Positions 1-36,753 of a stretch of DNA of 36,753 nt are shown in pieces. The position numbers and the translations under genes were made by a program. The DNA comes from a virus: positions 1-36,753 of the IMG/VR virus record IMGVR_UViG_3300032308_000261; one strand, written 5' to 3'. The notes below the pieces were generated by a model. That model saw nothing but the letters and a program-made list of their open reading frames with translations. It did not search any database and was not told the origin of the DNA. Positions within the stretch are counted from its first letter, which is position 1. Each line of letters starts with the position of its first letter.

Positions 1-837
1 AATGCGGCCTATACGGTAGCAAATGCAGCCTATAATGCTGCTAATGACAAGATTTCATCTATCGGTGGTACGATCACAGGTGATCTAAGTATCGTCGGCA
101 CTCTTATTGTCACGGGTAATAGTTATCAGTATAATTCTAATACAATGGTCGTTTCTGATCCATTGATTTACCTAGCTGCTAACAACTACACAACCGACTT
201 GGTAGATATTGGCTTTATTGCTAACTATGTTAATACCGGTGGAGCTAACGTCCATACAGGCCTTTATAGAGAGCATACCAATAAAGAATACTATCTATTC
301 CAAGGCTATGATGCGGAGCCAATAAACAATCATATTGGTGCATTAAGTAACAATATGATACTATCGGTACTTAATACCGATGTAAGAACTTCTAATCTCA
401 ATCTTGGTGGTGCTAATGCTATCGTATGGATCAGTTCAGCCTTTGGTGTTGCTAATGCGGCATATGGTAACGCTAACACAGGTTTAGTCTCAGCTAATAA
501 CTATGCTGGTGCTATGGCCAATGCGGTCAATGCCTATACATCAGCAACCTATTCTACTATAGTTCAATTAGGTTCTAATTGGGGTGTTACCAATGCTGCC
601 TTTGGAGTTGCTAATTCAAGTTACGACTATGCTAATAGTAAGGGCTACTTTGCTGGTAATAATGGCGACAAGGGTAACGCTACAGGCCTTGGTGATATCT
701 TCCGAGTCCATTCTAATACATTGTCACAGAATGTTACTATATACTCCGGGAATAATGCAACAGCAACTGGTCCATTAACGGTCACTTCCGGTAAAACATT
801 AACTATTCAAATTGGCGCAAGGGTGGCTATCGTCTAA
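1..837 (+). CDS. Tail fibre protein, C-terminal part (5' end outside window)
   Basis: The frame is open from base 1, so the ATG at 145 is internal and this is the C-terminal 278 residues of a larger fibre. It opens with short Asn-Ala-Ala-Tyr/Phe repeats, then a module (SDPLIYLAANNY... to about base 430) that recurs almost residue for residue in the fibre at 7423-10446. More AN-rich repeats follow, and the end (GPLTVTSGKTLTIQIGARVAIV region) is a common terminal beta motif of phage fibres. It probably forms a trimeric shaft ending in a small tip and takes part in host recognition. The stop overlaps the next ATG by one base. Family assignment is firm; its exact place on the virion is not known. 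Confidence 0.85.
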   Translation, partial: NAAYTVANAAYNAANDKISSIGGTITGDLSIVGTLIVTGNSYQYNSNTMVVSDPLIYLAANNYTTDLVDIGFIANYVNTGGANVHTGLYREHTNKEYYLFQGYDAEPINNHIGALSNNMILSVLNTDVRTSNLNLGGANAIVWISSAFGVANAAYGNANTGLVSANNYAGAMANAVNAYTSATYSTIVQLGSNWGVTNAAFGVANSSYDYANSKGYFAGNNGDKGNATGLGDIFRVHSNTLSQNVTIYSGNNATATGPLTVTSGKTLTIQIGARVAIV

Positions 838-2162
838 TGTCCATATTACAAGTAACAACTATCACAACGGTTAATAATACAACACCATTAATCCTTGCAA
901 CAGGTAATAGTGGTGGTGGACAGATTGTCTTACAGGCCGCTAATAATGATGTTACTTTTAATGGTAATATGCGATTAACCGCTAACATTGTTGGTGATGG
1001 TTCTGGTTTGACTTTGCCAAGTTCTAATGTGGCTAATGCGGCATTTGGTAAAGCTAATGTTGCACTAACAGGAATCGTACCTGTAGCAAATGGTGGTACT
1101 GGATTATCAAGTTTATCTGCATATCAAATACTTTATCCTACAAGCTCCAGTGCAATTGGTTCTTCATCAGGTTTAAAATATGATGGACTTTATTTTTTCG
1201 CCGGTGGTGTAAGATTAAACGGCACTGATGGTGATATCAATCAGATTTGGCAAAGTAATTATAATACTACCTTAGGTATAACTGCTAACGGTGGTCCTAT
1301 ACTATTCGGTCAGACTGGTTCCGAAAAGATGAGGTTGACCGCAACAGGACGTCTAGGTATTGGCCAATCCAATCCACAAAAGTTGTTACATGTCGGTACT
1401 AGCGGAAGTAGTGATGCTTACATTGGTGATAACTTTATCTATGATGACGGTCAATGTCATATTCATTCAACAAATTCTAAAAGTCTATTGATAAATTCTT
1501 CAGGAGTTTTAAGACTAAACGAAGAGGTCACAGGTCATATCACCATGGCAGTTGGTGGTGGCAGTGTTGCAATAGGAACTAATTCAATTACATATGGAAA
1601 ATTTAGTGTAATAACTGGAGCTAACTTTTTCTGCACAGCATCTTCCATTTATAACTCTGCTGAGTTTGGTCCAAGAACTGCAAACGATGGTTTTTGTTCT
1701 GTTCTTTATAATTATGGTAGCTTTGGTGCCGGTAATTTCTGGAAATTTGATGGTTCGTCTGGTGCTTTTTCTTTAATGCAGTCCGTAAGCGGATCGCAGT
1801 CAGAAAAATTAAATGTGAGTAGTTCTGGTACTCTTTCTTCTGCAGGACCATTAGCGCCCAAAGGTGCACCGGGAACTTATGCTATAGACATAACAACTGG
1901 CAGTTCTGCGGTTACAGTTGCCAATGGCGGAACAATAGATTTTCCAAATTGTTCAGGAATGTTAATTGTAAATAACTGGATGAATGGCGCTGTTACAATA
2001 TGGTTGTGTGGAGGTGGTAGCACAACTGCTGTTGGTTCTGTTGTTGCACAATCAGGCACCTTTACTTATGTTCCTGCCATTGCTGGTTATAGATTTACCA
2101 GTAATTATGCCGGAACAGGAACATATGGATTCTGTTTTATTAGAACAAGAAACACAGCATAA
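837..2162 (+). CDS. Tail fibre/adhesin protein, MSILQV type
   Basis: A 441-residue Gly/Ser/Asn-rich protein, probably a virion fibre. The N-terminus MSILQV is shared with the gene at 2436, including nearly identical DNA over the first 20 or so bases, and suggests a common attachment domain. Around residue 60 there is one NAAF-type repeat, and around residue 172 an LGIG-x4-P-x3-LLHVG motif, typical of fibre shafts (usual form NVGIGTxxPxxxL). The last 100 residues form a Gly/Thr/aromatic-rich beta domain that is probably the tip. No peptidase S74 domain is present. The start overlaps the previous stop (TAATG), so translation is probably coupled. Receptor unknown. Confidence 0.8.
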   Translation: MSILQVTTITTVNNTTPLILATGNSGGGQIVLQAANNDVTFNGNMRLTANIVGDGSGLTLPSSNVANAAFGKANVALTGIVPVANGGTGLSSLSAYQILYPTSSSAIGSSSGLKYDGLYFFAGGVRLNGTDGDINQIWQSNYNTTLGITANGGPILFGQTGSEKMRLTATGRLGIGQSNPQKLLHVGTSGSSDAYIGDNFIYDDGQCHIHSTNSKSLLINSSGVLRLNEEVTGHITMAVGGGSVAIGTNSITYGKFSVITGANFFCTASSIYNSAEFGPRTANDGFCSVLYNYGSFGAGNFWKFDGSSGAFSLMQSVSGSQSEKLNVSSSGTLSSAGPLAPKGAPGTYAIDITTGSSAVTVANGGTIDFPNCSGMLIVNNWMNGAVTIWLCGGGSTTAVGSVVAQSGTFTYVPAIAGYRFTSNYAGTGTYGFCFIRTRNTA

Positions 2163-2171
2163 GGATTTATT

Positions 2172-2435
2172 ATGACCGAATATACATCTACACTTATCTA
2201 TGGTAATAACATGTATGAGATTGAAACCACCTTTAACGGAGAACCCGTAAAATTCAGTGTTGTGGTGGCTAATGATGAATCTGAGATAGAAGGATTGGTA
2301 GAACATCATTTAAATTATCTTGCTAATCCTGCTCCTGTATATAATGAAACAATATCAGCGGAACCAACATTATCAGAACTCCAAGCACAACTAAATGCCA
2401 TAGCAGCACAGATAGCAGCATTACAAGGGTCATAA
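2172..2435 (+). CDS. Small protein between fibre genes, possible fibre accessory or chaperone
   Basis: An 87-residue acidic protein preceded by an AAGGA ribosome site. Residues 1-55 look like a small beta domain. The last 25 residues (LSELQAQLNAIAAQIAALQ) form a strongly heptad-like coiled coil, a tail common in small phage proteins encoded next to fibres. It lies between two fibres of the same N-terminal type and its stop abuts the next ATG directly. A role in fibre assembly or attachment is inference from position; no enzyme motif is visible. Confidence 0.65.
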   Translation: MTEYTSTLIYGNNMYEIETTFNGEPVKFSVVVANDESEIEGLVEHHLNYLANPAPVYNETISAEPTLSELQAQLNAIAAQIAALQGS

Positions 2436-4139
2436 ATGTCCATATTACAAGTAGCAAACGTTCAATTCGAAACAACCGGTGCCAATCGTATAGAATACAC
2501 AGGTAACAATGTTGTCCGTGTAAGAGCAAACGGTGGTTTCCAGTTGCCTTTTGGAACGACTGCACAGAGAGCACCTGGTGAAACTGGCCTTATGAGATAT
2601 AACACCGATACAGGTGCGGTCGAGGCTTACGGTGGTGCAGGTACTTGGGACGCTATGCCTACTGGTCCTGTGTTTAATGTTGCTTATGGTACAGTTAACA
2701 GTTCTTATACAACTGCTAATGCCGCCTTTGCGGCCGCTAATGCAGAATTTACTTTCTCCAATACCATTTATGCTGCGGTAAATAGTGCTTTTGCGGTCAC
2801 TAATGCTGCCTTTGCTAAGGCGAATACAGCATTGCAGAATACGAGTGGTACATTTTCAGGAGCCCTAACGGTTACAGGCGGTGTTAGTGTTCCTAATGAA
2901 GGCGCTGGTGGATATTACACTTCTCTAAATTCCTCAGGAACCAACAAAATTATATTGTCACTTTCAAATAATGGTATGGCTACAGATGCTACCAGATTGC
3001 GTTCCGCTGGTGGTGGTGTAAGTATTGAAAATAGTAGTACCTCAACGTTAATGTCGGTATTAGAAAATGGAAATGTTGGTATCGGCACTTTAAGTCCTAG
3101 TTCACGTTTACAAATAGTAGCACCAGCTGGACAGTTAGCCGCTTTTGGTAATACATCTTCTAATGTTAATAGTTGGATAGGAGTTTCTACAGGAAGCCAA
3201 TCGGTCACGTGGGGTATTGATGTTGATAATATAGCATACACATATACACCCGGTGCTTATAAAATATTCACCGGTGGTGCTAATGAACGTATGCGTATTA
3301 ATAGTTCTGGTAATGTTGGTATTGGTACGGATAATCCTGTTGTGAAATTTCAGACAAAACTAAGCACCAACAATAATGTTGGTATTTTTTCTAGTACCTT
3401 ACCATGTGCTATTGGAGCACATAATGATATTTTCAATGCCTGGGGTGATCTACAGGTTGGTCTAAGTTTGTTTTCCATGGGTAGCGGTAATGTTGGTATC
3501 GGTTCAACCAGTCCTCAACAAAAACTTGATGTTGTTGGTCTTATCAACTCTACAGACGGTTCTGGTAGTAGTAGATCATATATCGGATGGAAATCCAATT
3601 CACCATATGGATCTGAAACTGGTTTACATCTAATCAACGTAGATAACTCTAGTCTATTACTAGGCACTAACAATATAGTAAGAGCAAAGATTGATGTTAA
3701 TGGTCGTGTTACTATGCCATATCAACCTGCATTTTGGGCATATGGCACTGGCACACAGTCTTGGAGCGGAACATCAGTATATACCAAACTAGATTTTAGT
3801 GGTGGAGGACAATTTATAACATCTAATAAATCTAGTGGTTGGAATCAGACTAATAGCAGATTCACCTGTCCTGTTGCTGGAACATACGAATTTATTGTTT
3901 CCATAACAACATCTACAGCTAGTAGCAGTGGACCAGCAATTGTCATATATAAAAACGGCGGCGCCACTTATGAATTTTCAATAACTTATAGTGTTGGTCC
4001 ATATACCAGATTATATGGTCAATTTATGTTCGATTACGCTGCCGGCGATTATGTTGAAGTTTTTGTTGTGAACTATAACAACACAACATTTACCATTGAA
4101 AGAGGTAGATGTTCTTTTTCAGGAAAATTAGTATCATAA
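2436..4139 (+). CDS. Tail fibre protein with C-terminal C1q-like head
   Basis: A 567-residue fibre. It has the MSILQV start, then a domain with GLMRYNTDTGAVEAYGG (common in phage fibre N-termini), NAAF/AN repeats at about residues 90-135, and three NVGIG-x-x-x-P shaft motifs near residues 213, 293 and 352. From about residue 428 to the end the pattern matches the C1q/TNF-like fold: PAFWAYGTG, a Phe-rich strand, RFTCPVAGTYEF, KNG, a GDYVEVFV strand and a final FSGKL. Such trimeric heads bind ligands, so this is probably the receptor-binding tip. It directly follows the 87-residue protein. The C1q call rests on motif order, not a profile search. Confidence 0.85.
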   Translation: MSILQVANVQFETTGANRIEYTGNNVVRVRANGGFQLPFGTTAQRAPGETGLMRYNTDTGAVEAYGGAGTWDAMPTGPVFNVAYGTVNSSYTTANAAFAAANAEFTFSNTIYAAVNSAFAVTNAAFAKANTALQNTSGTFSGALTVTGGVSVPNEGAGGYYTSLNSSGTNKIILSLSNNGMATDATRLRSAGGGVSIENSSTSTLMSVLENGNVGIGTLSPSSRLQIVAPAGQLAAFGNTSSNVNSWIGVSTGSQSVTWGIDVDNIAYTYTPGAYKIFTGGANERMRINSSGNVGIGTDNPVVKFQTKLSTNNNVGIFSSTLPCAIGAHNDIFNAWGDLQVGLSLFSMGSGNVGIGSTSPQQKLDVVGLINSTDGSGSSRSYIGWKSNSPYGSETGLHLINVDNSSLLLGTNNIVRAKIDVNGRVTMPYQPAFWAYGTGTQSWSGTSVYTKLDFSGGGQFITSNKSSGWNQTNSRFTCPVAGTYEFIVSITTSTASSSGPAIVIYKNGGATYEFSITYSVGPYTRLYGQFMFDYAAGDYVEVFVVNYNNTTFTIERGRCSFSGKLVS

Positions 4140-4153
4140 TAGGAGAATAAACA

Positions 4154-4432
4154 ATGACAACTTATACAATAGAATACACAGAAACAGAAAACAAAGCTAT
4201 GGCTTATGCTGCGGCTGATGTTAATGATTGGATTCAGAACGCCGCTCATGAAAGAGCACGTATCGCCATTGATGAAATCGTTACACTAGCAGTTCAAAAG
4301 TTCCTAGATGCTGGTCAGTCAATTCCAGGTTCTAAAGACGAAATCGTAGCCGCTGCTTTCACTAATGGTTGGGTTAAGACTGCTGCTGACCGTAATGCCG
4401 AAGCAATAGCAGCCACACCAACCGAAGCATAA
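4154..4432 (+). CDS. Conserved small phage protein next to fibre genes
   Basis: A 92-residue protein with a good ribosome site (AGGAG) before ATG. It is mostly helical and Ala-rich, with a pattern (TIEYTETE, VNDWIQNAAHERARIAIDEIV) that I recognise from small proteins near tail-fibre genes in marine T4-like phages. No function is known to me. It may be a minor structural protein or fibre accessory. A late-promoter element begins right after, overlapping its last codons and stop. Confidence 0.65.
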   Translation: MTTYTIEYTETENKAMAYAAADVNDWIQNAAHERARIAIDEIVTLAVQKFLDAGQSIPGSKDEIVAAAFTNGWVKTAADRNAEAIAATPTEA

Positions 4433-4435
4433 ATA
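4428..4435 (+). promoter_or_regulatory. T4-type late promoter element (CATAAATA)
   Basis: This matches the T4 late consensus TATAAATA at 7 of 8 positions and lies 26 bases before the ATG of the fibre at 4462. It is the last such element before the 10486-14412 cassette, so it may drive the whole 4462-14412 stretch. Confidence 0.6.
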
Positions 4436-4461
4436 CTAGGAAATACTAGCAAGAGAGTATA

Positions 4462-7056
4462 ATGGCAATCAACTTTCCAAATTCTCCATCCGACGGTCAA
4501 ATATTCTATGATACGGACAGCGGTAATAGATACATTTATAGTACCTCAAAAGGTAGATGGTCAGTTGCATCAAACAATAGTCCTTTTACAGCAACATCTA
4601 ATAATCAGGTTCTATTCAATAATCAGAATAGTATCGATGGTGATAATGGATTAGTCTTTGACGTTGGTGCTAACACTCTTTATGCTAATTCTATCAATGT
4701 AGCCTATGATATGAGGGTTCGTGGTAACCTTTATATCGGATCTAATACGGTAACAATCAGTAATAACTCCATTGCGGCTCAAGCCATATACGTTACCGAT
4801 AATACCGGTAATCAGATTTTGGTGGCTTCGGCTTCTGATAATCCAAGTTTTAATGCGGCTAACATAGCCTATAATGCTACCAATTCCGCTTTTAGTGTAA
4901 TCAATGCAGCTTTTGGTCATTCTAATGCGACCTATGCTTCAGTAAACTCAGCCTTTGGTTTGACTAATGCGGCTTTTGGTCAGTCAAACAACGAGGTTAC
5001 TAGACTATCATCAGCCTATGTGGTTGCTAACTCTTCCTATGCTCAGGTAAACACTGTATTTGGTGTTGCTAATGCCGCTTTCAATACGGCTAATAGTGTC
5101 AGCATTGCACCTGTGTATAATCTGACCAATGCATCCTTTGATAAAGCCAACTCTGCGGTGGTTAATGCGGCAGCCGCTTATGCTGCGGTCAATACATTGG
5201 CTACTAGTGCTAATGCCTATGCGGCTTCGGTTGGTACCTCTACCAATAACTATACATTAGCCACCTATTCTACACTAACACAATTCGGATCGGTTTTTGG
5301 TGTGGCTAATGCGGCTTTTGCGGTAAGTAATGCCGCCTTTGCTGCGGCTAACAGTAAAGTTGCCACCGTATCTGGTACATCTGGTCGTATCACAAGTTCT
5401 GGTTCCACCGGTATCACTCTTGACCTGGCCACGACTGGACCTGGTGCCGGTTCATATTCATCTGGCATATCTGCGTTAACATTAGATGCATACGGTCGTG
5501 TCACAGCCGTTACTGGTTCAGCTGGTTATGTTGTCTCTGGCGGTGCTCTTGGTACACCATCTTCCGGCACATTGACTAACTGCACCTTTCCAACTCTAAA
5601 CCAAAATACTACAGGTTCGGCAGGTTCTGTTACAGGACTCACATTAAACAGTTCCGCTAACGGTATTAATCCAGATAACGTAACTCAAAATCAATTAGGT
5701 TATTGTGGTGTTAGTTTATATGGTCAAGGTGATGGTGCTTTATTTTCATCCGCTCATAGTTCTAATTGGGTTCATCAAATCTATGGTGACTTTAGAACAG
5801 GTCAGATAGCTATTCGTGGTAAGAATAACGGAACTTGGCAATCGTGGTATTATGTTCCATCTTACGGTTATAATAATGCCTCATACAGTGGTGCTTTGTA
5901 TCCAACAATAGTTTATGACTCGAATAATACTGGTTACTATGTTGACCCTAATTCGTCATCAAAAATATCGGGATTAATAACTTTTGACACTGCCTACGGC
6001 TCGTCTAAACTACAAGATGCCATGGGTTTTGTTATTAATGGCAACTATACAGCAGGACATTATAGTCACAGATTTAGAAAATGGGATGATGGAAACGGCG
6101 TACCTTTATATGTTCAATCAACTAGTGCAACGCCGGGAACTTGGTCAAACATTGCTAAATTTGGACCTGGTGGAATTGCCGGCGAGACAGGATCCTTTAC
6201 AGTTTATGGTTTTGGAGAAGCTACAGGATCTTGGAGAGCACCTATATTCTATGATTCAGATGATACTGCTTACTATTGTAATCCTGCTGGATCATCAAGA
6301 TTTTCTGGTATTGAACGTGTTGGTGGTAGTGGTAACTGGGATACAGATTTTCAGAATACTCCAGCTGGGACTATCAGATATGGTGGTGATTTTAATGCTG
6401 GTACAAATGGTCCAACTGGTGGAACTGGTTGGTGGGTGCAAGAAAACTTCCGTCACTCTAATGCATCCAGCTATTGGGGCGTTCAGGTCGCATGGGGTTG
6501 GGAAGACAGAGCAAATGAACTTTATACTAGAAACGTAACTGGTGGTGGTTATGGCAGTTGGATAAGATATTGGAACTCTGCTAATGCTCCTGGTACAATT
6601 CTTCAAGTTCAACAAACACATTGGAATGGCGTAGCTACTTTAGCAGCAGGATCATTTACTAATCACCCTAATCTTTCTGTGGCAATTACACCAAGATCAA
6701 CAAGTAGTAAAATATTAGTTATGGTTTCTATGCAGGCAGTGGTTTATAACCTAACCATGCAGGCAAGATTTACTAGAAACGACACACCTATCGGAATCGC
6801 AACCGCTGCCGGTTCGAGGATTCTTTCTACTTTTGGTGGCCTTCAGACGATTGGTGACGGTAACCATCAATTTACTCCATGGAACTATCAGTTTTTGGAT
6901 TCACCAGGAACAACTTCCGCTCTGACATATAGAATACAACTAAAAATGCAGAGTAGCACAACCGCATATCTCAATAGATCGGTTAACGATGCTGATAACA
7001 ATGACTGGGCGCAGAGAACAACATCATCTATAACTGTAATGGAAATCGCATCATGA
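4462..7056 (+). CDS. Tail fibre protein, MA(I/L)NFP type
   Basis: An 864-residue fibre. The N-terminal domain (AINFPNSPSDGQ, SGNRYIY, GRWSV) is widespread in phage fibres and is shared with the gene at 7423. Residues about 130-305 are a run of seven-residue repeats around NAAF-x-x-AN, probably a trimeric helical shaft. A GTSGRITSSGSTGITLDL/GGALGTPSSGTLTNCTF module follows, nearly identical to one in the 7423 fibre. Two YDSN/DDT-x-YY repeats come next. The final 155 residues (GTILQVQQTHW... SITVMEIAS) match a C-terminal domain common in marine phage fibres. The start is ATG; the end overlaps the next gene as ATGA. Confidence 0.85.
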   Translation: MAINFPNSPSDGQIFYDTDSGNRYIYSTSKGRWSVASNNSPFTATSNNQVLFNNQNSIDGDNGLVFDVGANTLYANSINVAYDMRVRGNLYIGSNTVTISNNSIAAQAIYVTDNTGNQILVASASDNPSFNAANIAYNATNSAFSVINAAFGHSNATYASVNSAFGLTNAAFGQSNNEVTRLSSAYVVANSSYAQVNTVFGVANAAFNTANSVSIAPVYNLTNASFDKANSAVVNAAAAYAAVNTLATSANAYAASVGTSTNNYTLATYSTLTQFGSVFGVANAAFAVSNAAFAAANSKVATVSGTSGRITSSGSTGITLDLATTGPGAGSYSSGISALTLDAYGRVTAVTGSAGYVVSGGALGTPSSGTLTNCTFPTLNQNTTGSAGSVTGLTLNSSANGINPDNVTQNQLGYCGVSLYGQGDGALFSSAHSSNWVHQIYGDFRTGQIAIRGKNNGTWQSWYYVPSYGYNNASYSGALYPTIVYDSNNTGYYVDPNSSSKISGLITFDTAYGSSKLQDAMGFVINGNYTAGHYSHRFRKWDDGNGVPLYVQSTSATPGTWSNIAKFGPGGIAGETGSFTVYGFGEATGSWRAPIFYDSDDTAYYCNPAGSSRFSGIERVGGSGNWDTDFQNTPAGTIRYGGDFNAGTNGPTGGTGWWVQENFRHSNASSYWGVQVAWGWEDRANELYTRNVTGGGYGSWIRYWNSANAPGTILQVQQTHWNGVATLAAGSFTNHPNLSVAITPRSTSSKILVMVSMQAVVYNLTMQARFTRNDTPIGIATAAGSRILSTFGGLQTIGDGNHQFTPWNYQFLDSPGTTSALTYRIQLKMQSSTTAYLNRSVNDADNNDWAQRTTSSITVMEIAS

Positions 7057-7412
7057 TAGCAAAAGCATTAGAAAAACTTGGTATAAGTTATGTTCTATCA
7101 GGAGAACCTACAAACGAACAAGAATTTAATTCTATGTTTAGAGTCGTTGTGGGTGAGGATGAATATGGTAGCACCATACTATCTGATGATCCTACTAAAT
7201 TTGGCATTACATGGGATGAACTTTGTATCGCAGCACAAAATGCCAAAGATGAATTTGATTCAAAAGAGTATCAGCGACAAAGACAACCTGAATATCCATC
7301 ATTAGCAGATTTTGCAGACGCATACTATTGGGATTCTAAAGGCGACAGCACCAAAATGAATGAATATGTCGCCAAGTGTGATGCAGTCAAAGCTAAATAC
7401 CCAAAACCATAA
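7053..7412 (+). CDS. Putative tail-fibre assembly chaperone-like protein
   Basis: A 119-residue protein whose ATG overlaps the previous stop (ATGA), so it is translationally coupled to the fibre. The C-terminal part carries RQPEYPSLADFADAYYWDSKGD and KAKYPKP, a pattern recurring in small phage proteins encoded beside fibre genes and often annotated as tail-fibre assembly or hypothetical. A chaperone role is inferred from family context and from position between two fibres of the same N-terminal type. No catalytic motif is visible. Confidence 0.7.
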   Translation: MIAKALEKLGISYVLSGEPTNEQEFNSMFRVVVGEDEYGSTILSDDPTKFGITWDELCIAAQNAKDEFDSKEYQRQRQPEYPSLADFADAYYWDSKGDSTKMNEYVAKCDAVKAKYPKP

Positions 7413-7422
7413 GGATTAACAG

Positions 7423-10400
7423 TTGGCACTTAATTTTCCAGCATCACCAGTAGATGGACAGGTATATTTTGATCCTACCAGTGGCAATCGTTATGTTTAT
7501 GATGCTACCGCTGGTACATGGATGTCTAGATCCAATGGGTTCTTTTCTACTGTAGAAACCGGACAGGTAATATTTGACGCAAATGATGTTATTGGTGGAT
7601 CCAACGGATTATACTTTAGCACCTCTGCCAACACCCTATTTGCCAATTCTATCAATGTTGCTACGGACATGCGTGTGCGTGGTAATCTGTATATCGGTAC
7701 CAATACGGTTACCATTACAGATTCCGCTATTATGGCTCAGACATTCTTTATCATGCAGAATGGAACACCACTTGCTGTTCCAACTGGTTCAACCACCAAT
7801 GCTTCTTATGAGGTAGCCAATTCAGCCTTTGCTCATACTAATACCACATTAACACATTCTCAGGCAGTTTATGGTGCAGTTAACTCCGTATTCGGAGTCG
7901 TTAATGCTTCTTATACTAGTTCTAATGCTGACTACGTATTAACTAATGCCGCTTATACATCGGTTAATGCTGGCTATACAGTAGCCAACGCAGCGTTTGA
8001 ATCAGCTAATAGCAAAGTTTCAAAGTCCGGTGATACTATCACAGGCACACTAAGCATTGTTGGCGATCTTATTGTTTCTGGTAATACTCGTCAGATCAAT
8101 GCCAATACCATGTCGATATCAGATCCGTTGATCTATTTGGCTGCTAATAACTATTCTAGTGATATTGTTGATATTGGATTTATTGCCAACTATGTTAATA
8201 CCGGTGGTGCTAACGTTCACACAGGTTTGTATAGAGAACACACCGATAAGGAGTATTATTTATTCCAGGGTTATGATGCGGAGCCAATAAACAATCACAT
8301 TGGTGCATTAAGTAACAATATGACCTTATCGGTCCTTAATGCAAATATAAGAACATCTAACCTTAATTTAGGTGGTGCTAATGCCATTACATGGATTAGT
8401 TCTGGTTATGGTGTGGCTAACGCTGCTTATGGACAATCTAATTCGGAAGTAACCAGGCTCTCTGCGGCTTATGTAGTAAGTAATGCGGCCTTTGCTGCGG
8501 CTAACAATAAAGTAGCTACGGTTGCCGGTACATCTGGAAGAATTACAAGTTCCGGTTCGACCGGTATTACTCTTGACCTGGCCGCCGCTGGTGCTGGTGC
8601 GGCATCATATTCTTCCGGTATTTCGGCACTCACAGTTGATGCCTATGGTCGTGTTACGGCTGTTACTGGTTCGGCTGGTTATGTTGTCTCTGGCGGAGCC
8701 CTTGGTACGCCATCTTCCGGAACATTAACTAACTGCACCTTTCCAACTCTGAACCAAAATACTACAGGTAATGCCGGCACAGTAACAAATGGTGTATATA
8801 CCTCAGGCAATCAAACCATTGGCGGAACAAAAACTTTTAGCACATCATTAAGAGTTCCTACAGTCGGAACAACTTGGATTGGAGGTTTTAGAGGCGATTC
8901 CGGTATTACAAGTTCCACTCTTGGTACCGCAGGAAGTTATCATGGTTGGTATTCCGCTAGAACGCCTTCTGGTGGATTTACAATAGGAACTTTGAGCGAT
9001 ACTTTCTATTGTAACTGGGCAACAAACACCAACATCGACAACAATACAAATAGTATTTCTACTCCTTTGTATATCAATTCTGCTGGAACGGCCGGAGCGG
9101 CTGGCGACTTCCGTGCGCCAATCTTTTATGATTCGAATGATACTGGTTATTATGCAGATCCTACATCAACATCAAATATGAGCATCATTACAGCCACAAG
9201 ATTGTGTGCTGGTTATAATTCTGGTGATAATAACTCTGTTCAATGCTCTAACTGGTTTAGATCATCTGGCGATAGTGGATGGTATAGTCAGACTTATGGT
9301 GGTGGTGTTTATATGACAGATAGCACCTGGATTAGACTATATGGTGGTAAACAACTATATTCTACTGGTTATTTCCAATCAGATGCCAGTATGCGTTCGC
9401 CAATCTTTTATGATTCGAATGATACTGGTTATTATACAGACCCTAATGGTACTAGTTCTATGGCTACTGTTCGTGCTAGTAGGATTTTACTTGATAGAAA
9501 TCATGGTCATAGTATCTTTGGCGTCTACAGTGCTACTCGCTACCAGGGCGTTTGGTCTATGGGTGAATCCTTTTACCTTCCTGACGACGGTACCACAACC
9601 GGCAATCTTTATGGTCTTGCTTGGTCTCATCCAAATGCTGGTGGTACAGCGGCTAACCTAAATGATCACGGTTTATTGGTACTTGTAAATGGTGGATTTA
9701 GAGCTGCTGTATCAGGTAGTATTCGTTGTTCTACCGATATGCGGACGCCAATCTACTATGACTCGAATGATACATCATATTATTGTGATCCCAATTCAAA
9801 TTCTTCGTTTAATACATTACGTTGTCACGGTAACGAAATGTATCTAAGAGGCGGATCACCAACACTACGCTTTGAAGACACCGATCAACAATGTGCAACA
9901 TTACACAACAATAGTAACTTATTCTATATCTTAAGACACAATAGCTATACAGTCGGATGGTCAACCGTTGGATCTGGTTGGTGGCCAATGACCGTCAATC
10001 TAACCAATAATGATGTGTCATGGGGTGGTAATATTGCCGCTGCTTACAATGTGTCCGCTTATGCTTCTGACCGCCGTTTAAAAGAAAATATTAAAGAAAT
10101 TCCTAATGCCATTGAAAAGATAAAGGCTATTAGAGGAGTTACCTTTGATTGGAATGATAAAGCGGATGAAGTAGGTTTTAAACCTGAAAAGAAATATAAT
10201 GATATTGGATGTATTGCTCAGGAAGTAGAAGCAATTCTTCCTCATGTTGTTACATTGGCACCATTCGACAGATGGAAGCCAGGTCCTAACGAAAAATATA
10301 GCAATGAATATTTAGCTGAAAAAATGGATACATCTAGAAGCGGTGAAAACTATCTGACTATTCAGTATGATAGAATGGTACCTTTATTGATTCAAGCAAT

Positions 10401-10446
10401 CAAAGAACAGCAAGAACAAATTGAAGAATTAAAACGACGATTATAA
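7423..10446 (+). CDS. Large tail fibre with self-cleaving peptidase S74 chaperone domain
   Basis: A 1007-residue fibre starting at TTG (7423) after AAGGA; the reading ALNFPASPVDGQ matches the ATG-started paralogue at 4462, which supports the rare start. Order: attachment-type domain, NAAF/AN repeats, the SDPLIYLAANNY module shared with the first fibre, the GTSGRIT module shared with 4462, and three YDSNDT-x-YY repeats. The last 126 residues are the intramolecular chaperone of endosialidase (peptidase S74), with the motif SDRRLKENI beginning at Ser882. The expected dyad is Ser882/Lys887, with autocleavage before Ser882 after trimer folding. The chaperone ends in a coiled coil (EQQEQIEELKRR). 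This is probably the longest shaft in the locus. Confidence 0.92.
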   Translation: MALNFPASPVDGQVYFDPTSGNRYVYDATAGTWMSRSNGFFSTVETGQVIFDANDVIGGSNGLYFSTSANTLFANSINVATDMRVRGNLYIGTNTVTITDSAIMAQTFFIMQNGTPLAVPTGSTTNASYEVANSAFAHTNTTLTHSQAVYGAVNSVFGVVNASYTSSNADYVLTNAAYTSVNAGYTVANAAFESANSKVSKSGDTITGTLSIVGDLIVSGNTRQINANTMSISDPLIYLAANNYSSDIVDIGFIANYVNTGGANVHTGLYREHTDKEYYLFQGYDAEPINNHIGALSNNMTLSVLNANIRTSNLNLGGANAITWISSGYGVANAAYGQSNSEVTRLSAAYVVSNAAFAAANNKVATVAGTSGRITSSGSTGITLDLAAAGAGAASYSSGISALTVDAYGRVTAVTGSAGYVVSGGALGTPSSGTLTNCTFPTLNQNTTGNAGTVTNGVYTSGNQTIGGTKTFSTSLRVPTVGTTWIGGFRGDSGITSSTLGTAGSYHGWYSARTPSGGFTIGTLSDTFYCNWATNTNIDNNTNSISTPLYINSAGTAGAAGDFRAPIFYDSNDTGYYADPTSTSNMSIITATRLCAGYNSGDNNSVQCSNWFRSSGDSGWYSQTYGGGVYMTDSTWIRLYGGKQLYSTGYFQSDASMRSPIFYDSNDTGYYTDPNGTSSMATVRASRILLDRNHGHSIFGVYSATRYQGVWSMGESFYLPDDGTTTGNLYGLAWSHPNAGGTAANLNDHGLLVLVNGGFRAAVSGSIRCSTDMRTPIYYDSNDTSYYCDPNSNSSFNTLRCHGNEMYLRGGSPTLRFEDTDQQCATLHNNSNLFYILRHNSYTVGWSTVGSGWWPMTVNLTNNDVSWGGNIAAAYNVSAYASDRRLKENIKEIPNAIEKIKAIRGVTFDWNDKADEVGFKPEKKYNDIGCIAQEVEAILPHVVTLAPFDRWKPGPNEKYSNEYLAEKMDTSRSGENYLTIQYDRMVPLLIQAIKEQQEQIEELKRRL

Positions 10447-10485
10447 ACCAACTATATATAATATAACTATCCAACAAAGAGAAAG

Positions 10486-10824
10486 TTGAAAATGCTTCAA
10501 GGTAGCGGAACAATAACAATAGCTCAAATAGCCACTGATTTCGTTGGTAAGTATAACGATTACTATCAGTTTCAATACAGTGGTACTATATCCGATCTAT
10601 ACAATCTAAACTACTTTCGTGGTAGACCTAGATATGTTGGTGGTTCTGGTCCATGGAATGATTATGCTGCTCCTAATGGTGGGTTTGGGATAGGTACATT
10701 CTCTAGTGGTCAAATAAACATGTCAGACTTTTATAGCACTGAAGGTAACTGTAACTGTGATTGTGCGTGTGACTGTGCCTGTGATTGTGCGTGTGACTGT
10801 GCCTGTGACTGTGCGTGTAGTTAG
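10486..10824 (+). CDS. Small tail-type protein with C-terminal 12-cysteine Xaa-Cys repeat
   Basis: The frame opens at a TTG (10486), but the ATG at 10492 fits the GAGAAAG ribosome site better, giving 110 residues. The N-terminus (GSGTITIAQIATDF) and a later GQINMSDFY segment bracket the protein as in many phage tail/fibre proteins (pattern GxISLxDIxxEF ... ISLSDFY). The middle is Gly/Tyr/Asn-rich. The last 25 residues alternate Cys with Asn, Asp or Ala: 12 cysteines, one every second residue. No signal peptide or membrane segment is seen. The radical SAM gene starts 18 bases downstream, which suggests that this is its substrate (inference). It could instead be a metal-binding or disulfide-rich fibre tip needing no modification. 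Confidence 0.8.
   Translation: MKMLQGSGTITIAQIATDFVGKYNDYYQFQYSGTISDLYNLNYFRGRPRYVGGSGPWNDYAAPNGGFGIGTFSSGQINMSDFYSTEGNCNCDCACDCACDCACDCACDCACS
10759..10821 (+). repeat. 24-bp tandem repeat encoding (Asp-Cys-Ala-Cys)n
   Basis: Two perfect copies of a 24-base unit (10759-10782, 10783-10806) and a partial third copy (10807-10818, one changed base) make up the Cys-rich tail. At protein level the period is 12 bases. The third positions of the Asp and Ala codons alternate (gat/gac, gcg/gcc), while all Cys codons are tgt. Expansion by unequal recombination or slippage of the 24-base unit is the likely origin. Confidence 0.95.
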
Positions 10825-10842
10825 TTTGAAAAGGAAAAGATT

Positions 10843-12207
10843 ATGAAATTTGACATATTATGCACACAAGATTTGGGAACTGGTTTTAAGATCAGAAAGT
10901 TTGTATATGATAATCAAACTTCCGAAATTTTTGATGAGGACAACAATCCTATCTTTAAACAACCTGCAACAAAAAAATATTGTAAAAATTGTGCTACTAA
11001 GAAAGTATCTAGAGATAATCCAGGAGTAAAAACAGGCAGCAATGTAAGAAATTTAAAGATACAGCTTGGTCTTTCTTGCAATTATTCTTGTGAATACTGC
11101 TCTCAGAGATTTGTTCCAAATGCTGATGAAACATCACATAAGAATGTAGATAAGTTTATGAAAAATCTCGATCTATGGTTACACAATCCACCTAAAAAGA
11201 TTGAGTTTTGGGGCGGAGAACCATTGGTATATTGGAAAACACTTAAACCTTTAGCAGAAGCATTGAGAGAAAAATTTCCAGACGTTACTTTTTATATGAT
11301 AACCAATGGATCACTACTGACTCCTGAAATTAATCAGTGGATAGTTGATATGAATATGGACATTTCCATATCTCATGATGGGCCTGGACAAGTTGTTCGT
11401 GGTCCAGATCCGTTTGAAGATCCAGCGTCTAGAGAAGCCATAGAAGATTTGTGGTGGAAAAAAAATGGAAATATGAGCTTCAACTCAATGGCCCATAGAG
11501 AGAATATGGACAGAAAGAAGATAGCGGAGTTTTTCAAAGAAAGATTTGGACCTAAAGTGGTCATAGGAGAAGGAGCTTACATTGATGCCTATGATGAAGG
11601 TGGTCTTAAAAACACATATTGTACCACTGAAGAATTTTATGCTTTCCGAAGATTAACAATGCACCAATTGAGAGAGGGTTCACTACATAACTTTCTCTTT
11701 ACGAAAAAGAGATTACAAGATTGGTTAGAAAGTTTTAAAGAGTTTAGACCTGCCGATGTTGTCGGGCAGAAATGTGGTATGGATCGTCCTGATATCATAG
11801 CTGTCGATTTGAGAGGTAATGTTTTAACGTGTCAGAATGTCTCAGCGGTATCTACAAAGGATAATGGCCAACCACATCTGATTGGCCACGTATCAAATAT
11901 GGATAAGGTTAAACTTAATACATCCACTCACTGGTCTCATAGAGAAGACTGCGTAAAGTGTCCACTGCTACAGGGTTGTAAAGGATCATGTATGTTTTTG
12001 GACGATGAGAAGTTTAAAATTTCTTGTGATGCAGCATACTCAGATCATCTACCTTTCTTTTGTGCCGCATTTGAAATGGTAACAGGTTGTTTACCATTTG
12101 CTATACAAGCGCAAGATAATTCTCTACCAGAAGAACGAGCCGACCTATGGGGTCGTGCATCTGAAAAATATACTATACCTAAAACAAGAGAATCAAGCAA
12201 TGTCTGA
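10843..12207 (+). CDS. Radical SAM/SPASM-domain enzyme, putative peptide maturase
   Basis: A 454-residue enzyme. Residues 79-86 carry the radical SAM Cys-x3-Cys-x2-Cys motif (CNYSCEYC), which holds the 4Fe-4S cluster that cleaves S-adenosylmethionine. GGEP at 124-127 is the usual SAM-binding motif. The C-terminus has a SPASM-type cluster domain: Cys311, GNVLTC ending at Cys330, then Cys370-x2-Cys373-x5-Cys379-x3-Cys383, plus Cys395 and Cys407. Auxiliary clusters of this kind occur in maturases of ribosomally made peptides (sactipeptide/ranthipeptide enzymes) and in anaerobic sulfatase maturases. An extra CKNC lies at 47-50. It follows the Cys-repeat protein by 18 bases and overlaps the next gene by 8. 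The substrate is inferred from the neighbourhood. The fold is certain, the reaction is not. Confidence 0.9.
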   Translation: MKFDILCTQDLGTGFKIRKFVYDNQTSEIFDEDNNPIFKQPATKKYCKNCATKKVSRDNPGVKTGSNVRNLKIQLGLSCNYSCEYCSQRFVPNADETSHKNVDKFMKNLDLWLHNPPKKIEFWGGEPLVYWKTLKPLAEALREKFPDVTFYMITNGSLLTPEINQWIVDMNMDISISHDGPGQVVRGPDPFEDPASREAIEDLWWKKNGNMSFNSMAHRENMDRKKIAEFFKERFGPKVVIGEGAYIDAYDEGGLKNTYCTTEEFYAFRRLTMHQLREGSLHNFLFTKKRLQDWLESFKEFRPADVVGQKCGMDRPDIIAVDLRGNVLTCQNVSAVSTKDNGQPHLIGHVSNMDKVKLNTSTHWSHREDCVKCPLLQGCKGSCMFLDDEKFKISCDAAYSDHLPFFCAAFEMVTGCLPFAIQAQDNSLPEERADLWGRASEKYTIPKTRESSNV

Positions 12208-12988
12208 TATAAAAAGACTTTCAGTCAATAACTTATATACTGAGGGATATTTAACAAAAGTAATCCCTTGTATTCATATACATGACGACGGACAATCATT
12301 AACACTCACTTCACTAACAATACAAAAAAAAGAAGATACTAAAGACGGAGATACCTTTTTAACTTCTGAACAGTTTATAAATCTTATCAGCCAGCCCGCT
12401 GATGGAACTGCAAATTTAAAAGACAGTGACTACATAAGTCATTATAACTGTTATGACAATCTTCTTATAGAGTATAAACATTTTCCTGGTTTCATTAAAG
12501 AAATTTTTGAAAAGTTTGATGCTGTTTTGAAAATACGAATGAAGATAACTTTTAAATTTATAGCTGCTGCCACTAAAGACTATAACTGGGTAGGTTTTAT
12601 GAAGTATTTTAATCCACCTTTATTTAATGTTACATCAAATATGATTATGGGCAGTATGAAGTTATTTAACTTTGATGAAGTAAATTTGAAAATATCAGAA
12701 GGTGTTTATCATCTACTTCCATCAGTCGTTTTCAAAATTCCGGGAAACAATCAGATACCAAATCTAAACGAATGTGATATTGTTATATTACATCCTGATC
12801 CGGGTTACCATTGTAATTTACAGCTTAAAGAATTAGGATATGAGGACTTCAAGGCAAACAATTATAGTGATATTGTTATTGATACTGAGGTTTTCCATAT
12901 AATCAGAACCGCCGAGTTGAGATATAAAAAGAAACTTTTAATCGATCAGAATACCACATCAACCATATTAGGATCACCGGCTGCCTGA
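12200..12988 (+). CDS. Unrecognised protein of the radical SAM cassette
   Basis: A 262-residue protein I do not recognise. The frame is open further upstream (to 12098), but that part overlaps the radical SAM gene in another frame. The ATG at 12200 gives an 8-base overlap with the radical SAM stop and is the sensible start. The stop overlaps the next ATG by one base, so it is coupled on both sides. It is mixed alpha/beta by eye, Lys/Ile/Phe/Asn-rich, with no signal peptide or membrane helix and only a few scattered cysteines. Its DNA looks more AT-rich than the structural genes around it. It could be a partner or substrate-presenting subunit of the modifying enzymes, or a second substrate. 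These are guesses from position only. Confidence 0.7.
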   Translation: MSDIKRLSVNNLYTEGYLTKVIPCIHIHDDGQSLTLTSLTIQKKEDTKDGDTFLTSEQFINLISQPADGTANLKDSDYISHYNCYDNLLIEYKHFPGFIKEIFEKFDAVLKIRMKITFKFIAAATKDYNWVGFMKYFNPPLFNVTSNMIMGSMKLFNFDEVNLKISEGVYHLLPSVVFKIPGNNQIPNLNECDIVILHPDPGYHCNLQLKELGYEDFKANNYSDIVIDTEVFHIIRTAELRYKKKLLIDQNTTSTILGSPAA

Positions 12989-14412
12989 TGAAACTGCTTG
13001 GTATAAGTTTAACTGGTCATGATCATAGTGTATCATACTACGATGGTGAACAAGTCAGATTTCATAAGTTTGAAAGAACGAAGCAAGTCAAAAGATATAG
13101 ATTTCATGACTTTTCTGAGTTTGAGAGTGAGATAAGAAATCTTTGGAATGTTTATATATCTGATATGGATGATGTTGCGGCATGTTACTCATGTCTCATT
13201 GATAACAGATTAAAGTTTAACATTATACCACATCATTATGCTCATGCTCTCAGTGTTTATCCGTTCATAGGTAAGAAGCCAGACATATCTATTGTTGTAG
13301 ATGGATTCGGTGATGGCAAAACGTGGTCGGTGTTTAAAGATGCGGATTGTATAAATTACGGAACGTTAAAAGAAGGGTCAATTGGAAACGGAGTAAGAGA
13401 CTCCGGGATACTTTTAGGTATTAAGTATCAGGTTCTCCAAGACATTGCAGGAAAGGCGATGGCCCTGCAAACATATGGAAACGTCGATGAGGACTACTTA
13501 GTAATCCTAAGAAGATATGATATGAATAGTATCAATCAGATTTTCTCATTCGATAACTGGAAAGAGTTTAAAGGCGGCGAGTTTTTATCGGAGCTAACCA
13601 AACTGAATTGGTTAACGACTATCCATACAAGAATAGAAGAACTTTTGCTAGAGTTCTTTTATAAGTTCGCTTCTCCAAATGACGTTATAGGTTACTCAGG
13701 TGGTGTTGCTCAAAATGTCATATGGAACACGACATTAAAGAAACACTTTAAAAACTTGTATATACCTCCGCATTCGTGTGACGAGGGATTAAGTTTAGGA
13801 TGTCTCGAATGGTTAAGACAGAAACACAATCTACCTATGTTTGATATGAAGGGTTTTCCTTATATACAAAATGATGTTGCTCCTTCAGTTGAACCTTCAG
13901 ATGAGACGATTAGAACAGTTGCTAAGTATCTATCAGAAGGTAAGACTGTAGCCTGGTATCAAGGTCATGGGGAAATCGGTCCTAGAGCTTTAGGTAATCG
14001 TTCTATTCTAATGGACCCTAGAATATCTGATGGTAAAGAGATAATCAATAGAATAAAGAATAGAGAAAGCTATAGACCTTTTGGTGCTTCCGTTTTGGCG
14101 GAACATGCCAATGAATACTTCGACATGATATGCGAAGATGAATATATGCTTTATACTTGTCAAGTGAAAACCGATACACTACCTGCAATAACACATAAAG
14201 ACGGAAGTTGTAGGATTCAGACCGTCGGTGACAAGAATCCTGTTTTTAAGAAACTTTTAGAGGAATTCTATAGTTTAACCAAATGCCCTCTGTTACTGAA
14301 TACCAGTCTAAATTTAGCAGGTAAGCCTATAGCGGGTTATCCTGAGACAGTAGTAGAACTATTAAAGAATACAAGTTTAGACTGTGCGGTGGTGGGCAAT
14401 ACTATATATTAG
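12988..14412 (+). CDS. NodU/TobZ-family carbamoyltransferase
   Basis: A 474-residue protein with the landmarks of the NodU/CmcH/TobZ carbamoyltransferase family: an N-terminal ASKHA-like domain (LLGISLTGHDHSVSYYDG), HHYAHA at 82-87 (metal/active-site histidines), VDGFGDG at 104-110, SGGVAQN at 237-243, and a C-terminal YrdC-like-fold part with GPRALGNRSIL at 331-341, YRPFGASV at 362-369 and NTSLN at 438-442. The family moves a carbamoyl group from carbamoyl phosphate via carbamoyl-adenylate to a hydroxyl of a sugar or small molecule. At 474 residues it is somewhat shorter than full-length members, but key motifs are intact. It is coupled (TGATG) to the unknown gene upstream. In a virion-gene context the acceptor is unknown: host glycan, virion glycan or a modified peptide are possible. 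Confidence 0.92.
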   Translation: MKLLGISLTGHDHSVSYYDGEQVRFHKFERTKQVKRYRFHDFSEFESEIRNLWNVYISDMDDVAACYSCLIDNRLKFNIIPHHYAHALSVYPFIGKKPDISIVVDGFGDGKTWSVFKDADCINYGTLKEGSIGNGVRDSGILLGIKYQVLQDIAGKAMALQTYGNVDEDYLVILRRYDMNSINQIFSFDNWKEFKGGEFLSELTKLNWLTTIHTRIEELLLEFFYKFASPNDVIGYSGGVAQNVIWNTTLKKHFKNLYIPPHSCDEGLSLGCLEWLRQKHNLPMFDMKGFPYIQNDVAPSVEPSDETIRTVAKYLSEGKTVAWYQGHGEIGPRALGNRSILMDPRISDGKEIINRIKNRESYRPFGASVLAEHANEYFDMICEDEYMLYTCQVKTDTLPAITHKDGSCRIQTVGDKNPVFKKLLEEFYSLTKCPLLLNTSLNLAGKPIAGYPETVVELLKNTSLDCAVVGNTIY

Positions 14413-14445
14413 AAAAATCGTATATAACCAAGCGGATACGGTTAA

Positions 14446-14453
14446 ACTAAATA
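14446..14453 (+). promoter_or_regulatory. T4-type late promoter element (ACTAAATA)
   Basis: TAAATA-core element 27 bases before the ATG at 14481. It sits inside an inverted repeat, GGTTAA at 14440-14445 and TTAACC at 14457-14462. It restarts late transcription after the accessory cassette. Confidence 0.6.
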
Positions 14454-14480
14454 CCGTTAACCAGATAAGGAGAGTTTAAA

Positions 14481-14837
14481 ATGGCAGTAACATATACCTG
14501 GGAAGTAACAGGTCTCAAAACAACTACACTAAATAATACGCCAAATGTGGTCGTTCAGACATACTGGAAAAAGATTGGTACAGACGGTGAGCATACCGGA
14601 ACATTCTCAGGTGCTACACCATTCTCTGCCGATACTATGCCAGCAGGAACAACATTTGTTCCATTTGAACAACTAGACGAGGCAACAGTTCTTTCTTGGA
14701 TTCAAGCCGTTGTCGTCGGTTCTTATGAAGAGCATGTCAATGGAAAGATCCAGGAGCAGATTGATACTTCACTAAATCCAGTAGTAGAGGCAACTCTACC
14801 ATGGGCTCCAGCAGCACCAGCAGCTAACACACCATAA
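14481..14837 (+). CDS. Conserved phage structural-type protein upstream of gp13
   Basis: A 118-residue protein with a clear ribosome site (AAGGAGAG). The pattern TYTWEVTGLKT, VVQTYWKKIGTD, GTFSGATPF, WIQAVVVGSYEEHVN and a terminal LPWAP-rich end is familiar from a conserved protein of T4-like cyanophages and related phages (DUF7936-like, from memory). Its function is unknown to me. It may be a minor virion component. It is the first gene after the radical SAM cassette and leads the neck gene run. Confidence 0.7.
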   Translation: MAVTYTWEVTGLKTTTLNNTPNVVVQTYWKKIGTDGEHTGTFSGATPFSADTMPAGTTFVPFEQLDEATVLSWIQAVVVGSYEEHVNGKIQEQIDTSLNPVVEATLPWAPAAPAANTP

Positions 14838-14851
14838 GAAAGGGTTAAATT

Positions 14852-15037
14852 ATGGATCAGAATGTTAAACTTGAATTGAATGTCCAGATGTTAAACATTG
14901 TTCTAGCAGGCCTCGCTAAGTTGCCACTAGAGCAATCGATTGACACCTTTAACTTTATTCGCCAGCAGGCTAATGCCCAGCTACAGCAATCAGGTCCTGC
15001 ACCAGAAGGTCCTTTGGCTAGTAAAGTTATTAACTAA
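14852..15037 (+). CDS. Small conserved phage protein
   Basis: A 61-residue mostly helical protein (KLELNVQMLNIVLAGLAKLP, then a helix with QQANAQLQQ), preceded by AAAGGG. I recognise the pattern as a small hypothetical protein common in phage structural regions. No function can be assigned. It lies 14 bases after the preceding gene, with a late promoter after its stop. Confidence 0.65.
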   Translation: MDQNVKLELNVQMLNIVLAGLAKLPLEQSIDTFNFIRQQANAQLQQSGPAPEGPLASKVIN

Positions 15038-15045
15038 CCTAAATA
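15038..15045 (+). promoter_or_regulatory. T4-type late promoter element (CCTAAATA)
   Basis: TAAATA-core element 28 bases before gp13, followed by a strong GGAGG ribosome site at 15059-15063. Confidence 0.6.
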
Positions 15046-15073
15046 GTCCAATGATAACGGAGGATAACCCAAT

Positions 15074-15823
15074 ATGTCACAGTCTAAGCCTGCTAATAAA
15101 GAGGAACTAAAAGACTTCTGCCTTAGACAGTTGGGTTATCCTGTTATCCAGATTAATGTTGATGATGTTCAAGTAGAAGATGCGGTAGAACTAGCCTTTG
15201 AATACTGGAACGAGTTCCACTTTGATGGCACCGAGCGTACCTATCTCAAGCACCAGGTCACCAGCACAAATAAGACAAACGGTTTTATTCAGTTGGCTAC
15301 GGGCGTAATTGGAGCGACCCGTATATTTCCTGTTGGTGGAACAAACCAGTCAATGGGTATGTTTGATCTAAGATATCAGCTACGCCTTAATGACCTATGG
15401 GATCTATCATCCACATCATATGTCAATTACTCTCTTACCATGCAGCATCTTAGAACACTGGATATGATATTCTCCGGTGAGACTCCTGTTCGTTTTAACA
15501 AGATCAACAACCGCCTGTATATCGACCATGCTTGGGCAACCGATGTGGACGAAGGCGAGTGGATCGTTGTTGAAGGTTATATCATTACCGATCCAGATGC
15601 ATACACTAAGGTCTGGAATGACCGTATGCTTAAAAAACTAACCACTGCCTATATTAAGAAACAGTGGGGGCAGAATATGTCAAAGTTCGACAAGATGCAG
15701 CTACCAGGCGGTATCACCATGCGTGGTGTAGATATCTTTAACGAAGCGGTAGCCGAGATTAAAGAGACAGAACAAGAAATCAGATCGACATACGAAGCAC
15801 CTCCAGGATTCTTGGTAGGCTAA
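15074..15823 (+). CDS. gp13: Neck protein gp13 (head completion)
   Basis: 249 residues, shorter than T4 gp13 (309). The N-terminus (ANKEELKDFCLRQLGYPVIQINVDDVQVEDAVELAFEYW, split by start) and the C-terminal region (LTTAYIKKQWGQNMSKFDKMQLPGG... EIRSTYEAPPGFLVG) match T4-like gp13. With gp14 it forms the neck that closes the filled head and accepts the tail. It is followed by gp14 with a 1-base overlap (TAATG), the standard T4 order. Confidence 0.92.
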   Translation: MSQSKPANKEELKDFCLRQLGYPVIQINVDDVQVEDAVELAFEYWNEFHFDGTERTYLKHQVTSTNKTNGFIQLATGVIGATRIFPVGGTNQSMGMFDLRYQLRLNDLWDLSSTSYVNYSLTMQHLRTLDMIFSGETPVRFNKINNRLYIDHAWATDVDEGEWIVVEGYIITDPDAYTKVWNDRMLKKLTTAYIKKQWGQNMSKFDKMQLPGGITMRGVDIFNEAVAEIKETEQEIRSTYEAPPGFLVG

Positions 15824-16719
15824 TGGCAACTAACCCATACTTCAATAACTTCCCTTCTCAAAGACGAATGAACAATGAGCATATGCTCATGGAAGAGGTT
15901 ATTGACGAAAGCATTAAGATTATGGGTCATAATGTGTATTATATCCCTAGAGAGTCCTTTGACTCCGGTGACATGATACTAGGTGAATATGCTCAGTCTA
16001 AGTTTGAGAAAGCCTATCTAGTAGAAGCCTATATCGCCAACGTCGAAGGCTTTGAAGGAGATGGTGACTTCTTCTCTAAGTTTGGACTAGAGATTAGAGA
16101 TACTTCCAATTTCATACTTTCTCGTCGTGCATTTTCTAGAATTATGCCAACAACCTTGAGAATACGCCCGCAGGAGGGCGATCTTGTATGGGTGCCGGTA
16201 ATGCACCGTATGTTTGAAATTAAGTTCATTGAAAAGAAACTAATGTTCTTCTCACTAGGCAACCGTGAACCATTTGTTTACGAAATGCGCTGTGAGGACT
16301 TCCGTTACAGCCAAGAAGCCATCGATACTGGCGTTACAGAGATTGATGATGTAGAAGCCGAGAACGCATACACAATGAAACTCAATGTAAATACTGCCGG
16401 TACATATGGTATGAATTATATCAAAGGTGAGGTTGTATATCAATCAACCGATGGTACATGGGCTAACAACTATGCTACTGCGGAAGTCGGTAAATATTTC
16501 TCAGCAAATGGAACTGTATTCTTATATGGAATACAAGGAGCCTTCTCAAACTCCGCTAACCTTGTAGGAAATACATCCCTAGCCACATTCAGAGTGACAT
16601 CCATAGGTGATGAAAAAGGTGACTATATTATCAATGATCTATTTGATAATCAAGAATTTAAGACAGAAACAGATTCCATTCTTGATCTATCGGAAACCAA
16701 TCCATTCGGTGTGCCATAA
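15823..16719 (+). CDS. gp14: Neck protein gp14 with C-terminal extension
   Basis: 298 residues against 256 in T4. Residues 1-185 are typical gp14 (NEHMLMEEVIDESIKIMGHNVYYIPR, then GDLVWVPVMHRMFEIKFIE and NREPFVYEMRCEDFRYS). From about 190 there is a beta-rich segment (KGEVVYQS, TAEVGKYFSANGTVFLYG, GAFSNSANLVG, ATFRVTS), an insert like those seen in other phage tail proteins and resembling the end of gp15. The protein ends with a short acidic tail and GVP. It forms the neck with gp13. Confidence 0.9.
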   Translation: MATNPYFNNFPSQRRMNNEHMLMEEVIDESIKIMGHNVYYIPRESFDSGDMILGEYAQSKFEKAYLVEAYIANVEGFEGDGDFFSKFGLEIRDTSNFILSRRAFSRIMPTTLRIRPQEGDLVWVPVMHRMFEIKFIEKKLMFFSLGNREPFVYEMRCEDFRYSQEAIDTGVTEIDDVEAENAYTMKLNVNTAGTYGMNYIKGEVVYQSTDGTWANNYATAEVGKYFSANGTVFLYGIQGAFSNSANLVGNTSLATFRVTSIGDEKGDYIINDLFDNQEFKTETDSILDLSETNPFGVP

Positions 16720-17720
16720 TGCTAGGAAATAGTCACTATTATCATCAACTAACCCGTAAGGCAGTCATTCTTTTTGGAAGACTTTTTGATGATATCACAC
16801 TAATTAGAAAAAACCAAGATACAGGTAAAGAGGTCGTAAGATCCTTGGTACCTATTATCTATGCACCAAAAGAGAAAATGGTTACTCGTGTCCTGTCTGA
16901 TCCAGAATTAATGAGACAGATTCAGGTCATTCTTCCAAGAATGTCATTTGAGATTGTAAGTATATCATATGATGCTCAGAGAAAACAAAACTCTCTATTA
17001 AAGATGGCTAAACCCAATACAGGGTCACAAGCCTCCTCTGCCTACATGGGTGCACCATACGATATCACATTTGCTCTTAATATCTACACTCGTAACATTG
17101 ATGACGGCACACAGATCGTTGAGCAAATAATGCCGTTCTTTAATCCCGATTTTACGGTCACCGCCAACATGGTGCCTGACTTAGGATTCCTTAAAGATAT
17201 ACCAGTTATTCTAAACAGTATTACTAATGATATTCAATACGAAGGTAACTTTGACTCCGTTCGCTATGTCAATTGGACACTTACTTTTACTATGAAACTA
17301 CATTACTATGGTCCAATTTCATATCCAAAGATCATTCGTACCGTTTATGCCAACATCTATAATGATGAATCCTTGTATCGTGGTTATATAACCCGTATCA
17401 ATACTAAGAACGCCAATGGAGTGTTTAAGCTAGAAGATACAGTTTATCAAGGTGAAAACTATAAAACTGCAACGGCATACGGCATAATACTAAATTACAA
17501 TTCTGATCTAAATAAACTAATTATAGGCGCTTCACAAGGCCAGTTTAGGGTGAATAATACGATACATTGTGTTTCGACTAATGGTGTATGTCAGATTGAA
17601 TCCTTTGATATATCACCTAATAAACTAGTAGAAATTAAAATTACGCCTGATCCTGCCAACGCAGAGCCAACGGACGATTATGGTTACAATACACAGATCA
17701 CAGAATATGATAACAGTTAA
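16719..17720 (+). CDS. gp15: gp15 tail terminator / sheath stabiliser with C-terminal extension
   Basis: 333 residues against 272 in T4. The core (YYHQLTRKAVILFGRLFDDI, VPIIYAPKEKMVTRVLSDPE, ILPRMSFEIVSISYDAQRK, and the NWTLTFTMKLHYYGPI strand) is diagnostic of gp15, which caps the tail and joins it to the neck. After about residue 215 the protein carries an extra beta domain (VYQGENYKTATAYG ... LIIGASQGQFRVNNTIHC) resembling the extra segment in gp14. It overlaps gp14 by one base. Confidence 0.92.
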   Translation: MLGNSHYYHQLTRKAVILFGRLFDDITLIRKNQDTGKEVVRSLVPIIYAPKEKMVTRVLSDPELMRQIQVILPRMSFEIVSISYDAQRKQNSLLKMAKPNTGSQASSAYMGAPYDITFALNIYTRNIDDGTQIVEQIMPFFNPDFTVTANMVPDLGFLKDIPVILNSITNDIQYEGNFDSVRYVNWTLTFTMKLHYYGPISYPKIIRTVYANIYNDESLYRGYITRINTKNANGVFKLEDTVYQGENYKTATAYGIILNYNSDLNKLIIGASQGQFRVNNTIHCVSTNGVCQIESFDISPNKLVEIKITPDPANAEPTDDYGYNTQITEYDNS

Positions 17721-17732
17721 TGGTGGTACAAT

Positions 17733-18191
17733 ATGGGTGTTGAACAAAATTTATCAGACGCTTTAGGCATCGAACATGTGCCTGTGCCTCAAGAAGAGCC
17801 AAAGCAGGAAGTTATTGAATATGTTCCTGCTGATAGTGTCGATGATCAGGATGAAGATTATAAACTAGTTAGAAACACCCTTCGTAATCTAATTGAGAAG
17901 GGTAATGATGCTCTTGAAGATATATCTACCATAGCCAGACAGAATGAGTCAGCTAGAGGCTTTGAGGTCGTCGCCAATCTGATTAAGACCGTAGGTGAAA
18001 CGTCGAAAGACCTATATAACCTACAAAAGATGAAACGTGACTTAAAAGAACCTGCACCGGATTCTGACCCACGTAAGAAGAATCCTGATGCCGGTATTAA
18101 TGTTGAGCAGGCTGTATTCGTAGGTTCTACGGCCGAACTATTGGCGGCTATTAAGAACAAGAAAGAGCAGGATGGCAAGGACTCCGTTTAG
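17733..18191 (+). CDS. gp16: Small terminase subunit gp16
   Basis: 152 residues (T4 gp16: 164). Acidic N-terminus, then a helical core (YKLVRNTLRNLIEKGNDALE, RGFEVVANLIKTVGETSKDL) typical of T4-like small terminases, and a C-terminal segment (EQAVFVGSTAELLAAIKNKK) that in this family interacts with the large subunit. It recognises phage DNA and stimulates packaging by gp17. Its last 20 bases overlap the gp17 start. The ribosome site is weak (GGTGG). Confidence 0.88.
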   Translation: MGVEQNLSDALGIEHVPVPQEEPKQEVIEYVPADSVDDQDEDYKLVRNTLRNLIEKGNDALEDISTIARQNESARGFEVVANLIKTVGETSKDLYNLQKMKRDLKEPAPDSDPRKKNPDAGINVEQAVFVGSTAELLAAIKNKKEQDGKDSV

Positions 18192-19851
18192 CTATCAAAA
18201 CAATCCGAATCTGCCTAATGAGCAGTATCGTCATTCTTTTACCCAGCATGAGTTAGATGAATATCTAAAGTGTGCAGAAGATCCTGTTTATTTTTCTCGT
18301 AAGTATATCAAGATCATCAACGTTGACCGTGGTTTGATTCCATTTAAAATGTGGGACTTTCAGGAACGTATGCTTCAAACGTTTCATGATAACCGTTTCT
18401 CTATCTGTAAGCTACCACGGCAGGTTGGTAAGTCAACTACAAGTGTGGCATACATTCTACATCAAGTTCTATTCAACGAAAACTTTGTTGTCGCTATTCT
18501 AGCTAACCGTGCTCCAACTGCCCGTGAGTTGTTACAGAAACTTAAACTTGCTTTTGAGTATCTGCCTATGTTCTTGAAGCAAGGCATCAAAGAATGGAAC
18601 AAAGGTTCTATCTATCTTGCTAACGGTTCAAGAGTTCTAGCCGATTCAACGTCAGGCTCCTCAGTTCGTGGTTTCTCGTTTAATCTAATCTTTCTGGACG
18701 AGTTTGCGTTCGTCCCAAACAACATTGCTGAAGACTTCTTTAACTCAACTTATCCTACTATTTCATCTGGTAAAACATCTAAGGTCGTTATCGTTTCTAC
18801 ACCAAATGGTATGAACCTATTCTATAAGATGTGGCAGAAAGCTATTGATAAAACCAGCACATATGTTCCCATTGAGATCCACTGGTCTATGGTACCAGGC
18901 AGAGATGAAGCATGGGCCGCTGAAACTATACGCAACACTAGCCAACGGCAATTTGACCAAGAGTTTGGCTGTGAGTTCTTAGGTTCATCTAACACACTAA
19001 TCAATGGTGCTAAACTTGCTTCACTACATTGGAAAGAGCCAATCACTCGTATGGAGTGTATGGACATATTTGAGCAACCAGAATCCAATCACACTTATGT
19101 TCTATGTGCCGACGTGTCAGAAGGACAGGGACTAGACTACTCTACATTCTCTATCTTTGACGTTACACAAATCCCATATCGTCAGGTAGCTAAATATAGA
19201 AATAATGAAATTAGCCCGATGCTTCTACCCGCAGTTATCTACTCAGCCGCAAACAAATACAATGAGGCCTTCGTTCTTATTGAAATCAATTCTATTGGTC
19301 TACAGGTCGCAGACATTCTACATTATGAACTGTCATATGAAAATCTGCTAAAGTTTCAGATAAAGGGCAAACAAGGTATGCAGGCCTCAGGTGGGTTTGC
19401 TGCCGGTAAGAATAAACTAGCATTTGGTCTCAGGATCACAGCCCAGTCAAAGATGATTGGTTGTGCTAACCTCAAGACGCTAGTTGAGAGTGATAAACTA
19501 ATACTTAACGATGAGGATACTATTACAGAATTATTCTCATTTTCTGCTAATAAGAAAACCTTTATGGCAGAAGAGGGTTCAAATGACGATCTGGCCATGA
19601 CCTTGGTACATTTTGGATGGCTAACCGCACAGAAGCTATTTAAAGAGACTGTTTCGAACGATATCAGATATGTCCTCCAGAAAGAGATAGCCTATCTGGA
19701 AGATGTGGAAAACGTACCATTCGGTTTCATCGATAATGGTATTGACGATCCGTTTGAGGAAAAGTATGCTGATGGTGACCGATGGACAAGTGACAGAGAA
19801 AAACTATACCCGTTTGATGATCTTAACTATAGGTGGGATTCCCGGCTATAG
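18172..19851 (+). CDS. gp17: Large terminase subunit gp17 (packaging ATPase/nuclease)
   Basis: 559 residues (T4: 610). The N-terminal ATPase has Walker A PRQVGKST at 82-89, the usual divergent terminase form, and Walker B/catalytic Glu LIFLDEFAF with Asp176-Glu177. SSVRGFSF (about 163-170) precedes it and VIVSTPNG (about 207-213) is the coupling motif. The C-terminal RNase H-like nuclease has Asp314 in CADVSEGQG, Glu371 in VLIEINS and Asp472/473 near the end. It drives DNA into the prohead and cuts it at headful length. All catalytic residues expected are present. Confidence 0.97.
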   Translation: MARTPFSYQNNPNLPNEQYRHSFTQHELDEYLKCAEDPVYFSRKYIKIINVDRGLIPFKMWDFQERMLQTFHDNRFSICKLPRQVGKSTTSVAYILHQVLFNENFVVAILANRAPTARELLQKLKLAFEYLPMFLKQGIKEWNKGSIYLANGSRVLADSTSGSSVRGFSFNLIFLDEFAFVPNNIAEDFFNSTYPTISSGKTSKVVIVSTPNGMNLFYKMWQKAIDKTSTYVPIEIHWSMVPGRDEAWAAETIRNTSQRQFDQEFGCEFLGSSNTLINGAKLASLHWKEPITRMECMDIFEQPESNHTYVLCADVSEGQGLDYSTFSIFDVTQIPYRQVAKYRNNEISPMLLPAVIYSAANKYNEAFVLIEINSIGLQVADILHYELSYENLLKFQIKGKQGMQASGGFAAGKNKLAFGLRITAQSKMIGCANLKTLVESDKLILNDEDTITELFSFSANKKTFMAEEGSNDDLAMTLVHFGWLTAQKLFKETVSNDIRYVLQKEIAYLEDVENVPFGFIDNGIDDPFEEKYADGDRWTSDREKLYPFDDLNYRWDSRL

Positions 19852-19868
19852 CTGAAAATCTCTAAAAC

Positions 19869-19876
19869 AATAAATA
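19869..19876 (+). promoter_or_regulatory. T4-type late promoter element (AATAAATA)
   Basis: 7 of 8 match to TATAAATA, 47 bases before the sheath gene. By T4 spacing the start of transcription would fall near 19882. Confidence 0.65.
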
Positions 19877-19877
19877 G

Positions 19878-19908
19878 AGGTTGAAATGGATTTTACACCA
19901 TTCAACCT
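19878..19908 (+). promoter_or_regulatory. Leader hairpin before the sheath gene
   Basis: Inverted repeat AGGTTGAA(A)TGG and CCATTCAACCT, 11 base pairs with one bulged A and an 8-base loop. It ends just before the AAAGGAG ribosome site of gp18. There is no T-run, so it is a leader structure rather than a terminator. Its left arm overlaps the expected start of late transcription, so it would be complete only on readthrough mRNA. Confidence 0.5.
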
Positions 19909-19912
19909 ATAA
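19886..19912 (+). other. Possible 8-codon leader ORF before the sheath gene
   Basis: ATG at 19886 encodes MDFTPFNL and stops at 19910-19912, overlapping the gp18 ribosome site. AGAGG at 19876-19880 would be a fair ribosome site if transcription begins upstream. It lies within the leader hairpin. It may be chance. Confidence 0.25.
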
Positions 19913-19923
19913 AGGAGTAAAAG

Positions 19924-21645
19924 ATGGCATATCAACTTTCACCCGGTGTGGCTTGGTCGGAAATCGATCTTACGACCGTAGTCCCATCAACATCTACAAC
20001 AGAGGGTGGTTTTGCCGGTAACTTTGATTGGGGTCCAATTGACGAAATCATGACCATTTCCAACGAGATTGAGTTAGTCCGTTGGTTTCATAAGCCAAGT
20101 GCTAATACATTCAAGTCATGGTTTACAGCAGCTAACTTCCTAGCATATGGTCAAAACCTCAAGCTAATTCGTGCCGCAAATACCTCAGCCGCAAGAAACG
20201 CTACAAACGGTTCAACCGGTCTTCTTATCAAGAATAAGGATCACTATGAACTAAATTATCTTGATCTATCAGCAGCTAACACCGCTGGTATGTGGGCAGC
20301 CCGCTATTCTGGTGACCTAGGCAACTCTCTAAGAGTTTCACTATTCGCTGGTAGCGCCAATTCGTCTGTGCCGTTCGCCAACTGGGAATACCAGCCAGAA
20401 TTTAATGGTGTACCTGGAACATCTGCTTTTGTTGCAGATAAAAGAGGTGCTAACGACGAAATGCACATTATTGTGATTGATACACTAGGTAAGTTCTCTG
20501 GTGGTCAGGCCAATACTGTTCTAGAAAAGTTCTCATACGTTTCTAAGGCATTCGATGCTACAAATGATGACGGTTCTTCAAACTACTATGTTAATGTTGT
20601 TAATGATAGATCACAGTTCATCTATGTGCTAAATCACGCACAGAACCCAACTACCTATCTAAACGAAACAACTACATGGGGTTTACCCGCAGCTAACGTA
20701 ACATTTTTCCAGTCAAACGCTTCTTATACCTCAACACTAACAAACGGTTCTACCGGCACACCAACAACTGCTGATATCATTTCAGCATTTGATAAGTTTG
20801 CTCAGACCGATGAAGTTGATGTATCACTAATCATGACTGGTGATGCCGATCTAACAGTTCAACGCCATGTTATTCAGAACATTGCCGAAGAGAGAATGGA
20901 TTCCGTAGCTTTCATTTCTCCTCTTATGGAAGACGCTGTGGATAATGCTGGCGGTGAGGTTACTGCTATCATCACCCATAGAAACGACTTGAACCTATCT
21001 TCTTCCTATGCTGTTATGGACTCTGCATGGAAGAAACAGTTCGATAAGTATAACAACGTATATCGTTGGGTACCACTAAACGGTGACATTGCTGGTCTAT
21101 GTGCCCGCACTGACTTTAATCGTGACCCATGGTTCTCACCTGCCGGTCTAAATCGTGGTGGAATTAAGAATGTTACAAGATTATCATGGAATGCTTCAAA
21201 GGCTGACCGTGATGAACTTTATAAAAACTCAATTAACCCAATTGTATCATTTAAGGGTGAAGGCACAGTTCTATATGGCGATAAGACCCTTCTTGCTAAG
21301 CCATCTGCCTTCGACCGAATCAACGTTCGTCGTCTCTTTATTGTCCTTGAAAAGTCAATTTCAAGAGCGGCTAAGTATTCTCTATTCGAGTTCAATGATG
21401 AGTTTACAAGGGCCCAATTCATTGCTCTAGTAGAACCATTCCTACGAGACGTTAAAGGTCGTCGTGGTATCTATGACTTTAAGGTAGTTTGTGACGAAAC
21501 AAACAATACACCAGAGGTCATTGACCGCAACGAGTTCATCGGAGACATTTACGTTAAGCCAGCTAGAGCAATCAACTTTATCCAGCTTAACTTTGTGGCT
21601 GTTAGAACAGGCGTTGCCTTCTCCGAAGTTGTCGGATCATTCTAA
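19924..21645 (+). CDS. gp18: Contractile tail sheath protein gp18
   Basis: 573 residues (T4: 659). The N-terminus (YQLSPGVAWSEIDLTTVVPSTSTTEGGFAG) is the classic sheath start whose strand links neighbouring subunits. The C-terminal domain (FDRINVRRLFIVLEKSISRAAKYSLFEFND, RGIYDFKVVCDETNNTPEVIDRNEF, INFIQLNFVAVRTGV) is the conserved core of contractile sheaths. It polymerises around the gp19 tube and contracts on infection. Very good ribosome site (AAAGGAG). The next gene is the tube, standard order. Confidence 0.96.
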   Translation: MAYQLSPGVAWSEIDLTTVVPSTSTTEGGFAGNFDWGPIDEIMTISNEIELVRWFHKPSANTFKSWFTAANFLAYGQNLKLIRAANTSAARNATNGSTGLLIKNKDHYELNYLDLSAANTAGMWAARYSGDLGNSLRVSLFAGSANSSVPFANWEYQPEFNGVPGTSAFVADKRGANDEMHIIVIDTLGKFSGGQANTVLEKFSYVSKAFDATNDDGSSNYYVNVVNDRSQFIYVLNHAQNPTTYLNETTTWGLPAANVTFFQSNASYTSTLTNGSTGTPTTADIISAFDKFAQTDEVDVSLIMTGDADLTVQRHVIQNIAEERMDSVAFISPLMEDAVDNAGGEVTAIITHRNDLNLSSSYAVMDSAWKKQFDKYNNVYRWVPLNGDIAGLCARTDFNRDPWFSPAGLNRGGIKNVTRLSWNASKADRDELYKNSINPIVSFKGEGTVLYGDKTLLAKPSAFDRINVRRLFIVLEKSISRAAKYSLFEFNDEFTRAQFIALVEPFLRDVKGRRGIYDFKVVCDETNNTPEVIDRNEFIGDIYVKPARAINFIQLNFVAVRTGVAFSEVVGSF

Positions 21646-21651
21646 TAAATA
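21644..21651 (+). promoter_or_regulatory. T4-type late promoter element (AATAAATA)
   Basis: 7 of 8 match, overlapping the gp18 stop codon and 21 bases before gp19. It lets the tube be transcribed independently of the sheath. Confidence 0.6.
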
Positions 21652-21672
21652 AAGACAAAGGAGAAAAAACAA

Positions 21673-22242
21673 ATGGCATTTAATGTTCAACAGTTTCGAG
21701 CAAGCCTAATCGCTGACGGCGCAAGAGCAAGTCTCTTTGAGGTCACGATGAACCTTCCTCCAACAATCGGTCTAGGGATTCCCCTAGACCAGGAAGTTCG
21801 CTTTAAAGCTAGAGCAACCTCTCTACCTGGTGATACCATCAATTCGATTTCTGTACCATACTTTGGTCGTGAAATCAAGGTTGCTGGTAGCAGAACTTTT
21901 CCAGATTGGTCATTCACAGTGATCAATGATGAAAACTTCCGTATCCGTAATAATATGGAAATCTGGATGTCTCGTATGAATGAACATGTGAATAACCTAC
22001 GCTCACCTGTGCTATTCAATAGCAATCTTTACCAGGCTGACGCATGGGTTACCCAGTTCGCTAAAACTGGCCAGATCATCAAGCAGTATAAGATCGTAGG
22101 TGCATTTCCTATTGATGTTTCACCAATTGAACTAGATTGGGCTTCTGGTGATAACATTGAGGAGTTCGCAATAACATTCTCATACCAGTGGTGGGAATCA
22201 CTATTCCCTGTTGCAACTACAGATGGTGTTGCTGGCGTCTAA
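21673..22242 (+). CDS. gp19: Tail tube protein gp19
   Basis: 189 residues (T4: 163). The pattern is that of T4-type tube proteins: MAFNVQQFRASL, RASLFEVTMNLP, VRFKARATSLPGDTI, VPYFGREIKVAGSRTFPDWSFTVINDENF, WMSRMNEHVNNLRSP, FPIDVSPIELDW (each a separate segment). It forms the hexameric inner tube through which DNA passes. Strong ribosome site (AAAGGAG). A late promoter overlaps its stop codon. Confidence 0.95.
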   Translation: MAFNVQQFRASLIADGARASLFEVTMNLPPTIGLGIPLDQEVRFKARATSLPGDTINSISVPYFGREIKVAGSRTFPDWSFTVINDENFRIRNNMEIWMSRMNEHVNNLRSPVLFNSNLYQADAWVTQFAKTGQIIKQYKIVGAFPIDVSPIELDWASGDNIEEFAITFSYQWWESLFPVATTDGVAGV

Positions 22243-22248
22243 TAAATA
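22241..22248 (+). promoter_or_regulatory. T4-type late promoter element (AATAAATA)
   Basis: 7 of 8 match overlapping the gp19 stop; 56 bases before the portal start. A perfect hairpin begins 9 bases further on, close to the expected mRNA 5' end. Confidence 0.65.
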
Positions 22249-22256
22249 TACAGGTA

Positions 22257-22280
22257 CCCGTGGAGAGAAATCTCCACGGG
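22257..22280 (+). promoter_or_regulatory. Perfect 10-bp hairpin with GAAA tetraloop in portal leader
   Basis: CCCGTGGAGA, loop GAAA, TCTCCACGGG. GAAA is a stable GNRA loop. No run of T follows (CATCATTAAT), so an intrinsic terminator is unlikely. Placed right after a late promoter, it would sit at the very 5' end of the gp20 mRNA and could stabilise it or mark a processing site. Confidence 0.75.
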
Positions 22281-22304
22281 CATCATTAATAGAAGGATTG
22301 TAAT

Positions 22305-24179
22305 GTGAAATTATTTGGCTTTCAGATCGGCGCCGACCCAAATCAGCGTCTAAATCAGTATGAGGCTCCCACACAGAAATCGTTCAGCTTGCCATCAAAT
22401 GATGATGGTGCCGTAACGGTTGCTGGTGCTGGCTATTATGGTACATATGTCGATCTAGACGGCACATTTAGAAATGAAACACAATTAATCACCAAGTATA
22501 GAGAACTGTCCATTCAACCAGAAATGGAATCAGCTATTGATGAAATTGTCAATGAAGCAATTGTCATGGAAGATTCTGGCACATCGGTTGAAATCAACCT
22601 AGATGAACTTAAAGTTCCTCCTGCTATTAAGAAAAGAATTGAGGACGAGTTCAATTACATTCTAAAGATGCTCAACTTTGGTAACATGGGTCACGATATC
22701 TTTCGCAGATGGTATATTGACGGCCGCCTATTCTATCATTTGGTCATCGACGAAACACAGCCGCAATTAGGCTTACGAGAATTGAAGTATATCGATCCAC
22801 GCCGTATTCGTAAGATCCGTGAAATCCAAAAGATGCGTGATCCTGGTACAGGTATCGAAATCATCAAAAAGCAAATTGAGTATTACCTTTATAACGAAAA
22901 AGGTATGATTGGTGCAGGTACCAATCTAGGCTCAAAGATTGCCGTTGACTCTATCGTTAATGTCAATTCAGGTATCATGGATCCAAAGCAGTCAATGGTT
23001 CTTTCTTACCTACACAAAGCAATCAAACCATTCAACAATTTAAGAATGGTTGAAGATGCTACAGTTATATACCGTCTATCTCGTGCGCCTGAGCGTCGTG
23101 TATTCTATATTGACGTTGGTAATATGCCTACCGTTAAGGCTGACCAGTATGTTCGTGATATCATGGTCAAGTATCGTAATAAGTTAGTTTACGATTCCAA
23201 TACTGGTGAGATCAAGGATGACCGCAAACATCTTTCAATGTTAGAAGATTTCTGGTTACCTCGCCGTGAAGGATCCAAAGGCACAGAAATCTCTACACTT
23301 GAAGGTGCTCGTAACCTTGGTGAATTGGAAGATGTTAAGTATTTCCAGACCAAACTACACAAAGCTCTTGGTGTTCCTATCTCCAGACTAGAACAGAACC
23401 AAGGCTTCTCTCTTGGTCGTACCACTGAAATCACCAGAGACGAAATCAAGTTTGCTAAGTTTGTCCAGAGGCTCCGTAATAAGTTCTCTACTTTATTCGA
23501 TGACCTTCTGAGAGTCCAGTTGGTTCTTAAAAAGGTCTGTACCGATGAAGAATGGAAAGAATTTAAAGAAGATATCTGGTATGACTTTAAAAAAGACAAT
23601 AACTTTGATGAAATCAAGGAAGCAGAACTACTAGGCATTCGCCTTGATACTCTTACTAAGATTGATCCGTTTATAGGTAAATATTATTCTGTAATGTGGG
23701 TTCGTAAAAACGTTCTTATGCAGTCTGACGATGACATTGAAGAAATCAATGCTCAGATGCAGGAAGAAGGACAAATTCAGACTCAGATTGATCAAGCCAA
23801 TATGGAAATGCAACAGCAACAAATGGCTCAAGATCAAATAAACCAGATTCAGTTTGGTGCCCAACAACAGATCGCTCAGGCTCAAGTTCAAAAAGAAGTT
23901 GATAAGATTACAGGACCTGATCAAGGTCCAAATAAATCTGAAACAGTTGGTCGTGATCATGAATCCAAAATGATAGATAAAAAGATAGAACTAGAAAGAA
24001 TTAAGGCCAACAAGAAAGCGCCTGAAAAGAAGCCAGCTAAAAAGTCTGTAGTTAAAGAAGCTAGAGAATTGGGCTTATGGTATGCAGGTTTAGGTCAGTA
24101 TGCCGATGATAATGGTAAGATAACTCATATCAGTGAGAACGGTATTCTTGTTGAACTAAATAAGGACCATGATGAATAA
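22305..24179 (+). CDS. gp20: Portal protein gp20
   Basis: 624 residues (T4: 524). It starts at GTG after AAGGA; an ATG two bases earlier is out of frame and stops at once. The core is T4-type portal: KYRELSIQPEMESAIDEIVNEAIV, then FNFGN-like NFGNMGHDIFRRWYIDGR, RYIDPRRIRKI-like YIDPRRIRKIREI, SYLHKAIKPFNNLRMVEDA, RLSRAPERRVFYIDVGNMP, and GVPISRLEQNQGFSLGRTTEITRDE. It is the dodecameric portal at the packaging vertex and nucleates head assembly. The last 130 residues extend beyond the usual end: a Gln-rich coiled coil, a Lys-rich stretch, and a small WYAGLGQYADDNGKITHISE motif common in phage proteins. Confidence 0.96.
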   Translation: MKLFGFQIGADPNQRLNQYEAPTQKSFSLPSNDDGAVTVAGAGYYGTYVDLDGTFRNETQLITKYRELSIQPEMESAIDEIVNEAIVMEDSGTSVEINLDELKVPPAIKKRIEDEFNYILKMLNFGNMGHDIFRRWYIDGRLFYHLVIDETQPQLGLRELKYIDPRRIRKIREIQKMRDPGTGIEIIKKQIEYYLYNEKGMIGAGTNLGSKIAVDSIVNVNSGIMDPKQSMVLSYLHKAIKPFNNLRMVEDATVIYRLSRAPERRVFYIDVGNMPTVKADQYVRDIMVKYRNKLVYDSNTGEIKDDRKHLSMLEDFWLPRREGSKGTEISTLEGARNLGELEDVKYFQTKLHKALGVPISRLEQNQGFSLGRTTEITRDEIKFAKFVQRLRNKFSTLFDDLLRVQLVLKKVCTDEEWKEFKEDIWYDFKKDNNFDEIKEAELLGIRLDTLTKIDPFIGKYYSVMWVRKNVLMQSDDDIEEINAQMQEEGQIQTQIDQANMEMQQQQMAQDQINQIQFGAQQQIAQAQVQKEVDKITGPDQGPNKSETVGRDHESKMIDKKIELERIKANKKAPEKKPAKKSVVKEARELGLWYAGLGQYADDNGKITHISENGILVELNKDHDE

Positions 24180-25149
24180 AAGCACAGACGTCCGCACACC
24201 AGGTATACAGGCTATTGCCAAGAAATGGAATATGTCCGTTTCTGAGGTTATGCGTTTGGTTAATGACGGTGCTAAGGTTGAGAAAGAACACACAAAAAGT
24301 ATGGCGAAAGCCAGACAAGTAGCAAGAGACCACATTGCCGAACGTCCTGATTATTATAAGAAACTACACAAGATGGAAAAGTCACCTATCTCTATGAAAG
24401 AGGACACAAGCACCGTTGGTGTCAGAGGACTAGGTAACGTTACAGGTAATCCAGCAATAGATCCTGTTAATCAATACATTACTACTAACACAATGTCTTA
24501 CGAAGATTATAACGGAGCGGTACTCAAATTAATTAGAGACAAGCACAACAAACATCTAAACGATATGGGTTTCACATCATATTCACCAAATGAAATCCAA
24601 CATTCTACCAATAAGATGAACCTTAAAGAACTAGGTGAGTATGACAACAAAGGCGGTACAGTAGGTGCTGAAGGTTTGTCTGATGCTCCAAAAAAGCAAG
24701 TCAATGAAATATCCGCAGAGTTGGTAGGCAAAGTTTCTAATGCTCGTTTTTGGAGAGGTGAAGCGCCAAGTAAAACTCTTACCCGTGCCATTAACAAAAA
24801 GTTTATTGAGAGTGGTAAGAAGAAAGAAGAAAAGAAAGAAGTGAAAGAATTTTGGATGCCATTCTTCCAAAAACATCATGTCCATTCAGCTCGTCTAAGT
24901 AAAAAACTAGGTAACAAACCAGACTTGATTGTAGATAGAGGTGGTGAAAAGGGTCAAACAAAATACGGTCAACAATTCAAAGAGGAAACTAAAATGAGTA
25001 ACGGACTAATTAAGGAAGCAATAGAGAACATTGCTGAAAATAATCTTCCAGAGATGAAAGATAATCTTATGAAGGCTCTACAAGAGAAAGCTATGGAAAA
25101 GTTGGAAGAGCGCAAGAAAGAAATCGCCGCCAACTACTTTGCTGAATAA
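24169..25149 (+). CDS. DUF5661-like protein fused to a prohead core-like C-terminus
   Basis: 326 residues, overlapping the portal gene by 11 bases. Residues about 10-70 (IQAIAKKWNMSVSEVMRLV, EKEHTKSMAKARQVARDHI, RPDYYKKLHKME) match the DUF5661-like pattern of phage head-region proteins. The middle is Lys-rich and probably disordered. The last 51 residues, starting MSNGLIKEAIENI and ending ERKKEIAANYFAE, match the amphipathic helical module of T4-like prohead core proteins (gp67-like) and resemble the N-terminus of the protein at 27059. It is probably a component of the prohead core, cleaved or expelled during maturation. Function is inferred from position and the terminal motif. Confidence 0.75.
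   Translation: MMNKSTDVRTPGIQAIAKKWNMSVSEVMRLVNDGAKVEKEHTKSMAKARQVARDHIAERPDYYKKLHKMEKSPISMKEDTSTVGVRGLGNVTGNPAIDPVNQYITTNTMSYEDYNGAVLKLIRDKHNKHLNDMGFTSYSPNEIQHSTNKMNLKELGEYDNKGGTVGAEGLSDAPKKQVNEISAELVGKVSNARFWRGEAPSKTLTRAINKKFIESGKKKEEKKEVKEFWMPFFQKHHVHSARLSKKLGNKPDLIVDRGGEKGQTKYGQQFKEETKMSNGLIKEAIENIAENNLPEMKDNLMKALQEKAMEKLEERKKEIAANYFAE
24994..25149 (+). CDS. Possible internal start giving a separate 51-residue prohead core protein
   Basis: An in-frame ATG at 24994 lies 8 bases after AAGAGG (ending 24985), a good ribosome site inside the gene. The 51-residue product would begin MSNGLIKEAI, parallel to MSNLVESII at the start of the protein at 27059, and would be a free gp67-like core protein. 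This may be an internal gene or a fusion scar. Confidence 0.35.
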   Translation: MSNGLIKEAIENIAENNLPEMKDNLMKALQEKAMEKLEERKKEIAANYFAE

Positions 25150-25160
25150 AGGATTATAGA

Positions 25161-26561
25161 ATGAAAACACTCAAGCAAATCAAAGAAGAATATAACGAAA
25201 AGTATCTGGAACATTTTGATGCTCCAGAAATGGTTTCGCTTGAGGAGTCGAAAGATCCAACAATCCCTTCTACAAGTAATATGCCACAGGTTCTTGTGTT
25301 TAGAAGAACCTCATATCGTCTATATCCAAATAAACAGGTAGTGGCTCTATACTATTCTAAGATGCTTGACAAGTATCTTTCCATTCCATTTGGACCTGGC
25401 GGTAATCTTAATCTTTCAGAGGCAGTCATTCATGAGAAGGATGATCCTTGTTGGAAGGGTTATGAAATGGTAGGTATGAAAAAGAAGGGCAGTAAGAAAG
25501 TTCCTAATTGTGTTCCTGTAAAAGAACAGGAAGCCAGTGCTACAAGATATTCTGAAAGACCAACATACGAAGAAAACAAATATCCAGATACCGCAGAACG
25601 TGGTATCTATCAAGAAGATTGGCAATCAGTAAATCGTAAAGATAAGACCGATGGTCTATCACAGAAGGCAGTCAATGCCTATAAGCGTGAGAATCCAGGT
25701 TCTAAATTACAGACAGCCGTTACTGAAAAGAATCCAAAAGGTAAGAGAGCCTCACGCCGTAAGTCATTCTGTTCACGTATGGGTGGAATGAAAAAGAGAT
25801 TAACCTCTGCTAAAACAGCAAGAGATCCAGATTCACGTATTAATAAGGCACTACGCCGTTGGAATTGTGAAGAAGATTTTAAGATGAAATTGGCACAGAT
25901 AAGAGAAGAAAGACAACAGGTTGATGAAATATGGCCACTTATCGCCGGTGCAGGTAGACTAGCACTAGGCACGGCCGCCGGTGAAGCAATTGTTGCTGGC
26001 GCTAAAAAACTTGGCGGTGCAGTTCTTAGAAAACTTAAACCAAAAGCACCTGTAACACCTAAGCCAAGAAAAGCACCTCCTACACAAGCACCTAAAAAGT
26101 CTGGTGGTGCAGCAACTAGCGCAGCGGCTGACGCTGCCGGTGGAGCCGCAGGAAGTCTAGTAGGCACAGCCGCTATAGAAGCAGGAAAGGCCGCTGCTAA
26201 TGCTATAGGGCATACTATGGATTCAGATTCAGGTAAGCTAGTAAGAGATAAGCCAGGTGTTAAGACCTATAGCTCATGGGAAAAAGGTTCACAAGGTAAT
26301 CCTATTCAGAAAGAGCGCCAACGTCAGGCTCTTATGAAAGAGAATAAGATTTCCGATATTCGTAACATGATTGGAGAAGATACTCCATTATATGAAATGG
26401 AAATTAACGGAAGAACAGTCACACTAAATACCAGTATGGCTAAAAGAATCCTTGAAGTTTATGATTCGGTCAATACTAAGAACAAAAAGATTGTTGAAAG
26501 TATGTTGAACGAAGACCTAGAATCCTTCAAGAAACTACTTAACTTTTCGATAAAGGCATAA
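25161..26561 (+). CDS. Prohead-region protein with DUF6321-like domain
   Basis: 466 residues. Residues about 97-118 have CWKGYEMVGMKKKG...VPNCVP, a recurrent phage motif. Residues about 165-235 (KAVNAYKRENPGSKLQTAV, RRKSFCSRMGGMKKRL, TARDPDSRINKALRRWNC) match the DUF6321-like Cys/Arg/Lys-rich domain widespread in tailed phages, function unknown. An Ala/Gly/Pro-rich linker follows (residues about 260-350). The last 54 residues (INGRTVTLNTSMAKRILEVYD ... ) resemble prohead core/gp68-type C-termini and are preceded by LYE at 410-412, a candidate (L/I)xE site for the gp21 protease. It is probably an internal head or core protein. Confidence 0.7.
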   Translation: MKTLKQIKEEYNEKYLEHFDAPEMVSLEESKDPTIPSTSNMPQVLVFRRTSYRLYPNKQVVALYYSKMLDKYLSIPFGPGGNLNLSEAVIHEKDDPCWKGYEMVGMKKKGSKKVPNCVPVKEQEASATRYSERPTYEENKYPDTAERGIYQEDWQSVNRKDKTDGLSQKAVNAYKRENPGSKLQTAVTEKNPKGKRASRRKSFCSRMGGMKKRLTSAKTARDPDSRINKALRRWNCEEDFKMKLAQIREERQQVDEIWPLIAGAGRLALGTAAGEAIVAGAKKLGGAVLRKLKPKAPVTPKPRKAPPTQAPKKSGGAATSAAADAAGGAAGSLVGTAAIEAGKAAANAIGHTMDSDSGKLVRDKPGVKTYSSWEKGSQGNPIQKERQRQALMKENKISDIRNMIGEDTPLYEMEINGRTVTLNTSMAKRILEVYDSVNTKNKKIVESMLNEDLESFKKLLNFSIKA

Positions 26562-26564
26562 TAA

Positions 26565-27059
26565 ATGGCAACGACAATAACAAAACAAACATTAGTAGAT
26601 ACCAACAGACATGCCGTTATTAAAGTTGTTGGTTATGGTGGTACAGATGCCAATGTTTCATTGATCGTAGCTGCAAATCTAGCTTATGCTATTAATGCTA
26701 CAGGTCAGATTAGCACATCTAATCCAAAGCGTCTTAATAGAGTTGCTATCAAGCGTATTTGGGGTCAAGGTCAAATGACTGCTGCGAAAGCAGTAACACT
26801 ACAATGGGGCGGTAATAGCAATTCATCTATTGTTACATTTGGTAATGGACCATTCGATTATAACTTTGACTCAGGAAGCACACCAGGAACAATTGAAATT
26901 CCTGACACAGCAAATTGCACAGGCGATATTGTATTCACAAGCACCGCTGGTGCTACAGATACTTGGACACTATTCATTGACATCAAGAAAGATGGTCGTG
27001 ATTATGACCAGGGTAAAACAGCCGATCCAATCGCATTTAATAGAACAGGTGTTGTCTAA
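26565..27059 (+). CDS. Virion structural protein, possible head decoration
   Basis: 164 residues, beta-rich and Gly/Thr/Asn-rich (MATTITKQTLVDTNRHAVIKVVGYGG, split here; then VAIKRIWGQGQ, VTLQWGG, TDTWTLFIDIKKDGRDYDQG). I recognise the TKQTLVDTxRHAVxKVVG start and the strand-Trp pattern from structural proteins of marine phages. Placed among prohead genes, it may decorate the capsid. That is inference. It has no Ig-like Hoc or Soc features I can recognise. It overlaps the next gene by one base (TAATG). Confidence 0.7.
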   Translation: MATTITKQTLVDTNRHAVIKVVGYGGTDANVSLIVAANLAYAINATGQISTSNPKRLNRVAIKRIWGQGQMTAAKAVTLQWGGNSNSSIVTFGNGPFDYNFDSGSTPGTIEIPDTANCTGDIVFTSTAGATDTWTLFIDIKKDGRDYDQGKTADPIAFNRTGVV

Positions 27060-27739
27060 TGTCTAATCTAGTCGAAAGCATTATTTCTGGCGATTATACC
27101 GTAGCTAAAGAACTTTTTGAAGATCGTATTGGTAATATCAAAGAACGTAAGATGTATGAAAAGAAGCGTATGGTTGCCGCTGAAATGGATGAAGCAATGG
27201 GCGGTAAATCAATTGCTCAAGCAAGAGCGGACATTGAAGCAAGAGGTATGACACCTCGTAAAGCATCTGATGTCTTGCAGGATCCTAAAGATAGAAGTTT
27301 ACCACCAATAGGTTCTAAATCTACCGTTAAAACAAAAAAGAAAAAAGTTTCAGAAGCCACTGAAAAGAGCACCGCCGGTATTAGAGGTGCAATGCAGTCT
27401 AGTGATCCTGACGTAGCAGGCGCCGCTAGAAAGAAAGCTGGTCTATATAGAGCCGCAATTGCTTTAAGTGGCAAAAAAGGTTTAGGTGGTAAAAAGGCAC
27501 CTAAAGTAAAATTTATGCCTAAAGAAAAGCCAGTCGCACAGAGAAAGGCTGCTCCTTCTACTCCAAAAGATAAAGATAAAACCGGTTATGCAGATACACC
27601 AACAGGCCGTAATCGAAAGAGAGCGGATGATATTGCTGCAAAAAATCCACCAGGTTCGGCTGGACTAAAAATTGCTAAAGGTATTGGTAAAGTGGCAGGC
27701 TTTATAGCTAGAGATATTGTCGGATCAATACCAGGCTAA
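27059..27739 (+). CDS. Prohead core protein, gp67-like N-terminus with Lys-rich tail
   Basis: 226 residues. Residues 1-50 (MSNLVESIISGDYTVAKELF, then RKMYEKKRMVAAEMDEAMGG) match the helical module of T4-like prohead core proteins. The rest is very Lys/Ala/Pro-rich, probably disordered and DNA-binding once packaged, ending in a short hydrophobic segment (GFIARDIVGSIPG). It sits directly before the gp21 protease, as prohead core genes do in T4-like phages. It is likely a core or internal protein. Confidence 0.7.
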   Translation: MSNLVESIISGDYTVAKELFEDRIGNIKERKMYEKKRMVAAEMDEAMGGKSIAQARADIEARGMTPRKASDVLQDPKDRSLPPIGSKSTVKTKKKKVSEATEKSTAGIRGAMQSSDPDVAGAARKKAGLYRAAIALSGKKGLGGKKAPKVKFMPKEKPVAQRKAAPSTPKDKDKTGYADTPTGRNRKRADDIAAKNPPGSAGLKIAKGIGKVAGFIARDIVGSIPG

Positions 27740-27742
27740 ATA
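27735..27742 (+). promoter_or_regulatory. T4-type late promoter element (GCTAAATA)
   Basis: TAAATA-core element overlapping the preceding stop, 19 bases before gp21. Confidence 0.55.
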
Positions 27743-27761
27743 TACCTAAAGGGTTTAATAA

Positions 27762-28412
27762 ATGAAACTTATTAGAGAAGAAATTCAAGACGTTCAATAT
27801 CTTGTCGAGGAAGATAAGAAAACTGGACAGAAGCATCATTTCATTGAAGGTATCTTCATGCAGGCTGAAAAGCAGAACCGCAATGGTCGTGTATATCCAA
27901 TGCCAGTTCTCGCTAAAGAAGCTGCAAGATATAATACAGAATATGTCCAGAAGAATAGAGCGTTTGGTGAACTAGGTCATCCAGAGAATCCTCAAATCAA
28001 CCTAGATAGAGTTTCGCATATGATCACCAAGTTATATGCCGATGGTACTAACTTTATTGGTAAAGCTAAAATTTTGGATACTCCTAACGGTAAAATCGTT
28101 AAGAGCCTATTAGACGGTGGTGCTAGCCTAGGTGTTTCTACAAGAGGCGTAGGTTCTCTAAGAGCGCACAATGGTTATCAGCAAGTTCAGGACGATTTTA
28201 AGTTGGCTACAGCGGCAGACATTGTAGCGGACCCAAGCGCACCTGATGCTTTCGTTCAAGGCATTATGGAAGGCAAAGAATGGATTTTTGAGAATGGTAA
28301 GTGGAAAGAGCAAGAATATTATCATGCTAAAAAACTTATCAAAGAAGCCTCTAAAAGTGAAATAGAGTCCGTGGCTCTAAAGATTTTCGAGAACTATATC
28401 TCAAAATTATAA
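27762..28412 (+). CDS. gp21: Prohead maturation protease gp21
   Basis: 216 residues (T4: 212). A herpesvirus-type serine protease (U9 family) with catalytic His73 in FGELGHP and Ser126 in ASLGVSTRG. EGIFMQAEKQNRNGRVYP near the start and DIVADPSAPDAFVQGIMEG are family signatures. It is built into the prohead core and cleaves scaffold, core proteins and gp23 after (L/I)xE, then itself. It is followed by the scaffold gene as in T4. Confidence 0.96.
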   Translation: MKLIREEIQDVQYLVEEDKKTGQKHHFIEGIFMQAEKQNRNGRVYPMPVLAKEAARYNTEYVQKNRAFGELGHPENPQINLDRVSHMITKLYADGTNFIGKAKILDTPNGKIVKSLLDGGASLGVSTRGVGSLRAHNGYQQVQDDFKLATAADIVADPSAPDAFVQGIMEGKEWIFENGKWKEQEYYHAKKLIKEASKSEIESVALKIFENYISKL

Positions 28413-28416
28413 AAAT

Positions 28417-28424
28417 ACTAAATA
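28417..28424 (+). promoter_or_regulatory. T4-type late promoter element (ACTAAATA)
   Basis: TAAATA-core element 25 bases before the scaffold gene, with AAAAGGAG as the ribosome site in between. Confidence 0.6.
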
Positions 28425-28449
28425 CATTAGGAAAAGGAGTATTATCCAA

Positions 28450-29886
28450 ATGGCATCACTAACCGAAGCAGCAAAGGCTGTTTTAGAAGGTAAGGTTCTA
28501 GAGGAAGGAATTCCAACCGTTGGTTCACTCAGCGGCGGTGTTTCTAACCCAAATCCTGTAGACCCATCTACCGCTTCTACAGGCAATGCTAAGACACTAC
28601 GTCCTGGTTCAGCAAATGTTGATCCAAGACACGTTAACCCAGGTGCACCAGGTGAGTCATCATTTGGTGGTGTGGAAGACCTAGACGGTGCTACACCAAC
28701 CGAGGTTGCTGACGAAAATCTAGGCGCTAAGGCTGCCGGTAAGACTGGTAAGGACAAATCACGTTCTGGTCAGGCTTCTGTAGCCGCTGAGCCAATGAAG
28801 AAACTAAGCGAAGATGAAGAAACTGAAGGTGAGATTGTAGCCGAAGCAGAAGAAGCTAAGCCAGAGGCAGTTGCTTCCCGTATTGCTCGTGTTAAGAAAG
28901 CCGCTAAGGTTTCTGGTCATAAGCAGGTTGAAGAGGAAAAAGACGAGGACGAAAAAGAGTCCAAAGCACATGAGAAAAAAGAATCTAAGTGCGAAAAGAT
29001 GGACGAAGAAGTAGAACTTGACGAAGAAACTCTTGCCTTCATTGATGCTGCTATTGAAGAGGGTTATTCGGAAGAAGAAATCATGGCCGCCCTTGAAGAA
29101 GGTTTCAACGAGGAAGCAGAAATGGTTTCAGAAGAAGAAGCCCTTGCAGACTATCAGGTTGATATGTCCGAACATGTTAATGCACTACTAGAAGGCGAAG
29201 ACCTTTCTGAGGACTTCCATGCCAAGGCTACCACAATCTTCGAAGCTGCTGTTAAAGCAAAGCTAGAAGAAGAGGTTGCACTACTAGAGCAAGCATATGC
29301 TGAGACACTAGAAGAACGTGTAGCAGAAATTGTAGATCAACTATCAGAAGATGTTGATAACTATCTAAGCTATGTTGTAGAACAGTGGATTGAAGAAAAT
29401 GAAGTTGCTGTTGAGTCCGCTCTCCGTAGTGAACTAACCGAAGACTTTATTGGCGGCCTTAAGGCTCTATTTGCTGAACACTACATCGACGTTCCAGAAG
29501 AAGAAGTTCATGTTGTTGAGGAACTATCTTCAACAGTTGAGGAACTAGAAGCAAAGCTAAACGAAGAAATTGAACGTAATGTTACACTAAACAATATGAT
29601 CAATGAATCTCGTAAAGCTGAATTAACTGGTTACGTTAGCGAAGGTTTAACCAACACTCAGAAAGAGAAAATGAAATCTCTCGTTGAGGGTGTAGATTAT
29701 ACCAACGATGACGAATTTATTACTAAGATTTCTACACTAAGGGAGAATTACTTCCCAACTGCCGTCAAGACCGATGAGGTTCTAGACCGTGTTGAGTCAC
29801 AGGATCCAAAGATGATTTCGGAGTCAACTCTCGAAGGTCCAATGTCTCGTTACGTTCAGGCTCTTGGCAGAAGTCTTCCAAAATAA
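28450..29886 (+). CDS. gp22: Prohead scaffold (core) protein gp22
   Basis: 478 residues, much longer than T4 gp22 (269). Residues 1-115 are Gly/Pro/Ser-rich (N-terminal extension). From about 115 the protein is extremely Glu-rich with long predicted helices and coiled coils (EVELDEETLAFIDAAIEEGY, EEALADYQVDMSEHVNALL, and so on). The end (VKTDEVLDRVESQDP, RYVQALGRSLPK) matches gp22 C-termini. It fills the prohead and is degraded by gp21. The position between gp21 and gp23 confirms it. Confidence 0.93.
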   Translation: MASLTEAAKAVLEGKVLEEGIPTVGSLSGGVSNPNPVDPSTASTGNAKTLRPGSANVDPRHVNPGAPGESSFGGVEDLDGATPTEVADENLGAKAAGKTGKDKSRSGQASVAAEPMKKLSEDEETEGEIVAEAEEAKPEAVASRIARVKKAAKVSGHKQVEEEKDEDEKESKAHEKKESKCEKMDEEVELDEETLAFIDAAIEEGYSEEEIMAALEEGFNEEAEMVSEEEALADYQVDMSEHVNALLEGEDLSEDFHAKATTIFEAAVKAKLEEEVALLEQAYAETLEERVAEIVDQLSEDVDNYLSYVVEQWIEENEVAVESALRSELTEDFIGGLKALFAEHYIDVPEEEVHVVEELSSTVEELEAKLNEEIERNVTLNNMINESRKAELTGYVSEGLTNTQKEKMKSLVEGVDYTNDDEFITKISTLRENYFPTAVKTDEVLDRVESQDPKMISESTLEGPMSRYVQALGRSLPK

Positions 29887-29887
29887 T

Positions 29888-29895
29888 TATAAATA
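29888..29895 (+). promoter_or_regulatory. T4-type late promoter, exact TATAAATA
   Basis: Perfect match to the T4 late consensus, 45 bases before the major capsid gene, the most highly expressed late gene. An inverted repeat (AAAAGTTA G TAACTTTT, 29895-29911) starts at its last base. Confidence 0.85.
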
Positions 29896-29940
29896 AAAGT
29901 TAGTAACTTTTTACTTAACAAGAAAGAAGGGTAAAAACAA

Positions 29941-31281
29941 ATGTATCTTACAGAAAACCTAGAGAAGAAGTGGTCACCAGTTCTTGACCACGACGGTCTC
30001 AATAAAATTAAGGATCCATATCGCCGTGCTGTCACAGCGGTTATCCTTGAGAACCAAGAAAAAGCAATGGCTGAAGAGTCCCGCACTCTTAACGAAGCTG
30101 CTCCTACAAACTCAGGTGGCGGACTCGGTGCTGGTACAAACATTGGCTCATACGATCCAATTTTGATTTCTCTCGTTCGTCGTGCGCTTCCAAACCTCAT
30201 TGCTTATGACGTTTGTGGCGTTCAGCCAATGACCGGTCCTACCGGCCTCATCTTCGCTATGCGTTCTAAGTATAAGCAGATGAACGGTGACGAGGCTCTA
30301 TTCTATGAAGCAAATACCGCATTTTCTTCACAGAACTCAGCTGGTGGTCTTGCTGGTACAACTTCCGGTAATACCTCAAACACCAACCCAGTATTCGACC
30401 TAAGCGATTCCGCAGTTTACGGCACCGGTAAGGGCATGACAACTGCGCAAGCTGAAGCTCTCGGCGATGCTGCTGGTAACCATTTTGCTGAAATGGCATT
30501 CGCCATTGATAAGGTCACTGTTACAGCCCGTAGCCGTGCTCTAAAAGCAGAATACACCACAGAACTTGCTCAGGATCTTAAAGCTATTCACGGCCTTGAT
30601 GCTGAGACAGAGCTTGCTAACATTCTTTCAACAGAAATTCTTGCTGAAATCAATCGTGAGGTTATCCGCACAATTTACCGTTCAGCAACAGTTGGCGCTC
30701 AGTATGGTGTTACAACCGCTGGTACATTCGATCTTGACACAGACTCAAACGGCCGTTGGTCAGTTGAGAAGTTCAAAGGTCTTATTTTCCACATTGAACG
30801 TGAGTGTAACGCTCTCGCCAAGGCAACTCGTCGTGGCAAGGGTAACATCTTGATCGTCTCCTCAGACGTTGCTTCAGCAATGTCAATGGCTGGCGTTCTA
30901 GATTACGCTCCTGCTATGTCAACCGAACTAAACGTTGACGATACAGGCAACACCTTCGCAGGTGTTCTACATGGTCGTGTCAAAGTTTACATCGATCCAT
31001 ATTTCGGTGGTTCAGCAAATGGCGACGAACTAGTAACCGTTGGTTACCGTGGTCAGTCACCATTCGACGCTGGTCTATTCTACTGCCCATACGTTCCACT
31101 ACAGATGGTTCGTGCAATTGGTCAGGATACATTCCAGCCAAAGATTGGATTTAAAACACGCTACGGCATGGTTGCAAATCCATTCGCTACTGCTGCTGGT
31201 GACGGTGTTGTTGGTGATAGAAATACATCTAACCAAGCTAACATCTACTACCGCATCTTCCGTGTTCGCAACCTAACCTAA
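29941..31281 (+). CDS. gp23: Major capsid protein gp23
   Basis: 446 residues (T4: 521; shorter forms are usual in T4-like marine phages). N-terminal propeptide with a candidate gp21 cleavage site LNE at 50-52 before Ala53. Mature region conserved: SYDPILISLVRRALPNLIAYDVCGVQPMTGPTG (split here as SYDPILISLVRRALPNL and IAYDVCGVQPMTGPTG), IFAMRSKY, TVTARSRALKAEYT, ELAQDLKAIHGLDAE, and the final YYRIFRVRNL. HK97 fold. Codon choice leans to C-ending codons more than neighbouring genes, fitting high expression. A strong terminator follows. Confidence 0.97.
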   Translation: MYLTENLEKKWSPVLDHDGLNKIKDPYRRAVTAVILENQEKAMAEESRTLNEAAPTNSGGGLGAGTNIGSYDPILISLVRRALPNLIAYDVCGVQPMTGPTGLIFAMRSKYKQMNGDEALFYEANTAFSSQNSAGGLAGTTSGNTSNTNPVFDLSDSAVYGTGKGMTTAQAEALGDAAGNHFAEMAFAIDKVTVTARSRALKAEYTTELAQDLKAIHGLDAETELANILSTEILAEINREVIRTIYRSATVGAQYGVTTAGTFDLDTDSNGRWSVEKFKGLIFHIERECNALAKATRRGKGNILIVSSDVASAMSMAGVLDYAPAMSTELNVDDTGNTFAGVLHGRVKVYIDPYFGGSANGDELVTVGYRGQSPFDAGLFYCPYVPLQMVRAIGQDTFQPKIGFKTRYGMVANPFATAAGDGVVGDRNTSNQANIYYRIFRVRNLT

Positions 31282-31307
31282 GATTAGGGCAACATTTAAG
31301 AACTAAG

Positions 31308-31334
31308 AGAGGGGCTTCAAGCCCCTCTTTTTTT
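31308..31334 (+). terminator. Rho-independent terminator after gp23
   Basis: AGAGGGGC, loop TTCAA, GCCCCTCT, then seven T. This is a textbook intrinsic terminator and the only clear one in the window. It closes the capsid transcript. Confidence 0.95.
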
Positions 31335-31338
31335 GTCT

Positions 31339-31346
31339 GCTAAATA
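31339..31346 (+). promoter_or_regulatory. T4-type late promoter element (GCTAAATA)
   Basis: TAAATA-core element directly after the terminator, 19 bases before gp3, with GGAGG at 31355-31359. Confidence 0.6.
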
Positions 31347-31365
31347 ATAGTGATGGAGGCATTAG

Positions 31366-31887
31366 ATGACTATAGAATCCTTTACTAGTAATATACCACA
31401 GAATAGCAGCATACTACAGGCTACCAAGTTTACCTTCTTGATTCCTGATATGCCATTCTTGAAGTATTTTTGTCAGACAGTGAGCCTACCATCAGTCTCC
31501 ACGGGCGAGGTAGCCATACCTACTCCTTTCTCTACCACATACAGACATGGTGATAAGTTAAACTTTGAAGCCTTCACTATTACCGCACTCATGGACGAAG
31601 ACCTAAGGGTGTGGGAAGAGACCTATAAGTGGCTTAAAGGTTTGACCAGACCTTCTGAATATGCTGAATATATCAAAGCAAAAAACCCTAATACACCTCT
31701 TTACTTTGACGGTTATCTTACAATCAATACCAATGCAAATAGACCAAACATTCGTGTTAAGTTCCATAATTGTCATCCCACATCCCTAGGAATGATAAAC
31801 TTTGATACTAAGACGGATGCTGATACTATTCCTGTCTGTGATATTACATTCCGTTACGATCTATTTGAGATTGACAGATTAGACTAA
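31366..31887 (+). CDS. gp3: Tail completion / tube-cap protein gp3 (tube-like fold)
   Basis: 173 residues, the same size as T4 gp3 (176). It is a gp19-like fold: FTFLIPDMPFLKYFCQTVSLP, STGEVAIPTPFSTTYRHGDK, FEAFTITALMDEDLRVWEE (each separate), and a last strand DITFRYDLFEI. In cyanophage-type genomes the gene between gp23 and uvsY/uvsW is annotated gp3, which caps the tail tube before gp15 binds. A second tube-like paralogue is possible. Its own late promoter supports a virion role. The end of the gene carries the -35 box of the uvsY promoter. Confidence 0.75.
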   Translation: MTIESFTSNIPQNSSILQATKFTFLIPDMPFLKYFCQTVSLPSVSTGEVAIPTPFSTTYRHGDKLNFEAFTITALMDEDLRVWEETYKWLKGLTRPSEYAEYIKAKNPNTPLYFDGYLTINTNANRPNIRVKFHNCHPTSLGMINFDTKTDADTIPVCDITFRYDLFEIDRLD

Positions 31888-31899
31888 CTGTTATATAAT
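31871..31899 (+). promoter_or_regulatory. Perfect sigma70 promoter for uvsY
   Basis: TTGACA at 31871-31876, 17-base spacer, TATAAT at 31894-31899. The -35 box lies inside the last codons of gp3. The expected start is near 31906, 19 bases before the uvsY GTG. Confidence 0.85.
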
Positions 31900-31924
31900 A
31901 AGATTTTCGGAAATGGAGTGAACT

Positions 31925-32389
31925 GTGAACTTAAGACCGCCTGTGAAAATTGATGCCTTGATGAATGAATGGTCGGAAGATACCGTTATAGATAGTACCA
32001 ATGTAGATTTGGAATTGTTAAAGATTGGACATCTTCATAGTAAATATCTTAACATTATGTCCTATCATAGGCATGTTGTCAGAAAGACAGAAGCCGATTA
32101 TAAGGACATGAAAGAGATTAGGCGTGAATATATTGAAGGTAAGTGTGAGAAAGAAACACTTGATCAATATGGCTGGGAACAGTTTCAAGGCAATCCTATA
32201 ATTATGAGAACTGGCCAAGAAAGCAAACTAGAGCATGATCCAGTGCTAACCAAAATACTACTAAAGAAGGTTGCACATGAAGAGATTGTATCCTTTTGTG
32301 AAAGTGTCCTTCGATCATTAAACAACCGCTCTTGGGATCTTAAATCATATGTCGATTATCAAAAGTGGGCAAACCCGGCAGGTAGATGA
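31925..32389 (+). CDS. uvsY: UvsY-like recombination mediator
   Basis: 154 residues (T4 UvsY: 137). It starts at GTG after GGAG. Features: EDTVIDSTNVDLELLKIGHL near the start, basic helices (RHVVRKTEADYKDMKEIRRE), and a C-terminal helix (SFCESVLRSLNNRSWDLKSY), in the pattern of UvsY (VFIDSTKLQ, then LDFCSGALDAIKSRG in T4). UvsY loads UvsX recombinase on gp32-coated single strands. Directly followed, with a 4-base ATGA overlap, by uvsW. The order uvsY-uvsW fits T4 and cyanophages. Confidence 0.85.
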   Translation: MNLRPPVKIDALMNEWSEDTVIDSTNVDLELLKIGHLHSKYLNIMSYHRHVVRKTEADYKDMKEIRREYIEGKCEKETLDQYGWEQFQGNPIIMRTGQESKLEHDPVLTKILLKKVAHEEIVSFCESVLRSLNNRSWDLKSYVDYQKWANPAGR

Positions 32390-33870
32390 CACACTTATCA
32401 ATTAGGAATGTTAACCACTCGTATGTCAGGATTGACTGTGATACCGGTATAGCATGGGAACTCCGAGACGCCTTTAGTTTCCGTCCACCAAATTTTCAAT
32501 TTGTTCCAGCTTTTAAAAACAAGTTGTGGGATGGTTACATTCGAATGTATAATCCTAATACACGCCTTGTCTATAGAGGCCTTGTCGATCAGATTACAAA
32601 GTGGGCTGAAAGTAGAGGCTATGAATGGGATTATCCTGATCAAGACTTTGATAACAATATCTCCTTAGAAGAGGCTAAAGAATATGCCGAGCAACTTAAT
32701 CCTAAGCATCAGCCTAGAGACTATCAGTTAGACGGTTTTGTTCATGCTATTCGTTCTAAAAGAAAGATCATTATCTCTCCTACTGGATCTGGTAAGTCTT
32801 TACTACAGTATATGATTTGTATGTATCTATTGAAACAAGGTAAGAAAGGACTATTGATAGTACCTAGAGCAGCCCTTGTTGAGCAGATGTTTTCCGACTT
32901 TCAAGACTATTCTTGTAACAATGGCAAAGATATGTCTAAGTATTGTCACCGTATCTATTCAGGTAAAGAGAAAAGTACCGATTGTCCTATCGTTATCTCC
33001 ACTTGGCAATCATTACAGAACATGCCTAAGCCATATTTTGCACAGTTTGACTATGTGATTGTGGACGAGGTGCATGGTGCTATTGAAAAGAGCCAGACAG
33101 CCAAGGTATTATCTAGTATCGTTTCTAACTGTATCAATGCTGAGTATCGTATCGGTGTAACAGGAACATTACCTGAAGGTCCCAATATAACAATGACCTT
33201 ATGTGGTTTGTTTGGTACAATTCATAAGGTAATATCATCTAAAGAACTTATGGATAGGAATGAGTTGGCTGAATTGACTATCAAATGTCTGTTATTGAAA
33301 TATACCGATCCTGAATGTCAGTATATGAAAACTGCCTCGTATAAACAGGAGTTGGACTATATTGTAGGCAATCAAGAGAGAAACAACTTTATTGTAAATC
33401 TAGCCTTATCTTTGCAAGGAAACACCATCATCTTCTTTAACTTTGTTGAGAAGCATGGTGAGGTGCTATACAACATGCTAAATAAAAAGGCCAAGAATAG
33501 AAAAGTATTTTTCATCCACGGAGGAACAGATGTCGAAGACCGAGAGCAAATTAGAAAAATTCTGGAGAACGAGCGGGACGCTATTCTTGTTGGGTCCGTT
33601 GGCGTTCTTAGTACCGGTACTAATATCGTGGCCCTCAATAATGTCATATTTGCATCCCCAAGCAAATCTAAAATCCGAAATCTACAGTCCTTGGGGCGTG
33701 CCCTCCGTGTCAATGCAAGTAAGCAATCCGCCACACTCTTTGATATTGCCGATGACTTTAGCTGGAAGCAGAAAGAAAACTATACTCTTAGACACTTCTT
33801 CGAAAGAGTTAAAACCTATAGTGCAGAAAAGTTCAAATTTAAAATCTACAAAATCAACCTCAAAGAATAA
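32386..33870 (+). CDS. uvsW: UvsW superfamily 2 helicase
   Basis: 494 residues (T4: 503). N-terminal domain with FSFRPPNFQF and KNKLWDGYIRMYNP, then Q-region RDYQLDGF at 111-118, Walker A SPTGSGKS at 131-138, DEVH at 227-230, GVTGTL (motif III region) and motif VI QSLGRALR near 434-441. It unwinds branched DNA and R-loops and so helps shift from origin- to recombination-driven replication. All helicase motifs are intact. It is coupled to uvsY. Confidence 0.96.
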   Translation: MTHLSIRNVNHSYVRIDCDTGIAWELRDAFSFRPPNFQFVPAFKNKLWDGYIRMYNPNTRLVYRGLVDQITKWAESRGYEWDYPDQDFDNNISLEEAKEYAEQLNPKHQPRDYQLDGFVHAIRSKRKIIISPTGSGKSLLQYMICMYLLKQGKKGLLIVPRAALVEQMFSDFQDYSCNNGKDMSKYCHRIYSGKEKSTDCPIVISTWQSLQNMPKPYFAQFDYVIVDEVHGAIEKSQTAKVLSSIVSNCINAEYRIGVTGTLPEGPNITMTLCGLFGTIHKVISSKELMDRNELAELTIKCLLLKYTDPECQYMKTASYKQELDYIVGNQERNNFIVNLALSLQGNTIIFFNFVEKHGEVLYNMLNKKAKNRKVFFIHGGTDVEDREQIRKILENERDAILVGSVGVLSTGTNIVALNNVIFASPSKSKIRNLQSLGRALRVNASKQSATLFDIADDFSWKQKENYTLRHFFERVKTYSAEKFKFKIYKINLKE

Positions 33871-33909
33871 AGTAGTAAAACGTAAGGTAATCAAACGAAA
33901 GAGAAGATA

Positions 33910-34326
33910 ATGTCCAGTGAAAATCCTCATGCTAAATTTGTCCGTTTAAAGACCGGCGATGATGTGATATGTGAATTGGTAACAACTGAAACGAATGAGG
34001 AGTCTTGGTATACTTTAGTTAATCCTTTGAAGGTAACATATGTTCCATCGGAATATGGTTACCTTCAAATTGCTTTTATGCCTTGGGTGTTTCCTAAGAT
34101 ATGTGATATCCAAGAATTTGATGTAGTGGAAGATGATGTTCTCTTTATAGCCGATGTGACTGAAAAGATGAACGGCTACTACTGGGAGAACTTACATACA
34201 TATATTAAGGAGTCATGTGAACCGGAACAGCCCACAGAGGAAGAAACTGGCATGACCAAGGAAGAAGAATTAGAAATGTATAACAAGATCATGGAACAAT
34301 TAGGAAATAAAAGGACATTCCACTGA
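33910..34326 (+). CDS. Conserved Sm-like (Lsm/Hfq-type) phage protein
   Basis: 138 residues. KFVRLKTGDDVICELVTTET, YTLVNPLKVTYVPSEYGYLQ, MPWVFPKICDIQEFDV, DDVLFIADVTEKMNGYYWE (separate segments) follow the beta-strand pattern of a small conserved protein of T4-like phages, with a start resembling Sm/Lsm domains (LKTGxDVI). The C-terminal tail is acidic. RNA binding is inference from the fold resemblance. It overlaps the next gene by one base. Confidence 0.7.
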   Translation: MSSENPHAKFVRLKTGDDVICELVTTETNEESWYTLVNPLKVTYVPSEYGYLQIAFMPWVFPKICDIQEFDVVEDDVLFIADVTEKMNGYYWENLHTYIKESCEPEQPTEEETGMTKEEELEMYNKIMEQLGNKRTFH

Positions 34327-34625
34327 TGGCAACTAAAGACACGAATGAGTATCTATCTTTTGATGATGCCGAACTTACCAATGACTTTGGGTTTTCATTT
34401 GGTAGTGAAGATGAAATTGTTGCAGAAGCTATAGCACCGGCTTCGGATGAAATATCAGATTTGAAAAAGAGATTAGAGGCGGTAAGGAAGATATACTTGC
34501 CTTTACTACAGAACTTATCTAAAAACTCCGATCAGCCTATTATCAAATGGCCGGACCGTGGTCCTGTGCTTAAAAAGCATATTGATAAACTGATGCTTCT
34601 CACGGACCCGGCGTTCAAGTCTTAG
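34326..34625 (+). CDS. Conserved T4-like small protein
   Basis: 99 residues. Acidic N-terminal half, then a helical motif KKRLEAVRKIYLPLLQNLSK, IKWPDRGPVLKKHIDKLM. This WP-x-R motif with I/L-x-PLL-x-NL is seen in small proteins near gene 55 and uvsW in T4-like phages, function unknown to me. It overlaps the previous gene by one base and is the last gene before the 183-base non-coding gap. Confidence 0.7.
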   Translation: MATKDTNEYLSFDDAELTNDFGFSFGSEDEIVAEAIAPASDEISDLKKRLEAVRKIYLPLLQNLSKNSDQPIIKWPDRGPVLKKHIDKLMLLTDPAFKS

Positions 34626-34630
34626 TGTTG

Positions 34631-34645
34631 CCGTGCTTCGCACGG
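34631..34645 (+). other. Hairpin after the late-type operon end
   Basis: CCGTGC TTC GCACGG, a 6-bp GC-rich stem 5 bases after the upstream stop. Possible factor-dependent terminator or mRNA 3' end stabiliser; no T-run. Confidence 0.45.
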
Positions 34646-34755
34646 TCTCGCTTCGCTCGACTTGGAGCATTTGATAGGATTAAATTCAATCTTGGCTGGT
34701 GGAGCGGAGCACATTATACACACAATAACAGGACCTTGTCAAGGGCTAAAATAGG

Positions 34756-34784
34756 TTGACATGTAACTTTTTTTGATGTATAAT
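34756..34784 (+). promoter_or_regulatory. Perfect sigma70 promoter for gp55
   Basis: TTGACA at 34756-34761, 17-base spacer containing a T7 run, TATAAT at 34779-34784. The expected start is near 34791, about 18 bases before the gp55 ATG. Confidence 0.9.
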
Positions 34785-34808
34785 GTCTAATCTAATTAGA
34801 AGAGGTTT

Positions 34809-35393
34809 ATGATGACAGATAAGAAGAAAAAGAAGAACCATTACGTTGACAACGAAAAGTTCTTGGCTGAGATTAAAGTTTATAAGAAACATTGTAGAGA
34901 TGCGGCTGTAGAAGGTCGTGAGAAGCCTAGAATTTCAGAATATATTGGCAAGTGTATATATCTGATTGCCGAAAACCTGTCACATAAGCCTCGTTTTATC
35001 AACTATTCATTCCGTGATGAATTGGTATCGGATGCTATTGAAAATTGTTTCCTTTACTTTGATAATTTTGATGATGAAAAGTATAGTAATCCTTTTGCTT
35101 ACTTTACTCAGATCATCTACTACGCCTTCCATCGTCGTATTTCCAAAGAAGAAAAGAACCGATATATAATGTATAAGAAGTTCCAAGAGTCTGTTTTGGA
35201 TACCTCTGATGTTTCTTTGATGATTGATTCCGACGACAACCACTTGATTTCTACCACGATGTATGATAACCTTAATGAGTTCATTAGGAAGTTTGAAAAG
35301 AGAGAAGCGGAAAAGAAAGAGAAGCGTAAACAAGCTAAAGAAGGGCTAGAAAAGTTTGTAGGAGAAGATGATGAAGGAAGAGAACCAATTTGA
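34809..35393 (+). CDS. gp55: Late transcription sigma factor gp55
   Basis: 194 residues (T4: 185). Lys-rich start, then ISEYIGKCIYLIAENLSHKP, FINYSFRDELVSDAIENCFL and YSNPFAYFTQIIYYAFHRRI, which resemble sigma region 2 and mark gp55. Two ATGs (34809, 34812) follow AGAGG; spacing slightly favours 34812. It directs host RNA polymerase to TATAAATA-type late promoters, present ten times in this window. Made from a host sigma70 promoter, as a factor needed before late transcription should be. The stop overlaps the next gene by 26 bases. Confidence 0.94.
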   Translation: MMTDKKKKKNHYVDNEKFLAEIKVYKKHCRDAAVEGREKPRISEYIGKCIYLIAENLSHKPRFINYSFRDELVSDAIENCFLYFDNFDDEKYSNPFAYFTQIIYYAFHRRISKEEKNRYIMYKKFQESVLDTSDVSLMIDSDDNHLISTTMYDNLNEFIRKFEKREAEKKEKRKQAKEGLEKFVGEDDEGREPI

Positions 35394-35574
35394 AATACCG
35401 TTTCAGGTACAGACGTTGATAACAACATTGAGAGATAATAGAGAAAGAGTCCATGTTCGTGGAAACTATCGTATGCGCCTGGAAGGTATACGCAAGGCTA
35501 TCGATAAAGCTCTTTTGGATTATGATACTGAAATGGGAACACCTCAGGTGATTAAACGTAGGAAAACGTCATGA
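35368..35574 (+). CDS. Small hypothetical protein after gp55
   Basis: 68 residues, rich in Arg/Lys/Glu. Starts at ATG (35368; a second ATG follows) after GGAG and overlaps gp55 by 26 bases. No motif recognised; a helix-rich basic middle (RGNYRMRLEGIRKAIDKALL) could bind nucleic acid. It is coupled to the next small gene by a 4-base ATGA overlap. Confidence 0.6.
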   Translation: MMKEENQFEIPFQVQTLITTLRDNRERVHVRGNYRMRLEGIRKAIDKALLDYDTEMGTPQVIKRRKTS

Positions 35575-35756
35575 CCGATATTGATGATTTTGTTTCCGAG
35601 ATTGATCAGAGTATTGAGTGGTTCTGTGACAAGGTGGTAGAACCTGTTCCTATGAATGATGCGGATAGAGATAAGATTATGAAACGTATGATTAGTTTAG
35701 GCTGGCTGAGGCAATCGGAATATGAGACGTATAAAGTCGCTACTAAAGAAGATTGA
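35571..35756 (+). CDS. Small hypothetical protein
   Basis: 61 residues, acidic, helical (DDFVSEIDQSIEWFCDKVV ... DKIMKRMISLGWLRQSEYE). The ATG overlaps the preceding stop as ATGA. No function recognised. Compact spacing and coupling support a real gene. Confidence 0.55.
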   Translation: MTDIDDFVSEIDQSIEWFCDKVVEPVPMNDADRDKIMKRMISLGWLRQSEYETYKVATKED

Positions 35757-35769
35757 TGAAATTATCTTT

Positions 35770-35826
35770 ATGATTGTAACAGTTACAACCAATTTGATTA
35801 GAGAATTTCGTGATCGTAAGTCATAA
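35770..35826 (+). other. Possible 18-residue leader ORF
   Basis: ATG at 35770 reads 18 codons and stops at 35826, overlapping the GTG start of the next gene. No good ribosome site. It spans the dyad at 35774-35788. It may be chance. Confidence 0.2.
35774..35788. promoter_or_regulatory. Dyad TTGTAACAGTTACAA, operator-like
   Basis: Perfect 7-bp inverted repeat around one central base, 22 bases before the oxygenase start. It is compact enough for a repressor dimer site; as RNA the one-base loop is too tight for all pairs. Confidence 0.35.
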
Positions 35827-36430
35827 GAAGCATGATAAGGCCTCTTTTATGCTATTTGAGGATGTTTTCAATACCATTGAATTGAAACACATCTGGCAAG
35901 AAGCCATGTTCCTTTGTCATGAACGTAAGTTCTCTGGTCCTTCGGTAACAGGATCAGCCATTGAAGATAATGAGTTTATAAAGAATAACAAAGGAATATG
36001 GTTAGATAAGTTATATTCAGATCGAAAAATTTCAAATTATCTATCATTGTATAGGAAACCTTTTGATAGTATTCTAGATCAAAAGGACAAACTTATAGAT
36101 ATAGACTTTAATATGAAACTATTCTATCTCACCAGTGCTGATGTTACTTTGTTAAGCTATTATGAAGATTCTGATTACTATAAAAGTCATACCGATAATT
36201 CTTGTTATACATACATTTTTTGGCTGTTTAGGGAACCAAAACTGTTTTCCGGTGGTGATCTGGTATTTCCTGAACTCGATCTGACCATTAATGTTAAGAG
36301 TAACATGGCTATTTTATTTCCTTCCTGGCTCGATCATAAGGTTGACAATGTATCCATATGTGATACCATAGAGAAGTTTAATTGTAATGGACGGTTTTCG
36401 TTCACAACATTCTTTAAGATAGAGGATTGA
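35810..36430 (+). CDS. 2-oxoglutarate/Fe(II)-dependent oxygenase
   Basis: 206 residues from a GTG start (35810); an ATG at 35849 is an alternative with no better ribosome site. Iron ligands: His127-x-Asp129 (SHTDNS) and His176 (SWLDHKV). The 2-oxoglutarate carboxylate is probably held by Arg195 (NGRFSFTTFF). FSGGDLVFPE is the prolyl-4-hydroxylase-like GGxLxF pattern. T4-like marine phages often carry such enzymes; substrates are mostly unknown (protein hydroxylation is one option). It lies between gp55 and gp47. Confidence 0.88.
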   Translation: MIVSHKKHDKASFMLFEDVFNTIELKHIWQEAMFLCHERKFSGPSVTGSAIEDNEFIKNNKGIWLDKLYSDRKISNYLSLYRKPFDSILDQKDKLIDIDFNMKLFYLTSADVTLLSYYEDSDYYKSHTDNSCYTYIFWLFREPKLFSGGDLVFPELDLTINVKSNMAILFPSWLDHKVDNVSICDTIEKFNCNGRFSFTTFFKIED

Positions 36431-36432
36431 TT

Positions 36433-36753
36433 ATGGCACTGATTGCTATGCCTACTGATACACATGCCGGTGTTCGCAATGATAATCCAGCCTTTCATGT
36501 GTATCAAAAGAAATGTTGGAAATGGTTCTTTGATAATATTGATGCAAACAATATCAAACATGTTATTCATCTTGGTGATATCTATGACCGTCGCAAGTAT
36601 GTGAACTTCATGTCAGCAATGCGGCTCCGGGAAGATTTCTTTGAACCATTAGCGGAGAGAAACATTGAGACCCATATTATCGTTGGTAATCACGATATGT
36701 ATTATAAGGATACTCACGTGGTCAACGCCCTGGAGGAAGTTGTTCGTGGGCGA
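36433..36753 (+). CDS. gp47: gp47 recombination nuclease subunit (SbcD/Mre11-like), N-terminal part
   Basis: The frame runs off the window; 107 residues are visible. Metallophosphoesterase motifs appear in order: DTHAG at 9-13 (D-x-H), GDIYDRR at 48-54 and GNHD at 85-88. With gp46 it forms the Mre11/Rad50-type complex that resects DNA ends for recombination-dependent replication. It follows the oxygenase by 2 bases with AGAGGA upstream of the ATG. Length and the rest cannot be judged. Confidence 0.92.
   Translation, partial: MALIAMPTDTHAGVRNDNPAFHVYQKKCWKWFFDNIDANNIKHVIHLGDIYDRRKYVNFMSAMRLREDFFEPLAERNIETHIIVGNHDMYYKDTHVVNALEEVVRGR

Follow-up and report, generated by a model that had tools for sequence, protein, structure and literature searches.

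Does a radical SAM/SPASM enzyme encoded by a phage modify the cysteine-rich end of the protein encoded directly before it? The question was raised by a virus record from IMG/VR, analysed over its whole length of 36,753 bases and referred to here as the window, in which a short gene for a protein ending in Cys at every second residue is followed by a gene for such an enzyme. The results described below indicate that a phage-encoded RiPP-type modification system probably acts on virion tail proteins through this Cys-X tail.

The Cys-X protein and its setting in the window

The Cys-X tail protein, the proposed substrate, is encoded on the forward strand at 10492-10824 (110 residues from the ATG at 10492). 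With the TTG start at 10486 the open reading frame covers 10486-10824 (112 residues) and reads ...GSGTITIAQIATDF...GQINMSDFYSTEGNCNCDCACDCACDCACDCACDCACS, followed by the stop codon. All 12 cysteines lie within the C-terminal (Xaa-Cys)12-Ser tail (10747-10821, forward strand; NCNCDCACDCACDCACDCACDCACS), spelled NCNCDCAC...DCACS, and none lie outside it; reading frame and translation thus bear out the 12-Cys repeat at the protein end that a sequence-only reading of this DNA had described. Nine overlapping matches to a Cys-x-Cys-x-Cys-x-Cys codon pattern were present in the stretch, against 0.09 expected from shuffles, and the DNA of the tail region forms a degenerate 24-bp tandem repeat with 3.0 copies. 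An artefact of DNA slippage was ruled out, as codons differ within the repeat and identical tails of relatives are written with other codons, those for Cys included. Selection therefore acts on the peptide; the 100% Cys identity in the codon comparison arises by construction and was left out as evidence.

No match to the Cys-X protein of the window was obtained in Pfam or PHROG, and its AF2 model was uninformative (pLDDT 41.6). The earlier labelling of its N-terminal part by tail-protein motifs is therefore not backed by these profiles. It is backed by position and by relatives: the gene lies directly downstream of a gene for a tail fibre with a Peptidase_S74 chaperone (7423-10446, forward strand; PF13884 at 1.2e-17, tail-fibre PHROGs), and other Cys-X proteins have tail-fibre matches. 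The assignment of the Cys-X proteins as tail proteins is thus supported, and the tail-fibre neighbour places the system in the tail module. The window itself was provisionally read as a T4-type phage on the basis of its terminase-like (18172), sheath-like (19924), portal-like (22305) and capsid-like (29941) gene products.

The enzyme gene, encoding the proposed tail maturase of 454 residues (10843-12207, forward strand), begins 18 bases past the stop codon of the Cys-X gene, and its product was characterized with Pfam, PHROG, NCBIfam and an AF2 model. Scores of 36.5 bits against Radical_SAM (PF04055, 6.8e-9; cut-off 29.5) and 30.5 bits against SPASM (TIGR04085; cut-off 27) place it in both families. 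It also belongs to phrog_1802 (6.7e-61, residues 63-400), an existing phage family whose annotation is merely "radical SAM domain-containing protein". In 27 aligned sequences, including that of the window, the CX3CX2C motif (C79, C83, C86) was invariant, as were the SPASM cysteines C311, C330, C370, C373, C379, C383 and C395. Their spacing, C311-x13-G325-x4-C330, C370-x2-C373-x5-C379-x3-C383 and C395, follows the seven-Cys pattern tested (CX9-15GX4C ... CX2CX5CX3C ... C). Reading frame and alignment agree here with the enzyme, its distance and its complete Cys sets as first described.

Two further genes had been considered coupled to the enzyme by overlaps of 8 bases and 1 base, and the coordinates agree. 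The first (12200-12988, forward strand; overlap at 12200-12207) encodes a 262-residue protein without an assigned family, for which no Pfam or NCBIfam match was found and PHROG gave E 0.11 at best; no homologue of the gene was present among the fetched loci. The second (12988-14412, forward strand; overlap at 12988) encodes a NodU-type carbamoyltransferase (PF16861 at 2.9e-53, PF02543 at 9.9e-13, phrog_1601 at 2.1e-139), which has both Carbam_trans_N and Carbam_trans_C and misses the nodU equivalog cut-off (130 vs 1000). Its two homologues in the fetched loci (L230 and L255) lie in loci where the enzyme was not found. The four genes thus did not hold together as one system, and because neither coupled gene is conserved with the enzyme in the fetched loci, both look like local accessories at most. 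The idea of a carbamoyl-cysteine, formed by HypF-like transfer to Cys, was dropped, the carbamoyltransferase being unlinked to the enzyme elsewhere.

Linkage of tail and enzyme

When the sequence of the enzyme or of the tail protein was used singly as a query against viral contigs, no matches were obtained. A profile built from three enzymes recovered 393 relatives in viral contigs (the best 80 of 393 were used), and a wider enzyme profile recovered 86 in genomes (the best 80 of 86 were used), mostly from Pseudomonadota and, among the matches listed, from Limnohabitans, Burkholderia, Paraburkholderia, Rhodobacteraceae and Rhodospirillaceae. Many of the genome-borne loci are taken to be prophages, because several are close to tail genes. 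The closest relatives in phage records were those of Achromobacter phages JWF and 2-1, with 44% identity; in both, the enzyme gene sits two genes past a tail-fibre gene with NCNCDCNCNCSC and, immediately thereafter, a Hint domain.

The linkage was then assessed in both directions. For the forward direction, 110 loci were taken that had been found only via the enzyme and had at least 3.6 kb of upstream sequence; a tail was counted when a Cys-X run with at least four Cys lay upstream on the same strand, C-terminal or preceding a Hint domain. Such a tail was present in 91 of the 110 loci, compared with one of 110 on the opposite strand, and Cys-X tails occurred across all major branches of the enzyme tree. 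An earlier subset comprised 44 viral loci, of which 40 had the tail upstream on the same strand and none had it on the opposite strand; by enzyme cluster it was found in 27/31 at 90% identity and in 12/14 at 70% identity. The search for enzyme homologues that regularly lack a Cys-repeat gene, which would speak against the pairing, thus favours linkage, both by the 91/110 count and over the whole enzyme tree.

For the reverse direction, 49 tail genes were collected only via the DNA pattern for NCNC[ND]CxC. An enzyme on the same strand was found within the fetched stretch for 46 of them, the remaining three being weaker or partial matches, and for none of 16 other pattern matches, which were mostly short chance frames. 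The enzyme does accompany five additional matches from the class "other", which resemble genuine tails in cut or atypical open reading frames. With few exceptions among the loci listed, the enzyme lay 0.04-3.1 kb downstream of the tail; it was upstream in L219, L226 and L240. Among the controls, random TGYNNN runs gave solely low-complexity DNA and no enzyme, and no Cys-X run was present in four records containing phage radical SAM proteins of other kinds. Several loci carry two or three Cys-X genes for a single enzyme (L004, L011, L013). A precursor gene and a maturase gene kept as an adjoining pair, one general criterion for a RiPP system, were found in the forward and reverse tests alike. 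That the Cys-X tail and the enzyme belong to one system is well supported, and their pairing is real and general.

The 19 of 110 enzyme loci without a counted tail upstream are of several kinds. Some reflect the counting limits: L033 ends in NCNCACK with three Cys, L049 is cut at the contig end, and in L018 the order is reversed, with a Cys-X run (6253-6759) downstream of the enzyme on the N-terminal side of a collagen-like protein. Two small enzyme clades, one from Ramlibacter/Variovorax with another upstream gene and one from Sulfuritalea/Sulfuricella, look like sister clades with host-type systems in host chromosomes. To the Sulfuritalea/Sulfuricella clade belong L384, where the gene upstream of the enzyme relative was read from its sequence as a type I secretion-like transporter, and L393, where the downstream gene was read as an RTX-like protein; loci of this type are a possible non-phage branch with other substrates. 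In L212, L221 and L319, two to four radical SAM proteins with weak scores on the profile of the family are encoded behind the tail gene; these loci may represent a second variant of greater complexity.

Other genes recur around the pair. A family of proteins of ~290 residues occurs in 93 loci (e.g. L356:4785-5660), in many of them with its gene placed after that of the tail protein and before that of the enzyme; the one member scanned had no Pfam match, and the family is a candidate partner or chaperone. No support was found for the 262-residue gene of the window and JWF gp029 as distant homologues of each other or of this family. In siphophage-like loci the enzyme is followed by DUF1833, NlpC/P60 and a tail-tip J-like gene (the J label by reading of the sequence), and these neighbours assign the system to tail assembly. 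Of 160 loci, 99 have a 2OG-Fe(II) oxygenase or a relative of one within about 4.5 kb; the window has an oxygenase of this superfamily at 35810-36430 (PF13640, 4.2e-7), more than 20 kb from the enzyme.

Carriers of the tail and their Hint domains

In an alignment of 29 diverse tail carriers the only invariant columns were four Cys. The commonest PHROG match among carriers was a tail-fibre family, and collagen and shufflon domains recurred in Pfam. By these comparisons the Cys-X tail is a portable module, and its carriers, among which tail fibres are frequent, are otherwise unrelated to each other; some carriers may be non-virion proteins. Among 588 X residues in 133 distinct tails, N accounted for 336, D for 94 and A for 83, and Asn preceded the first Cys in 177/191.

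The protein of the window has no Hint domain, and the same holds for its homologues in L004, L005, L009 and L078, which likewise end after the tail. Its homologues in L008, L014 and L016 have a Hint domain a few residues behind the tail, and in other carriers the domain follows immediately. Sixteen distinct Hint domains were compared: the N-terminal Cys was present in 16/16, Cys being partly a selection criterion, and a TxxH-like motif, the hallmark of block B, in 12/16. Since the usual terminal His-Asn was present in 0/16 by reading of the sequence, the likely reaction would be N-terminal cleavage without splicing. The domains resemble Hedgehog-type and bacterial intein-like Hint domains (PF05203, PF01079) in having a Cys nucleophile site directly after the tail in JWF and relatives (CFPAGT in JWF gp028), but differ from them in being fused to phage Cys-X tails beside a radical SAM gene, with cleavage as the predicted outcome. 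In L226 and L219 a conserved stretch (SKI[IV]C.KL..LGMM) that is not Hint-like lies behind the Cys-X run, the enzyme being upstream; it is perhaps another C-terminal extension.

Probable action of the enzyme

The AF2 model of the enzyme (pLDDT 89.6, pTM 0.89) had CteB as the nearest solved fold (Z 23.1), followed by ChlB, anSME and TigE, all four being peptide- or protein-modifying SPASM enzymes; the radical SAM epimerase EpeE was a more distant match. The model shows no full RiPP recognition element, the part that would recognise a leader peptide; three N-terminal strands are present with no helices directly behind them. The best NCBIfam matches were PapB, CcpM, HxsB, the geopeptide maturase and QhpD, all far under their cut-offs. 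Judged from folds and profiles, the enzyme would act like these maturases, yet it belongs to none of their families.

We propose that a tail-fibre or tail-tip protein ends in a C-terminal module with Cys in every second position and, for the most part, Asn, Asp or Ala in the positions between, and that the neighbouring phrog_1802 enzyme would bind this protein and modify the repeat. That the tail is the substrate of the enzyme is, on the strength of the linkage, very probable. The likeliest chemistry would be cross-linking by S-C thioethers that join Cys with the residues at the Asn/Asp (or Ala) positions, Cys-to-Asn/Asp links being our leading guess because PapB and QhpD make Cys-Asp links; by this analogy thioethers in the tail come close to an even call. 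PapB joins Cys to Asp over 0-6 residues and in nested arrays (PMC9413430), and QhpD forms Cys-Asp and Cys-Glu links within a protein (PMC8326336). Against PapB-like chemistry, many of the X residues are Asn or Ala, and Asn as an acceptor is not established in PMC9413430 or PMC8326336. Cross-links of this kind would make the flexible tail rigid and redox-proof. Where a Hint domain is fused behind the tail, as in some phages, its self-cleavage would leave the same end exposed; in the phage of the window the gene stops at this point. A role of the hardened tip in adsorption or penetration is speculative and on balance doubtful.

The tail could also function without modification, by binding metal (Fe, Zn or Fe-S) or by forming a ladder of disulfides at a trimeric fibre tip, with the enzyme acting elsewhere in the same protein or on a neighbour. 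In a strand with Cys in every second position all thiols point to the same side, which suits metals or disulfides, and metal-bearing tips are known for tail spikes of other phages. However, an unmodified tail leaves unexplained why one radical SAM family is found with it in nearly all cases, in both directions and on unrelated carriers, and we consider this reading improbable. Another notion is that the enzyme serves host metabolism or defence as a moron and lies in the tail region by chance. Morons near fibre genes are common in phages, and 2OG-Fe(II) oxygenases and, in the window, a carbamoyltransferase are nearby; yet tail carriers without the enzyme were hardly seen in the reverse test and the linkage spans the enzyme tree, which leaves this explanation very little room.

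A product other than a thioether, formed by the enzyme on the tail, deserves more weight, although it is still rather unlikely. Formylglycine from Cys, as made by anSME, C-C cross-links or epimerisation would be candidates, given that anSME and TigE are among the closest folds and EpeE is a more distant one; moreover, the precursor TvgA is repetitive and is believed to receive one type of modification many times over (PMC9062424). A strict repeat of Cys with intervening Asn/Asp nevertheless suits thioether makers better, and PapB is the best NCBIfam match of the window enzyme and matches all 27 enzyme sequences scanned.

Thioether formation, the preferred reading, draws on several known systems, each of which differs from the present one. 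PapA/PapB (NF047865) likewise combines a SPASM enzyme with a Cys-rich repeated substrate, PapB making Cys-Asp thioethers with loose spacing and nesting, but the window enzyme scores 67.2 bits against an equivalog cut-off of 340 and falls outside that family. PapA is a separate peptide, whereas here the end of a virion protein is concerned and Asn and Ala are common X residues besides Asp; we know of no use of Asn or Ala by PapB. CteA/CteB of the SCIFF type (TIGR03974) provides the closest solved fold (3.5 A over 315 residues) and forms thioethers, but the score stays outside the family (36.2 bits against 425), the substrate is another one, and the N-terminal recognition element of CteB is incomplete here. 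The His-Xaa-Ser system (HxsA, HxsB, HxsC, HxsD) likewise has a repeat protein served by radical SAM maturases of its own (HxsB match 4e-15); it has a three-residue His repeat and two radical SAM enzymes in place of Xaa-Cys, the score again lies outside (55.4 bits against 370), and to our knowledge it is not a phage system. QhpD (TIGR03906, 1.4e-13) places Cys-Asp/Glu thioethers in a protein, the quinohemoprotein subunit, and not in a peptide, but the match reaches 50 bits against 453 and the QhpD system is without a repeat tail.

No description of the tail-enzyme linkage was found in the open-access literature searched. We tentatively envisage, at somewhat less than even confidence, a general principle of virion maturation: in phages of many lineages, radical chemistry of the RiPP type would complete tail-tip proteins at a portable C-terminal Cys-X module, which a Hint domain would release in some cases, and a covalently stapled, redox-proof tip would meet the host. 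Phages may thus finish the tips of tail proteins as bacteria finish certain peptide antibiotics. If this is true, radical SAM peptide chemistry would be a common part of phage particle building, beyond peptide natural products; phrog_1802 would gain a role, the Cys-X motif would predict modified virion proteins, and tag and enzyme would constitute a portable pair for stapling protein ends. The system is carried by cultured phages, namely the Achromobacter phages JWF and 2-1.
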